Source: Opitutia bacterium (GTDB lineage Bacteria > Verrucomicrobiota > Verrucomicrobiia > Opitutales > Opitutaceae). Taken from it: a DNA stretch of 64,000 nucleotides. Position 1 is the first letter of the stretch; each line of letters opens with the position of its first letter. The notes beneath the pieces are model-generated. The model saw only the letters and a list, made by a program, of their open reading frames with translations, made no database searches and was not told where the DNA came from. The stretch lies in assembly GCA_947452315.1 (NCBI GenBank), contig CANGCX010000003.1, positions 1 through 64,000 of the forward strand, written 5' to 3'. Shown here piece by piece: positions 1-64,000 of this stretch. The translations under genes were made by a program, and so were the position numbers.

Positions 1-714
1 CGTATTGGCGGTGTTTCGCGTGATGTGCCCGACGGTTGGCTCGGCCGCGTGATTGCATTTTGCGATCAGTTCGAGCCTGCGCTCGAGGAAACGTTGGCGC
101 TGCTCACGCGGAATAAGATTTTCCAAGACCGTACGGTCGGCGTCGGCATTATCACTAAAGCTGACGCGCTCGCCTACGGACTTACCGGACCTAATCTGCG
201 TGGTTCCGGCGTGGCGCTCGATCTGCGCAAAGACCGGCCTTACTCAGGCTACGAGCAGTACGAATTTGATGTTCCCGTAGGCTCGAAAGGTGATTGTTAT
301 GATCGTTATCTTTGCCGTGGTGAAGAGATGCGCCAGTCGGTGCGGATCATCCGTCAGGTCATCGCTAAATTTCCGGGTGGTGATTGGTATGCTAAGGATG
401 CGCGCAAGATTTTCGCGCCGCCTAAGGACAAAATTCTCACCTCGATGGAGGAGTTAATTAACAATTTCATGATCGTCACCGAAGGTCCCCAAATCCCGGC
501 CGGTGAAGTCTATTTTGAAGCGGAAAATCCCAAGGGGGCCCTTGGATTTTACATAGTTAGCAAAGGCGGCGGAGTACCGTGGCGCATGAAGATCCGCTCA
601 CCCTCGTTCTGCAATCTCTCCATTCTGCCCAAAGTCTGCGTCGGCACCATGATGTCCGATGTGGTTACGTTGCTCGGCTCCCTCGACTTCGTCATGGGCG
701 AGTGCGATCGTTAA
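1..714 (+). CDS. nuoD: NADH-quinone oxidoreductase subunit D, 3' part (5' end outside window)
   Basis: Frame open from base 1 (RIGGVSRDVPDGW...); C-terminal NuoD/49 kDa sequence ending ...LLGSLDFVMGECDR; followed by nuoE-N. Confidence 0.95.
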   Translation, partial: RIGGVSRDVPDGWLGRVIAFCDQFEPALEETLALLTRNKIFQDRTVGVGIITKADALAYGLTGPNLRGSGVALDLRKDRPYSGYEQYEFDVPVGSKGDCYDRYLCRGEEMRQSVRIIRQVIAKFPGGDWYAKDARKIFAPPKDKILTSMEELINNFMIVTEGPQIPAGEVYFEAENPKGALGFYIVSKGGGVPWRMKIRSPSFCNLSILPKVCVGTMMSDVVTLLGSLDFVMGECDR

Positions 715-736
715 GTTTTTCCGCGAACCCAGCTCG

Positions 737-1222
737 ATGAATCTCAAGCCCGAAACACTCTCCAAGATCGACGAGGTAATTACGCATTACCCGACGAAGC
801 GGAGCGCCACGCTCCCGTTGCTGCACCTCATCCAAGAGGATGTCGGACATCTCCCGCCAGACACCAGTGAATGGGTCGCCGCCAAGCTCGAGCTGCAGCC
901 GATCAACGTGCTCGAAGTGATCACGTTTTACCCGATGTTCCGGCAGAAGCCGATCGGTCGTCGACACATCAAGGTCTGCCGCACGCTTTCTTGCGCTCTC
1001 CTTGGAGGTTATAAGACCTGCGCGACCTTTGAGAAAGAGTTTCATACCCACCTCGGTGAAGTCTCGCCCGATGGTGAGGTCACGGTTGATTTCGTGGAAT
1101 GTCTCGCCAGTTGCGGCACCGCGCCGGTCGTTATGATCGACGACGAACTCCACGAGAAGGTCGACTGCGCGAAAGCGAAACAGTTGAGCGACCAGATCAA
1201 AGCCGAAGCCAAGAAACGCTGA
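737..1222 (+). CDS. nuoE: NADH-quinone oxidoreductase subunit E (24 kDa, 2Fe-2S)
   Basis: Thioredoxin-like Fe-S cysteines CRTLSC (Cx4C) and CLASC (Cx3C); start set at ATG 737 after nuoD stop; operon position. Confidence 0.95.
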   Translation: MNLKPETLSKIDEVITHYPTKRSATLPLLHLIQEDVGHLPPDTSEWVAAKLELQPINVLEVITFYPMFRQKPIGRRHIKVCRTLSCALLGGYKTCATFEKEFHTHLGEVSPDGEVTVDFVECLASCGTAPVVMIDDELHEKVDCAKAKQLSDQIKAEAKKR

Positions 1223-1235
1223 CCCCTTTCCGTCC

Positions 1236-2597
<1,362 letters not shown>

Positions 2598-2612
2598 CCC
2601 TCTCCCGTCCCG

Positions 2613-4307
2613 ATGATCGCTCCCGCTAAACCTGACCTCGTCACCGTCAACATCGACGGCCAGGAGATCGCCGTGCCGAAAGGCACCAACGTCATCGAGG
2701 CCGCGCGCCTGGTGAACGTCGACGTCCCGCATTATTGCTACCATCCGAAACTTTCGGTCGTGGGTAATTGCCGCATGTGCCTCATCGAAATGGGCATGCC
2801 CGCCGTCGATCCCGCTACCAAGGCTCCGATCATGGATCCGGCCACCGGCAAGCAGAAGATTAATTGGATCCCGCGCCCCCAGATCGGCTGTGGCACCAAC
2901 GTCTCACCTGGCCTGCACGTCAAGACGACCTCCCCTATGGTCAAAGACGCCCGCGAAGGCGTCATGGAGTTCTTACTCATCAATCATCCGCTCGATTGCC
3001 CCATCTGCGATCAAGCCGGCGAATGCAAACTGCAGGAACAAGCAACCGGTTACGGCCGCGGCTACTCCCGTTTCGTCGAACAGAAAAACGTTAAACCCAA
3101 GCGCACTCAACTTGGGCCTCGCGTTACCCTCGATGACGAGCGCTGCATTCTCTGCTCCCGCTGTATCCGTTTTTCCAAGGAAATCGCCAAAGACGACGTC
3201 CTTGGATTCGTCGATCGCGGCAGTTATTCGACTCTCACCTGTTACCCTGGCAAAAAGCTCGAAAATAATTACTCGCTCAACACCGTCGACATCTGTCCCG
3301 TAGGCGCGCTTACCAGCACCGATTTCCGTTTCAAGATGCGCGTCTGGTTTCTAAAGCAGACCAATGCCATCGACACCGAATCCTCCGTCGGCGCCAATAC
3401 GGTCGTCTGGTCCCGCGAAGGCACGATCTACCGCATCACCCCGCGTCGCAACGACGAGGTGAACGACACTTGGCTGGCCGATAGCGCCCGTGTCCTTTAT
3501 AAGGTCGTCAAAGCCGCCGATCGCCTCGCCGCCACCGAGACTATTGAAGCCCTCGTCGCTCGTGCGGCCGCGCTCTTCAAGTCCGCCCCCGGCGCCATCG
3601 CCGTCGTTGGCTCCGGACGCAGCACGCTCGAAGAACACTTCCTCACCCGCCACCTCGCCAACGCGCTGAAAGCTTCCGCGCAACTCGTGAGCCGAGTGGG
3701 GCAGGGCGACAAGCTCCTCATCTCAGCTGATCGCAATCCCAACGTGCGCGGCGCTCTCGTCACCGGTCTGATCAAGACGTTGCCCACGCAGCAACTCACC
3801 GACCTCGCCGCACAGATCGACGCCGGCAAAATCAAAGTCGTCGTCGCCATCAACGAAGACCTCTCCGCTGCCGGCCTTACCGCCGCGCAGCTTGCGAAAG
3901 TTGCCATTGTTTATCTCGGCGCCCACGCCAACGCGACCAGCGCCGCCGCTAAAGTCGTATTCCCCACGCTCACCGTGTTCGAAAAGAGCGGCACGTTGGT
4001 TAACCAACAGTTCCGTATCCAGAAGACGCTCAAGGCCGTTCCCGCGGCCGCTGGTGCAACCGACGACCTCGTTGTCCTCTCCCTGTTGGTCGCAGCCGCC
4101 GGTGGGGCCACGCTCCCCGCTGAACTCGCCTCGCTCTGGAAAGTCATCGCCGCTGAAGTGCCCGCACTCGCCACGATGAGTTTCGCCAATCTCCCCGAGA
4201 CCGGCTTGGTGCTCGATGCCACACCGTTCGCCGCGTTGCCCTTCGTCGAAGGCGAGACGCTCCACTATAAACCCGCGCAACCCGCCGTTGCCGCTGCGAC
4301 CGCCTGA
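2613..4307 (+). CDS. nuoG: NADH-quinone oxidoreductase subunit G (short form)
   Basis: N-terminal 2Fe-2S (CYHPKLSVVGNCRMC), HPLDCPICDQAGEC, CILCSRCIRF Fe-S motifs; C-terminal molybdopterin-like fold shortened (564 aa). Confidence 0.95.
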   Translation: MIAPAKPDLVTVNIDGQEIAVPKGTNVIEAARLVNVDVPHYCYHPKLSVVGNCRMCLIEMGMPAVDPATKAPIMDPATGKQKINWIPRPQIGCGTNVSPGLHVKTTSPMVKDAREGVMEFLLINHPLDCPICDQAGECKLQEQATGYGRGYSRFVEQKNVKPKRTQLGPRVTLDDERCILCSRCIRFSKEIAKDDVLGFVDRGSYSTLTCYPGKKLENNYSLNTVDICPVGALTSTDFRFKMRVWFLKQTNAIDTESSVGANTVVWSREGTIYRITPRRNDEVNDTWLADSARVLYKVVKAADRLAATETIEALVARAAALFKSAPGAIAVVGSGRSTLEEHFLTRHLANALKASAQLVSRVGQGDKLLISADRNPNVRGALVTGLIKTLPTQQLTDLAAQIDAGKIKVVVAINEDLSAAGLTAAQLAKVAIVYLGAHANATSAAAKVVFPTLTVFEKSGTLVNQQFRIQKTLKAVPAAAGATDDLVVLSLLVAAAGGATLPAELASLWKVIAAEVPALATMSFANLPETGLVLDATPFAALPFVEGETLHYKPAQPAVAAATA

Positions 4308-4321
4308 ACCGAAGCGCCGCC

Positions 4322-5482
4322 ATGTTCGACTTCTACTTCGAAATTCCGCTCGTCATCCGCCTGATTTTGCAAGGCCTCGCCGTGATTATGGTGATCTTCC
4401 CGATTGCCGGCGCGTGCTCGATGGCCGAGCGCAAGATCGCCGCCTGGATTCAAGATCGCCCTGGCCCTAATCGTGCCGTTGTGCCGTGGGTTGCATGGAT
4501 TCCGTTCATTGGTAAATTCCTCCAGCGTCTAGGCGTGTTTCACGTCATGGCTGATGGCGGCAAGATGTTGTTTAAGGAAGATTCACTGCCTGGGCATGTG
4601 AACAAATTTTACTTCGTGCTCGCGCCCATCGTCGCGATGATTCCCGCGCTCACGACCGTTGTTGCGGTGCCTTTTGGCGCGTATTTCGATACAGCAGGCA
4701 AATTAATACCTCTCGGGCTTGCGCCGTTTGATATCGGTATGTTGGCCGTGTTCGCGGTGTCATCGCTGGGAGTTTACTCCGCGATTCTCGCCGGCTGGGC
4801 TTCTAATTCCAAATACCCATTCCTCGGTAGCGTGCGTGCCTCCGCGCAGCTTATTTCTTACGAACTTTCTATGACGCTTGCTGTGCTCCCGGTATTTCTC
4901 TGGGTCAATGCGCCCGGCACCGAAGGCACGATGGGCTTCGCCCGCGTCGTCGAGTTCCAAAGCCAGCCCGGTTTCCTTGGGGGCATGTGGTTTGGTTTCT
5001 TGATGCCGATCTCGGCCTTTATTTTTCTCGTCGCGCTCTTCGCGGAAACGAATCGCCAGCCGTTCGATACCGTTGAATCCGAGTCCGATCTGGTCGGCAG
5101 TTTTCACACCGAGTATGGCGCGTTTAAATGGGGTCTGTTCTTCGTCGCGGAGTATTCGCACATGATCGTGGGCTCCGGTGTGTTTATGCTGCTCTTCGGC
5201 GGTGGTTGGAACCCGCTCCCATGGGTCTCGCTCGCCACGGCCGTAGAGTTCCTCGGCACCTTCCTGCCCTTTGCGCATGCGCCGCTTTTCGTTGGAATTT
5301 TGTCCATCGCCATCTTCATGGGCAAGGTGCTCGCGATGATCTTCTTCTTCATGTGGGTGCGCTGGACGCTCCCGCGTTTCCGCTACGATCAAGTCATGAA
5401 GATTGGCTGGCAGAAATTGCTACCGCTCTCCATCGCCAACCTCCTCTTCTACGCGATCGCGATCGCGTTGATCCAAAAGTAA
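4322..5482 (+). CDS. nuoH: NADH-quinone oxidoreductase subunit H
   Basis: Multi-TM protein with MAERKIAAWIQDRPGPNR and FALFAETNRQPFD-type motifs (LFAETNRQPFDTVESESDLVGSFHTEYGAFKW). Confidence 0.97.
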   Translation: MFDFYFEIPLVIRLILQGLAVIMVIFPIAGACSMAERKIAAWIQDRPGPNRAVVPWVAWIPFIGKFLQRLGVFHVMADGGKMLFKEDSLPGHVNKFYFVLAPIVAMIPALTTVVAVPFGAYFDTAGKLIPLGLAPFDIGMLAVFAVSSLGVYSAILAGWASNSKYPFLGSVRASAQLISYELSMTLAVLPVFLWVNAPGTEGTMGFARVVEFQSQPGFLGGMWFGFLMPISAFIFLVALFAETNRQPFDTVESESDLVGSFHTEYGAFKWGLFFVAEYSHMIVGSGVFMLLFGGGWNPLPWVSLATAVEFLGTFLPFAHAPLFVGILSIAIFMGKVLAMIFFFMWVRWTLPRFRYDQVMKIGWQKLLPLSIANLLFYAIAIALIQK

Positions 5483-5501
5483 TTTTCAACCGAACCGCGC
5501 C

Positions 5502-6044
5502 ATGGCCGTCATCACCGTCGAACGAAAGCCGCTCACTTTTCTCGAGCGCACCTATCTCCCGCAGATCGCCGGCGGGTTGAAGACGACTTTCAAGCATCTC
5601 ATAGCGCCGAAAAAAACGCTCGAATATCCTGAGCAACGTCCGGCGATCCCCGTCGGTTACCGCGGCGTGCCGACGCTTGTGAAGGATCCCAACGGTCGTG
5701 AGAAATGCGTCTCCTGCCAACTCTGCGAATTTGTCTGCCCGCCTAAAGCGATCCGTATCACCCCTGGTGAGATTCCCGCCGATCAGGCTGACCGCGCGCA
5801 CGTCGAGAAAGGTCCGCAAGCTTTCGACATCGACATGCTGCGCTGCATTTACTGTGGCCTGTGTCAGGAAGTTTGTCCTGAGGAAGCGATCTTTCTTCAG
5901 AACCAATTTTCGATGTCTGGCTACACCCGCGCCGAGATGGTGAACCATAAGGACCGCCTCTACGAACTTGGCGGAACATTGCCCGACGCCCACCATAAAT
6001 GGGATAAGAAAAAAGCCGCCGAAGAACACGGGAACACCCACTAA
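5502..6044 (+). CDS. nuoI: NADH-quinone oxidoreductase subunit I (2x 4Fe-4S)
   Basis: CVSCQLCEFVCP and CIYCGLCQEVCP ferredoxin motifs; operon context. Confidence 0.97.
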   Translation: MAVITVERKPLTFLERTYLPQIAGGLKTTFKHLIAPKKTLEYPEQRPAIPVGYRGVPTLVKDPNGREKCVSCQLCEFVCPPKAIRITPGEIPADQADRAHVEKGPQAFDIDMLRCIYCGLCQEVCPEEAIFLQNQFSMSGYTRAEMVNHKDRLYELGGTLPDAHHKWDKKKAAEEHGNTH

Positions 6045-6108
6045 TCCACCGTTGCCCGTTCTTCGCTCTGCCTGCATCACCGAACTTTTTAAGCCCGACC
6101 CGACCGAC

Positions 6109-6621
6109 ATGGCCCAATTCCTTTTCCTGCTTTTCGCGATCTTTACGGTGCTCTGCGCCGTGGGAGTCGTCGTGAACAAGAACGCCGTTAACGCGTCCAT
6201 CTGCCTTATTCTTTGCCTAGTCGGCGTCGCTGGACTCTTCGTCCAGCTCGATGCCTACCTTTTAGCTTTCGTGCTTCTGTTGGTCTACGCGGGCGCGGTA
6301 GCTGCTTTGTTTTTATTCATCGTTATGTTGCTCGACGTGCAGGGCAAAGAAAGCTTCGGCCTCCGCGGCTTCCGTACGATCGCGGGTTTTGTAGCCTTCG
6401 CGCTCTTGCTCGCCGGTATCGGCAGTGTTGCGTTGAAGGGCCAAATTGTAAGTTCGCCCCCAGTTAGTGTTGCTGAAGGTGCGCAGCTCAAACTTTACGC
6501 TTACCAATTGTTCACGACCTACCTGTTGCCCGTGCAGATCATCGGTTTCCTCCTGTTGATCTCGATGCTCGGCGTGATCGTGCTCAGTAAGAAACACGAA
6601 ATCGCGGAGGATGCCAAATGA
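6109..6621 (+). CDS. nuoJ: NADH-quinone oxidoreductase subunit J
   Basis: Hydrophobic protein; start set to ATG 6109 ([30 protein letters not shown]); overlaps nuoK start. Confidence 0.92.
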
Positions 6622-6926
6622 TGACCGCTAGCCTCAACGCCTACGTTATCGTCAGTGCTGTGCTCTTTGCCATTGGCTTTTTTGGGGTGCTTGTCCGCCG
6701 CAACACCTTGATCGTCTTCATGAGTCTGGAGCTTATGCTCATTGCCTCGACGCTCGCGCTCGTCGCCTTCTCCCGCGTCAATGGCACAATGGATGGTAAC
6801 GTATTTGTCTTCTTCATCCTCACCGTCGCGGCCGCTGAGGTCGCTGTCGGTCTCGCTATCATCGTCGCGCTCTTTCGCCGCCGCCATACGGTGCAGATTG
6901 ACCAGCTCGACACCCTGAAGAACTGA
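6618..6926 (+). CDS. nuoK: NADH-quinone oxidoreductase subunit K
   Basis: 102 aa 3-TM protein with NuoK-like [23 protein letters not shown]; operon context. Confidence 0.95.
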
Positions 6927-6931
6927 CGCCG

Positions 6932-8815
6932 ATGACCATGCTCCAGCACGCTCTCCTTGTTTTGCTGCTCCCGCTCGCTTCGGCGGCGGCGATCGCGCTT
7001 TTCCTGCGCCGCTCCGGTGGTGTCGCCTCGATTTTATCAACGGCCACGGCGGCCGCGATCGCAGGCTTCGCCCTTCTTCTCGCGCTCAATAATGAACGCT
7101 TCAGCGAATCCTTCGAGTGGCTCCGCTTAGGTAACTTCGCCCTTTCGATCGGCTTTAAATTTGATGACCTCGCCGCGCTGATGTTGGTGATCGTCGGCAT
7201 CGTCGGCCTCTGCGTCCACGTCTTCTCGCTCGGCTACATGCACGAGGATGCGGCCAAGGCCCGCTACTTCGGCGGGCTCTCGATCTTCATGTTTTCGATG
7301 CTCGGTATCGTGTTCGCCGACAATCTTTTCATGATGTTCATTTTCTGGGAGCTCGTTGGTTTTAGCTCCTACTTGCTCATCAATCACTGGCATGAAAACG
7401 CCGCGCCCGCCGCCGCTTCCAAAAAAGCCTTCATTGCCAACCGCGTCGGTGACTTTGGTTTTCTGCTCGGCATCGTGATGTGCTACTGGGCTAACGGCAC
7501 CGTTAACTTCACCGAGCTCGCCAGCAAGGCTGACACGCACGTCCTCGTCATCAGCACTGCGATTCCTTTACTCCTGTTCTGCGGCGCGGTCGGCAAGTCC
7601 GCCCAGCTTCCCCTCCAAGTCTGGCTCCCTGATGCCATGGAAGGCCCGACGCCCGTCTCCGCCCTCATCCACGCCGCCACGATGGTCGCTGCCGGTATTT
7701 ACATGCTGTGCCGCATCAATGTCCTTATGGTGCCCGATGCCCTCACCGTCATCATGTGGACCGGTACCGCGACAGCTCTTTACGCCGCCCTCTGCGCCAT
7801 CGTACAGAGCGATATTAAGAAAGTGTTGGCGTACTCCACGCTTTCACAACTTGGCTACATGGTCGCCGCCTTCGGCCTCGGCTCCTTGACCGTTTCGCAC
7901 GCTCACGGCGCGGATACCCACACGGTCGTCCTCGCTGCTGGCGTCGGTGCAGCGATGTTCCATCTTACCACCCACGCCTTCTTTAAGGCCCTGATGTTCC
8001 TAGGTTCCGGCTCCGTCATCCACGGCTGCCATCACGAACAAAACATCTTCCGCATGGGCGGTCTCGCGAAGAAAATGCCGTTCACCTTCGTTACCTTCAC
8101 ACTTGGCGTGGCGGCGATCATTGGTTTTCCGTTTCTCGCCGGCTTCTTCTCCAAAGACGCGATACTTTACCTCGCCTTCGCTAACAACAAGGCCGTCTTC
8201 GCGGTCCTCGCACTCACGGCGGTTCTCACCTCACTTTATATGGTGCGCCTCTGGAAAATCACCTTCCTCGGCGTTGCGCGCTCCGATGCCGCGTCGCACG
8301 CGCACGAAGGCGGTCTCACTCTCACGGCCCCGCTACTCGTGCTCGCACTTCTCACCGTGATTGGCGGCTACACGGGGATTTACCCCGATGTATTCTCCGG
8401 CATTTTCGATCTCATTCCTGAGGCGCACGGTTCCGATCACACCGTAATCTTGCTCACCAGTCTTGCGGTCATGGTGCTTGGCGCAGGCGCTTCGCTCGCA
8501 CTCTACGGTTCCACGGCGACGGATTCGCTCCAGCAAAAATCTCCCGGACTCTTCGGCGCGCTCACCGGCCTGCAACTCTCCTTCGACCGCGGATACGAGT
8601 ACTACGTCGCGAAAGTTCAGCAGCGCTTTGCGTTATTCCTCAATTTTCTTGAACAAATATTTCTCGCCGGCCTCATCGTGCGCGGTCTTGCCGGTATTGT
8701 CGGGCTGTTCGGCCTCGGGGCCCGTGCGCTCCACGTCGGTCGTCTTAACGTTTACGTTTATTGGTTCCTGCTCGGCATCGTGATCCTCTGGATCTACGCG
8801 ACCTTCAATTTCTGA
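6932..8815 (+). CDS. nuoL: NADH-quinone oxidoreductase subunit L
   Basis: Antiporter-like subunit; WELVGFSSYLLI, GPTPVSALIHAATMVAAGIYMLCR. Confidence 0.97.
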   Translation: MTMLQHALLVLLLPLASAAAIALFLRRSGGVASILSTATAAAIAGFALLLALNNERFSESFEWLRLGNFALSIGFKFDDLAALMLVIVGIVGLCVHVFSLGYMHEDAAKARYFGGLSIFMFSMLGIVFADNLFMMFIFWELVGFSSYLLINHWHENAAPAAASKKAFIANRVGDFGFLLGIVMCYWANGTVNFTELASKADTHVLVISTAIPLLLFCGAVGKSAQLPLQVWLPDAMEGPTPVSALIHAATMVAAGIYMLCRINVLMVPDALTVIMWTGTATALYAALCAIVQSDIKKVLAYSTLSQLGYMVAAFGLGSLTVSHAHGADTHTVVLAAGVGAAMFHLTTHAFFKALMFLGSGSVIHGCHHEQNIFRMGGLAKKMPFTFVTFTLGVAAIIGFPFLAGFFSKDAILYLAFANNKAVFAVLALTAVLTSLYMVRLWKITFLGVARSDAASHAHEGGLTLTAPLLVLALLTVIGGYTGIYPDVFSGIFDLIPEAHGSDHTVILLTSLAVMVLGAGASLALYGSTATDSLQQKSPGLFGALTGLQLSFDRGYEYYVAKVQQRFALFLNFLEQIFLAGLIVRGLAGIVGLFGLGARALHVGRLNVYVYWFLLGIVILWIYATFNF

Positions 8816-8822
8816 TCCTGCG

Positions 8823-10343
8823 ATGAGCACTCTGCCTTTCGATCCTCTCCTCGCCGCCATCTTCGCGCCGCTTGCCGTCGCGTTGGCCATCGCGTGCGGA
8901 CTGCCCAAGCGCTTCTCTGTGAAGCTCGCCTATGTAGGCTTTGGCCTGCCGCTGCTGCTTGCGCTGCATGTTTGGTTTTATTACGGCACTGCAGCGCAGA
9001 CGCATGGTTACGCGTTCCTCACGTCGTATTCCACCGGCTTGGATAGCCTCGGTATTGGCCTTAAACTCGGCCTTAACGGCATTTCGCTCCCGCTCTTCGT
9101 GCTCGCCGGTATCGTCGGTTTCGCTGCCGGTCTTTACGCCATTCAGTCCGGCGCCGAACGTCTGAAAATTTACCTCATGCTCTTGCTCGTGATGCAAGGC
9201 GGCTTGATGGGCGTGTTCGCCAGTGTGGATATCTTCTTCTTCTATTTCTTCCACGAACTCGCTCTCATCCCAACATTTATCATGGTCGGCATCTGGGGTG
9301 GCCGTGACCGTAACTACGCGGCCATGAAGCTCACGATCTATCTGACGCTCGGAGCGATGCTTTCTCTCATCGGCCTGATCGCTCTCTATGTTAAAAGCGG
9401 CGCTCACAGCTTTGACCTAATCGAACTCCGCCGCGTGATCGCCGCCCAACCTCTTGAGGTCACGGTGCAACATAACATCTTCGGCCTTCTCGCCCTCGGC
9501 TTCGGTATTCTCGTTTCCCTTTGGCCGCTCCACACGTGGGCCCCGCTCGGTTACGGCGCTGCGCCGAGTTCGGCCGCTATGCTTCACGCTGGTGTACTTA
9601 AAAAATTCGGCCTCTACGGCCTGATCCAGATCGCGCTCCCGCTTTTGCCCGCTGGGCTCATCCAGTGGTCGCACCCGCTCGCCTGGCTCGCCGTTGTCGG
9701 CAATGTCCTTGTGATTGGCTTTGTCACTATAGCCCAACGAGACCTCAAGCAGATGGTTGGTTACAGCTCCGTGATGCACATGGGCTATGCGTTTCTCGGC
9801 ATTGCCGCGGGTTCGACTCTCGGTGTAGGTGGTGTCGTCCTGCTCATGGTCGCGCACGGCCTTTCGGTCGCGCTGATGTTCCTGCTGACTACGAGTGTTT
9901 ATCACCGCACGCACACCTTCGCGCTCGATGAGATGGGCGGCCTCGCGCAAAAGGCCCCGATTTTGTCGGCGCTCTTTGTTGCCGCGACGTTCGCCGGCAT
10001 CGGCTTGCCCGGCTTCGCCAACTTCTGGGGTGAACTCACCATCTTCGTCGCGCTCTGGAAATTTTCTCCCCTAATTACGGCCCTTGCCGTCGCCGGAGTC
10101 GTGATTTCAGCGGTTTACGGTCTGCGTGCCGCTGCCCGTGTCTTCTTTGGCCCTGCTACACCGGAGTTCTCTAAGATTGCCTCCGAGCATCCGGTTTCCG
10201 ACCTCCGCTGGAGTGAACGTCTCCCGGCCCTGATTCTTCTCGCTGCTCTCATGTTCATCGGCTTCTGGCCGAAGTCCCTCTCCACCGCCCTCGACGCTAC
10301 GCTCTCGCCCGCGCCCGCCGCGCAGGTCGGCGCCGTCAAGTAA
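8823..10343 (+). CDS. nuoM: NADH-quinone oxidoreductase subunit M
   Basis: Antiporter-like subunit; FFFYFFHELALIPTFIMVGIWGGRDRNYAAMK. Confidence 0.97.
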   Translation: MSTLPFDPLLAAIFAPLAVALAIACGLPKRFSVKLAYVGFGLPLLLALHVWFYYGTAAQTHGYAFLTSYSTGLDSLGIGLKLGLNGISLPLFVLAGIVGFAAGLYAIQSGAERLKIYLMLLLVMQGGLMGVFASVDIFFFYFFHELALIPTFIMVGIWGGRDRNYAAMKLTIYLTLGAMLSLIGLIALYVKSGAHSFDLIELRRVIAAQPLEVTVQHNIFGLLALGFGILVSLWPLHTWAPLGYGAAPSSAAMLHAGVLKKFGLYGLIQIALPLLPAGLIQWSHPLAWLAVVGNVLVIGFVTIAQRDLKQMVGYSSVMHMGYAFLGIAAGSTLGVGGVVLLMVAHGLSVALMFLLTTSVYHRTHTFALDEMGGLAQKAPILSALFVAATFAGIGLPGFANFWGELTIFVALWKFSPLITALAVAGVVISAVYGLRAAARVFFGPATPEFSKIASEHPVSDLRWSERLPALILLAALMFIGFWPKSLSTALDATLSPAPAAQVGAVK

Positions 10344-10355
10344 CGCTTCACCGCA

Positions 10356-11864
10356 ATGGATATTTCGGTCCTTCAAACCCTCGCCAGTCGCAACCTCTGG
10401 GGCGCTATCACTCCCGAGATTCTCCTCGGCGGTCTCGCCCTTGTATTGCTCGTCATCGAGCTCCTGTTCCCTAAGGAACACGCCCGAATCGTGCCGGTGG
10501 CCACCCTTGTCGGCCTAGTTACCATTCTCGGTGGGGTGGTGTTTAATGCGCCTTCTGCATATCTCAAGCAGGAGACTTTCAACGGCCTGCTCCTCCACTC
10601 GCACGGCGGCCAAGTCATGCGCGTGTTCTTCCTGCTCTCAGCGATTATGGTGTGCGTGATCGCTCGGGTAAGCCTCGCGAAACAGTCGCTACCGCGCGTC
10701 GAATTTTATCACATCGTGCTCGTGGTCACCGCCGCGATGATGCTCCTCGCGCAGTCCAACCATCTCGTTTTGTTCTTCGTCGCACTCGAGACGGTCACTA
10801 TCGGCCTGTATATTTTGGTCAGTTACTACCGCACCTCGCTCACACTGGAGGCCGGCCTTAAATATCTCGTTATGGGTGCCCTCAGCTCGTCGCTGATGCT
10901 GTTCGGCATTGTTCTTCTCTATGGTGTCGCCGGCAACCCTGTGCTTCCCGCGCACACCGCGCAGAGCATGCACTACGGTCAACTCGCTGCATTCCTCGCG
11001 GCCAACCCGCATAACTTTCTGGCAAGTATCGGCATCGTCCTCGTGCTCGCTGGCGTTGCGTTTAAAATTGGTGCTTTTCCCTTCCAGATTTGGGTGCCTG
11101 ATGTTTATCAAGGCGCGCCCACGCCCGTGACCGCTTTCCTCGCCGTTTCGTCTAAAGCCGTTGGTTTTACCGCGCTACTCGCGCTCGCCGGCACGGTCTT
11201 CGCTAGCTACGCTTGGCTTGTCGCCCCGGTGCTCACCTTCTTCGCTGCGACTACACTTTTGTTTGGCAACTTCGCTGCGCTCACGCAGCACAACGTCAAA
11301 CGCCTCATCGGTCTCTCCGGTGTTTCCCACGCCGGTTTCCTGCTTCTAGGAGTTGCCGCCGTGAGTCGCGCTCCGATGGCTGTTGGGGCAATTTATTTCT
11401 ATCTCTTTGCCTACTTGCTCGCCTCGTTCGCTGTGTTTGGCGTGATGGCTCACCTCGCTGGCGCTAATGACGCCGATCAAGAACTCGATCACTACGCTGG
11501 CCTCGCCAAGGACCGCCCGTTCCTCGCACTTGTGCTCGCCCTGGGCCTCGGCTCACTCGCGGGCATCCCGCCGCTCGTCGGCTTCATGGGCAAACTCTTT
11601 ATCTTTATCGCTGCCTTCCAAGCTGGCCTCTACGGGCTACTCGCCATCGCGGTCATTGGTGTGGTCGTTTCGATTTATTATTATTTCGGTTGGATCAAAG
11701 CCGCCTTCTTCGAGACGTGGGGCAAGTCCGCTGATACTCCTGCACACCCCGAGCGCACCTCGGTTGATTTCGTCACGGGCTTCGCCCTTAGTGCGCTCGC
11801 CCTCGCTGTCGTCGTCCTAGGATTTTACCAAGGTCCGCTCGGCACCTGGCTCTCGGGTCGCTGA
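10356..11864 (+). CDS. nuoN: NADH-quinone oxidoreductase subunit N
   Basis: Antiporter-like subunit; WVPDVYQGAPTPVTAFLAVSSKAVGF. Confidence 0.97.
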   Translation: MDISVLQTLASRNLWGAITPEILLGGLALVLLVIELLFPKEHARIVPVATLVGLVTILGGVVFNAPSAYLKQETFNGLLLHSHGGQVMRVFFLLSAIMVCVIARVSLAKQSLPRVEFYHIVLVVTAAMMLLAQSNHLVLFFVALETVTIGLYILVSYYRTSLTLEAGLKYLVMGALSSSLMLFGIVLLYGVAGNPVLPAHTAQSMHYGQLAAFLAANPHNFLASIGIVLVLAGVAFKIGAFPFQIWVPDVYQGAPTPVTAFLAVSSKAVGFTALLALAGTVFASYAWLVAPVLTFFAATTLLFGNFAALTQHNVKRLIGLSGVSHAGFLLLGVAAVSRAPMAVGAIYFYLFAYLLASFAVFGVMAHLAGANDADQELDHYAGLAKDRPFLALVLALGLGSLAGIPPLVGFMGKLFIFIAAFQAGLYGLLAIAVIGVVVSIYYYFGWIKAAFFETWGKSADTPAHPERTSVDFVTGFALSALALAVVVLGFYQGPLGTWLSGR

Positions 11865-11882
11865 GTTTGGTTCATCGCCACC

Positions 11883-12608
11883 ATGCTTCTGATCGGTCTC
11901 GATCTGGCGTGGGGTGAAAAAAATTCCGACGGCGTCTGTCTGATCCGTTACGCGCGTCGTCGCGCTCGCATACTCGGGTACGCTTACCCGCGCGGTGATG
12001 ACGCTCTGATCGCCGCTTTGGTGCCCCACTTAAAGCCCGACGAGCCGGCCTTTGCTGCTATCGACGCGCCCATTGTGTGCCCCAATCCCACGGGCGCCCG
12101 TCCCGTTGACCGGCTCACTCATACGCTCTTTCACCGCGAACACGCCGCCTGCCACCCCGCCAACCTCACGCAATGCCCCCGCCCGCCGCGCGTTTTAGCG
12201 CGCCTCGCGACCGACTTGGGCTTTGTAGCGGGTTGGCAAGATTCCGGATTGCGCCTAGCTACTGAGGTATATCCGCACCCTGCGATGGTCCGATTCTTTC
12301 GCCTGCCACGCATCATCAAATATAAAAAAGGGCGGGTTGCCGACCGTCGCCGCGAATTTCGCCGCCTCCAGCGTCTCCTTCGAGCTTTGCTCGCTGCCGA
12401 ATTCCCCTTTCTCACCCTAGATGCTGAAACGAAAATACTCCTCGCTGCCCCTTGGAGCAAACCGGTCGAAGACCGCACCGACGCGCTCTTCTGCGCTCTC
12501 ATTGCTCTCTGGCACGTGCACCATCAAGGTGCTCGCAGCGAAATCCTCGGTGAGATCACCACGGGATTTATCCTGCTCCCCTCCAGCTCAAGCATGGCCA
12601 AACTGTAG
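11883..12608 (+). CDS. DUF429 family (predicted RNase H-like nuclease)
   Basis: MLLIGLDLAWGEKNSDG, AIDAPIVCPN, ATEVYPHP, DRTDALFCALIA motifs typical of DUF429. Confidence 0.8.
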   Translation: MLLIGLDLAWGEKNSDGVCLIRYARRRARILGYAYPRGDDALIAALVPHLKPDEPAFAAIDAPIVCPNPTGARPVDRLTHTLFHREHAACHPANLTQCPRPPRVLARLATDLGFVAGWQDSGLRLATEVYPHPAMVRFFRLPRIIKYKKGRVADRRREFRRLQRLLRALLAAEFPFLTLDAETKILLAAPWSKPVEDRTDALFCALIALWHVHHQGARSEILGEITTGFILLPSSSSMAKL

Positions 12609-12674
12609 AAACTGAGCCCAGGCACTTTCTGCGGCTTGCTCTTTTCACCCCACTTTGCGGCTATTGACTCGCTC

Positions 12675-14021
12675 ATGAAAGTCACCGGCCTCGCCCTCGT
12701 TCCACCTCCGACCGCTGCCGATCTTCCCAAGGTCACACCCGAGTTGCTCGCCTCCGTCCTCGCGCGCTATTCGCGCAGCAACGAGGGCCTCGACGCCATT
12801 ATGGCCAAGGTCGATATCGCTAACCCCGAGGCCTCCATTGACCGTATCCTCAAATTTGTTGATTACGGCCACGCATCTATAGGTGGCCTCACTGGCGGTC
12901 TCGCTATCGCCCTGGACGGCGTATCGATGTGGCTCGCTTATAAAATTTTCGAAATCGCGCAAATGGCCGACGGTCAGGAATCCTCCACGCGTTACATCAC
13001 GATGGACGCCGCCAACGTCCCCACGGCCGAAGAACTCGGTATTCCCGCCGATCTCGCACCGCGTTGGCGCGATATCGTCTCCCGTTCCTTCGCCGCCTAT
13101 CACGCCGAATACGCCCGTCTCGACGCTCTCGCCGTCGCCCAACCCGATCTTGTGCGTTTACCCCCCGACGCCAAACCAATCGTCGTCACACGCCTGCGCA
13201 AAAACTATGCTCTGGATCGCGCCCGTTATTTTATCCCGCTCGCCACGCGCACTAACCTCGGCCTCGTCCAAACTTCGCGCATGTGGGCTGTCACGGTTAA
13301 ACACCTCGACTCGCTTCCGCACCCCGAAGCCCGTGCCGCCGCTGCGCTCATCCGTGCTGAACTCATCAAGCAATCCCCGCGTCTCACGCGTCACAGTTTC
13401 GCTGAAAAATCCTACGAAGAGCAATCTCGCCAAGATCTCGCCGCTTCGCTCTCGCTCGGACTTGCCCGCCTATCAGCCGCTCCGCTCGCTGATGAAGTTT
13501 GGGTGCATGTAGATCGTACTACCGCACCATTTCTTGCGGAGACGCAATCGGTCGCCGAGGCCCTTAAAGATCGTGGCAACCGCTACGCCCAACAAGGTAC
13601 CGCCACTCGTCGCATGCGCGTTAGTTTCGCTTGGAACAATATGGCCATTGCCGAGCTCCGCGATCTCAACCGTCACCGCACCGGCCATCGTTATACGCCG
13701 ATGATCCAAGCCGGCTTCTATCTCCCGCAGGAGATCACGCACGCCGCTCACTCGAAGCTCCTTGACGATCAAATGGTGCTCACACGCGAGCTCATGCAAC
13801 GCGGCTCGGCCACTTACGTGTACTCTTTGCTACTCGGCGCACAGACGCCTTTCGAACATAGCACTCATGGTGATAAATTCATATACGAGGCCGAATTGCG
13901 CACCGGTATGGGTGCGCACTTTCGTTACGCTGATCATCTCTCCGCCGCTCTCCGCGCATTTTTCGCACAAGTACCTGAAGCTCGTGCTTGGGTGGTCGAA
14001 GGCACCGCGGAACCGGAATAG
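12675..14021 (+). CDS. FAD-dependent thymidylate synthase-like protein (tandem ThyX domains)
   Basis: DYGHASIGG...ADGQESSTRY in the N-half and LNRHRTGHRY in the C-half, resembling parts of the ThyX RHRxxSxNExSxRY motif; ATG 12675 (MKVTGLALVPPP) preferred over 12636. Confidence 0.75.
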   Translation: MKVTGLALVPPPTAADLPKVTPELLASVLARYSRSNEGLDAIMAKVDIANPEASIDRILKFVDYGHASIGGLTGGLAIALDGVSMWLAYKIFEIAQMADGQESSTRYITMDAANVPTAEELGIPADLAPRWRDIVSRSFAAYHAEYARLDALAVAQPDLVRLPPDAKPIVVTRLRKNYALDRARYFIPLATRTNLGLVQTSRMWAVTVKHLDSLPHPEARAAAALIRAELIKQSPRLTRHSFAEKSYEEQSRQDLAASLSLGLARLSAAPLADEVWVHVDRTTAPFLAETQSVAEALKDRGNRYAQQGTATRRMRVSFAWNNMAIAELRDLNRHRTGHRYTPMIQAGFYLPQEITHAAHSKLLDDQMVLTRELMQRGSATYVYSLLLGAQTPFEHSTHGDKFIYEAELRTGMGAHFRYADHLSAALRAFFAQVPEARAWVVEGTAEPE

Positions 14022-14048
14022 CCCATAGTCTCGTCACGCTCTTGTTCG

Positions 14049-14606
14049 ATGAAAACTAGCTGCGCATCATGCCTGGTCCTAGCGTTAGTATTTCTTCCAA
14101 GAGTGTACGCTGCCGACCCGGCCAAAGTCGAATACACCGAGCGCAACACGTCCTTCGCGCCTGCGGCGAGCGTTACGCCGTCCAAAACCACCCCTGAGAC
14201 TAACGCCACAATTCAACAGCGCCGTGTCACACCCAACGTCATGCCCCAATCCAGCACAACGGCCGACGAGCGGCGGGCTTCGACAGATGTAACCGAGACG
14301 CGCGAAAAAAAACTTCTCACGCCCGACTCCCACCGCCCGGAGTATAAGACACCCGAGCTTAACAACTACGATCACCGTCCCTCGAAATACCAGCCCGATA
14401 CCGAGCACGAAAAACCTAAGTTAGTGGAACGTTACCGCACTAACGTCTCGGCGGATACCCTGTCTCACCAAGGTCGCTTTACCGCCGCTGACCCCACCAC
14501 CAACGCGCGCATCAACCGCTTTATTTTTCGCCGTAACGTCGCAACTCCAACCGGCGCTCCTGCCGTTACACCTGCCGGATCTGCCCCTGCGTCCACGCCA
14601 AAGTAG
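14049..14606 (+). CDS. hypothetical secreted protein (Thr/Pro-rich)
   Basis: N-terminal signal-like MKTSCASCLVLALVFLPRVYA; low-complexity remainder; no recognised family. Confidence 0.5.
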   Translation: MKTSCASCLVLALVFLPRVYAADPAKVEYTERNTSFAPAASVTPSKTTPETNATIQQRRVTPNVMPQSSTTADERRASTDVTETREKKLLTPDSHRPEYKTPELNNYDHRPSKYQPDTEHEKPKLVERYRTNVSADTLSHQGRFTAADPTTNARINRFIFRRNVATPTGAPAVTPAGSAPASTPK

Positions 14607-14699
14607 TTTACAGTAATTTAGCTTAGTCCTTTTCGCGTCTTTTTAATCAAGATGTAGTTTGGCCTATTTTGGCGCGGGCCGCGATAAACTTACAACGGG

Positions 14700-14981
14700 T
14701 CATCTCGAGCGCCTAACACGTTCTTTTTCTGCTTCACGTTCCTCTTCAAGTCGTGCTCGCTCGCTGACGATTTGTTTTTGGATTTTATCTACGTCCTCTG
14801 CATTTTGCGAGGCATAGGCCTGATTTAATTGCTGCTTTAGAAAGATTTCCCGCTCCGCGATTTTTCCCTTAAACAGTGTGTCTACATCCGCGAGCCTAGC
14901 CTTTTTTTCGGGAGTGAGAGGTTTCTCTGCCGGCGAAGATTTATCGAGCCGTTCCATTGCAAGTTCGTAGGCACTTTTCAT
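14700..14981 (-). CDS. small hypothetical charged coiled-coil-like protein (93 aa)
   Basis: MKSAYELAMERLDKSSPAEKPLTPEKKARLADVD...; start reset to ATG 14981. Confidence 0.65.
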   Translation of the reverse strand: MKSAYELAMERLDKSSPAEKPLTPEKKARLADVDTLFKGKIAEREIFLKQQLNQAYASQNAEDVDKIQKQIVSERARLEEEREAEKERVRRSR

Positions 14982-15144
14982 AGTTATCGAGTATGATGGG
15001 GTAAACCGATAGAATAAACCGAAAAATCTTCTGCGATTTATCAGATTTTTTTTGAACTCAGTTATTAGAACAAACTTCTGCCCTTCCACGCTTAACTGAA
15101 ATACCTTTTCATCGGCCCGGTTTCCCGAAGATTAACAGCACGAC

Positions 15145-16494
15145 ATGCCCGCCGCGGACCAACCTGATTTTTTTGCAGAAGAGCCTGCGCCGAATGTGCT
15201 CGCTCAGGCCGAAAAACGTGCCGGCGCACATCAACCACTCGCCGCGCGAATGCGTCCTCGCCGTCTCGTCGAGGTAGTGGGTCAGGAGCATATTCTTAAG
15301 CCCGATAGCTTGCTACCGCGGCTGGTTGCGCAGAATCGCTTTGGCTCGCTCCTCTTTTACGGCCCACCCGGTTGCGGCAAGACTAGTATCGCCGAAGCCA
15401 TCGCGCATGAGACGGGCAGTCGCTTCGTGCGCATCAACGCAGTAATGTCCAACGTCGCGGAGTTACGCGAAATCCTTGCTGCCGCACGTCGTCGCCCCGA
15501 GGCGGCCACGATTCTATTTATCGACGAGCTCCACCGGTTCAATAAATCACAACAAGACCTGCTCTTGCCCGATGTCGAGGAAGGCACCGTTCGACTCATC
15601 GGCGCGACGACTCACAACCCGGGATTTTACGTCAACCCGCCGCTACTTTCGCGCAGCCATCTTTTTCGCCTCGAGCCTCTTGCGCCGTCTGCCATCGCGG
15701 GGGTTCTCACCGCGGCTCTCGTTGATAAAGAACGCGGGCTCGGCGCGCGCGGTGTTAGCGCTGAGCCAAAGCTCCTAGCTGATCTCGCGGTACTATGCGA
15801 CGGTGATTTGCGCCGCGCGCTTAATGCTCTCGAAGTGCTTGTGCTTGGCTTGCCTGAGTGCGCGCAGCTCACGGCGGGTGATCTTGAAGTTTTTGCCCGC
15901 GAGCGCCGGATTAGGTACGACGCCGACGAAGACGAACACTACGACACTATTTCCGCGTATATTAAAAGTTGCCGCGGTAGTGATCCCGACGCCGCGATGT
16001 ATTGGTTGGCCAAAATGCTCGCCGGAGGCGAAGACCCGCGTTTTATCGCGCGTCGCCTCGTGATATTAGCCAGCGAAGATGTGGGCCTGGCTGATCCCCA
16101 GGCGCTCCCGCTCACAGTCGCGGCGCATCATGCGTGTGATTTTATCGGCCTGCCCGAGGCCGAACTTACTCTCGCGCACGCCACGCTGTATATCGCGACC
16201 GCGCCAAAAAGTAATTCCGCGACGCTGGCACTGGCCGCTGCACACGCCGCGTTGAAATCCGCTCCAGTTCAACCCATTCCGCTCCCACTCCGCGACAAGA
16301 GCGGTGTCGCCAGCAAGCAAAACGCGCACGGTAAAGGCTATCTCTACTCACACGATTTTCCGGAAAATATTTCGGGTCAAAATTACCTCGAAAAACCGCT
16401 GGCACTTTACTCGCCGAAAACCGCGGGCTGGGAAGCAAAAATCGCCGACCGCCTCGCGCGGTGGCAGGAATTGAGAATCCAACGTGCGCCATGA
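15145..16494 (+). CDS. rarA: replication-associated recombination protein A (AAA+ ATPase, MgsA/RarA)
   Basis: RPRRLVEVVGQEHIL, Walker A GPPGCGKTS, FIDELHRFNKSQQD, C-terminal YLYSHDFPENISGQNYLEK. Confidence 0.95.
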   Translation: MPAADQPDFFAEEPAPNVLAQAEKRAGAHQPLAARMRPRRLVEVVGQEHILKPDSLLPRLVAQNRFGSLLFYGPPGCGKTSIAEAIAHETGSRFVRINAVMSNVAELREILAAARRRPEAATILFIDELHRFNKSQQDLLLPDVEEGTVRLIGATTHNPGFYVNPPLLSRSHLFRLEPLAPSAIAGVLTAALVDKERGLGARGVSAEPKLLADLAVLCDGDLRRALNALEVLVLGLPECAQLTAGDLEVFARERRIRYDADEDEHYDTISAYIKSCRGSDPDAAMYWLAKMLAGGEDPRFIARRLVILASEDVGLADPQALPLTVAAHHACDFIGLPEAELTLAHATLYIATAPKSNSATLALAAAHAALKSAPVQPIPLPLRDKSGVASKQNAHGKGYLYSHDFPENISGQNYLEKPLALYSPKTAGWEAKIADRLARWQELRIQRAP

Positions 16495-16991
16495 TGTACC
16501 GTGTTTTATTTATTTTTACTGGGTTCTTAGTGATGGGCGTGCTCTGCGGTTGCGGCCCGGCCCAACCTGAGGTCAAACGCGTCATACGTGACGACGCTAC
16601 GATCATGCGTGAGTGGCTCTACGGCCCGCGTTCCACCGAGTCGGGCGTCGTTTGGCAGTCAAGCGGCTTAGGGATTCGTCTTCTCGCAGCCGGCGCCGGT
16701 GTTGCGCCGACGCGCGCGGATCGCGTGCGTGTGCATTACCTTTGCACTTTGAAGGATGGAAAAGTGATCGACGATTCGCGCTCGCGGGGCGTGCCGGCGG
16801 ATTTGGTGGTGAAGACGCTTATCGCCGGCTGGGCTGAGGGCATGGAGGTGCTCAAACCGGGCGGTAAAGCAGAGTTTTTTATCCCGCCCTCACTTGGCTA
16901 TGGCACGATGGGCGGCGGCGGGGTGCCCGCGGGAGCAGGACTGATTTTTGAAGTTGAGCTGCTCGCAGTGAATCCCTCGACCGCCAAATAA
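16491..16991 (+). CDS. FKBP-type peptidyl-prolyl cis-trans isomerase (probable lipoprotein/secreted)
   Basis: RVRVHYLCTLKDGKVIDDS...VLKPGGKAEFFIPPSLGYGTMGGG..IPAGAGLIFEVELL FKBP signature; ATGA overlap with rarA. Confidence 0.9.
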   Translation: MMYRVLFIFTGFLVMGVLCGCGPAQPEVKRVIRDDATIMREWLYGPRSTESGVVWQSSGLGIRLLAAGAGVAPTRADRVRVHYLCTLKDGKVIDDSRSRGVPADLVVKTLIAGWAEGMEVLKPGGKAEFFIPPSLGYGTMGGGGVPAGAGLIFEVELLAVNPSTAK

Positions 16992-17000
16992 TTTTACCCC

Positions 17001-18386
17001 ATGAACCCTGAAATCACGAAGCGTACGGATTGGAAACTTGATCCGGTGTTGATGATGTTTTTCGCGTTGGCTATCGCCGTCGTGATGACGTGGGTGGTGC
17101 CGTCGGGTAAATTTTCCCGTGAACCCAGTGGTTTGGTGAAACCGGGCACTTACGCCACGGTTACCAAAGAAATTTCTCCGGCTGCGCTACTGCCGCGCGC
17201 GGCAGAAGGCGCAAAACTGCAGCCGGCGAGTCCGGCCTCGATCGTGACCGCAATTCCAGCAGGTATGGTCAAGGCGGCGAGTCTGATCTTCATGATTACG
17301 GCTCTCGGCGGCATGTTTGGTGTGCTGCGGGCGACAGGCACCCTCGAGATCGCTATCGATCGACTTCTCGTTTTCACGGGTGGCAAAACAACTCTGCTGA
17401 CGACGGTGCTCATGATTGCAATTTCAGCCGGGAGCACGTTTCTCGGGTTAATTTCAGAATATTTACTCATCATTCCGCTTTTTTTGGCACTTTCAAAACG
17501 GCTCGGGTTGCAGCCAATGTTTGGCTTCGCACTTGTTACAGTTTCAGCAAAAATTGGCTACATCGCTTCGGTGGCTAATCCAGTGATTCTAATGGTAGCG
17601 CAGCCTATCGCAGGTTTGCCCATTTTCAGCGGTTTCATCTTCCGGCTGGTGTTGTGGCTAGTATTTATGGCGGTCGGTATTTTTTACGTTATGCGACTCG
17701 CTCGTGAACCAGCGGTGATGATGGCCCCGATTCAGGCGACGTCTTTGTCCGGACGGCACACGGCGATTATCGCTATTCTTGGAGGGGCCGTTTTTACTCT
17801 AGTTTACTGCGCGGCAGAGCGTGATTGGCGTGACCCTGAGTTTGCGGCGTTCTATCTTTTTATGGCACTGTTGCTAGCGGCGGTGGGCGGGCTCGCGCCA
17901 AGGCGGGCGGTGCAGTGCTTAGTTGAAGGGATGCGCTCAATGGTACTTGCGGGATTTCTGGTAGGCATGGCGAAGGGAGTCGAAGTCATCCTGCAAAACG
18001 GGCAAATCCTTGATACGATTGTAAACGTGCTCGCGAGTTGGGCAGCTCATCTGCCGCGTGCTATGATCGCCATGTCCCTAGTCTTTATCGAAATGTTTTT
18101 AGGACTGCTTATTCCTTCAGGTTCGGCGAAGGCTGCAATCAGCATGCCTATCTTGGTGCCAGTGGCCCATGTCGCAGGCATTTCTGGTCAAACCACCGTG
18201 TTGGCCTATTTGATGGGCAACGGCCTGATCAACATGTTCGCTCCCACCTCGGGAATGTTACTAGCTTATTTGGCGACCGCAGACATCCCCTACGGGAAGT
18301 GGCTACGTTATTCGCTGCCGCTTTTCCTTGGACTGACTGCGCTAGCGTTGCTGGCTGTTTATATCGCGGTGGCTATCGGCTACTGA
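17001..18386 (+). CDS. YfcC / C4-dicarboxylate-carrier family membrane transporter
   Basis: ~12 TM; LDPVLMMFFALAIAVVMTWVVPSGKF, LIPSGSAKAAISMPILVPVAHVAGISGQTTVLAYLMGNGLINMFAPTSG. Confidence 0.8.
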   Translation: MNPEITKRTDWKLDPVLMMFFALAIAVVMTWVVPSGKFSREPSGLVKPGTYATVTKEISPAALLPRAAEGAKLQPASPASIVTAIPAGMVKAASLIFMITALGGMFGVLRATGTLEIAIDRLLVFTGGKTTLLTTVLMIAISAGSTFLGLISEYLLIIPLFLALSKRLGLQPMFGFALVTVSAKIGYIASVANPVILMVAQPIAGLPIFSGFIFRLVLWLVFMAVGIFYVMRLAREPAVMMAPIQATSLSGRHTAIIAILGGAVFTLVYCAAERDWRDPEFAAFYLFMALLLAAVGGLAPRRAVQCLVEGMRSMVLAGFLVGMAKGVEVILQNGQILDTIVNVLASWAAHLPRAMIAMSLVFIEMFLGLLIPSGSAKAAISMPILVPVAHVAGISGQTTVLAYLMGNGLINMFAPTSGMLLAYLATADIPYGKWLRYSLPLFLGLTALALLAVYIAVAIGY

Positions 18387-18398
18387 CCCACGATCATA

Positions 18399-19883
18399 TT
18401 AAGGCGCGATCGTGAGTTCGCCGATATCCGCTTGCGGCAGGATCGCGCGCAGGTGCTTGACTCCGGCGGGAGTGACTTTGCTTCCGAAGAGATAGAGTTG
18501 CCTAACCGCAGTTATACCGTCGAACGCGCTAAGCGCTTCGTCGGTGACGGCGGTCGAGCAGAGGTTGAGATAGGTAAGGTTTTTCAAGGCGCGGAGTTCG
18601 CTGAGTGTGACGCCGGTTAGGGCGGTGCGCTCGAGGTTCAGACGCTCCAAGGCAATAAAGGTTTTTAATGTGTCGAGACTAGTGTCGCTCAAGCGCGTGC
18701 CGCCTAATTCGGCTTCGACGATGAACGCGGAGATAGGTGCAAGGGCTGCAAGTTCAGCATCACCGAAGGATTTTTCGGCGCCGCGAGTCTGTAGCGAGAG
18801 GCCGTCACCGGTGCGGGCGGAAATGGCGGTGATTTTGACGCGGAGCTTTTTCTCTAAGGTGGCGATCTGCCCGCGCAGGGCACTGTAATCGCCGACGCGC
18901 GGTTTATAGGCGGGCGTCTCGGGTGTCGCGATGGATAAGCTGAGGCCGGAGAGGAGCGTTGAGATTTCGAGCGGGGCTTCTTTGACGGAGGCGATGAGCG
19001 TGTCGCGTGATGCTCCTTGCTTGATCCACCAACGAATAAGGGTGATCTCCGCCGCGCTCGGGCGGGCTTTTTTCTTGGGCGGCATAACTTTCTCGTCGCT
19101 GGGATCAAGAAGCATGCGTTGGAGCAGTTCGCTCCTGGCGGTATCGCCAGGTGTTACGGCGGGTTTGCCGGATTTTCCGCCAGCGAGGAGAGCGGCGAAG
19201 GTGTCCATACGATAATCGCCTTTTTCTTTATCGGCAGCATGGCAGGAAAAACAGTGCTTCTCGAGTATGGGGCGGACGGCGCCGCCGAAGACGGTATCTT
19301 TGGCGTAGGTTTCGGATATCGGTTTTTCCCGGATGTGTAGAATTTTTTTAATCGTGGGCGGGAGAGGCTCAGTGAGATAATCCTCACCGTGGGTGAGTGA
19401 GCCGCCTTGGTGGGCGGCCCAGGCGAGGGCGCTCAGACATCCAACAAGCGAAAGAACGTAGAGGATGCGAGAGCGAGCACGCATGATCCAAGCGAGTGCG
19501 GTGGCGATGGCGACAGTGATGCCTCCCCATAGGTGATTTTCCAGCGTTCCACCTTCGTGGCCATCGGCGCGCATGAGAGCCAAACCAGCGAATACAGAGA
19601 GTACGGCGCTTAGAAAACTAAGCGTGAGAACCGTACCGGCGGTTTCTCGCAGCGCGGCGCGGTGGCGACCCAGAATTTCCAAAAGCGGGACTAGCAGCAA
19701 AAGCGCGATTGGAAAATGAACGAGTAGAGGATGTAGCCTGCCAAGCAAGCGAAGCCCGCCACCGTGGGCTATGCCATCGGGTGCAAACGCCAGGGCGGCG
19801 GCGACCGTTGCGCCACTAAGTGCTGTGGCGACGGTTAGGCGGGGCAGAAGTTTAGGCTTATTGGCAGACATCAACTCGGGCAA
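18399..19883 (-). CDS. membrane DUF2231-like + Planctomycete-type cytochrome c (CxxCH) + leucine-rich repeat protein
   Basis: LGRLHPLLVHFPIALLLLVPLLEILG; ILEKHCFSCHAADKEKGDYRMD...VMPPKKKARPSAAEI; C-terminal LxxLxL repeats (LTYLNLCSTAVTDEAL). Confidence 0.8.
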   Translation of the reverse strand: MPELMSANKPKLLPRLTVATALSGATVAAALAFAPDGIAHGGGLRLLGRLHPLLVHFPIALLLLVPLLEILGRHRAALRETAGTVLTLSFLSAVLSVFAGLALMRADGHEGGTLENHLWGGITVAIATALAWIMRARSRILYVLSLVGCLSALAWAAHQGGSLTHGEDYLTEPLPPTIKKILHIREKPISETYAKDTVFGGAVRPILEKHCFSCHAADKEKGDYRMDTFAALLAGGKSGKPAVTPGDTARSELLQRMLLDPSDEKVMPPKKKARPSAAEITLIRWWIKQGASRDTLIASVKEAPLEISTLLSGLSLSIATPETPAYKPRVGDYSALRGQIATLEKKLRVKITAISARTGDGLSLQTRGAEKSFGDAELAALAPISAFIVEAELGGTRLSDTSLDTLKTFIALERLNLERTALTGVTLSELRALKNLTYLNLCSTAVTDEALSAFDGITAVRQLYLFGSKVTPAGVKHLRAILPQADIGELTIAP

Positions 19884-19959
19884 TACGGACAGAGGAAAAG
19901 AAACAGCGTGGGGCGCCCCGCCAGCATTTAAAAAATGCAGGCGGGGTGTTGAAAGAAAC

Positions 19960-21012
19960 TCAGCTCAGTTTGCGCAGGAGCGTGAGGCGACCGATCGGGA
20001 GCCATTCGGCGACGAGAATGTCGCCGTTGTTCAGGAAGATCGCACCGTGCGGCGTGATGAATTCGCCGGGGGTGAACTCGGCGCGCGTTTGCGAGCGGCG
20101 GGAGCCGGTCTTACCATTGTGCGCGATGCCGTCGCCTAGTTGGGCGATGACGTTGTATTCTTTGTCGATAAGGCAGACTTGGCTGTCGAGGTCGGGGCAG
20201 AGCATGAGGTCGCCGCGCACATCGAAATGACAGGGTTGGCGGAGCTTGGTGTCGTCCTTAATTGTGCGGATGTGTTTGCCGTCGAGCGTGTAGGTTTGGA
20301 TACGGCGGTTGCCGCGGTCGGCGATGACGAGTACGGGATCCTTGCCGCGTGTGTCGACGTATTGGCCGTGGGGGTTGTTAATTTCGTTGTCCCCTTTACC
20401 CGGAGAGGAAATCTCTCCGAGAAATTTGCCGTCGATTGAGTAACGTAGCATACGGTAGGAGCCGTAGCCGTCGCCGATGTAGAAATCGCCGTTGGGAGCG
20501 AAGGCGATATTAGTTGGGATGAATTTGATGGGTGCAGCGCCGTAGGCGGCGTCTTCCCGTGGGTAGCCTTTGGACCATACCACCTCGCCGGTGAGGGTTG
20601 TCTTGATGACTTTGGAGCGGGTGGTGTCGCAGTGGTAGAGAAACTCTCGGTTGCCCTCTTTGCGGACGCCTAGGCCGTGGGCGCCACCGCGCATGTCTTC
20701 GCCGAAGGCGCGGACGAATTTGCCTTTCGCGTCGTAAACGACGATGGCCTCCGGACGCATCGAAGTGCTGTTGACGGTATGGGCGACGTAGATGAGGCCT
20801 TGGCTGTCTTGGGCAAGGCCTTGGGTGTCGCCCCAGACGAGGCCTTCGGGGGCGGTGAGCCAATCGTGAATCATCTCATAGCGGTGCTCGCCGGAGCCGG
20901 TGATGAGTTGGCCGGAGCCGGCTTTGTTAGCGGCGCGGATGAATGGCGCGGAGAACGCGGTGACGGCCGCTGTGGCGGCGACTTGAGTGAGGAAGGAACG
21001 ACGAGTTTGCAT
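19960..21012 (-). CDS. NHL-repeat (6-bladed beta-propeller) secreted protein, Tat-type signal
   Basis: MQTRRSFLTQVAATAAVTAFSAPFIRAA signal; NHL-like blades (VLVIADRGNRRIQTYTLDGKHIRTI); start reset to ATG 21012. Confidence 0.8.
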   Translation of the reverse strand: MQTRRSFLTQVAATAAVTAFSAPFIRAANKAGSGQLITGSGEHRYEMIHDWLTAPEGLVWGDTQGLAQDSQGLIYVAHTVNSTSMRPEAIVVYDAKGKFVRAFGEDMRGGAHGLGVRKEGNREFLYHCDTTRSKVIKTTLTGEVVWSKGYPREDAAYGAAPIKFIPTNIAFAPNGDFYIGDGYGSYRMLRYSIDGKFLGEISSPGKGDNEINNPHGQYVDTRGKDPVLVIADRGNRRIQTYTLDGKHIRTIKDDTKLRQPCHFDVRGDLMLCPDLDSQVCLIDKEYNVIAQLGDGIAHNGKTGSRRSQTRAEFTPGEFITPHGAIFLNNGDILVAEWLPIGRLTLLRKLS

Positions 21013-21056
21013 AGGGTGGAGGGGTTTGGAGTTGGGATTGAGGTGAGAAAAAGGGT

Positions 21057-22505
21057 TTAGGCGAGCAGGCCGCGAAGCACTTCGCCGTGGACATCGGTCA
21101 GTCGGAATTGGCGCCCTTGGTAGCGATAGGTGAGGCGTTGGTGGTCGATGCCGAGGAGGTGTAGGATCGTCGCTTGCCAGTCGTGGACATGTACGGGGTC
21201 TTTGACGACATTGTAACTGAAGTCGTCGGTCTCGCCATAGGCGATGCCGGGTTTCACGCCGGCACCAACCATCCACGTGCTGTACGCGGAGCCGAGGTGG
21301 TCGCGGCCGTGGCCGTCGCGTTTGGTGATGTCGCCTTGTACAAAAACAGTGCGTCCGAATTCACCTGCGAAAATCACCAGGGTGTCTTCGAGTAAGCCGC
21401 GTTGTTTAAGATCGTGGATGAGAGCGGCGGTAGGTTGATCGGTGTCGCGGCACTGGATCTCGAGTTGCGTGGAGAGATTGCGGTGTTGGTCCCATCCGCC
21501 GTGCATGAGCTGAATGAAGCGCACTCCGCGTTCGGCGAGGCGTCGGGCGAGCAGACAATTACGTGCGTAACTGCCAGGTCGGTTCACATCGGGGCCGTAG
21601 CTGGCGAGTGTCGCAGGAGATTCTTTGTCGAGTTCTAGAAGGCCGGGGACGCTGGCCTGCATCTTGAAAGCCATCTCGTATTGCGCGATTCGGGTGTCGG
21701 TCTCGGGGTCACCATGGAGATCGAGCTGGTGGTGATTGAGGCTGGCAATGTCGTCGAGCAGAGCGCGCTTCTGAGCACGGTCGAGACCGGGCGCATCATT
21801 GAGGTACAGGACAGGTTCGCCCTCACTGCGGAGGCGCACGCCTTGGAATTTGGAGGGGATAAAGCCGCTGCCCCAGTAATGTTCGTAGAAAAGTTGGCCG
21901 CAGGTTTTTTCGCGGTCTGAGGAAGTCATCACGACGAACGAAGGTAAATCGGCCGCGAGTGAACCAAGACCGTATGTGAGCCAAGAGCCCATGCTCGGCC
22001 GGCCGGGGATCTGGGAGCCGGTGAGGCAGAACGTGACGCCTGGTGAGTGGTTGACCGCCTCGGTGCGCATCGAGCGAATGAGGCACATATCATCGGACAA
22101 GCCGCCAATATGCGGGAGTAATTCGCTCAGCCAACGACCGGAGTGGCCGTACTGTTTGAACGGTTTTAACGCAGGCAAAATTGGGAATTTTTTCTGCGAG
22201 GCAGTCATCGTTGATAGACGATTGCCGCTACGCACGGATTCGGGGAGTTCTTGAAGGCGGAGTTTTTCGAGGCCCGGTTTGTAATCGAACAGATCGACTT
22301 GGGAAGGACCACCGCCCTGCCAAAGCAGAATCACGCGTTTGGCCTTGGGAGCGAAATGGGGAAGGCCGTTACCGGAGGCTGTTAATGCAGCTAGGGCGTC
22401 GGTGTTAAGTAACGACGTGAGCGCGGCTGCGCCGATGCCGGTGGCGCTGCGGCCGAAAAACTGGCGACGGGTGAGCTGGAGGTGCGCTTCGCTGAGGGGG
22501 TTCAT
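21057..22505 (-). CDS. DUF1501 family protein (Planctomycetes-type, Tat signal)
   Basis: LTRRQFFGRSATGIGAAAL; FAPKAKRVILLWQGGGPSQVDLFDYKP; FAGEFGRTVFVQGDITKRDGHGRDH. Confidence 0.92.
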   Translation of the reverse strand: MNPLSEAHLQLTRRQFFGRSATGIGAAALTSLLNTDALAALTASGNGLPHFAPKAKRVILLWQGGGPSQVDLFDYKPGLEKLRLQELPESVRSGNRLSTMTASQKKFPILPALKPFKQYGHSGRWLSELLPHIGGLSDDMCLIRSMRTEAVNHSPGVTFCLTGSQIPGRPSMGSWLTYGLGSLAADLPSFVVMTSSDREKTCGQLFYEHYWGSGFIPSKFQGVRLRSEGEPVLYLNDAPGLDRAQKRALLDDIASLNHHQLDLHGDPETDTRIAQYEMAFKMQASVPGLLELDKESPATLASYGPDVNRPGSYARNCLLARRLAERGVRFIQLMHGGWDQHRNLSTQLEIQCRDTDQPTAALIHDLKQRGLLEDTLVIFAGEFGRTVFVQGDITKRDGHGRDHLGSAYSTWMVGAGVKPGIAYGETDDFSYNVVKDPVHVHDWQATILHLLGIDHQRLTYRYQGRQFRLTDVHGEVLRGLLA

Positions 22506-24991
22506 GATTTGGTCAGCGTTTCGTCTAGGTTAAGAATCGCGAGGCAGACGGCGGTGTAGGCGGCGTGTTCAGCGGGGGAGAAGGTGAGATCGCGCGGAAT
22601 AGCCCCGACTGTTAGAAACGCTTGAGCGGCGATGGGATCGGCGGTGAAGCGGGCGAGTTGTTTTTCCAGACTGGTGCGGAGAAGTTTTTTCTCGGCAGCA
22701 TCAGGATCGCGGGCAAGGACTAGGCGGAAGGCGTACGCGAGCCGCGTATCGCGAAAGAATGCAGCACGGAGCGCGCGCGACGCGAGTGCACGCGCAGCCT
22801 CGATGTAGGTTGGGTCGTTGAGCGTGGTGAGCGCGTGCAGCGGTGTGCTGGTGATTGCGGTGCGTACCTTGCAGGTGTTACGCGCGGCGGCATCGAACAT
22901 GTTGGAAGGAGCTACGGTGCGGCGCCAAAACGTGTAGAGACTGCGACGGTAGAGGTCTTCGCCGCTGGACTGAGGGTAGGTGAAGTCACGCTCTTTGGTG
23001 ATCGCGAGCGAGTCCCAGATGTCGGCGGGTTGGTAGGGATAAACAGGTTTGCCGCCAAGGCGATCGACGAGGAGCCCGGAAACTGCGAGGGCTTGGTCTC
23101 GGATCATCATCGCGGGAAGACGAATCCGAGCACCGCGAGCGTAGAGGCGATTTTCTGGGTCACGCTCGAGCAGTCCGGGTGTGACGTTTGAAGATTGGCG
23201 ATACGTGGCGCTGGTGACGATGAGGCGATGGAGTGCTTTGGTGTTCCAGCCGCCGTCCCGGTATTCTACGGCGAGCCAATCAAGCAAAGCTTGGTGAACA
23301 GGTGCATCGCTTTGTACACCAAAGTCCTCACTTGTTTTGACAAGGCCAAGACCGAAAAAGGTCTGCCATTGTCGGTTGACGATGACACGTGCGGTGAGGG
23401 GCTGCGCGGGACTCATGAGCCAGCGCGCGAGGCCCAACCGATTGCGCGGTGCATCGGCGGGAAGTGGCGGCAAAAACTCGGGCGTGGCGAAGGCAACTTT
23501 ATCAAGACGCGTCTCGTAGTTACCGCGGTCGAGGATGAACGTATCGCGCGGTTTGCTGTCTTCCATGACCATGACGCGCGGGTAGTCGTCGACTTTGAGC
23601 CGGGCCAAATCGGCGAGCAGTTGGGCTAGCTCGGGATGAACCTGAGCGAGGCCGTGTTTAAAAAAATAGCGACGGAGGTCGCCGTTTTCGAGCTCAGGGC
23701 GTTCCTTGGCGGGGAGGGCGGCGGTGGCGCGGAGGGCGGGGAAAGGAAAGGTTTCGTCAGTGGCGATCTTGGCTTCCCAATCAACACGGAGTTTGACGAG
23801 CAGTTCGTCGGACTTGAGGGCGGCGAGACGGGCTTCGACGGCTGCGAGTTGGGCTTTGTGTTCGGGGGTTGCGAGATCGAGTACGGGTGCTGCGGTTCGG
23901 ACTTTATAAGAGGAGCCGCCGACAAGTCCGGTTTCTGGAACTTTATTAAACGCCGCGAGCAGCGAGTAATAATCACGTTGGGTGATGGGGTCGAATTTGT
24001 GGTCGTGGCATTGGGCGCAGGCGACGGTGAGGCCCAGCCAGTTGGTAGCGGTGGTGTCGACGCGGTCGAAAAGGGTGACGTGGCGTTGTTCCTCAGGAAT
24101 GGCGCCGCCTTCGCCGTTGAGGAGGTGGTTACGGTTGAATGCGGTGGCGATACGCTGGTCGATGGTGGGGTTAGGCAGGAGGTCGCCGGCGAGTTGCTCG
24201 ATACTAAATTGGTCGAAGGGTTGGTTGGCGTTGAGGGCCCGGACGACCCAGTCGCGCCAGATCCATTGGAAGGTGTCGCCGTCTTGTTGGAAGCCGTTGG
24301 AATCGGCATAGCGCGCAGCGTCGAGCCAAGGCAGCGCCATGCGTTCGCCGTAGTGCGGGGAGGCGAGGAGGCGATCGACGAGGCGTTCGTAGGCGCCGGG
24401 TTTTTTATCGGCGAGGAAGGCGGCGAGTTCGGCGGGCGTAGGCGGGAGGCCGGTGAGATCTAGGCTGACGCGACGGATTAACGTCGCCCGCGGGGCCTCG
24501 GGCGATGGGGACAAGTTTTCGGTTTCGAGGCGGGCGAGGACGAAGCGGTCGATGGGATTTTGAATCCAGTTTTCGCCGCGGACGGCGGGCGGCGTCGGGC
24601 GCTTCGGAGCGGAGAATGTCCAATGCGGCGTGAACGGCGCGCCTTCGGCGACCCAGCGGCGCAGGGTATCTTTTTGCGCCGAGGTAAGGATGCGGTGGGA
24701 ATCGGCGGGGGGCATCTGCTCGTCGTCCTCGGTCGAGAGGATGCGGGCGATGAGTTCGCTTTCGGTGGGTTGGCCGGGGACGACAACGGCGTTGGCGAGT
24801 TGGCCTTCGCGGGTGTCGAGGCGAAGCTTGGCTTTGCGTTTGGTGGCGTCTTGGCCGTGGCAGTAAAAACAGTTTTCCGCGAGGATCGGGCGGATGTCGT
24901 GGGTGTAATCGATCGGCGCCGGTGCCGTCGCGGCGGGCACGGGCACGGGCACGAGGGCGACGACGAGAAATAGCGGTATAGACCTTAACAT
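22502..24991 (-). CDS. PSD1 / DUF1549-DUF1553 protein with N-terminal cytochrome c-like domain
   Basis: DIRPILAENCFYCHGQD...KLRLDTREGQL; ACAQCHDHKFDPI; C-terminal DUF1553; ATGA overlap with DUF1501 partner. Confidence 0.93.
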   Translation of the reverse strand: MLRSIPLFLVVALVPVPVPAATAPAPIDYTHDIRPILAENCFYCHGQDATKRKAKLRLDTREGQLANAVVVPGQPTESELIARILSTEDDEQMPPADSHRILTSAQKDTLRRWVAEGAPFTPHWTFSAPKRPTPPAVRGENWIQNPIDRFVLARLETENLSPSPEAPRATLIRRVSLDLTGLPPTPAELAAFLADKKPGAYERLVDRLLASPHYGERMALPWLDAARYADSNGFQQDGDTFQWIWRDWVVRALNANQPFDQFSIEQLAGDLLPNPTIDQRIATAFNRNHLLNGEGGAIPEEQRHVTLFDRVDTTATNWLGLTVACAQCHDHKFDPITQRDYYSLLAAFNKVPETGLVGGSSYKVRTAAPVLDLATPEHKAQLAAVEARLAALKSDELLVKLRVDWEAKIATDETFPFPALRATAALPAKERPELENGDLRRYFFKHGLAQVHPELAQLLADLARLKVDDYPRVMVMEDSKPRDTFILDRGNYETRLDKVAFATPEFLPPLPADAPRNRLGLARWLMSPAQPLTARVIVNRQWQTFFGLGLVKTSEDFGVQSDAPVHQALLDWLAVEYRDGGWNTKALHRLIVTSATYRQSSNVTPGLLERDPENRLYARGARIRLPAMMIRDQALAVSGLLVDRLGGKPVYPYQPADIWDSLAITKERDFTYPQSSGEDLYRRSLYTFWRRTVAPSNMFDAAARNTCKVRTAITSTPLHALTTLNDPTYIEAARALASRALRAAFFRDTRLAYAFRLVLARDPDAAEKKLLRTSLEKQLARFTADPIAAQAFLTVGAIPRDLTFSPAEHAAYTAVCLAILNLDETLTKS

Positions 24992-25002
24992 GCGCGGTGC
25001 GA

Positions 25003-26556
25003 TCAGGCGAGTAAATCAGTGATGACCTTAGCGGGCAGCACGCCTGTGAGTTTCTGGTCGAGGCCTTGAAACTTGTAGGTGAGGCGTTCGTGATCTAGGC
25101 CGAATTGGTGGAGAATCGTCGCGTGGAGATCGCGAATGTGGACCGGGTCTTTGACGATGTTGTAGGAGAAATCGTCGGTCTGGCCGTAGCTGAGGCCGGG
25201 TTTCATACCGGCGCCGGCCATCCACATGCTGAAGCAGCGCGGGTGGTGGTCGCGGCCGTAATCGTTTGGTTTGAGTGTGCCTTGCGAATAAACCGTGCGG
25301 CCGAATTCACCGCCCCAGATAACGAGCGTGTCGTCGAGTAGACCGCGCCGTTTGAGGTCGGTGATGAGGCCGTAGGTGGGGCGGTCAGAATCTTCGCAGA
25401 GCGTTTTGATATTTTCGGGCAGTAGGCTGTGGTTGTCCCAGCTGCGGAGGAAAACTTGGGTGAAACGCACGCCGCGTTCGGCGAGGCGGCGGGCCATGAG
25501 ACAGTTGTAGGCGAAGGTGCCCGGTTCTTTGGCCTTGGGGCCGTAGAGATCCCAGGTGGAAGCGGGCTCGTTGGAGAAATCCGTGAGCTCGGGCACGGAG
25601 GTCTGCATGCGGAAGGCCAGTTCGTATTGAGCGATGCGGGCGTTGGTCTCGGGGTCGCCCACGGTTTCGTAGAGCTGGCGATTCACGTCGTTGACGCCGT
25701 CGATCATGGCGCGTCGGAGGTCGCCGTTGACGCCGGGTGGGTTGCTCAAGTGCAGGACCGGATCGCCGCCGGAGCGGAGGGCGACCGCGGCGTACTCGGG
25801 CGAGAGAAAACCTGAGGCCCATAGGCGGTTGGAGAGCGCTTGGACGTTGCGCGTGACGGGCATCTTCGAGGTGAGCACGACGAAGGTCGGAAGCTCGTCG
25901 TTGACGGCGCCGAGGCCGTAGGAGAGCCACGAGCCGAGCGAAGGTTTCCCGGGAAACATGTTGCCGGTGGTGAGCTGGAGAATCGCCGGCTCGTGGTTAA
26001 TCGCCTCGGTGTGGAGCGATTTGATGACCGTGAGGTGGTCGGCGATTTTCGCGGTCCAAGGATAGAGCTCAGAGACCCAGTGGCCGGCGCGACCGTGTTG
26101 GGCGAATTTGTAAAAACTCGGGGCCACGGGCAGCCGCGCTTGGCTGGCGGTCATGCCGGTGAGAACTTGGCCGCCGCGAACAGATTCAGGAAGGTCGGTG
26201 TTGAAGAGCGATTGGAGGCCGGGCTTGTAATCCCAGGTCTCGAGCTGCGACGGTGCGCCGGCCATGAAGAGATAAATGGCGCGCTTGGCTTTGGGCGCAA
26301 AGTGCGGGACTTGCGCGGCGAGGGCGGCGCCGTCGGCGGGATGACTCGCGGCGCGAGCGGATGAAGCGCCGCGGCCTAAAATGCTCGCGAGACCGGCCCA
26401 AGCGAGGGCTTTGCCGGAGCGGCCGAGAAAGTGGCGGCGCGTCTCGAGGCGCAGCCATTCGTCCTTGAGCGATTGAGGCACGGGGAGGTGCCAGATCGTG
26501 GGGTTTTCGCCGCCGTGGTCGGAGCAGAGGTCGTGGGAATCGTGGGGAGCGGACAT
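25003..26556 (-). CDS. DUF1501 family protein (second copy)
   Basis: TRRHFLGRSGKALAWAGLASIL; FAPKAKRAIYLFMAGAPSQLETWDYKP; WGGEFGRTVYSQGTLKPNDYGRDHH. Confidence 0.93.
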   Translation of the reverse strand: MSAPHDSHDLCSDHGGENPTIWHLPVPQSLKDEWLRLETRRHFLGRSGKALAWAGLASILGRGASSARAASHPADGAALAAQVPHFAPKAKRAIYLFMAGAPSQLETWDYKPGLQSLFNTDLPESVRGGQVLTGMTASQARLPVAPSFYKFAQHGRAGHWVSELYPWTAKIADHLTVIKSLHTEAINHEPAILQLTTGNMFPGKPSLGSWLSYGLGAVNDELPTFVVLTSKMPVTRNVQALSNRLWASGFLSPEYAAVALRSGGDPVLHLSNPPGVNGDLRRAMIDGVNDVNRQLYETVGDPETNARIAQYELAFRMQTSVPELTDFSNEPASTWDLYGPKAKEPGTFAYNCLMARRLAERGVRFTQVFLRSWDNHSLLPENIKTLCEDSDRPTYGLITDLKRRGLLDDTLVIWGGEFGRTVYSQGTLKPNDYGRDHHPRCFSMWMAGAGMKPGLSYGQTDDFSYNIVKDPVHIRDLHATILHQFGLDHERLTYKFQGLDQKLTGVLPAKVITDLLA

Positions 26557-26567
26557 GGCGCGGGCGG

Positions 26568-29500
26568 TTACTTGGTGAGAAATTCGTCGAGGTTAAAAAA
26601 CTGGCTGGAGACGAGCGTCCATTGTGCGAGTTCGACGGGATCGAGATTTTGCCCAACGGGCGTTTCGCCGACGGTGAGTAGGGCGCGGGCTTCGGCGGGA
26701 TTTTTTTCGTAGTAAGTGGCGAAGGTGGCGCGTGTGCGTTCGAGGGCGGTGCGTTCGGTAGGTTTGAGCGCGCGGCCGAGCGTGAGCTGCGCGAGGGTGT
26801 CGAGACGCGCGGTGGCGTCGGGGGAGCTGGCGACGGCGCGCTCGGCTAGCTTGCGGGCGGCTTCGACGAATTGCGGGTCGTTCATCGTGACGAAGGCCTG
26901 CAACGGCGTGTTGGTGCGGGCGCGGCGGACGCACACAAATTCCCGCGAGGTGGCGTCGAATGTCTCCAAGCTCGGCGGCGGGGAGGCGCGTTTCCAAAAC
27001 GTGTACACGCTGCGGCGGTGGAGATCTTCGCCGGTGCCGGGGACGTATTTCTTGGTGTTGGATTCGGGCATCGCGACTTCTTCCCAGAGACCGGGCGGTT
27101 GGTAAGGTTTGACGGGGGCGCCGCCGATTTTTTCCACGAGGAGGCCCGCGGTGGCGAGGGCGGCGTCGCGGAGCATTTCGCCGTCCATGCGGAAGCGCGG
27201 GCCCCGGGCGAGGAATTTGTTGCCCGGGTCGGCGGCGAGCAGCGCGGGTGTCACCGTGGCGGATTGGCGGTAGGTCGCGGACGTGACGAGCGTGCGGTAG
27301 AATTTTTTAACATCCCAACCGCTCTCGCGGAACTCGACGGCAAGCCAATCGAGCAACTCGGCGTGCGAAGGCCGGGCGCCCATGATGCCGAAATCGCCGG
27401 CGGTCTCGACGAGGCCGCGGCCAAAAACTTCCTGCCACATGCGGTTGACGGTGACGCGGGTGAGCAGCGGTTGCTCGGGGGTGAGGAGCCACTCGGCGAG
27501 GGCGCGGCGATCGGGGCGCACGCCGGCGGGGAGCGGCGGCAAAAAGTGCGGGGTGCCCGGTGCGACGCGTTCGACGCGGGCGTAATAATCGCCGCGTTTG
27601 AGGAGATCGGCGTAGGCGGGTTGGGCGCGTTCGCGGGCGACGAGGGTGGGGGCGCCGCCGCGCGTGAGGATGTCGATGCGGTTGTCGAGGACGGCGAGCT
27701 CGGCGGTGATTTTTTTCGCTTCGGCGTCGATCTGGCCGAGGAAGAATTTCTCGGCGACGACGAAGGCTTCGTCCGTGGTCCAGCGGCTGGGATCGGGCTG
27801 ACGCGCGATGATTTCGGCAGCGACGTCTTCGAAGGGCAGGCGGGCAACTTCTTCGGCGGCGAGGGCGCGGTGGTAGAAGCGGATGTCTTGGAAACGGCCT
27901 TCGCGGAGCGGATCGGAATCGTCGCGACGGCCTAGATACGTGGTCGCGGCGGTGCGAATCGTGGTGAGGCTGGAGAGTTGGGATTCGAGCGCGGCGCGGC
28001 GGAAGAGGCGGATGTCGGGCGCGCTGCCATTGCGGAGCGGTTCGCTGTCGGTGTAACGCAGCGGGGCGGCGGAGGTGAGCAACGGGCGCCGCGGGTCGAG
28101 GTTTTCGCTGCGGACGGCGCGGCGGATGGCCTTGCCGTTGAGATAAACCTGGAGGCCGGCGGCGCGGCGGGAACCGTCATAGGTGAAGAAGACGTGTTGC
28201 CAATCGCCGTTGGGGAGGACGTCGCGCGAGACGACGGTGAGGGCGCGACCGGCGGGGCCGTCGGCAAGGTTGATGACTAGGCGATTTTTCTCGAAGAAGA
28301 TTTCCCAGCCGCGGCCCGGACCTTTATCGGGCGAGTGATAACGCGAGAGCAGGGTGCCGTCGCCGGTGCCTCCGCCGCCGGGTTTGGCTCGGGGCATGAA
28401 CCAGCCGCCGGCGGAAAAGGCTTCTTGGGCGTCGACGTCACCAGTGCGGCCGAGGGGTAGGCGCGTGAAAATATCAAAGCGGGCGCTCGGCCAGAACCAC
28501 GATGATTCGCCCCAGACGAGGGGATTGGTGTCGGCCTTGAACGTGGCGGGAAGGGCGGTGCCGGCTAGCGGCGCGGAATTGGTTACGATGTCACCTTTGG
28601 CTTCGTCGAAGCGGAGGCGCAGTTCGAGACCGGCCGGAGAAACCGGTTGCGGACGAGCGCCTTTGGCGAGCCACGTCTTGAATTTGTCGGGGGAATTTTG
28701 CCGTAGCTCGTTGAGGCGCGTTTCGAGGGCGGCGCGTTCGGCGAGGGCGGCGTTGACGGCAGGCAGGGCGGCCTCGGTGGGAACGCGGAGGATCGGGAGC
28801 GGCGCCTCGATGTTAAAATCCCAAGGTTTGTCGGCGGTGTTGTTGAGAAACGCGGCGAGCTGGTAGTGATCTTTTTGAGAGATGGGATCGAATTTGTGAT
28901 CGTGGCAGGCGGCGCAACCGGTGGTCAGACCGAGGAACGTCGCTCCGAAGGCTTCCACGCGGTCGCGCGTGAGGTTCATCGCCACTTCTTCGGTGACGGT
29001 GCCCCCCTCGTTGGTGGTGACGCTGCAACGCACGAAGCCGGTGGCGGCGAGTTCGTCGATGTTCTTGGCGGGAAGGAGGTCGCCGGCGAGTTGTTCGCGG
29101 ACGAACCGGTCGAAGGGTTTGTTGGCGTTGAACGCGCGAATGACGTAATCGCGGTACGGCCAGATGGCGCGGTAGTTGTCGAAATGCAGGCCGTGAGTGT
29201 CGCCGTAGCGAGCGTAGTCGAGCCAGTAACGCGCCCGGTGTTCGCCGTAGCGCGGGCTGGTGAGGAGACGGTCCACGGCGCGTTCGTATGCATCGGGCGC
29301 GGGGTCGGCGAGGAAAGCGGCGACTTCAGCTGGAGTGGGTGGTAAGCCAGTGAGATCGAAGGTGACGCGGCGAATCAAAGTGGCTCGGTCGGCTTCTGGC
29401 GAGGGAGTGAGGTTTTCTTTTTCGAGTCGGGCATAAATGAAAGCATCGACGGGGTTTTGAATTTTAAGCTGTTGCTGTGCGAGCGTCGGCACGGCGGGGC

Positions 29501-29969
29501 GTCGCGGCGCGATGAAGGCCCAGTGGTCTTCGTAGACGGCGCCTTCGCTGATCCATTGGCGGAGCAGGGCGATTTCTTCGGGCTTGAGCGTCTTGTGCGC
29601 CTCGGGGGGCGGCATGACCACTTCCGGATCTTTTGAAAAGAGGCGGGTGACCACCGCGCTTTTCTCGGGCTGGCCTTTGACGATGGCGGGGCCGTTTTTG
29701 CGCGGGGCGAAGGCGTCCGTGGCGACGTCGAGACGGAGTTCGGCTTTGCGGGTGTTTTTATCCGGACCGTGGCAATGGTAGCAGTATTCGGAGAGGATCG
29801 GTTGGATGTGTTCGTTGAAAGAGACTTTCGTGGTGGCGGCTTTGGGGGTAGACGCGGCGACCGCTTGGGCTGCAGAAGACTGTGAACGACCCCAGCCCAC
29901 CTGGGCGAGCAACAGCAGCGAGCTGGCGGTGATCAGACTAAAAAAGGTAACGAGACGAAGGCGGAGCAT
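26568..29969 (-). CDS. DUF1549/DUF1553 protein with N-terminal cytochrome c-like domain and LamG-like insertion
   Basis: ILSEYCYHCHGPDKNTRKAELRLD; GCAACHDHKFDPIS; LamG-like insert (DWQHVFFTYDGSRRAAGLQVYLNGK); 1133 aa. Confidence 0.93.
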   Translation of the reverse strand: MLRLRLVTFFSLITASSLLLLAQVGWGRSQSSAAQAVAASTPKAATTKVSFNEHIQPILSEYCYHCHGPDKNTRKAELRLDVATDAFAPRKNGPAIVKGQPEKSAVVTRLFSKDPEVVMPPPEAHKTLKPEEIALLRQWISEGAVYEDHWAFIAPRRPAVPTLAQQQLKIQNPVDAFIYARLEKENLTPSPEADRATLIRRVTFDLTGLPPTPAEVAAFLADPAPDAYERAVDRLLTSPRYGEHRARYWLDYARYGDTHGLHFDNYRAIWPYRDYVIRAFNANKPFDRFVREQLAGDLLPAKNIDELAATGFVRCSVTTNEGGTVTEEVAMNLTRDRVEAFGATFLGLTTGCAACHDHKFDPISQKDHYQLAAFLNNTADKPWDFNIEAPLPILRVPTEAALPAVNAALAERAALETRLNELRQNSPDKFKTWLAKGARPQPVSPAGLELRLRFDEAKGDIVTNSAPLAGTALPATFKADTNPLVWGESSWFWPSARFDIFTRLPLGRTGDVDAQEAFSAGGWFMPRAKPGGGGTGDGTLLSRYHSPDKGPGRGWEIFFEKNRLVINLADGPAGRALTVVSRDVLPNGDWQHVFFTYDGSRRAAGLQVYLNGKAIRRAVRSENLDPRRPLLTSAAPLRYTDSEPLRNGSAPDIRLFRRAALESQLSSLTTIRTAATTYLGRRDDSDPLREGRFQDIRFYHRALAAEEVARLPFEDVAAEIIARQPDPSRWTTDEAFVVAEKFFLGQIDAEAKKITAELAVLDNRIDILTRGGAPTLVARERAQPAYADLLKRGDYYARVERVAPGTPHFLPPLPAGVRPDRRALAEWLLTPEQPLLTRVTVNRMWQEVFGRGLVETAGDFGIMGARPSHAELLDWLAVEFRESGWDVKKFYRTLVTSATYRQSATVTPALLAADPGNKFLARGPRFRMDGEMLRDAALATAGLLVEKIGGAPVKPYQPPGLWEEVAMPESNTKKYVPGTGEDLHRRSVYTFWKRASPPPSLETFDATSREFVCVRRARTNTPLQAFVTMNDPQFVEAARKLAERAVASSPDATARLDTLAQLTLGRALKPTERTALERTRATFATYYEKNPAEARALLTVGETPVGQNLDPVELAQWTLVSSQFFNLDEFLTK

Positions 29970-30030
29970 GGTCGATAACGTACAGAAGATGGTCGGGAAT
30001 TTTTGAGTTAATCTGCGCCAGCGCGCGTGA

Positions 30031-30042
30031 TTGAAATTTCAG
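30031..30042. promoter_or_regulatory. palindrome TTGAAATTTCAG (candidate operator)
   Basis: Near-perfect dyad (11 of 12 shared with the second copy) in divergent intergenic region. Confidence 0.45.
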
Positions 30043-30157
30043 AAATAAATAGAAGACGGAGCGTTTGGGGTCAGCGAGGCGCGGGGTATGACAAAAAAGC
30101 AAATTCCCTATCGCAACGACTGCAAGGGTTGAGCCTCACGATTTCAAAAAAAATATA

Positions 30158-30169
30158 CTGAAATTTCAG
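30158..30169. promoter_or_regulatory. perfect palindrome CTGAAATTTCAG (candidate operator)
   Basis: 12-nt perfect dyad; second copy 127 bp centre-to-centre from the first. Confidence 0.5.
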
Positions 30170-30268
30170 AGCGACGTTAACCCGTGAAGGTGGTTCGAGC
30201 GCGGGAAACTTGGCTTAAGGGCTGCTCTTAAAGCTTGGCGCGCGCTGCTCGCTGAATCACTACAAATC

Positions 30269-31591
30269 ATGGTTACCCCGCATTCTTCTGGCGCCGCCGA
30301 GGCGCCCAAGCCTTGGTATTACCTTAGCCTCACCAAGCAGATCATGCTTGGCCTCGTGCTCGGTGTGTTGATCGGCGTGGTCCTCTCGGGGCTGACCCCA
30401 GCCTCGCGTGCGGTTTGGGATTCCTGGCTCATATTGGTGCGCGATATATTTCTACACCTGATTAAGGTCATGATCGCGCCGCTCGTCTTCGCCAGCGTCG
30501 TGCAAGGCATCGCCGGCACCGGCGACATGAAAAAAGTCGGCCGCATCGGCGCGAAGGCGTTGCTCTATTTTGAAATCGTGACCACCGCTGCGCTCGCCGT
30601 CGGGTTGTTGGTTGTAAACTTCGCCAAGCCCGGTGTGGGCTTGAAGCTCGCCGGTAGCGCGGCGGCTCTAGGATCAGCGGCACAAAATAAACCGCTCACT
30701 TTGATTGAGACGATATTGCATTCGTTTCCAACGAGCTTAATCGACGCGATGGCTCGAAACGACGTGTTGCAAGTCGTGGTGTTTGCGGTGTTTTTCGCGA
30801 TGGCGGTGATTGCCGCGGGCGAAGCGGGTAAACCGGTGTTGATCTGGTGCGACAGCGTCACGCAGGTCATGTTTAAGTTTGCCGGTATTATCATGAAATT
30901 CGCGCCGTTTGGTGTGGGTGCGGCGATCGCGGTCACGGTCAGCCATCAAGGAGTCGATGTGCTTTTTAATCTCGGTAAACTGGTCCTCACTCTCTACTTC
31001 GCGCTTGTGTTGTTTGTGGTCGTGATTTTCGGCGTGGTGGTTGCAATTGCGAAGGTTCCGTTGAAGGCATTTTTCCGCGCCGTGCGGGAGCCGTTTACGA
31101 TCGCGTTTACTACTGCAAATAGCGAAGCGGCGTTGCCCAAGGCCTTTGATAACATGGAAAAACTCGGCGTACCTCGCGGCATCGTCGGTTTCGTTTTGCC
31201 AGCGGGTTATACGTTCAATCTTGATGGTTCCACGTTGCACTTGGCCGTGGCCTCGGTGTTCATCGCGCAGGTCGCCGAATCGACGACGGGTATCCACTTC
31301 GGTATCGGCCAGCAAATCACGATGATGTTGACCTTGATGATCACCTCAAAGGGTGTGGCCGCAGTGCCGCGGGCCTCTATGGTGGTATTGATCGCAGCGC
31401 TTCAATCCTTCGGTCTGCCACTTGAAGGGGCTGCGATGATTCTTGGCGTAGACGCGCTTCTTGATATGGCACGCACATCTGTCAACGTGCTCGGTAACTG
31501 TCTGGCTAGCGTAGTGGTCGCCCGTTGGGAGGGTGAATTTGACGACAAGAAGGCGGCCGAAGGTTTCGGCGCGGCTGATTTCAAAGCCTGA
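30269..31591 (+). CDS. dicarboxylate/amino acid:cation symporter (DAACS family)
   Basis: LSLTKQIMLGLVLGVLIGVVL; TANSEAALPKAFDNMEKLGVP; PAGYTFNLDGSTLHLAVASVFIAQ; GVAAVPRASMVVL. Confidence 0.93.
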   Translation: MVTPHSSGAAEAPKPWYYLSLTKQIMLGLVLGVLIGVVLSGLTPASRAVWDSWLILVRDIFLHLIKVMIAPLVFASVVQGIAGTGDMKKVGRIGAKALLYFEIVTTAALAVGLLVVNFAKPGVGLKLAGSAAALGSAAQNKPLTLIETILHSFPTSLIDAMARNDVLQVVVFAVFFAMAVIAAGEAGKPVLIWCDSVTQVMFKFAGIIMKFAPFGVGAAIAVTVSHQGVDVLFNLGKLVLTLYFALVLFVVVIFGVVVAIAKVPLKAFFRAVREPFTIAFTTANSEAALPKAFDNMEKLGVPRGIVGFVLPAGYTFNLDGSTLHLAVASVFIAQVAESTTGIHFGIGQQITMMLTLMITSKGVAAVPRASMVVLIAALQSFGLPLEGAAMILGVDALLDMARTSVNVLGNCLASVVVARWEGEFDDKKAAEGFGAADFKA

Positions 31592-31627
31592 TTTACTGCG
31601 ACCTCGGCGCGGCCGCACGTCTGATTT

Positions 31628-31647
31628 ACCGCGCGGCGGCGCGCGGT
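31628..31647. terminator. GC hairpin ACCGCGCG-GCGG-CGCGCGGT between convergent genes
   Basis: Perfect 8-bp stem, 4-nt loop, flanked by TTT/AAA; sits between symporter stop (31591) and convergent gene stop (31648). Confidence 0.45.
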
Positions 31648-32289
31648 TTAGGCGTAGCGGTCTTCGGTCCAAGGATCGGCGCCGTTGGAGTAGCCGCGCA
31701 CTTCCCAGAAGCCGAGTTTGTCCTCGGCGAGAAAGGTGATGCCCTTGATGAACTTGGCCCCTTTCCACGCGTAAAGTTTCGGCACAATCACGCGGGCCAA
31801 GCCGCCGTGTTCGCGCGCCAGTGGCGCGCCGTTAAACAACGTCGCGACGAGCACATCGTCGTCTAAACACGCTGCGAGGGGCAGATTTGTCGAGTAACCG
31901 TCGTAGCTCGTAAAATACACAAACTGCGCCTCGGGCTTCGGCTGTGCGAGTTCGTATAACGCCGTGAAAGCGACCCCGCCCCAGCGGCAGTCGTATTTGC
32001 TCCATGTCGTGACGCAGTGGAAGTCGCTCACATCTTCCACCTGGGGTAGGGCGTGAAAAATTTCCCAGTTCAGTGTGACCGGTTTTTCCACCAGACCGTC
32101 GAGCGTTAGGGTCCAATCGGCGGTGGTGATCGCGGGCTGCACGCCGAGATCAAGCACCGGAAACGCGTCGGTAAGTTTCTGGCCGGGAGGCAGGCGGTCA
32201 TGAGAGGGCACGGCGCGCGCTGTGACTCCGCGAGCCTTTTGTTTCTCAGCCCATTTTTGTTTCGCCTCGATGTAGCGTGCCTTGGACAT
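31648..32289 (-). CDS. sulfite oxidase-like molybdopterin-dependent oxidoreductase
   Basis: DFHCVTTWSKYDCRWGGVAFTALYE; TSYDGYSTNLPL; EHGGLARVIVPKLYAWKGAKFIKGI. Confidence 0.9.
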   Translation of the reverse strand: MSKARYIEAKQKWAEKQKARGVTARAVPSHDRLPPGQKLTDAFPVLDLGVQPAITTADWTLTLDGLVEKPVTLNWEIFHALPQVEDVSDFHCVTTWSKYDCRWGGVAFTALYELAQPKPEAQFVYFTSYDGYSTNLPLAACLDDDVLVATLFNGAPLAREHGGLARVIVPKLYAWKGAKFIKGITFLAEDKLGFWEVRGYSNGADPWTEDRYA

Positions 32290-32330
32290 AGCGGAAAACG
32301 TGATGCGCGCGTAAGGTTTCGCAAGTCTGT

Positions 32331-32858
32331 CTACGCGGCTTCAGTCTCATCGGCTTGATCCATCTCGAGTGCCGCTTCAATGGGCGCGCGCCGTCTATGA
32401 TAATAAAGGGCCATACCTCCCTGATAAAGAAAGGTGATTACACCAAAAATCGCGTTAGAGATATTCGCTACAATTCGAAGAAATTTATTTTCGTCTAATC
32501 CGGCGGCGGCAATCGTCTCGCGTTGCTCCGAGGACAGGACCATTCGCACAGATTCGAGGTCGAGGTGCTGCGAGCGATAGCCGACATAGGCCAGTACGAT
32601 GACGAGAAGATACAACTGACTCCCGATAAGCCACGAGACACCGCGCTTGTCGCCTTGGCTTAATAAGCCAACGCCGTGCAACTCCAATGCACCTGCTCCG
32701 GCCACGAGCACACCGATGGCAGCGCCAGGGACGTCTTTGCTCGCCGCGCAGATCAGGCCGAAGACGCCTGCCACTACGAGTTCACTGATACCGTTGAAGC
32801 GGGCGAACCGCATCACACGGTATAAGGTCTCTTCGGGAAGCAAGGGCGGTGCACGCAT
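32331..32858 (-). CDS. hypothetical 4-TM membrane protein
   Basis: Hydrophobic segments; head-to-head with hrpA. Confidence 0.6.
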   Translation of the reverse strand: MRAPPLLPEETLYRVMRFARFNGISELVVAGVFGLICAASKDVPGAAIGVLVAGAGALELHGVGLLSQGDKRGVSWLIGSQLYLLVIVLAYVGYRSQHLDLESVRMVLSSEQRETIAAAGLDENKFLRIVANISNAIFGVITFLYQGGMALYYHRRRAPIEAALEMDQADETEAA

Positions 32859-32905
32859 GGAGAGTTGTCATTCCCGCGCCGAGCCCGAATCTCAAGCCTC
32901 TTTCC

Positions 32906-35900
32906 TTGGCCACTACCGAATCACAACGTCCGTTTCCCTTCCGCATCGAGTTCCCGCCCGAACTTCCGATCAGCGCGCGCGCGGATGAAATCACCGCGGC
33001 CATCGCCGAAAATCAGGTGGTGATTCTCGCCGGTGAAACAGGCTCCGGCAAGACGACGCAAATTCCGAAAATGTGCCTCGCTGCTGGCCGCGGCCAGCGT
33101 GGGCGTATCGCTTGCACGCAACCGCGTCGCGTCGCCGCGCTGTCGATCTCGCGACGTGTCGCTGAGGAATTGAACGTCGAATGGGGTCGCGAGGTCGGCT
33201 GTAAAATACGTTTCAATGACCAGACCACGCCGGCGACCGTAATCAAATTTCTCACCGACGGTATGTTGCTCGCCGAGGTTCAGGGTGATCCGTTGCTGCG
33301 CGACTACGACACGGTCATCATCGACGAAGCCCACGAGCGCTCGCTCAACATCGATTTTCTCCTCGGCCATCTACGCACGCTGCGTTTCAAGCGGCCCGAG
33401 CTGAAAATCATCATCACCTCCGCGACGATCGACACCGAAGCATTTAGCGCGGCCTTCGACGGCGCGCCCATCATCAAGGTCGAAGGTCGCACGTATCCGG
33501 TCGAAGTCATCTACGCGCCGCTCGACGGATTCGGCTCCGATTACGACGAAAACGACGAGAACGAAGAAAAATCCGACGCTGCCGCCGTCGCCTCCGCCAA
33601 GGCTGAGGCACTGCACTACATCGATGGCGCCGTCGAAGCCGTGGAACGTATCGCGCACGAAAGCGAGCGCGGCGACGTGTTGGTGTTTTTGCCGAGCGAG
33701 CGCGACATCCGCGAAGTCGGCGATCTGCTCGAAGGCCGGCGCTTGCGCGACTGCGAGATCGTGCCGCTCTTCGGCCGGCTCTCCAACGTCGAACAACAGC
33801 GCGTCTTCGCTCCGACGCAGCGCCGCAAAGTCGTGCTCGCGACTAATATCGCCGAAACATCACTCACGATCCCCGGTATCCGTTTTGTGGTCGATACCGG
33901 ACTGGCGCGGGTGAGCCGCTACACGGCCGCGGCGCGTACGCGGCGTTTGCCCATCGAGCCGATTTCCCAGTCCAGCGCCGATCAACGCAAAGGCCGCAGC
34001 GGCCGTGTCGCCGAGGGCGTGTGTATTCGGCTGTACTCGGAAAAAGATTTTCTCGAGCGCCCGCGCTTTACCGAACCGGAAATTCGGCGCGCGAATCTGG
34101 CAGACGTCATTTTACGGCTGAAGGCTTTTGGACTAGGCGACATCGAACGCTTTCCCTTTATTAACCCGCCGGCGCCGAAAGCGATTCGCTCGGGTTACGT
34201 GCTACTCGAGGAAATTGGCGCGTTGGCCACGGAAGAAACCGGGGACCTCGTGCGACCGCTGACGCCCGTTGGGCGCGAACTCGCGCGGTTGCCGGTCGAC
34301 CCAACCGTCGGGCGCATGATCTTACAGGCGCGCACGGAAAAAGCGCTGCGCGAAGTCCTCGTCATCGCCGCCGGCCTGAGCATCCAAGACCCGCGCGACC
34401 GGCCGATGGATAAACAGCAAGCTGCCGATGCCGCGCACCGGCGCTTTGCGCATCCGGATTCAGATTTTCTTACGCTCCTAAATATCTGGGAGGCGTTTCA
34501 TGATGAGTTTGAGCGGCTGACGCAGGCGAAGCTGCGGCGGTTTTGCCGCGATCATTTTTTGAGTTACACGCGCTTGCGCGAGTGGCGCGACGTGCACGCG
34601 CAATTGCTCGATACCTTGCGTGAGCGGGAGGCGTTTCGGATGTCTTCAATTTACGACGGCACCCGCGAACACGCGGAGCGAAATCCGGATCAGCCTTTAG
34701 CGTTTGGCACGCCCGGATATCGGGCGATTCACCGCAGTATTCTCTCCGGCTTGCTTGGCAACATCGCGCAACTCGACGAGGACAACGGCGGATATAAAGC
34801 CACCAACGATCGGCGCGTGGGCCTGTTTCCTGGCTCGGTTCTGTTTCGGCGCGAAGAGCCCAAGCGCGGTAAACCCGATCCCGCTGCTTCGCCTAAAAAA
34901 AGCCCGAAGACCCCCCGCTGGATTATGGCAGCGGAGATGATGGAGACGACGCGTCTGTACGCGCGCACCTGCGCGCGTCTCGATCCGTTGTGGGCGCTTG
35001 ATCTCGGCGCCCATGTCGTGCGTGTGGCGCACAGCGAGCCATTTTGGAACGAGGAGGCGGGGCGCGTAATGGTGAAACAACGCACGCGCCTCTACGGCCT
35101 TGAACTCGAAAGTCGCGCCGTGGGCTATGGAAAAATTAATCCCGTGCATGCTACGGAAATTTTTATCCGCGAAGCGCTTGTAAATGACACCGTTGTTTTT
35201 CCGCTCGATTGTCTGCTGCATAACCGCGCAGTGCGGGCGAAAATTGAAAACGCGCTTACGCGCACACGCGACACGGGTTACCTCAATCTCGATGAAGCGA
35301 TTTATCGTTTCTACGCAGCGCGTCTTATCCCGGAGGAAAATCCGCAGCACATTTCCTCGGTCGCGGAGTTGGTCGATCTCGTTCGAGAACATCGTGGTTC
35401 GGATCCTGATTTCCTCATGCTTGAGCCCGAGGATTTACGCGACCCTGAGACGTTGCAGCACGACGCAGTGGCGTTTCCTGAGGCGCTGCCTTTGGCGAAT
35501 TCAGCCTTGCCCCTCGCGTACTCTTATAAACCTGGGCAGGCAGATGACGGTGTGACACTCGACGTGAACGTCCGTGATGCTGCGACGCTCACAAAGGCCG
35601 TGCTCGATTGGGCGGTACCCGGACATCTTGAGGCTAAGGTGGAGCATTACTTGCGTGCTCTGCCGAAGGAATTGCGTCGTGCATTTGTGCCGTTGAATGA
35701 GAGCGCAAAAAAATTTGTGGGCTGGGTCGTAGCGCGTGACCGACTCACGGACCGCCGCGAGACGTTGACCGAGGCCTTGGCGGCAGAGTTGCGCGAACGT
35801 TTTCGGCTCGGTGTGCAGGCAAAAATTTGGGACGACAAACCGTTGCCTGATCATTTACGCGTCCGCGTGCGCGTCGTGAATGATAATGGCGTCGAGCTCT

Positions 35901-36994
35901 GCGCGAGCCGCGAGCTGGGGGAGATCCACACGGCGCTGCAGTTGCGCGTCCGCGAAGCGACGGTCGCCGTGGCGAAGGCCGAGCCCGAAGTGTGGCGCCG
36001 CGCCCGCGCTCAGTGGGAAAAATCGCCGCAGACGACCTGGACCTTTGGTGATATCCCGGCCCGCGTGCGCGTCAGTGAGCAGGCGGGCGTGCCCGTCGAA
36101 GCGTTTCCGGCACTCGTGGTGGAAAATGACGGCGTGGCGTTGCGGCTCGCGCGCTCGCCGGAAGAAGCACAGAAGGCGACGGCGCGAGGAATTTTTGCGT
36201 TATTGGAATCTAACGTTCGCTACGAATTGGGCTGGCTGGAGCGCGACTTAAAGGCGCTGCGCGAGCTCGGTGCTTTGTTGGCGACGCTGGTGCCTCTGGC
36301 GGATTTACAAGTGCACGCGCTGGTTTCGATTCGGACGTGGGTTTGCGATGCGAAACGCGTGAATGCGCTTACGACGAACGCGTTTGGCGCGGCGGTAGAT
36401 CGGGCGAAAGCAGATCTGCGTGGGCTGGTGCCGCGGTATGTCGAGCAGTTGCGGGAGATTCTGACGTTGCGACTTTCGCTCGAAGTGCACGCTACACCGT
36501 ACGCTGGATTGGCGGGTGATTTGGCGGCGTTGTTGCCTGCGGATTTTGTCCGGGCGACGCCGTATGCGCAGCTCGCACATTTCCCGCGTTATCTCAAAGC
36601 CATGAAGCAACGCGCGGATCGTTGGCGGCAAAATCAGGTTAAGGATACCGAGCGCGCGCGCCAGTTGGCGCCTTACGTAGCCGCGGCGGTGAAGCTGAGA
36701 GACCGTGAGGACGGCGTAGCGTTTCGGTGGTGGTTGGAAGAATTTCGTGTGAGCCTTTTTGCGCAGGAACTGGGGACGGCGGAGCCGGTTTCGGCGGTAA
36801 AATTGGATCGATGGCTGGCCAGTTTTGGAAAAACGGGCGGTGTGGAAACGAAGTCCGAGGTGCCGCCTAAACCAGTGGCGGCAAAACCCCCTGCGTCTGC
36901 GCCGGTTGCGCCGTTGGCGACAGTAAAAATGCCGGACAAAAAAAGCGGTCCACTCAAAAATTTCGGCGCGTTGGATAAATTCATCCAACGTTAG
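32906..36994 (+). CDS. hrpA: ATP-dependent RNA helicase HrpA-like (DEAH)
   Basis: Walker A GETGSGKTTQ, DEAH box, QRKGRSGRVAEGVCIRLY, C-terminal HrpA extension (DUF3418-like); the ATG at 32849 overlaps the divergent gene, in-frame TTG 32906 is an alternative start. Confidence 0.93.
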   Translation: MATTESQRPFPFRIEFPPELPISARADEITAAIAENQVVILAGETGSGKTTQIPKMCLAAGRGQRGRIACTQPRRVAALSISRRVAEELNVEWGREVGCKIRFNDQTTPATVIKFLTDGMLLAEVQGDPLLRDYDTVIIDEAHERSLNIDFLLGHLRTLRFKRPELKIIITSATIDTEAFSAAFDGAPIIKVEGRTYPVEVIYAPLDGFGSDYDENDENEEKSDAAAVASAKAEALHYIDGAVEAVERIAHESERGDVLVFLPSERDIREVGDLLEGRRLRDCEIVPLFGRLSNVEQQRVFAPTQRRKVVLATNIAETSLTIPGIRFVVDTGLARVSRYTAAARTRRLPIEPISQSSADQRKGRSGRVAEGVCIRLYSEKDFLERPRFTEPEIRRANLADVILRLKAFGLGDIERFPFINPPAPKAIRSGYVLLEEIGALATEETGDLVRPLTPVGRELARLPVDPTVGRMILQARTEKALREVLVIAAGLSIQDPRDRPMDKQQAADAAHRRFAHPDSDFLTLLNIWEAFHDEFERLTQAKLRRFCRDHFLSYTRLREWRDVHAQLLDTLREREAFRMSSIYDGTREHAERNPDQPLAFGTPGYRAIHRSILSGLLGNIAQLDEDNGGYKATNDRRVGLFPGSVLFRREEPKRGKPDPAASPKKSPKTPRWIMAAEMMETTRLYARTCARLDPLWALDLGAHVVRVAHSEPFWNEEAGRVMVKQRTRLYGLELESRAVGYGKINPVHATEIFIREALVNDTVVFPLDCLLHNRAVRAKIENALTRTRDTGYLNLDEAIYRFYAARLIPEENPQHISSVAELVDLVREHRGSDPDFLMLEPEDLRDPETLQHDAVAFPEALPLANSALPLAYSYKPGQADDGVTLDVNVRDAATLTKAVLDWAVPGHLEAKVEHYLRALPKELRRAFVPLNESAKKFVGWVVARDRLTDRRETLTEALAAELRERFRLGVQAKIWDDKPLPDHLRVRVRVVNDNGVELCASRELGEIHTALQLRVREATVAVAKAEPEVWRRARAQWEKSPQTTWTFGDIPARVRVSEQAGVPVEAFPALVVENDGVALRLARSPEEAQKATARGIFALLESNVRYELGWLERDLKALRELGALLATLVPLADLQVHALVSIRTWVCDAKRVNALTTNAFGAAVDRAKADLRGLVPRYVEQLREILTLRLSLEVHATPYAGLAGDLAALLPADFVRATPYAQLAHFPRYLKAMKQRADRWRQNQVKDTERARQLAPYVAAAVKLRDREDGVAFRWWLEEFRVSLFAQELGTAEPVSAVKLDRWLASFGKTGGVETKSEVPPKPVAAKPPASAPVAPLATVKMPDKKSGPLKNFGALDKFIQR

Positions 36995-37053
36995 CATCCC
37001 GACGTTGCGATTTTCCCCCAGCTTAGTTTAATTTAGCACGATTTCCCCGCTAG

Positions 37054-39543
37054 ATGTTTCAACCCTTTTCCTCCCCGCTTCGCGCTCCTGTCGCCATTTT
37101 GTTCTGCACTCTGAGTCTCTCCAATCCTTTAGCCGCCGCTGAGCCGGTGCAGTTCGCGCGGGACATCCAGCCGATTTTTGAAGCGAGCTGCGTGCAATGC
37201 CACGCGCGCGGTAAAGAAAAGGGCGGCTTCAGCTTGGAAACACGGGCTGATTTTCTTGATGGCGGTGAAAATGGAATTGCGGCGGTGGTGGGCCATAGCG
37301 CGGAAAGTCCGGTGATGAAACTCATTACGAGTTTGGATGCGGAGACGGTGATGCCGAAGAAGGGTAAAAAACTTACACCGCAACAGGTGGCTACTTTTCG
37401 CGCTTGGATAGATCAAGGCATGGTGTGGCCGCAGGAAATTACGTTCTCCAAACACGAGCCGGCGAATCTGAGGCCGCGGGAGTTGGCGAGTTTGGCGGTG
37501 CCGGCTGCGGCGGCAAATCCCGTGGATGGTTTTGTCGGGACGCTTATGGCGCAACAGGGCATGAAATGGCCGCAGCTAGTCGATGATCGATCCTATGCGC
37601 GGCGCGTGTGGCTGGATACGATAGGGGTCTTGCCGCCGCCTGCGGAATTAGAGGCATTTGTCACGGATAGGACTGCGGGCAAACGCGAACATCTCGTGGC
37701 GCGGCTTCTCGAAAATCGTCAGGCTTACGCGGAGCATTGGCTGACGTTTTGGAATGACCTTCTGCGCAATGATTACAAGGGCACCGGCTACATCGACGGT
37801 GGGCGTAAGCCGATCACCTCCTGGCTTTATACGGCGCTCGCCCGAAATATGCCGTACGACCAATTCGTCGCCCAGCTCATTAATCCCGGCGCCGAAGCCG
37901 AGGGCTTTACCAACGGCATTCTTTGGCGTGGCGCGGTTAACGCTAGCATGGTCCCGCCGATGCAGGCGGCACAGGGCATCGCGCAGGTGTTTCTTGGAGT
38001 GAATCTCAAATGCGCTTCCTGCCACGATAGTTTTATTAACGAATACACCCTTAAGGACGCTTATGGGCTCGCGAGTGTTTACGCGGACGGACCACTCGAA
38101 ATTGCCGAGTGCGATAAACCCACGGGCCACATCGGACAGGTCAAATTTTTGTACGGTGAACTTGGGTTGATCGACGGCAAATCGGACCCAGCAACGCGCA
38201 AACGACAACTCGCTGACATCATCACCGGTCGCTCGAATGGTCGCTTGCCTCGAACGATCGTGAACCGCCTTTGGCAACGTTTTATGGGCTACGGTCTCGT
38301 CGAGCCCGTCGATGAAATGGATAAACCTGCGTGGTCGCCCGAGCTCATGGATTGGCTCGCGGAGGATCTCGTGGCGCATGGCTACGATCTTAAGCACACC
38401 ATCACGCGCATTCTTACTTCGCGCGCCTATCAACTGCCGGTGGTCAACGTCGGCGAGACAGAGGAGCATTACGTGTTTCGCGGTCCCGGCGTGCGTCGCC
38501 TAAGCGCCGAACAATTTTCTGATGCACTAATGACGATCAGTGGTACAGAGCATGCCTCCAAAGCCGATGCGCGGTTGAATCGTGAAATCGCTTTGAAGGA
38601 ATTAGCCTCAGTAACTTTACCGCTCCAGCCCAAGTGGATATGGACTAATAATTACGCAGCCACCAAGACTAAGCCGGCGGCAGTGGTGTTCAAACGCGAA
38701 GTGACGCTTGCGACGCTCCCAACAGAGGCGTTTATCGCGATCGCCGCTGATAACAGTTATACGATCACGATCAACGGCCAAGCTTACGGGGCCTCCTCGA
38801 AACGCACAAGCGCTGGGCCGGACCTGATCGATATGCGGGGAAAGTTTAAAGTGGGTGTGAATACGCTGAGTATCATGGCGATCAATCTCACGCCTGAAGG
38901 CGCCACACCGATTCCGCCCGCCGTCGTCGGGCCCAACGGCAAAGCCTTACCTTTTGATCCTAAAGCGCCTCAACTGGAATTTCCTGCTGAGGCTAACACT
39001 ACCGCGGGGCTCATCCTTTACGCACGTGTGCGTTCGGAGGGCCAAGTCATGGATTTTGTCTCTGATGCGACGTGGACCACTGATGTGGGGCCGGTTTTTG
39101 AACTCGGCGGTGTGGACCTTGCACCTTGGAAACTTGGGGCTAGTTTTATGGAGCTCGCGGCGGCTAAGCCGGAAAAGCTACCCGTGTTGCGTGCCTCATT
39201 GTTGGCGGCGGATCCATTGATGTCGGCGCTGGGTCGGCCCAACCGCGAGCAAGTTATGACCGTGCGCCAAGGTACGGCGACGACGTTGCAAGCGCTTGAG
39301 TTGACCAATGGCGCAACACTCGCTGCTGCTTTGAAAATGGGCGCGGAGAAAATCATAACGATCGGGCCTAAAAACTCAGCTCAGTTAGCGACGTCGCTTT
39401 ATCGCCAAGCTCTCAGCAGAGACCCAACAACGGTCGAACTCGCGTTCGCTACGCAGCTCTTGGGTTCGCCGGTTCAGGCCGAAGGCGTGGAGGATCTGCT
39501 TTGGGTGCTGGCGATGTTACCTGAATTTCAACTGATCTACTGA
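37054..39543 (+). CDS. DUF1549/DUF1553 protein with cytochrome c-like domain (third cassette)
   Basis: DIQPIFEASCVQCHARGKEKGGFSLETR; KCASCHDSFI; C-terminal DUF1553; internal beta-sandwich-like insert. Confidence 0.9.
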   Translation: MFQPFSSPLRAPVAILFCTLSLSNPLAAAEPVQFARDIQPIFEASCVQCHARGKEKGGFSLETRADFLDGGENGIAAVVGHSAESPVMKLITSLDAETVMPKKGKKLTPQQVATFRAWIDQGMVWPQEITFSKHEPANLRPRELASLAVPAAAANPVDGFVGTLMAQQGMKWPQLVDDRSYARRVWLDTIGVLPPPAELEAFVTDRTAGKREHLVARLLENRQAYAEHWLTFWNDLLRNDYKGTGYIDGGRKPITSWLYTALARNMPYDQFVAQLINPGAEAEGFTNGILWRGAVNASMVPPMQAAQGIAQVFLGVNLKCASCHDSFINEYTLKDAYGLASVYADGPLEIAECDKPTGHIGQVKFLYGELGLIDGKSDPATRKRQLADIITGRSNGRLPRTIVNRLWQRFMGYGLVEPVDEMDKPAWSPELMDWLAEDLVAHGYDLKHTITRILTSRAYQLPVVNVGETEEHYVFRGPGVRRLSAEQFSDALMTISGTEHASKADARLNREIALKELASVTLPLQPKWIWTNNYAATKTKPAAVVFKREVTLATLPTEAFIAIAADNSYTITINGQAYGASSKRTSAGPDLIDMRGKFKVGVNTLSIMAINLTPEGATPIPPAVVGPNGKALPFDPKAPQLEFPAEANTTAGLILYARVRSEGQVMDFVSDATWTTDVGPVFELGGVDLAPWKLGASFMELAAAKPEKLPVLRASLLAADPLMSALGRPNREQVMTVRQGTATTLQALELTNGATLAAALKMGAEKIITIGPKNSAQLATSLYRQALSRDPTTVELAFATQLLGSPVQAEGVEDLLWVLAMLPEFQLIY

Positions 39544-39570
39544 GTTCCTATTTCACCTGCTTGCCCTAAC

Positions 39571-41115
39571 ATGAACCTCTCCCGTCTCATCGCCCAGCAC
39601 ACGGCTCGGCAGGCTCGTCCTGATTTGTGGTCGCGTCGTGATTTTTTAAAAACGGCGTCAACGGCTACCCTCGCAGCGCTCGCGGCTGGAGCTCCGCGTC
39701 CGCTTTTCGCGGCTGGTGAATTGGAAAAAATCGCGCCCACAGCAGATCGCGTGATTGTGCTTTGGATGGCGGGCGGAATGGCGCACACGGAGACGTTTGA
39801 TCCTAAGCGCTACACGCCTTACGCGCCTGGGCTCGACCCGAATGAAGTATTGAGCACGTTTCCCTCGATCCCGACGAGCGTTGACGGAGTGCATTTTTCG
39901 GCGGGGCTTGAACATCTCGCGCAAGTGATGGATCGCGGGACTTTGATTCGCGGTATGCAAGCGGCGGACCTCGGTTTTATTCTTCACTCGCGTCATCAAT
40001 TTAATTGGCACACAGGCTACGTGCCGCCGCAGACGGTCGCTGCGCCACATATCGGCTCTTGGATGGCGCGCACGCTCGGACCGCTCGATTCGGCGATGCC
40101 GGCATTTATTAACATCGGTCAGCGTTTCGATCTCGGTGAAGGAGAGGAGCTGAAGGCCTTTACTACGGCGGGATTTCTCGGCAGCGAGTATGGCCCTTTC
40201 AACGTGGCCTTCCCAGAGCAGGCAGCTGATGCAGTGCGGCCGCCGTCGGGAATGAGCCCGGGCCGTTTTGCTAATCGGGAAAAATTTTACCGCGAGTTAC
40301 TCGCCGCTAGCCCGATTGGGCGCGAAGGCAGCGGCTTTCAAAAAGATTCGCTCCTGCGTTCGATGGATAACGCGCACCGCCTGCTCAGTTCACCAGCGGC
40401 TAAGGCGTTTGATCTCTCGCTCGAGCCGCTTGATCGAACGCGAAAATATTTTCCTGGTTTTGAGCCCGGCATGCGGTTTGACGCGCCGCGCGATCGTTTT
40501 GGTGCAAAATACGAAGAGAGTATGATCGGGCGGTTTGGTTTGGGATGTTTGCTCGCACGGCGACTCTGCGAAGCGGGAGCACGTTTCATCGAAGTTACGA
40601 CGGAATATATACCCTTTCTCAATTGGGACACGCATGAGAACGGACATGCACGGCTCGTAGGCATGAAGCAGATGATTGATGCGCCCATCGCTCAACTCGT
40701 ACTCGATCTTGAGGAACGTGGAATGTTGGAGCGCACATTAATTGTGATCGCGAGCGAGTTTAGTCGCGACATGATGCTCGAGGGCAAGCCGGAGAAAACC
40801 GTGAAAGACCAAGTGCCAGTGCCGGCAGTGCTCAACGATGCAAAATTCTACGGTATGCACCGGCATTTCACGGCGGCCGGGAGCGTGTTGATGTTTGGTG
40901 GAGGTATGAAGCGCGGCTACGTCCACGGCGTGACTGCGGACGAGCGTCCGTGCAAAACGATTAAAGATCCTGTTACGATCAGTGACCTACATGCGTCAAT
41001 TTATCGTGCGGTCGGAATCCCCGCAAATCACGGTTATGATGTTGAGAAGAGGCCGTTTTACGTGACCGCCGATGGTAAGGGCAAAGCAGTGCGGCCGTTA
41101 TTTGCCCAGGGCTAA
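39571..41115 (+). CDS. DUF1501 family protein (third cassette)
   Basis: LWSRRDFLKTASTATLAALAA Tat-like signal; DRVIVLWMAGGMAHTETFDPK; IVIASEFSRDMMLEGKP. Confidence 0.9.
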   Translation: MNLSRLIAQHTARQARPDLWSRRDFLKTASTATLAALAAGAPRPLFAAGELEKIAPTADRVIVLWMAGGMAHTETFDPKRYTPYAPGLDPNEVLSTFPSIPTSVDGVHFSAGLEHLAQVMDRGTLIRGMQAADLGFILHSRHQFNWHTGYVPPQTVAAPHIGSWMARTLGPLDSAMPAFINIGQRFDLGEGEELKAFTTAGFLGSEYGPFNVAFPEQAADAVRPPSGMSPGRFANREKFYRELLAASPIGREGSGFQKDSLLRSMDNAHRLLSSPAAKAFDLSLEPLDRTRKYFPGFEPGMRFDAPRDRFGAKYEESMIGRFGLGCLLARRLCEAGARFIEVTTEYIPFLNWDTHENGHARLVGMKQMIDAPIAQLVLDLEERGMLERTLIVIASEFSRDMMLEGKPEKTVKDQVPVPAVLNDAKFYGMHRHFTAAGSVLMFGGGMKRGYVHGVTADERPCKTIKDPVTISDLHASIYRAVGIPANHGYDVEKRPFYVTADGKGKAVRPLFAQG

Positions 41116-41165
41116 TAGGCAGCCAAATTTTAGATGTTTTTTTCAACTGATTCCTAATCCACATA

Positions 41166-41975
41166 ATGAAATTCATACTTCTCCTCACCACTTTGATGGT
41201 AACGGCTACGGTTTCCTGCGCCAAGGTCCTTACTCGTAGCATTCCCTACGAACACGCGGGCGTTAAACTCGAAGGCTATATGGCTTACGATGACGCCAAA
41301 GTATCCGCCAAAAATCCTGCGCCCGGCGTGCTCGTAGTGCCGGAGTGGTGGGGCTTAAACGACTACGCGAAAGGTCGCGCCGTCCAGCTTGCGGAGCTTG
41401 GTTATGTGGCGTTTGCGACCGATATGTATGGTGCCGGTATCGTCACTACCGATCCTAAAAAAGCGGGCGAATTGGCCGGACAATTTTACGGAAAACCGCT
41501 AATGGCACAGCGTGCTCGGGCAGGGCTTGATCAGTTACTCGCTTCTGCGCTGGTGGATAAGACACGTTTGGCTTCGATCGGCTATTGCTTTGGTGGAGCG
41601 GTGAGTCAGGCGCTGGCTTACAGTGGTGCGCCCCTCGCGGGCATAGTGAGCTTTCACGGTTCTTTGATTCCGGCTTCGCCGGAGGCCGCGGCGGCGAACA
41701 AGGCCAAATTTCTTGTGTGTCACGGTGCTGTCGATCCGTTCATTAAGCCGGAGGAGCTTGCCGCGTTCTTGAAATCAATGAATGACGGTAAATTTGATTA
41801 TCAATTTGTGAGCTACGCTGGAGCGATCCACGCCTTCACAAATCCGAAGGCGGATGAGATGGCAAAAGCGTCGGGGCTTGTCGGCGGTATCGCTTATAAC
41901 GCGTCGGCGGATCTTCGTTCTTGGGCGCACCTGCGAGGTTTTTTTGATGAGATTTTTTCGGTGAAAAAAGGATGA
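41166..41975 (+). CDS. dienelactone hydrolase family protein (secreted)
   Basis: VPEWWGLNDYAKGRAVQLAELGYVAFATDMYG; IGYCFGGAVSQ nucleophile elbow; GAIHAFTNP. Confidence 0.92.
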   Translation: MKFILLLTTLMVTATVSCAKVLTRSIPYEHAGVKLEGYMAYDDAKVSAKNPAPGVLVVPEWWGLNDYAKGRAVQLAELGYVAFATDMYGAGIVTTDPKKAGELAGQFYGKPLMAQRARAGLDQLLASALVDKTRLASIGYCFGGAVSQALAYSGAPLAGIVSFHGSLIPASPEAAAANKAKFLVCHGAVDPFIKPEELAAFLKSMNDGKFDYQFVSYAGAIHAFTNPKADEMAKASGLVGGIAYNASADLRSWAHLRGFFDEIFSVKKG

Positions 41976-42451
41976 GAATTTTCGTTGCTCACCTACGTCG
42001 GGTATTTGGATCAGCGCTTGCGGGACTCGCGTTAGTGTGTAGCAGCGGTTGCCTTGCCACAAAATTGGTTACAGCCCCGCTCAATCTCGCTGGCACAACA
42101 GTTGGAGTGGCGGGTGACACGGCGGAGGCGGTCTTGAAGACGTCTGGAAAGGTTATCATTGGATCCGTGCGAGCGACGGGTTCGGTCACCGATAAAGGGA
42201 TCACCGCGGCGGGTAAATTGGCTCGCGCGGGGATGGTGACGTTTATCGATGCGGCAAACGGCACGGTGGCGCGTGTGCCGTGGGCGCAAGGCATGGATTT
42301 ATTGGGAGGCGCGCAAGCGGCAAAGGTTCAAGTCGCGATGCGGGCGATCCAAGTCATACGTGCAGGAAAAATAGTGCCCCGTTTGGCGAAGCCCAAAGTT
42401 TCATTGCCGCTTGAAGCAGGTGATGTCGTGCGCGTAGGAGAGGTTGGCTGA
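41972..42451 (+). CDS. hypothetical probable lipoprotein
   Basis: Signal plus cysteine (ALVCSSGCLATK); ATGA overlap with upstream gene. Confidence 0.55.
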   Translation: MRIFVAHLRRVFGSALAGLALVCSSGCLATKLVTAPLNLAGTTVGVAGDTAEAVLKTSGKVIIGSVRATGSVTDKGITAAGKLARAGMVTFIDAANGTVARVPWAQGMDLLGGAQAAKVQVAMRAIQVIRAGKIVPRLAKPKVSLPLEAGDVVRVGEVG

Positions 42452-42455
42452 TATT

Positions 42456-43244
42456 TTAGCCGCGCTGGCCGACGCGGAGGATGTAGCGTCCCGAGCGTCG
42501 GATTAGACGTAGCGGCGCGGCAAACGTAGCGGAGAGTTGCGGCGCTGTGAGTGTGCGGGCACGCGCGCCGGCGGCGACGACTCGGCCGGCGCGCATGAGC
42601 AGCGCGTGGGTGAAACAGGGCAGGATTTCCTCGACGTGGTGCGTGACCAGGACGAGCGCGGGGGTGTTTTTTTGACGCGCGAGCCGATCTAGAAAACGTA
42701 GAAAATCTTCGCGGGCGACGGGATCGAGGCCCGCGCAGGGTTCGTCCAGGATCAAAAGGCGAGGGCGGGCCATGAGGGCGCGGGCTATGAGGACGCGTTG
42801 CCGTTCGCCTTGGGAGAGAAATTGCCACTCACGGTTGACGAGGCGGGCGGCGCCCAGCGAGCGGAGAAGTTTTTTCCCAGCGACAATGTCGGCGCGCGTA
42901 GGTGTAAGCCAAAGATCGAGTTGGGCGTAGCGGCCGCTGATGACCGTTTCGAGGGCGGGCTCGGCGGCGGGCACGCTGGCTTGGAGGGCGCTAGTGACGA
43001 TTCCGATTTGGAGGCGGAGCTCGCGCCAGTCAGTTTCGCCGTAGCGCTGGCCTAATAAAGCGATGTCGCCAGAGCTAGGCGAGAGATAGCCGAGGAGCGC
43101 TTTGAGGAGCGTGGTCTTGCCGCAGCCGTTGCCGCCGAGAATCACCCAGTGTTCGCCGCGTCGGACGCACCAATCGAGGCCGTGGAGAATGACGTTGTCG
43201 CCGCGGGTGACGCGGAGGCTGGAGACTGCGAGTATCGGGGCCAT
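42456..43244 (-). CDS. ABC transporter ATP-binding protein (ModF/YlmA-like)
   Basis: Walker A GGNGCGKTT, signature LSQGERQR, Walker B RLLILDEPCAGLD. Confidence 0.9.
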   Translation of the reverse strand: MAPILAVSSLRVTRGDNVILHGLDWCVRRGEHWVILGGNGCGKTTLLKALLGYLSPSSGDIALLGQRYGETDWRELRLQIGIVTSALQASVPAAEPALETVISGRYAQLDLWLTPTRADIVAGKKLLRSLGAARLVNREWQFLSQGERQRVLIARALMARPRLLILDEPCAGLDPVAREDFLRFLDRLARQKNTPALVLVTHHVEEILPCFTHALLMRAGRVVAAGARARTLTAPQLSATFAAPLRLIRRSGRYILRVGQRG

Positions 43245-43375
43245 GAGAGGGCAGGATGAAATCTGGCGCGGCGCGGCGTCAATCGCCGCAACGGAGGCTA
43301 GGGTTGCGTGGGGGCGCCGGACGGTGCACGGTACGTGTACGCGAGAGTTATTCGCGTTTCAACGCGCATCGAATT

Positions 43376-43747
43376 ATGAGCACCATCACCGTTTACACCT
43401 ACGCGAACTGCGACAGCTGCCGCCGCGCCGTGAAATGGTTGCGGGCGCAAAGATTGGTGTTTGTAGAAAAACCAATCCGTGAAACACCACCGAGCGCGAC
43501 GGAATTGAAGGCGATGTTGGCGGTGCAGGGCGGGGAGTTGCGGAAACTTTTTAATACCTCTGGTTTGGACTATCGAGCTCAGGGACTCGGGGCGAAGTTA
43601 TCGACGATGATCGAGGCGGATGCGCTGAGGTTGCTCGCCGGCAATGGTAATCTCGTTAAACGCCCTTTCTTGTGGCGCGCGCCGGATCAAGTAGGTTTGG
43701 TGGGTTTTGACGAGGCGCTCTGGAGTGCGGCGTTACTCACCACATGA
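43376..43747 (+). CDS. Spx/ArsC/MgsR family thioredoxin-fold protein
   Basis: TVYTYANCDSCRRAVKWL, LRKLFNTSGLDYR, LVKRPFL. Confidence 0.88.
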   Translation: MSTITVYTYANCDSCRRAVKWLRAQRLVFVEKPIRETPPSATELKAMLAVQGGELRKLFNTSGLDYRAQGLGAKLSTMIEADALRLLAGNGNLVKRPFLWRAPDQVGLVGFDEALWSAALLTT

Positions 43748-44274
43748 TCACCTCCGAGCCCAAGGTGATCGAATTGCGGATGCGTGAGATCGCCCAGCTA
43801 TTTAATTCGCTGGATCCTTCGCCATTTCTTGAGCGCGACTTGGATGCCAACGCCGAGGAATTTATTGTGAGCTGGGCGGCGGAGATACCAATTCACTACG
43901 AGCTGAGGTTGGTGATTCATCTGGCTTCATCACCCACGCCGACGGTCGATGTACGCGAGGCGGTGCGCAGTTATTTTCAACATCGGGCGGAGCACAAGCA
44001 GCGGGAGTTCTCTCAATTGTTGTGGCGTGGGCGGTTGAGTCTTTTGGTGGGGGTATTGTTTCTGGCGGCCTGTTTAGGCGGAGCGGAGTTAGTGAAATTA
44101 TTATCCGTGGGTGCCGTAGAGAGAATGGTGCGCGAGGGGTTACTTATTGTGGGTTGGGTTGCGATGTGGCGGCCCTTAGAGATTTATTTGTATGATTGGT
44201 GGCCTTTACGCACTGAACGGAGGAATTTGCAGCGGCTTGCGCGAATGGAAGTAACTGTCATAGTCCCTGCTTAA
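43744..44274 (+). CDS. hypothetical membrane protein (about 2 TM)
   Basis: Overlaps upstream stop (ATGA); hydrophobic segments. Confidence 0.6.
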   Translation: MITSEPKVIELRMREIAQLFNSLDPSPFLERDLDANAEEFIVSWAAEIPIHYELRLVIHLASSPTPTVDVREAVRSYFQHRAEHKQREFSQLLWRGRLSLLVGVLFLAACLGGAELVKLLSVGAVERMVREGLLIVGWVAMWRPLEIYLYDWWPLRTERRNLQRLARMEVTVIVPA

Positions 44275-44279
44275 TCGTT

Positions 44280-44528
44280 ATGAATCCGCTGCAATCCACC
44301 GTTCGCTGGCTCGCCACGCACACGTTATTTCCTGTGAGTCGGCTCGATGCGCGTGCGGAGGCCATGATCTGCGTCTCTGCGCTCGCGGCGGCCGAAGAGG
44401 CGGCGGCTATGGCGGCCACGAGGCACTTGGTGAAGTCGCGCGATACCGCCAAGGATGCGGCGCTGCGCTCATACAATCACCGTCGCAATATGGTTCATTA
44501 CGTCTGCGATAACGCGGCAAAGGTCTGA
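44280..44528 (+). CDS. small hypothetical protein
   Basis: 82-aa ORF in line with upstream genes; no recognised family. Confidence 0.45.
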   Translation: MNPLQSTVRWLATHTLFPVSRLDARAEAMICVSALAAAEEAAAMAATRHLVKSRDTAKDAALRSYNHRRNMVHYVCDNAAKV

Positions 44529-44593
44529 GCTAGAGCGAGCATTGGCTTAGCTACGCGACGCGGCCTCAGCGTGACGTTGATCCGTTTTTCATA

Positions 44594-45400
44594 ATGACGC
44601 TTTTCGACTCCCACACGCATTTGGAATCGTTCGCCGAACGCGGTGAAGTTGCGGCTGTGTTGGAACGTGCGGCGGTGGCGGGGGTCGCGGAGATGATCGC
44701 GATCGGTACCTCGCTGGAGGATTGGGCGCTTTATCGAAAATTGACTGCTGAGCACGTCGGCCGCGTGCATTACACAGTAGGGCTGCACCCGTGCGCGGTG
44801 GAGGCGAACTGGGCGTCAGCGGTGGGGCAGATTGAGGCGTTTTGGAAGGACGGCGCGGTGACGTCTCGACCGGTCGGGCTCGGTGAGTGCGGTTTGGACC
44901 GGTTTCATCTGCCAAAGGAGGATTTAGTGAAAGCCGGGGAGATTTTTGCGTGGCAGCGGGCGGCGTTTATCGCGCAGTTGGAGATCGCGCGGACACTGAG
45001 TTGTCCGCTGATTGTGCACTCGCGCGGGGCTTTTCAGGAGTGTGTGGATTTGATTGATGCGAGTGGTGTCGCGTGGGAGCGGGTGGTGTTTCACTGCTTC
45101 ACGGAAGGAGTCGCAGAGATGGCGGAGTTGCAGCGTCGTGGGGGCTATGGGTCGTTTACGGGTGTCTTAACTTACAAATCTGCGGACAACGTTCGGGCTG
45201 CGGCACGGGCGCAAGGTTTGGGGCGCTTGATGCTTGAGACGGACGCGCCGTACCTGACGCCGATGCCGCATCGGGGCAAGCCGAACGAGCCGGCATTTTT
45301 GCGCCACACAGCGGAATTTGCTGCGGGAGTCTTTGGGGTGAGCGTGGAGGAAATTGCAACGACGACGACGACGACGGCGCGGCGGTTTTTCGGGCTTTGA
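44594..45400 (+). CDS. tatD: TatD family metal-dependent hydrolase
   Basis: FDSHTHLE, VGLHPCAVE, GLGECGLDRF, HCFTE, LMLETDAPYLTP. Confidence 0.95.
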   Translation: MTLFDSHTHLESFAERGEVAAVLERAAVAGVAEMIAIGTSLEDWALYRKLTAEHVGRVHYTVGLHPCAVEANWASAVGQIEAFWKDGAVTSRPVGLGECGLDRFHLPKEDLVKAGEIFAWQRAAFIAQLEIARTLSCPLIVHSRGAFQECVDLIDASGVAWERVVFHCFTEGVAEMAELQRRGGYGSFTGVLTYKSADNVRAAARAQGLGRLMLETDAPYLTPMPHRGKPNEPAFLRHTAEFAAGVFGVSVEEIATTTTTTARRFFGL

Positions 45401-45410
45401 CGTCGGGCAC

Positions 45411-45436
45411 AAAAAAGGCGGCCTTAGAGGGCCGCC
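45411..45436 (-). terminator. intrinsic terminator of ptsH (minus strand)
   Basis: GGCGGCC-TTAGAG-GGCCGCC perfect 7-bp stem; on the minus strand followed directly by TTTTTT. Confidence 0.85.
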
Positions 45437-45465
45437 GGAAAGGCAAGGGTCGGGGAAGCTGGCGT

Positions 45466-45768
45466 TCAGGCTTCGTCGAATTTTTTGGCGAAGAGCGCGT
45501 CGAGTTCGGCGAGCATCTGGGCGGCGTCATCGCCGTTGGCTAGGAACTTGACCTTGGAGCCGTTGCAGGCGGCGAGCATCATCAGGCCCATGATGCTCTT
45601 GCCGTTGACCTGTTCCTCGTCCTTTTCGACAAAGACATCGGCTTTGAACTTGTTGGTGATGCGGACGATCATCGCTGCAGGACGGGCGTGGATGCCCATC
45701 TTATTCTGCACGATCAACTCCTTGGTGAGAGGTTGGGTGGCAGAGGGTATGGCGTCGCTTTTGTTCAT
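45466..45768 (-). CDS. ptsH: HPr phosphocarrier protein
   Basis: NKMGIHARPAAMIV (His15 motif) and VNGKSIMGLMMLAA (Ser46 motif); start reset to ATG 45768. Confidence 0.93.
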   Translation of the reverse strand: MNKSDAIPSATQPLTKELIVQNKMGIHARPAAMIVRITNKFKADVFVEKDEEQVNGKSIMGLMMLAACNGSKVKFLANGDDAAQMLAELDALFAKKFDEA

Positions 45769-45853
45769 GCAGGAGTGGCGGGACTGAGGGATCAACATCT
45801 AGATGCTTACCTCGGCTTGCAACCTCAAAGCCGGGCGTTACGGTGGTGGGGCG

Positions 45854-46600
45854 ATGTCGAAACTAGCGCTCGTCGTTCCCTGCCGCCTCGAATCTACCCG
45901 CTTCCCGCGCAAGCTCTTGCACGAGATTAGGGGTAAGCCGCTGCTGCTCTGGGTGGCAGAACGCATCGCGCGCGAGGCGCCAGAGATTCCTTTGTATTTT
46001 GCGGTGGATCATGAGCTTTTGCGTGATTGCGTGGAGTCGCGGGGGTTTCGGGCAATTATGACCCGCCCTGACCATGCGAGCGGTACGGATCGGTTGGCGG
46101 AGGCTAATGCGGTGATCGGTGCTGATCGGGTGATCAACGTGCAGGCGGATGAGCCATTGGTCTCGGCGCGGCAGATCCGAGCTTTGGCGGAATTGATTGC
46201 GGGTCCGGCAGATATGGCGACTTTGGCGACGCCGTTCACAACGGCGGCAGACTTTGCGAATCCGAATCAAGTGAAGGTGGTATTGGCGCCAGGCGCGCAG
46301 CAGGCTTTGTATTTTTCGCGCTCGCCGATCCCTTACGCGCGGGATTTGGGTGGACGGGTGGACGATGCGTGGGTGCGGGTGAATCCGTGTTTCAGGCACC
46401 TCGGCCTTTATGCTTACAAGACGGCATTATTGCAGAAATTCGCCAGTTTACCGGTCGGTCGTTTGGAGCAGATCGAGAAATTGGAACAACTCCGCGTGCT
46501 TGAAAATGGCTACACGATCGCATGCGGGCTGACGGTGGATCCGACAATCGGCGTTGATACGCCGGAAGACGCTGAGAAATTCGAGCGTTGGCTCGGCTGA
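45854..46600 (+). CDS. kdsB: 3-deoxy-manno-octulosonate cytidylyltransferase
   Basis: [43 protein letters not shown]; start reset to ATG 45854. Confidence 0.95.
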
Positions 46601-46656
46601 AGATCGAGCTGACGCGTTTTTTTAACCAATGGGCAGGCTAGGACCTGCTCAAACGA

Positions 46657-47829
46657 TTAGATTTTACCAGCTTTGCGGGCAGCTACCATGTTGTAAAAGT
46701 CGATAAAGAGTGGATCGGCGTCGTTCGGTCCGGGGGCGGCTTCGGGGTGGTATTGGACGCTAAAGACTGGAAGTTTGGTGTGGCGCAGGCCTTCTACGGT
46801 GTTGTCGTTGAGGTTGATCTCAGTGACCTTGGCGCCGTTTTTCTCGAGGCTGGCAGGGTCGGTGGCGAAACCGTGGTTTTGAGCGGTGATGGAGACTTTA
46901 CCGGTCTCGAGGTTTTTTACTGGTTGGTTGCCGCCGCGATGGCCGAATTTGAGTTTAAACGTCGTGCCGCCGAGGGCGTGCGTGAGCATTTGGTGACCGA
47001 GGCAGATGCCGAAAATAGGGTAATCGGGAATAAGCTTTGTCACGGTTTGGTGGACATAGCTGAGGGCCGCGGGATCGCCGGGGCCGTTGGATAGGAATAC
47101 CGCGTCGACATTATGCTCGCGGATTTCTTCGGCGCGGGTTGTGGCCGGGAACACGTGGACATCGAATCCGTGGCGGACGAGTTTACGAAAGATGGTGTGT
47201 TTCGCACCGAAATCGAAGGCGGCGACTTTGAAGCGCTTTGCCGGTGGGGGCGGAGCTTTGAAGGTGGTGCCGACGGGCAGGTATGCTGCGTTATAGTTCG
47301 AGGCGTCGCTCGCGGACCAGAGGTAGGGAGCTTTGCAGGTGACGTCTTTGACGTAGTCAGAACCGGCCATGTCGCGCCAGGAGCGGGCGATTTTCACGGC
47401 TTCTTCGTCGGAGAGAGGCAATGTGCTAAGGCAGCTCTTCATCGCTCCGTCCACGCGAAGTTTTTTGGTGAGAGCGCGGGTATCGATCTCGGCTAGGCCA
47501 GGGATGCCGTTTTTTGCTAGGTAGGCGTCGAGGGAGATTTCGCTCCGCCAGTTAGAGACAACGGGTGAAAGTTCGCGGATGACAAAGCCGGCGCACTTAG
47601 GGCCGGAGGATTCCTCGTCGGCGGGCGTGAGACCGTAATTGCCCACTTGCACAGCGGTCATGGTCACAATTTGGCCGAAGTACGACGGATCGGTGATGAT
47701 CTCCTGATAACCGGTCATGGAGGTGTTGAAAACGCATTCTCCGGCTATGGTGGCGGCGGCACCAAATGCACGGCCGCGAAACACGCTGCCATCTTCAAGG
47801 GCTAGGACTCCGGGTTTGAACGTGGACAT
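46657..47829 (-). CDS. carA: carbamoyl-phosphate synthase small subunit
   Basis: ALEDGSVFRG, FNTSMTGYQEI, PIFGICLGHQML glutaminase motif; start reset to ATG 47829. Confidence 0.96.
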   Translation of the reverse strand: MSTFKPGVLALEDGSVFRGRAFGAAATIAGECVFNTSMTGYQEIITDPSYFGQIVTMTAVQVGNYGLTPADEESSGPKCAGFVIRELSPVVSNWRSEISLDAYLAKNGIPGLAEIDTRALTKKLRVDGAMKSCLSTLPLSDEEAVKIARSWRDMAGSDYVKDVTCKAPYLWSASDASNYNAAYLPVGTTFKAPPPPAKRFKVAAFDFGAKHTIFRKLVRHGFDVHVFPATTRAEEIREHNVDAVFLSNGPGDPAALSYVHQTVTKLIPDYPIFGICLGHQMLTHALGGTTFKLKFGHRGGNQPVKNLETGKVSITAQNHGFATDPASLEKNGAKVTEINLNDNTVEGLRHTKLPVFSVQYHPEAAPGPNDADPLFIDFYNMVAARKAGKI

Positions 47830-48002
47830 TAAAGCCGAACGAAAAGACGTCGTGTGCCCCGTGCCAAGGGTTTTGTGCACCTACGAGTCACTTGGGATGG
47901 AAAAAATCTGAACGGCTTGGGCTGTGTAAGAATTGCTAGGAATCGCGTTGGCCATTTGACAGCGATGGTTAGGCGCCTAATCGTCTCGTTCCTCCACCCT
48001 CG

Positions 48003-49226
48003 ATGCCCTACACTGAAGATCGCTCCGCCTGGTATGAAGGCCAAGGCCTCTGGCAACATGTCCCCGCGAGCGACTGGAACGATTGGGTTTGGCAGCTTAA
48101 GAACCGTCTGACGAGCGTCGCCCAGCTCGAGGAGCATATGACGCTGACCCCTGATGAGAAGGCTGGATGCCTCTTCGCCAGTCACAAACTCGCCCTAGCG
48201 ATCACGCCGTACTTTTTTAATCTTATAGACCGTAATGACCCGCAATGTCCTATTCGCCAACAGGTGATTCCGCGCGGTGGGGAAGCGATCCTCAGCGAGG
48301 AAGAGACGCTCGATTCACTCGGTGAAGACGAACATTCACCGGTCCCTGGTTTGGTGCATCGTTATCCTGATCGCGTGTTATTTTTGGTGACCGATAGGTG
48401 CGCTGCGTATTGCCGCTATTGCACGCGAAGCCGTCTGGTTTCCAACGCTCAGGATTACAATTTTCACCCCGAATTTGAGCAAGGGCTGCGCTACATCGAA
48501 AATCATCCGGAAGTCCGCGATGTGCTGATTTCAGGCGGTGATCCGTTGCTGCTGTCGGATAAGAAACTCGATCACTTGTTCGGGCGATTGCGCGCGATCA
48601 AGCATGTGGAGTTTATTCGAATCGGCTCGCGCATCCCGGTGTTTTTACCGCAGCGCATCACGCCGGAGCTGTGTGAGATTTTTAAAAAACACGGGCCGAT
48701 CTGGATGAGTATCCATACTAATCACCCGAAGGAAGCTACAGCGGAGCTACGGGCTGCGTGCGAGCGCTTGTCGTTCGCTGGTGTGCCCCTAGGTAACCAG
48801 ACGGTTTTACTCAAAGGCATCAACGACGACGTCGAAATCATGAAGGCTCTTATGCACCGCTTGTTACGGATGCGGGTGCGGCCTTATTATATCTACCAAA
48901 TGGATCTGATTACGGGTGGAGCACACTTCAAAGTGGATGTGCGCAAAGGTATCGAGATCATCCGAGCTTTACGCGGGCACACGACGGGTTACGCCGTACC
49001 GCAGTACGTGATCGATGCACCGGGTGGCGGGGGCAAGGTACCCATCAATCCCGACTACGTCGAAAAAATCTCCGATACCGAGGTCGTATTCCGCAATTAC
49101 GAGGGCCAGCAATTTCGTTATCCGCTGACGCATACGCCGCGTCCGGCTGGAAATGATGGAGAATTATCCGGAGTCGGTGCTCCTGAAGCTTCCTCAGGGC
49201 TCGCCTCTTCTATCTTTAAGGACTGA
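48003..49226 (+). CDS. kamA: lysine 2,3-aminomutase family radical SAM enzyme
   Basis: CAAYCRYC radical-SAM motif, DVLISGGDPLLL, VQYVIDAPGGGGKVPINP-type PLP region. Confidence 0.88.
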   Translation: MPYTEDRSAWYEGQGLWQHVPASDWNDWVWQLKNRLTSVAQLEEHMTLTPDEKAGCLFASHKLALAITPYFFNLIDRNDPQCPIRQQVIPRGGEAILSEEETLDSLGEDEHSPVPGLVHRYPDRVLFLVTDRCAAYCRYCTRSRLVSNAQDYNFHPEFEQGLRYIENHPEVRDVLISGGDPLLLSDKKLDHLFGRLRAIKHVEFIRIGSRIPVFLPQRITPELCEIFKKHGPIWMSIHTNHPKEATAELRAACERLSFAGVPLGNQTVLLKGINDDVEIMKALMHRLLRMRVRPYYIYQMDLITGGAHFKVDVRKGIEIIRALRGHTTGYAVPQYVIDAPGGGGKVPINPDYVEKISDTEVVFRNYEGQQFRYPLTHTPRPAGNDGELSGVGAPEASSGLASSIFKD

Positions 49227-49260
49227 AGGATAGTAGGTTAAGATTTTCGTTTCTTTCGGT

Positions 49261-49410
49261 AGATTTTTTTGAGCGTTTTGCGCTTTTCCGCATCTATCTC
49301 CGTGCAGTTAGCCACGTCCTGGTAAGACGCTGGTCGTTAGCAGTTCTTAAGGTTTGCTTGGTGTTAGGTCACAAGAGCCGTCCCTTAATCGGGGCGGCTT
49401 TCGTGTTTTC
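49261..49410 (+). ncRNA. candidate structured RNA, copy A (promoter-like block + hairpin + linker + terminator)
   Basis: High similarity to copy B 192 bp downstream; hairpin CCACGTC-CTGGTAA-GACGcTGG; 19-nt invariant GGTTTGCTTGGTGTTAGGT; terminator 49376-49399. Confidence 0.72.
49376..49409 (+). terminator. intrinsic terminator, copy A
   Basis: AGCCGTCCC-TTAATC-GGGGCGGCT 9-bp stem followed by TTTCGTGTTTT. Confidence 0.7.
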
Positions 49411-49452
49411 AGAGGGCGAACAGGGTGAAACAGCGTCACCTAATTTATTTTT

Positions 49453-49605
49453 AGATTTTTTTGAGCGTTTTGATTTTTAGCGCATCTATCTCCGCGTAGT
49501 CACCATCGTCCTGGTAAGACGATGCAGGTTAGTTGTTTTATACGGTTTGCTTGGTGTTAGGTTACACGAGCCGCTCCTTCATCGGGGGCGGCTCTTGTGT
49601 TTTTA
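49453..49605 (+). ncRNA. candidate structured RNA, copy B
   Basis: Same 20-nt 5' block, GCATCTATCTCCG, hairpin CATCGTC-CTGGTAA-GACGATG, same 19-nt linker, terminator 49568-49594. Confidence 0.72.
49568..49604 (+). terminator. intrinsic terminator, copy B
   Basis: GAGCCGCTCC/GGGGCGGCTC 10-bp stem followed by TTGTGTTTTT. Confidence 0.75.
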
Positions 49606-49671
49606 GGTGGCTGGCCGTGTTTGAAGGTTTTTCTTGCCAGTTGGCTCGGGACGCCGCTTTTTCCGCATCGC

Positions 49672-49766
49672 CTGTAGGGGTGTCTTCCGCGGAAGACTGA
49701 GATTGCGGCGCGATTCGGCCGTTGGACCCTTCGAACCTGAACGGATCATGCCGACGAAGGAAACAG
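49672..49766 (+). promoter_or_regulatory. TPP (thiamine pyrophosphate) riboswitch, THI element
   Basis: TAGGGGTGTC...GACTGAGA...ACCCTTCGAACCTGAACGGATCATGCCGACGAAGGAAA matches conserved TPP aptamer segments; terminal CTGT/ACAG pairing. Confidence 0.93.
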
Positions 49767-49767
49767 C

Positions 49768-49789
49768 AGGCGCGGATTGCGCCTTTTTT
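49768..49789 (+). terminator. terminator 1 of TPP riboswitch expression platform
   Basis: AGGCGC-GGATT-GCGCCT followed by TTTTT. Confidence 0.8.
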
Positions 49790-49791
49790 AA

Positions 49792-49815
49792 GGGTGCGAC
49801 TCGCGCCCCTTTTTT
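49792..49815 (+). terminator. second tandem terminator hairpin
   Basis: GGGTGCG-ACT-CGCGCCC followed by CTTTTTT. Confidence 0.65.
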
Positions 49816-49847
49816 CGGGAGTCAGTTCAGGACGGGCCTCATCCACC

Positions 49848-51986
49848 ATGAAACGTCCCTACCTAATCTTCCTCTCGATTATCGCCGCTTTTTCGGCGAT
49901 TTCTCTCGTGCACGCCCAGGCGAACTCGCCAACGGCATCCGCGCCGACGGTTACACTCGCTCCGGTGCTCGTTACAGCGGATCTGTGGGCTTCGCCGTTG
50001 GCGAAGTTACCCGCGAGCGTTACGGTGTTTGACGATGGCGCGCTGCAGGCCGGTGGGGTGCGGCACTTTGGTGATTTGGCAGATCAAATCTCGAATCTCA
50101 CGTGGACCGGCGGCACTTCACGGCCGCGTTACTTTCAAATCCGTGGCATCGGCGAAAATTCCCAATACGAGGGCGAAACTCCCGATTCTGCTGTGCGCTT
50201 CATGGTCGACGATATGGATTTCACGGGTCTTGGCACGCTCGGTGGCACATTCGATGTGAGCCAAGTCGAGGTGTTGCGCGGGCCTCAGGCTGGGGCCTTT
50301 GGCGCGAATGCCGCAGGCGGCGTCATCAGACTCGTGACCAACGCGCCGACACCGTTCTGGACGGGACGCGTCGAGACCAACGCCGGCCAAGACGCCTTAC
50401 GCGAAGGTGGTTTCGCAATCGGTGGACCGCTCGTCACGGCTAACCCAGAGCGCTTTATGGTGCGCCTCGCTGTGCACCAAAGTAACAGCGATGGCTTTCG
50501 CCGCAACGTCACTCTCAACCGTGACACCAACGCCCGTGACGAATTCACCGCTCGCCTCCGATTCAGTGCCGTGGTCTCGCCTGTTTGGCGCTGGGAAGGC
50601 TCCGTTTTATATTCAGATGTGAACAACGGCTTTGACGAATTCGCGCTCGATAACAACGGCCGCCGCACCTTTAGCGACCAACCCGGCCGTGACGAGCAAC
50701 GCTCCACGGCCGCCAGCCTTCGTGGTACCTACTCGGGACTGGCTGGCGCGCGCCTCACGTCCGTGACCGGCGGCAGTCGCGTTAAATCCGTTTACTCATA
50801 CGATGATGATTGGACCGCCGCGTCGTATGCTGGCTTTAGTGACCTTCGACGTACGCGCTTGGTCTTCAATCAAGAACTTCGCCTCGATTCTGTCGCTACG
50901 CGCGCCGCGCTCGGTTGGATCGATCGTTGGACGCTCGGCGCATTTTTCACCAACACCGACGAAACCAGCTCCTACACCGATAAGGATCCCTATGACCTAC
51001 GCGGTCTCAATACCCGTTATAACGCCGACAACTTCGCTCTGTTTGGTCAGATCGCGCACGATCTGGCGGCGCACACGCGTTTGATAGTGGGCCTCCGTAC
51101 TGAGCGCGTTAATCTCGACGGCAGGGGAACGAAGATCCGCTATCGGGCCTCGCGTAGATCTTACGATCCGGAAGTCACGTTCCGTCCGTTTTTTGATGAT
51201 ACGCTTCTTGGTGGCAAGGTTACCCTCGAGCATGATCTCACGACGGCCGTGCTCGCGTTTGCCTCCGTCACGCGTGGCTACAAGGCTGGCGGTATCAACA
51301 TCGACGCTCGTATCAGCCCCCCGGCCGATCCGCTCACCTACGGCACCGAGCAACTCTGGAACTACGAAGCCGGTTTTCGCGGCCAAGCGATGGACCACCG
51401 GCTCACGGGTGAAATCACAGTGTTTTACCTCGATCGAACAGACACGCAGGTACGCGACTCCGCTGGCTTCGGTGGCAACTATCGCTTTTTCACCGCCAAC
51501 GGCCGCAGCGCCCATGTCGCCGGCTTCGAGGCCGCCGCGACCTACGCCGTTACGCCGGCATGGTCGTTCCGCGGCACGCTCGCTCAGATGAGTTCGCAGC
51601 TTGATCCGTTCAAGCTCACCAACGGCAATACGGGCGGTGGTCGCACCCTGGCAAATACCCCGCGCTACGGCTATACGTTTGGCACTCATTTTCACCAGGC
51701 TGGTACGGCGGGAGTTTTTGCCCACGCCGAGATTGTTGGCCGAGCTACGCAATTCGACTCGAATAACCAGAACGAGGCCCGCCGTGCGTTCCATCTTTAC
51801 AACGCCAGCCTCGGTTACGCTTGGCAGCAATGGACGTTTACGGTTTGGGGTAAAAATTTGCTCAACACGCGCTACGAGAAACGCGTGTTCTACTTCGGCA
51901 ACGCCGATCCTGATTACATCGAGACGCGCTATGAAGCTCGCGCCGATCCACGCCAGCTCGGGGTTAGCGCTTCGTACCGTTTCTAA
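49848..51986 (+). CDS. TonB-dependent outer-membrane receptor (predicted thiamine/thiamine-precursor uptake)
   Basis: Signal peptide MKRPYLIFLSIIAAFSAISLVHAQ, plug domain VEVLRGPQAGAFGANAAGGVIRLVTN, C-terminal ...LGVSASYRF; start reset to ATG 49848 downstream of the TPP riboswitch. Confidence 0.92.
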   Translation: MKRPYLIFLSIIAAFSAISLVHAQANSPTASAPTVTLAPVLVTADLWASPLAKLPASVTVFDDGALQAGGVRHFGDLADQISNLTWTGGTSRPRYFQIRGIGENSQYEGETPDSAVRFMVDDMDFTGLGTLGGTFDVSQVEVLRGPQAGAFGANAAGGVIRLVTNAPTPFWTGRVETNAGQDALREGGFAIGGPLVTANPERFMVRLAVHQSNSDGFRRNVTLNRDTNARDEFTARLRFSAVVSPVWRWEGSVLYSDVNNGFDEFALDNNGRRTFSDQPGRDEQRSTAASLRGTYSGLAGARLTSVTGGSRVKSVYSYDDDWTAASYAGFSDLRRTRLVFNQELRLDSVATRAALGWIDRWTLGAFFTNTDETSSYTDKDPYDLRGLNTRYNADNFALFGQIAHDLAAHTRLIVGLRTERVNLDGRGTKIRYRASRRSYDPEVTFRPFFDDTLLGGKVTLEHDLTTAVLAFASVTRGYKAGGINIDARISPPADPLTYGTEQLWNYEAGFRGQAMDHRLTGEITVFYLDRTDTQVRDSAGFGGNYRFFTANGRSAHVAGFEAAATYAVTPAWSFRGTLAQMSSQLDPFKLTNGNTGGGRTLANTPRYGYTFGTHFHQAGTAGVFAHAEIVGRATQFDSNNQNEARRAFHLYNASLGYAWQQWTFTVWGKNLLNTRYEKRVFYFGNADPDYIETRYEARADPRQLGVSASYRF

Positions 51987-52081
51987 GTTTACCCGCCACG
52001 AGCATCTCGATGCGTTAAAGACGCACGGGATGCTTCGTGTTCAGCGTTGAGCGGCGGCGATTCCGTCCTCACGTTTGCCGC

Positions 52082-52678
52082 ATGATCGGACTCCAAGACG
52101 GCGCGGGAGCGCTCGCCAAAAAGAAAAAAGCGGAACGTGTTTTTCCTCTTCATCTGACCGTGCTCGGCACCGAGCCGCGCGTCTGGCGGGTCTTGCTCGT
52201 GCGCGAATCGATGTGGTTGTCCAGGCTGCATGATAGCATTCAAGTGGCGTTCGACTGGTTTGATTATCAGACGCACGTTTTTAATTTTGAGGACCTGCGT
52301 TTTGGTAATCCCCTCAAGCGCCAGGAGGTTCTGATCGAGGACGATCGCGACATTTCTTTGGCGGATCTCGATCTGGAGAACCGCGCCTCGTTTACTTACG
52401 GCTATAATTTCTCTGAGGGCTGGGTGGTGGATATCCGCGTCGATAAACCGGTGCAGATGGAGAAGGGCCTGCGTTATCCGCATTGTCTCTCAGGCGAACG
52501 GGCGGGCCCGCCGGAGGATTGCGGTGGGATTGAGGCTTTTCACGACATGCTTGCGTGCCTGCGCGAACCGGAAACGGATCTTGGCCGGGAGTGGCGCGAG
52601 TGGATCGGCCCCGACTACAATCCCGAGGTGTGCGACTTAGTTAAACTCAACGCAGCGCTCCGGCGTCTTACGAAATAA
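52082..52678 (+). CDS. plasmid pRiA4b ORF-3 family protein
   Basis: LKVTVLGTEPRVWRVLLV-like start, DWFDYQTHVFNF, YPHCLSGERAGPPEDCGGIEAF. Confidence 0.85.
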   Translation: MIGLQDGAGALAKKKKAERVFPLHLTVLGTEPRVWRVLLVRESMWLSRLHDSIQVAFDWFDYQTHVFNFEDLRFGNPLKRQEVLIEDDRDISLADLDLENRASFTYGYNFSEGWVVDIRVDKPVQMEKGLRYPHCLSGERAGPPEDCGGIEAFHDMLACLREPETDLGREWREWIGPDYNPEVCDLVKLNAALRRLTK

Positions 52679-52708
52679 GGCCGTAGCGCGCGTTTTAGCA
52701 TCGGTGGC

Positions 52709-54154
52709 TCAAGGCGCCGGGGTGATCCGAGCGATGCGGTTAGGCAAGAGCACGTAGAGTGCGCCGTCTGGGCCGCCGATTACGTGGCGGATTCGGCCGA
52801 TGTTTTTGAAGATGATTTCTTGGGCGACAACTTTGCTATCGACGATTTCTACGCGGCGGAGTTCTTCAGCGGCGAGCGAGGCGACGAAGAGTTGGTTTTT
52901 CCATTTTGAAAAAAGATCGCCGGTGTAGAAGTTGGCGCCGCACGGGGCTATAGAAGGCACCCAGTAAGTGAGCGGTTGTTCCATGCCGGCTTTGGCGGTG
53001 ATGTCGACCATCGCGGTGCCATCGTAATTCATGCCGTAGGTGATGACGGGCCAGCCGTAGTTGAGGCCTTTTTTGACCAGATTGAGTTCGTCGCCGCCGC
53101 GAGGGCCGTGCTCGGCGTCGAAGAGTTCGCCGGTTACGGGGTGGAAGGCGAGGCCTTGCGGGTTGCGGTGGCCGTAGCTCCATATAGTAGTATCGGCTTT
53201 GGTGTCACCGACGAAGGGATTATCAGCGGGGATGCGGCCGTCGTCGTGGAGGCGATGGACTTTGCCGTTGGGGCGCGTTATATCTTGGGCGTGCGGGCCT
53301 TGGCCGCGTTCGCCGATGGTGAAGAAGAGATAACCTTGGCGATCGAAGGCGATGCGGCCGCCGAAGTGGACGCCGCCGGCTTTAATGTAGTGCTCAGGTT
53401 TGCCTTGGTAAATTGTCTGCTGGTCGATGAGGGCGCCGTCTTTGATTTTGCCGCGAATGATGCGCGTGAGACTGACTTTGGCGCCGTCAGCGTTTTGCTG
53501 GGGATCGCTGAAGGCGAGATAGAGCCAGCCGTTTTTTGCGTAATCCGGATGAGCAACGACGTCGAACAGACCGGCTTGGCCGCCGGTGTCGACGGCAGGC
53601 ACGCCGCTCAGGGGGCGATCGGCGAGTTTGCCGTTTTCGATGAGATAGAGGTAGCCTCGTTTTTCGGTGACCACGGCTTGGGTGGGCGAGAGGAAGGCGA
53701 GAGACCAGGGTTCTTTGAGTCCGCCGACCCAGGTGTTGAGTTGGTAGGCGTGGAGCTGACTCTGCGCCGTCATGGAATCGGCGGGTTTGACGAATTGAGT
53801 TTTTTCGCGGGCGGCCTTGGCGCGGAGTTCGCGGATGTAGATGACCATCGCGCGGATTTCTTTATCGGGAATCGCGGCGCCCCACGCGGGCATACCTTTG
53901 TCGGGAAAGCCGGTACGGATGCTTTTAGCGAGGCTCTCGTCGTCGCCGCCGTTGGTCCAGACGTCGTCGAGCATCGAGGGGGCCATAGCGCCCTCGAGAT
54001 TTTTGCCGTGGCAGTTGGCGCAAAGGAGTTGGAAGCGCTCGGCGACGGTGCCTGTGCGGACGGCTTGGGCGGCGAGGCGAGGGGACGTCAACGCGGTGGC
54101 GATGGCGGCGAGGGCGAGGAACGAGCGAAGGAGGTGGGGGCGGGGGAGAAGCAT
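52709..54154 (-). CDS. cytochrome c + PQQ-dependent sugar (glucose/sorbosone) dehydrogenase-like protein
   Basis: LLCANCHGKNLEGAMAPSML...; GGVHFGGRIAFDRQGYLFFTIGERG; YGHRNPQGLAFHPVTGELFDAEHGPRGGDELN; start reset to ATG 54154. Confidence 0.93.
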   Translation of the reverse strand: MLLPRPHLLRSFLALAAIATALTSPRLAAQAVRTGTVAERFQLLCANCHGKNLEGAMAPSMLDDVWTNGGDDESLAKSIRTGFPDKGMPAWGAAIPDKEIRAMVIYIRELRAKAAREKTQFVKPADSMTAQSQLHAYQLNTWVGGLKEPWSLAFLSPTQAVVTEKRGYLYLIENGKLADRPLSGVPAVDTGGQAGLFDVVAHPDYAKNGWLYLAFSDPQQNADGAKVSLTRIIRGKIKDGALIDQQTIYQGKPEHYIKAGGVHFGGRIAFDRQGYLFFTIGERGQGPHAQDITRPNGKVHRLHDDGRIPADNPFVGDTKADTTIWSYGHRNPQGLAFHPVTGELFDAEHGPRGGDELNLVKKGLNYGWPVITYGMNYDGTAMVDITAKAGMEQPLTYWVPSIAPCGANFYTGDLFSKWKNQLFVASLAAEELRRVEIVDSKVVAQEIIFKNIGRIRHVIGGPDGALYVLLPNRIARITPAP

Positions 54155-54297
54155 GCGCCGCCCAAGAAAGCTAGTGCGGGGCCCGGCGCAAGGTTCAGAA
54201 TGCGCGGGCAACAAAAAATATTAGCGCCGGTTTAAACTTAGGTGGCCTGAAGCCGACTCTGACGGCCCCGGGGTTAAGGCGATTTTTGCCTCAACTC

Positions 54298-55872
54298 CTA
54301 AGGGTTCACCTGGCGAATGCGGAGCGCGATATAGGGTTTACCAGGAAGCGTGATGGATTTGCCGGTGAGGTCTTCGAAGATGTAGTCGTCTTTTTTCTTG
54401 GTGACGAAGGTGCCCGGGATGGGCGTGACGGTCATCGCCCACGTATCGAGAACCTCGATCTTAAAGGTGAGGCCATCAGAAAGTTTATTTTTGTTAAGCT
54501 CGAATCGCCAGGAGGTGGGGCGTTCTTTGCCGAAATAAAGCAGGTAGTATTCGCTGGGTTGGCCGCCGAAGCGAGGGTCCTGCCATTTGTCGATAGGGTT
54601 GATGCCTTCGGCGGGGCCCTCGGCCATGACTTGGCGGAGAAATGCGATGCGCGCGGGACTTTCTCCGCGCAGGATGCCACCCTTGGCCCACCAGATAACA
54701 TCATCAGCTGGGTGGAGGTACGTTTCACCATGTCCGACGTAGGTGCCAGCGATGTGGCCGTTCCAAAAACGAAATACCATTTCCTCGGCGGAGAGGTTGC
54801 CCCAGCGGCGGGGGAGATCGCCCTCGTATTTTACTTCATCGTAAACGACGGGTTTGCGGTAGGCGTCGCGGTAAAGCTCAGCTCGGCCCGGCTCCTCGAC
54901 GGCGGAGCCATTTTGAATACTGGCGTGAGTGACCCAGGGTTGGTTGTGGTTGTAAATCAGTGTACCGTTGTGGATGGAGCGCAGGTGCGCGTACGGATCG
55001 CTCTCCTGAACAATGAGGCCGAAGCGGTCCCAGTCCGATTCGGTTTTTTCTTTCATAAAATCGTATTCGTTGGCGAGGGACCACCAGATGTTGCGATAGG
55101 CGGCGAGTCGGGCGATGACGTAGCGCAGGTAGCGATCATCGCTCGCGGCGTCCATGCGATCAAATCCCCAGCGACCTTTATCGTAGGGGTGAAACAAAAT
55201 GATATCGGCCTCGATCCCGAGTGCGCTCAACTGCGCGATCCGCTTTTCGAGGTGGTTAAAGTACTTGGGGTTAAACCGGGTGAAATCCCACGACGACGGT
55301 GGTGTGCCAACGAAGGGATAAGACGGCGGCTCGTTTTTGTTCCAGTCGTAGTTTTTGGGAAACACGCAGAAGCGGATTTTGTTAAACGGAGCGCCGGCGA
55401 GGGTGTTTAGCGTTTGTTCCTCGAGCGTCTCCCCTTGATGCGTCCAAACATAGGCCGTGGTGCCGAGTTGGTGGAAAGGAGTGCCGTCGGCATAGGCAAA
55501 ATGATAGGTGTGAGCTACACGCACGGGGCCGTGGTTTTTGGCGCTAGGCGGGGTGACGATCACCGTGCCGGTTTTTCCATCAAGCGCTTTACGGTTACTG
55601 CGTGTTATATAACGCCATTCGCCCGTTTTCTCTGGCATGAATCGTACGCGGTATTGTCCCTCGCCGTCATAGAAGCCGGTGACGTTGATCGTCGTGTTTC
55701 CCTGCGTGAAACGTGCGTTCAGTTCGACCTCGAGAAACGGGTTACCGCTGGATGGGCCGGTGAGGTTGAGCTCGAATCGGTCCCATAACTCGACCTGCGG
55801 TGGCTCTGCGGCCAAGGCGAAAACATGAGCGAGACTGAAGGCCAGAAAAGGCAAAAGCACACGGGGGTTCAT
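54298..55872 (-). CDS. DUF5060 + DUF4038-type glycosidase-like protein
   Basis: N-terminal beta domain; FHQLGTTAYVWTHQGE, FNKIRFCVFPKNYDWN, IWWSLANEYDFM. Confidence 0.85.
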   Translation of the reverse strand: MNPRVLLPFLAFSLAHVFALAAEPPQVELWDRFELNLTGPSSGNPFLEVELNARFTQGNTTINVTGFYDGEGQYRVRFMPEKTGEWRYITRSNRKALDGKTGTVIVTPPSAKNHGPVRVAHTYHFAYADGTPFHQLGTTAYVWTHQGETLEEQTLNTLAGAPFNKIRFCVFPKNYDWNKNEPPSYPFVGTPPSSWDFTRFNPKYFNHLEKRIAQLSALGIEADIILFHPYDKGRWGFDRMDAASDDRYLRYVIARLAAYRNIWWSLANEYDFMKEKTESDWDRFGLIVQESDPYAHLRSIHNGTLIYNHNQPWVTHASIQNGSAVEEPGRAELYRDAYRKPVVYDEVKYEGDLPRRWGNLSAEEMVFRFWNGHIAGTYVGHGETYLHPADDVIWWAKGGILRGESPARIAFLRQVMAEGPAEGINPIDKWQDPRFGGQPSEYYLLYFGKERPTSWRFELNKNKLSDGLTFKIEVLDTWAMTVTPIPGTFVTKKKDDYIFEDLTGKSITLPGKPYIALRIRQVNP

Positions 55873-55920
55873 GTGTCACTAGCGTGGAGCAAAGTTGAGT
55901 AGTGTCGAGCAGCGGAGTTT

Positions 55921-56676
55921 TTAAGGCATGGAGCGTTTGCGGAAAATAATCACGTGCTGACGAGGGAGTCCGCGAAACGTCTCCACGTAGTCGAGGGGTT
56001 GCGCGGTCATCTCTAGCTTCACCTGCGCCTCGGTCATTTTGTGTAGAGCTTTGATCGGCACCGTAGAATCCTCGCCGCGATATTCGATAAACACGACGCG
56101 TCCGCCGGGTTTCAGACTCCGACAGACGGCTGCGATGAATTCTGCGGGCCGGCTGCATTCGTGGTAAACATCGACCATAATCGCCAGATCGACGGGCTGG
56201 GGGAGTTTTGGATCGTCGACGGTACTGATCACTCCTGTGACGTTGGATACGCCGCGCTCTTTCATTTTCTCCGCGAGCAATTCGATCATCTCGGGCTGAA
56301 TATCGACGCCATACACTACGCCGCGCGGCCCCACGGCCTGCGCCATGCGCCAGCTAAAATAACCTGTGCCGCAACCCAGATCTGCGACGATGTCACCGGG
56401 CTTCAGCGCGAGGGCTTTTAACACCAGATCGGGCCGCTCCTCGGTATCGCGTTCCGGTCGCTCGAGCCAGGGTGCTGCCAAATGTGTCATGTAGTGGGCG
56501 ATCTCGCGGCCAAAATAATACATCCCCAGACCATCGCGCGTCTTTTTACCCTGTGTATACAGTGTCGGCTCGCGCAACGTTTCTGCCGCTGCAATCCAAG
56601 AGTGCGCGTTAGCTCCGAGGACTATAAGTATGATCCACGTGCGGGTGCTGGGGCTGCGCCAGAGTGGGGGGCTCAT
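55921..56676 (-). CDS. class I SAM-dependent methyltransferase
   Basis: GDIVADLGCGTGYFSWRMAQAVGPRGVVYGVDIQPEMI; predicted N-terminal signal/TM. Confidence 0.9.
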   Translation of the reverse strand: MSPPLWRSPSTRTWIILIVLGANAHSWIAAAETLREPTLYTQGKKTRDGLGMYYFGREIAHYMTHLAAPWLERPERDTEERPDLVLKALALKPGDIVADLGCGTGYFSWRMAQAVGPRGVVYGVDIQPEMIELLAEKMKERGVSNVTGVISTVDDPKLPQPVDLAIMVDVYHECSRPAEFIAAVCRSLKPGGRVVFIEYRGEDSTVPIKALHKMTEAQVKLEMTAQPLDYVETFRGLPRQHVIIFRKRSMP

Positions 56677-56777
56677 CCGCGAAACGTCCGGCTGGCGCCC
56701 CGGGTTGACAAGGGAAAACCCGATTGTGTTTCGGGGTTGAGACTTTTCTGCCGTCAGATCGTCTTAATGGTTTCCGT

Positions 56778-59345
56778 ATGACTCTCCGCCCCACTTTGCT
56801 CGTCATCCTTGCTTCCCTTTGTGCCGCCCCAATGTATGCCCAACGCGGTGACCGCGCCGGTGAAGTGCAACAGCCACCCGCCGCACACATCAAGGTTCCA
56901 CCCGCGCCTGTGCTTGCGCCGAGTGACGCGCTAAAAGCGTTCAAGATCGCCCCAGGTTTCCGTATCGAACTTATCGCCGCTGAGCCTCTGGTACACGATC
57001 CGATCGCACTCACGTTTGCGCCCGATGGCCGTCTCTGGGTCGTCGAGATGCGCGGGTATATGCCCAACGTTGACGGTAAAGGCGAGGACGCCCCCATCGG
57101 TTCCATCGCTGTGCTCGAAGATACCGATGGCGACGGCCGCATGGACAAGCGCACGGTGTTTCTCGACGGCCTTGTGATGCCGCGCGCGTTTGCGCTCGTG
57201 GACGGCGGGCTCTTGGTCGCCGAGCCGCCGCACCTTTGGTTTGCTCGGGATAAAAACGGTGACGGCATCGCCGATGAAAAAATCGAGATCGCCTCCGACT
57301 ACGGCCAGACCGTAAACCCCGAACACACCGCCAACGGTCTCATGTGGGCTCTCGACAACTGGATTTACAGCGCGAATCACACTGCCCGCTTCCGCTACGT
57401 CGGTGCCGGCAAATTCAAGCGAGAATCCACCATTACACGCGGCCAATGGGGCATTTCCCAAGACGACACCGGCCGCATTTTTTACAATAGTAACAGCGAC
57501 CCGCTCCGCGTTGATGCCTTACCCTCGGCCTACTTGCGCCGTAACACGGCGTTTATCGCCGAGGGTAACAACGTAGCCGTCGTGCCTGAAAACCTTCGCG
57601 TCTGGCCCGGCCGCGTCACCACCGGTATCAACCGTGGCTATAAATCTCTCGACGATGATGGCAAAATGTTTGCCGTCACTGCCGCCTGCGGCCCGGTCAT
57701 CTATCGTGGCGCATTATTTGCGAAAGAATTTTCCGGTGATGCCTTCATCTGCGAACCGGCCGGTAATCTCATCAAGCGCATCGCGATCACGTCCAGTGAC
57801 GGCACTGTTAAAGGGCGCAACGCTTACGAAGGCACCGAGTTCATTACTTCGACCGACGAACGCTTCCGTCCTGTTAATCTTATCAACGGTCCGGATGGCG
57901 CGCTTTACGTCGCCGACCTCTATCGCGGTCTTATTCAACATCGCACTTACGTTACCAGCTATCTGCGAGCCCAAGTCGAATCTCGTAATCTTGAACAACC
58001 CGTTTCGCTCGGCCGCATTTACCGCATTGTCCCCGTCGGTGCGCCCAAGGCCGTATATAATACCGGCCTTTTGACAGCGAACACGGCTGCCCTTGTGGCC
58101 CGCCTCGCTGATGCCAACGGCTGGGTGCGCGACACCGCGCAGCGTCTTCTCGTTGAGCACCGCGACCCAGCCGCTGCGCCCGCTTTGCGCGCAGTCATCA
58201 CCAACTCGCCCGCGCCTCTTGCCCGACTCCACGCGCTGTGGACGCTCGAAGGTCTTGGTGCGCTCGAGCTCGCTACGGTCCAACGTGCCCTCGATGATTC
58301 TGACCCCCGCGTGCTCTCTGCCGCGGTGCGTGTCGCGGAAAATTTCTTTAAACCCGCGCCGCCCGCCGAACTCCTTACCCGACTAACCGGGCTGGCTCAA
58401 TCCCCTATCGCTTCCGTGCGACTACAAGTTGCTCTTACGCTCGGCGAACTGCATTCGTCCGCCGCTGATGCCACGCTCCGTGCGCTTGTCCGCGCACAAC
58501 CCACGCAACCCTACTTATTGGACGCCGTGCTTTCCGGCCTCGGCGGTCGTGAGGAAACCTTTGTCGCCGGCCTGGTCGCCGAGGAGGTCATCGCCGCGAA
58601 GCCGCCAGCGAATGCCGTCGCGCTCGCCACCGCCGCGGTGTTGAGCTCAGGTGTCTCCTCCCGCATTGAACGTGTGTTGTCGATTCTGAGCGATCCTACC
58701 ACCCCAGCTTGGGCACGTGGTGCACTTCTGTCTGGTTTGGAGCAATTTCTCCCCGTCGCACCTGATGGTCGCGTGTTGACCGGTCGCTTGCCCAACGAGC
58801 CTAAATCGCTTTTGGCCTTGGCCGCGCAGAAAGATACCGCCGACGCAGCGCGCGCCACCAAACTGCTCGCTTCCCTCACTTGGCCCGGAAAACCTGGCCA
58901 AACTACCGCCGTCGCCGTCGCTCTTACTCCCGCTGAAGAAGCGTTGTTTGAAAAAGGTCGCGTGCAATTTGCTACCGTTTGCGCCGCATGCCATCAACCG
59001 ACAGGCCTCGGTCTCGCCGGCCTCGCTCCGCCGCTCGTAAATTCGGCCTGGGCGCTCGGCGACGAACGCATCCTCGCTCGCATCGTTCTGCTGGGTAAGG
59101 CGCAACAAAACATGATAATGCCCCCGATGCGCGCCTTCGACGACGAGACGCTCGCCGGCGTGCTAACCTACGTGCGCCGCTCATGGGGGCATACCGCCGC
59201 GGCCGTGAGTCCCAAGACCATCGCGGCTGCCCGCGCTGCCGTTGCTACCCGCGACGAGCCTTGGAGCGATAAAGATCTTGCCGAACTTCAACGCACCTTC
59301 GCTCCGCCGCGCCGCGCTAAACGTCGCGAAGCTGGCGGGCAGTAA
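56778..59345 (+). CDS. PVC-type membrane-bound dehydrogenase: beta-propeller + HEAT-like repeats + C-terminal cytochrome c (CAACH)
   Basis: GFRIELIAAEPLVHDPIALTFAPDGRLWVVEMRGY; TVCAACHQPTGLGLAGLAPPLVNS; start reset to ATG 56778. Confidence 0.9.
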   Translation: MTLRPTLLVILASLCAAPMYAQRGDRAGEVQQPPAAHIKVPPAPVLAPSDALKAFKIAPGFRIELIAAEPLVHDPIALTFAPDGRLWVVEMRGYMPNVDGKGEDAPIGSIAVLEDTDGDGRMDKRTVFLDGLVMPRAFALVDGGLLVAEPPHLWFARDKNGDGIADEKIEIASDYGQTVNPEHTANGLMWALDNWIYSANHTARFRYVGAGKFKRESTITRGQWGISQDDTGRIFYNSNSDPLRVDALPSAYLRRNTAFIAEGNNVAVVPENLRVWPGRVTTGINRGYKSLDDDGKMFAVTAACGPVIYRGALFAKEFSGDAFICEPAGNLIKRIAITSSDGTVKGRNAYEGTEFITSTDERFRPVNLINGPDGALYVADLYRGLIQHRTYVTSYLRAQVESRNLEQPVSLGRIYRIVPVGAPKAVYNTGLLTANTAALVARLADANGWVRDTAQRLLVEHRDPAAAPALRAVITNSPAPLARLHALWTLEGLGALELATVQRALDDSDPRVLSAAVRVAENFFKPAPPAELLTRLTGLAQSPIASVRLQVALTLGELHSSAADATLRALVRAQPTQPYLLDAVLSGLGGREETFVAGLVAEEVIAAKPPANAVALATAAVLSSGVSSRIERVLSILSDPTTPAWARGALLSGLEQFLPVAPDGRVLTGRLPNEPKSLLALAAQKDTADAARATKLLASLTWPGKPGQTTAVAVALTPAEEALFEKGRVQFATVCAACHQPTGLGLAGLAPPLVNSAWALGDERILARIVLLGKAQQNMIMPPMRAFDDETLAGVLTYVRRSWGHTAAAVSPKTIAAARAAVATRDEPWSDKDLAELQRTFAPPRRAKRREAGGQ

Positions 59346-59409
59346 TGCACGAGGATTTGCGGAACGGCTTGCGCCCGGCTATTTCGCCGGTAGTCAGACG
59401 CAAGACCCC

Positions 59410-60906
59410 ATGTCCTCCGCCTCTCGATCTTATTTTCTTCACGTTGTTTTTTTCTTCGGTGTTTTCGCGTCGCAGTGCGCTCACGCAGCCACTCCCGCCA
59501 AACGCCTGCTGCTCGACAACGATGGCAACAGTACGTTCAGCACGCTCTCACCGGATTTTAAACGCGATATCGACGAAGTCGTCGCTTCGTGCCCACCCAA
59601 TATCACGACTTATCTGCTCTGTCCGGGCGCGGGGCGTTATTATTATCCTACCAATGTGGGTGAGACCGATCCGCGTTGCATCCAGCTCGCGCTTGAGCAC
59701 GCGCAAGGACGCGATCCATTCGGCTATTTCCTTCAGCGCCTAAAAGCGGCGGGCAAAGAGACTTTTGTCACTATACGCACTAACGACGTGCACGAGCCCA
59801 CTGCCGCTAACGAGTGGAACCTGCCTCGCGTGCGCCGTGAACATCCCGATGTCATCGTCGATTCAGCGGCCGTCGCGCGCGGCGATCTCGATTGGCGAAA
59901 CTGGTGCCTCGATTATAGTCGGCCCGAGGTGCGTAAGTTCATGTTGGCGATTATCGCCGAGTTATTGGAAAAATATGAATTTGATGGGGTGCAACTCGAT
60001 TGGATGCGTTTCCCGCGTCACCTTTCGGGTACGCGTGATGAGGTTTGGGCGAAACGCGTTCACATCACCGATTTTGTCGCCGATGTGCGCGCATTATGCC
60101 GCACGAAAAAACGTCAGTTAATCGTCCGCGTGCCGACGTCAGTTGCCGGCTGCCGCGAGCTTGGGTTGGATGTCGTGACCTGGACGCAGCGCGGCTTAGT
60201 CGATGCGATTTCAACGTCGCATTTTTTGAACACCGATTTTTTTCAACCCCTCGCCGAGATGCGTGCGGCTCTCGGCCAATCGGTAGTTCCGATTTACGGC
60301 GGTTTTGATCTCGAGCATGGCGCCCAACGCCACAGTCCTGAATCGCTCCGCGCAGCCGTCTCTGGGCTCTACGATTCGGGAGCGGATGGAATTAATATTT
60401 TTAATTTCCCGTGCTGGATCGAAAAAATTGGTGCTGTGCCCTACGATTGGTTGCTCGGTCTGGAATCGCCCGCGACCGCTGCGCGTAAACCGCTGCTTTA
60501 TTCTGTCCCAACCGTTCGATTTCGACGTGTGTATGAGCTGCCGGGATTGTTGCCGGCTAAACTACCGGCGGGCGCTACGGTGAGCTTTCCGTTACCGCTG
60601 CCCGTCGCGGCGTTGCCCATCGCACGCGCTCGTATTCTCGTGACTGGCGTGCCGCACACCGTGAAAGAACTCACGGTTAAACTAAACGGCCAACCGCTAG
60701 AATGGTTGCCGCTACAAAAAAGTCCCGAGCTGTTTGTCGAGTTCTCCGGTCCTGGCGATTTGCCGGGTCGCCGGCCCTCGCCCGAGGCCAGCCGCACGTA
60801 TCGTTTCGACCCCGCGTTGCTGCAGGCCGGCGCTAATGTTCTAGAAATCACCAACGCTTCTACGACGGCCGCTGAAGTCCTTACAGTGAATCTGGGAGTT
60901 TGGTAG
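59410..60906 (+). CDS. secreted TIM-barrel glycoside-hydrolase-like protein
   Basis: Signal peptide; FVTIRTNDVHEP, YEFDGVQLDWMRFPRHL, GADGINIFNFPCW; start reset to ATG 59410. Confidence 0.7.
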   Translation: MSSASRSYFLHVVFFFGVFASQCAHAATPAKRLLLDNDGNSTFSTLSPDFKRDIDEVVASCPPNITTYLLCPGAGRYYYPTNVGETDPRCIQLALEHAQGRDPFGYFLQRLKAAGKETFVTIRTNDVHEPTAANEWNLPRVRREHPDVIVDSAAVARGDLDWRNWCLDYSRPEVRKFMLAIIAELLEKYEFDGVQLDWMRFPRHLSGTRDEVWAKRVHITDFVADVRALCRTKKRQLIVRVPTSVAGCRELGLDVVTWTQRGLVDAISTSHFLNTDFFQPLAEMRAALGQSVVPIYGGFDLEHGAQRHSPESLRAAVSGLYDSGADGINIFNFPCWIEKIGAVPYDWLLGLESPATAARKPLLYSVPTVRFRRVYELPGLLPAKLPAGATVSFPLPLPVAALPIARARILVTGVPHTVKELTVKLNGQPLEWLPLQKSPELFVEFSGPGDLPGRRPSPEASRTYRFDPALLQAGANVLEITNASTTAAEVLTVNLGVW

Positions 60907-60967
60907 TAATAGCGCTGCGTGATCAGGCCTGCGGGCTTGCCACGTTCGGGGCCATGGTTTCGCTCGC

Positions 60968-61756
60968 ATGCGCATGACCCCGAAAACAGCTCTCGTCACT
61001 GGCGCATCGCGCGGCATCGGCCGCGGTATCGCGATCGAACTCGCCCGCGCGGGCACCCGCGTGGCCATCAATTACGCCGGCAACGCCGAAGCCGCCGCCG
61101 AGGCCCTCGCGCTTGTGAAGGCTGCCGGCGGTGACGGTTTTATTGTGCAAGGTGACGTTGCCATAGCCGCCGATCGGGAGCGTCTCGTCGCCGAGACTGT
61201 CGCCAAATTTGGCCGCATCGATCTTCTCGTGAACAATGCCGGCGTCGCCCCCAAGGTTCGTGCTGATGTGCTCGATGCCGGCGAAGAAAGCTTCGACCGG
61301 CTCTTTGCGATCAATCTCAAGGGTCCGTATTTTCTTACGCAACTTGTCGCCAAGCAGATGCTCAAGCAGGCGCCCGACGAGGAAGGTTTCCGCGGTCGCA
61401 TCGTCAATATCACTTCCATCTCTGTTTATACCGCTTCGATTAACCGCGGTGATTATTGCATGGTGAAAGCCGGCCTCGCGATGATGACTAAGCTCTTCGC
61501 TGACCGCCTCGCCAACGACGGGATCAACGTGTATGAAATCCGTCCCGGCGTGATTGCCACGGATATGACCGGCGGCGTGAAAGAGAAGTACGACAAGCTC
61601 ATTATTCAGGACGAGCGTGGCATCACGCCAATCCGCCGCTGGGGAAAGCCTGAGGATATTGGTCGGGCGGTGCGTGCGATTGCTGAAGATCGTTTCCCGT
61701 TTTCCACGGGTGCGACCTTCGACGTCGACGGCGGTTTCCATCTTCATCGCTTATGA
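60968..61756 (+). CDS. SDR-family 3-oxoacyl-ACP-reductase-like protein
   Basis: [46 protein letters not shown]. Confidence 0.9.
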
Positions 61757-63141
61757 ACGTCCGCGCGGTCATTGTCGCGTTCGCGCTTTTTGGCCGCGTT
61801 TTTGCTACCGAAGCGGTGCCGGTTGGGATTCCTGTAGGTTCGGTTTGGGCGGGCAGTCCAGTTAGTTTCGCGTTGCTTACACACGCGGGCCGTCAGTTCG
61901 TAGCCTATTACGATGGCGATCGTCGTCTTACTGTTGCCGCGCGTGTGCTCCCAAGTGCGCAATGGATCACAGTACATCCTGAAGGGGTTTGGAACGACGC
62001 ACGCCAACGTCTATCTAACGTCACTGGCTGGGACAGTCACAACTTCCTACGCCTCGCCGTAGATCGTGCCGGTTGTCTGCATTTATCGGGCAATATGCAC
62101 GTGGATCCGCTCGTTTACTATCGCACTAAAACCCCACTCGATATTACCACATTTGAGCGCCTTGATCGTATGATCGGCGATCGCGAGACGCGTTGCACGT
62201 ATCCTGTTTTTTTCAAAAATGCAGCTGGCGATCTCCTCTTTCGCTATCGCGATGGTGCCAGTGGCAACGGCAGCGATCTATATAATATTTACGATACCGC
62301 GACCCGCGCGTGGCGACGCGTCTTGGATCAGCCTGTACTGGAAGGTGAAGGCCAGCGTAACGCCTACGCGCTCGATCCTGTGCTCGGGCCTGATGGACGC
62401 TTCCATCTCGTTTGGATGTGGCGCGATACGCCCGACTGCGCGACCAACAACACCCTTTCGTACGCTCGTAGCCGAGATTTTATCCATTGGGAAAATAGCC
62501 ACGGTGAATCCATCGCGTTGCCCATCACGATTACACGCGCTGAAATCATCGACGCTGCTAAACCGCATGAAGGCCTAATCAACATGACCTTTAATCTCGG
62601 TTTCGATGCGGAGCAAAATCCCCTCGTCGTTTTTCACCGCTACGACTCAGTCGGCCATTCGCAGGCTTTTATCGCGCGTCCTGTGAGCGACGCCATAATC
62701 GCGGCCGCCGGTTGGCGGGTGCAGCCGTTGAGTAAGTGGAACTTTAAATGGGCATTCTCCGGTGGTGGTTCGATTCCTGCCGAAGTCACGCTCGGTGCAC
62801 CGCACCTTGGGGCTGATGGATTTTTAACTGTGGATTTCAGCACGACGCACGCTGGAGCAGGGCGTTGGCGCGTGCGGGCGGATACACTGGAGCGAGTCTC
62901 CGAAGAACCGCCATTACCACCGGCGTTGCCTGCGAGTTTACAGCGCGTCGAATCCTCTTATCCTGGCCTAGAAATCCAATCACTTGTTTCGCGCTACGAA
63001 GGTCGCCGCTATGTGTTGCGCTGGGAAACGATGCCACGCAATCGCGACCTCCCGCGTGATGCGGCTCCGCCGCCTACGGCGCTCCGGATGTATGAACTGC
63101 CCGATGTCGAGGAGTCGTCGGCGACGCGGGTGGGTTCTTAA
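61753..63141 (+). CDS. BNR-repeat family secreted protein (BNR_4-like)
   Basis: [58 protein letters not shown] overlap with SDR gene. Confidence 0.8.
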
Positions 63142-63212
63142 GCGAAAGGTGCCTTTTTTCAATTTTCGTTTTGGCTCGCGGCTAGGGTAGGGCGGCGGAC
63201 ACGGTATTAGGT

Positions 63213-64000
63213 ATGTTGCAGACGTGTCAGGCCGGTTTTGAATCAGTGCTCGTGCGTGAACTCACGGACGTGGGGCTTGCCGTGGCGGAGTCGGGGCCGG
63301 GCTGGGCCGTGGCTTCGGAGGTCGCGGCGGTGGCTGGGTTGGCTTTTCCGCACGTGACGATGCGAGGTGCGATTGAGCTCAAAGGCGAGTCGGTCAACGC
63401 GCTGGCGAATCAGATCGTCGAGTTTTTTCTGACGAGTCTGCGCGGCGAGCGTGTCGAGGCGGCGTGGCCTTGTGTATTTGGCGGGCCGGCGGAGCTGGTC
63501 GGGCTAGGACGCCGGATGAGCGGTGTGGAAAAAGCGTTTCACGAGCAGTTAAAAAAACGTCTAGCCCGCGTCGCCAAGCTTGCGGTGGCGGATCTGCCGC
63601 GTGGCCTTGGGGAAGCGCGGGGGCTGTTTGTTTGGTTTACGGATTTCGGGCGCGTGTATGTGGCGCGGGATGCGTTTATCCACGGACAACGTCGCATGGC
63701 TGATGACGACGCGGCGCCGTCGAGGAGTTATTTAAAAGTCGAAGAGGCTTTTGTGGTGCTCGGGATCGAGCCGCAGGAGGGCGAAACAGTCGTCGATCTC
63801 GGTGCGGCGCCGGGAGGCTGGAGTTACAGTGCAGCGAAACGCGGTGCACGCGTGATCGCGGTGGACAATGGTCCGCTCAAGGGCGGGGCGCTTGGAAATC
63901 CGTTGATTGAGCACCGCTTGGGCGATGCGTTTCATTTCAACTTTGAGGAGAACGTCGCTTACGACTGGATGTTTTGCGATCTACTCGAAGAACCACACCA
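63213..64000 (+). CDS. rlmM: RlmM-like 23S rRNA 2'-O-methyltransferase, 5' part (runs off window)
   Basis: Own translation from ATG 63213: MLQTCQAGFESVLVRELTDVGLAV...; DAFIHGQRRMADDDAAPSRSYLKVEEAF; VVDLGAAPGGWSYSAAKRGARVIAVDNGPL (FtsJ-like). Not in the supplied ORF list because it has no stop in the window. Confidence 0.8.
   Translation, partial: MLQTCQAGFESVLVRELTDVGLAVAESGPGWAVASEVAAVAGLAFPHVTMRGAIELKGESVNALANQIVEFFLTSLRGERVEAAWPCVFGGPAELVGLGRRMSGVEKAFHEQLKKRLARVAKLAVADLPRGLGEARGLFVWFTDFGRVYVARDAFIHGQRRMADDDAAPSRSYLKVEEAFVVLGIEPQEGETVVDLGAAPGGWSYSAAKRGARVIAVDNGPLKGGALGNPLIEHRLGDAFHFNFEENVAYDWMFCDLLEEPH

Follow-up and report, generated by a model that had tools for sequence, protein, structure and literature searches.

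Sibling sRNAs such as the Qrr RNAs of Vibrio and LhrC of Listeria are encoded in near-identical copies that share one seed and often lie in tandem. GcvB is a longer, single-copy, Hfq-dependent RNA, and its promoter is of another type than that of the Opitutaceae RNA described here. The likeness between the two lies in the seed, as GcvB also directs a GU-rich single strand against CA-rich sequence upstream of the start codons of transport genes (PMC3879156). Other described counterparts stand under extracytoplasmic function (ECF) sigma factors. The Escherichia coli sigma-E sRNAs MicA, RybB and MicL are short RNAs with a terminator, more than one of which is made from the same type of promoter and which repress outer-membrane proteins at the translation start (PMC8103513, PMC4651636), and SabS of Acinetobacter is a SigAb-dependent sRNA that belongs directly to a small ECF regulon (PMC12153292).

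The Opitutaceae RNA resembles MicA, RybB and MicL in a promoter of ECF-like appearance (GA[AG]C ... [AG]TCTAT), its short predicted transcript that ends in a terminator, the presence of more than one candidate sRNA behind the promoter type and the predicted repression of outer-membrane proteins at the translation start. It differs from them in that it has no sequence or structure match to them in Rfam, that it is multicopy with one invariant seed, and that TonB receptors and secreted proteins, not porins, are its candidate targets; moreover, the three RNAs depend on Hfq in E. coli, whereas no Hfq was found in 61 Opitutaceae genomes. There is no homology to GcvB and no known sequence relation to SabS, which belongs to a different phylum. 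Qrr and LhrC differ in sequence, promoter type and taxonomic range, and the Opitutaceae RNA is modular, with long and short forms and a 5' hairpin that is optional.

Two tandem RNA copies between kamA and a TonB receptor gene

The window, a stretch of 64,000 nucleotides from an Opitutia bacterium (assembly GCA_947452315.1, contig CANGCX010000003.1, positions 1 to 64,000), carries two tandem copies of the element, with a kamA homologue (48003-49226) on one side and a TonB receptor gene (ATG at 49848) on the other. Domain assignments (LAM_C and radical SAM for KamA, Plug for the receptor) confirm both neighbours as named in the initial annotation, which made no mention of a TPP riboswitch at 49666-49779 (+ strand; 59.5 bits, Rfam RF00059) between the RNA pair and the receptor gene. 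The position of this riboswitch directly 5' of the gene at 49848 suggests a thiamine-related receptor. A TPP riboswitch adjoins the RNA copy at another locus (L234) too.

The near-gapless duplication reported in that annotation is present, with the copies in register at offsets of 192, 193 and 194 nt (192-193 had been given), and all of the identical blocks quoted there are found in the sequence. A search of the window's genome with copy A recovered copy B at 81% identity (E = 8e-35). The unit had been described as an RNA element of ~150 nt; it is a structured RNA, but its predicted transcript is shorter, ~105 nt, as the first ~38 nt of the unit (its 5' third) are a conserved promoter. The features of the two copies are as follows.

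49269..49275, + strand: copy A, -35-type box TTGAGCG (fixed-spacing motif TTGARCG-N16-RTCTWYC)
49292..49298, + strand: copy A, -10-type box ATCTATC (fixed-spacing motif)
49299..49409, + strand: copy A, sRNA region (covariance model R1, 115 bits)
49312..49333, + strand: copy A, hairpin 1, CCACGTC-CTGGTAA-GACGcTGG (covariation, helix 1)
49351..49369, + strand: copy A, invariant single strand GGTTTGCTTGGTGTTAGGT, proposed seed (conservation in 170 copies)
49370..49409, + strand: copy A, terminator hairpin and T-run (terminator prediction, covariation)
49461..49467, + strand: copy B, -35-type box TTGAGCG (fixed-spacing motif)
49484..49490, + strand: copy B, -10-type box ATCTATC (fixed-spacing motif)
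49491..49603, + strand: copy B, sRNA region (covariance model R1, 118 bits)
49504..49524, + strand: copy B, hairpin 1, CATCGTC-CTGGTAA-GACGATG (covariation)
49544..49562, + strand: copy B, invariant single strand, proposed seed (conservation)
49563..49603, + strand: copy B, terminator hairpin and T-run (terminator prediction, covariation)

The true 5' end of the copy A RNA probably lies at about 49302-49305.

Both hairpins covary

The RNA consists of an optional hairpin 1, a near-invariant single strand GGUUUGCUUGGUGUUAGGU and a terminator. In an alignment of 32 sequences, 65 double-change cells were counted, against 18.3 +/- 3.7 in shuffled and 4-21 in slid controls, and 13 of 20 pairs changed on both sides. 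With 97 distinct sequences all 20 pairs did so (388 cells, compared with 105 in shuffled and at most 59 in slid controls), in an alignment that was fitted to the covariance model and hence leans towards it. At the same pairs of hairpin 1, C-G, G-C, U-A and A-U all occur; its apical loop is variable, and the hairpin is absent from some copies. The second hairpin is an intrinsic terminator, of which each copy has one. The element is thus an RNA, with strong covariation in both hairpins. The hairpin with the loop CTGGTAA proposed in the initial annotation is real, and the two compensatory stem-pair changes claimed between copies A and B hold provided that one C is bulged in copy A. Almost all positions of the invariant strand are conserved in at least 96% of 170 copies, a set partly gathered with the same motif.

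A small protein had been considered implausible, and our results agree: the only sense frames are of 24-55 amino acids from TTG and none is conserved, the copies differ by indels and the paired columns change together.

Long and short forms

Short paralogs of ~70 nt are found at other loci and consist of the promoter, GTAGTTC..GGTTTGCTTGGTGTTAGG and the terminator, without hairpin 1. Among the 167 copies with a promoter call, 109 are long, 18 intermediate and 40 short. A third copy in the window's own genome is of the short form (contig C31, 8711-8728, minus strand; L336, about 2273); it escaped both BLAST and the first covariance model.

A family confined to Opitutaceae in the genomes sampled

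A DNA search of 100 relatives gave matches in 40, every one of them in Opitutaceae. Covariance model R1, which was built from the RNA part alone (32 sequences), matched 187 of 252 Opitutaceae genomes in 34 of 49 genera, with 1-4 copies per genome. An order-wide sample of 293 genomes, Opitutaceae included, yielded one weak match outside the family (30.8 bits), which has neither the promoter nor the seed and was taken as chance. In an exact 19-mer scan over 85,000 species, the matches listed bore only the titles Verrucomicrobia, Opitutia/Opitutae, Opitutaceae, Opitutus, Lacunisphaera, Rariglobus, Ereboglobus and the like. From this distribution, the window most probably belongs to an Opitutaceae genome.

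The sole family that reached its gathering score in an Rfam 15 search of the window was TPP, and the best other matches were at chance level, lax thresholds (E <= 10) included, which bears out the earlier impression of an RNA unlike any known family. At the divergent paralog loci only tRNA and TPP matches were obtained, and a literature search found no paper on an Opitutaceae sRNA, just as none was found in Rfam. A previously unlisted structured small-RNA family, confined to Opitutaceae in the genomes sampled, is well supported by these results. The covariation, far above both kinds of control, and the homologues throughout the family, for both of which checks had been proposed, likewise favour the suggestion that the two copies are sibling sRNAs.

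Recurrence at several loci, also in tandem, would equally be expected of a mobile or recombination element that acts as DNA and is no RNA gene. We consider this highly improbable, given the compensatory changes in two hairpins, the fixed order of promoter and terminator modules and the few copies per genome; no transposase or target-site pattern was noticed.

Conserved promoter-like boxes at nearly all copies, and the genomic context

The boxes TTGARCG-N16-RTCTWYC (at most 2 mismatches, spacing of 16 nt) are found at 153 of 170 non-redundant copies, against a background of 28 in 915 windows, and a spacing of either 16 or 17 nt accounts for 167 of 170. Taken singly, 17 nt was matched by 15 of 170 copies and the other neighbouring spacings by 0-4, while the pattern with N14, which serves as the spacing control, matched none. 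The spacer between the boxes shows little sequence conservation. Mostly 14 to 59 nt separate the -10 box from the invariant segment while the boxes stay 16-17 nt apart, so that promoter and RNA core form separate modules. A search for sigma-70-type promoters gave none. The boxes can be read as GA[AG]C and [AG]TCTAT; for comparison, the -35 element of E. coli sigma-E is GGAACTT (PMC8103513), and the -10 elements of Bacillus subtilis SigX and of SigAb are CGWC and CGTT, respectively (PMC12153292). From the resemblance in box sequence and spacing, the promoter is probably of the ECF sigma type.

At two loci (L014, L017), an A/T-rich inverted repeat, CTCAAAAAAA..TTTTTTTGAG, lies just upstream of the -35 box and has the T-run that precedes TTGAGC as one of its arms; it may be the terminator of kamA, or else a regulator site that overlaps with the promoter.

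Of the 162 copies with enough flank, 116 have a kamA homologue on their own strand no more than 1.5 kb upstream, and the locus is therefore often syntenic. Together with the terminator at the end of each copy, this would suit a cis-acting element, either the 3' UTR or terminator of kamA or the leader of a downstream gene. Against such an origin, which we judge improbable, every copy comes with conserved promoter-like boxes of its own and ends in a terminator, and copies in tandem are complete units. Many copies have neighbours other than kamA, and copies without kamA occur at many other loci. A leader or riboswitch would be expected to precede one kind of gene, always on its own strand; the downstream genes vary in identity and, as far as the rough ORF calls show, in strand, and no more than 10 of 130 copies are followed by a TonB homologue within 1.5 kb.

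Other segments behind the same promoter

Searches with the promoter pattern (13 genus members; 23 genomes) revealed a recurrent site upstream of rsmE that is followed by a different short conserved segment, AGTTACCCGTTCTTTTTAGG ... GTTTGTAGTT ... AAGTCGG, and a terminator (L219-L224, L296, L299, L301, L302). At several loci it lies beside a divergent tRNA gene. It had no match in Rfam and is a candidate for a different sRNA with a shared promoter. Some of these copies have GTTTGTAGTT in common with the first RNA in its long form. A search of the window's own assembly, which is 84% complete, did not recover the rsmE-linked RNA. Two single terminator-ended segments also lie behind the promoter pattern, in L295 (around 1718, minus strand) and L300 (around 1988, minus strand); the former has a variant seed, TTGGTTTGCTGGTTGA, and is from a genome without any covariance-model match. 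Four other pattern matches (L297, L303, L304, L305) fall inside or close to open frames and seem to be chance matches, and the recurrent conserved TTGAACGARGCGATGCARAAA...TTGTCTATC matches were left out as probably coding sequence. A structured small-RNA family with its own promoter class is well supported.

Predicted targets and the role of the invariant strand

We infer that the locus holds two sibling genes for a trans-acting antisense sRNA that represses a subset of outer-membrane proteins, a reading that we hold to be reasonably probable; the transcription, the sigma factor, the pairing and the repression in it are all deduced from sequence. Each copy would be transcribed from its own alternative-sigma promoter, TTGAGCG-N16-ATCTATC, probably of the ECF type, and transcription would stop at the intrinsic terminator of the copy. 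In the resulting RNA, hairpin 1 and the terminator hairpin would flank the single-stranded GGUUUGCUUGGUGUUAGGU, whose GU-rich sequence is predicted to pair with CA-rich mRNA at or just upstream of start codons. The targets would be mRNAs of some secreted and outer-membrane proteins, TonB-dependent receptors above all, and the pairing would block ribosome loading with no need for Hfq.

Hfq (PF17209) was found in none of 61 Opitutaceae genomes and in 5 of 14 control genomes, E. coli and B. subtilis among them, a result that leaves room for another RNA chaperone. Candidate targets were sought as complements of the invariant segment with at most 3 mismatches in 22 genomes, with target prediction covering stretches of the genomes. 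The strongest match lies 14 nt before the ATG of a gene for a secreted DUF11 protein (L340, genome G166), with 18 contiguous pairs and -31.6 kcal/mol, a value reached by 0 of 1000 shuffles; a TonB receptor gene of genome G015 is matched 11 nt before the ATG (-25.3 kcal/mol, 0 of 1000 shuffles). In three more genes for Plug-domain proteins the seed complement spans the ATG; the TonB receptor start regions matched are those of L343, L352, L364 and L371. The receptor adjacent to the RNA pair was rejected as a target (-12.9 kcal/mol, 676 of 1000 shuffles).

Among genes picked regardless of complementarity, 11 of 87 TonB starts fell within the top 5% of shuffled seeds, compared with 8 of 339 controls (2/151 secreted, 6/188 other; Fisher p = 2.6e-4), the control starts being less reliably called than the TonB starts. 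Dinucleotide shuffles gave a smaller excess (9/87 TonB, 5/151 secreted controls), and the reversed seed, a neighbouring segment and the rsmE-linked RNA reached the top 5% at 0-1 of 87 TonB starts each. The mean RNAduplex energy over all TonB starts was no better than that of shuffles (z = -0.8). When mismatches were counted, the initial set of 67 TonB genes gave a significant result (16 against 7.4), whereas 20 further TonB genes did not (2 against 2.0). No more than a subset of the TonB receptors can be targets. The start regions of the TonB receptors (L383-L472) are CA-rich, and in many of them no obvious Shine-Dalgarno sequence is seen.

The invariant segment might instead be a site for a protein, in an RNA that acts as a sponge or in a 6S-like manner. 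Near-invariance across paralogs and species is unusual for a seed whose targets shift, even if the collection is partly biased by the exact-motif search, and the average pairing test was not significant and Hfq was not found. On the other side, the excess of strong pairing at TonB starts is specific, being absent with the reversed seed and other segments, and Rfam shows no likeness to 6S or other protein-sequestering RNAs, so that we regard a protein-binding RNA as unlikely. Antisense repression of outer-membrane receptors is the best mechanism on offer, with moderate support.

Significance

sRNA regulation has hardly been charted outside Proteobacteria and Firmicutes. The Opitutaceae RNA is widespread, with a testable seed, candidate targets and a promoter class that it shares with a second candidate sRNA. 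More tentatively, Opitutaceae may possess a promoter class and an alternative sigma factor that drive mainly small RNAs, the largest group of which (1-4 copies per genome) would be an Hfq-independent antisense sRNA repressing TonB-dependent receptors through an invariant seed. In a phylum for which hardly any sRNA regulation has been described, such a circuit would have arisen independently as a counterpart to the envelope circuit of sigma-E, MicA and RybB. As Hfq was not detected, the family offers a system for studying Hfq-free antisense sRNAs that act on transcripts without an obvious Shine-Dalgarno sequence. It also bears on the control of TonB receptors, which Opitutaceae possess by the dozen (28-70 Plug proteins per genome in five genomes).
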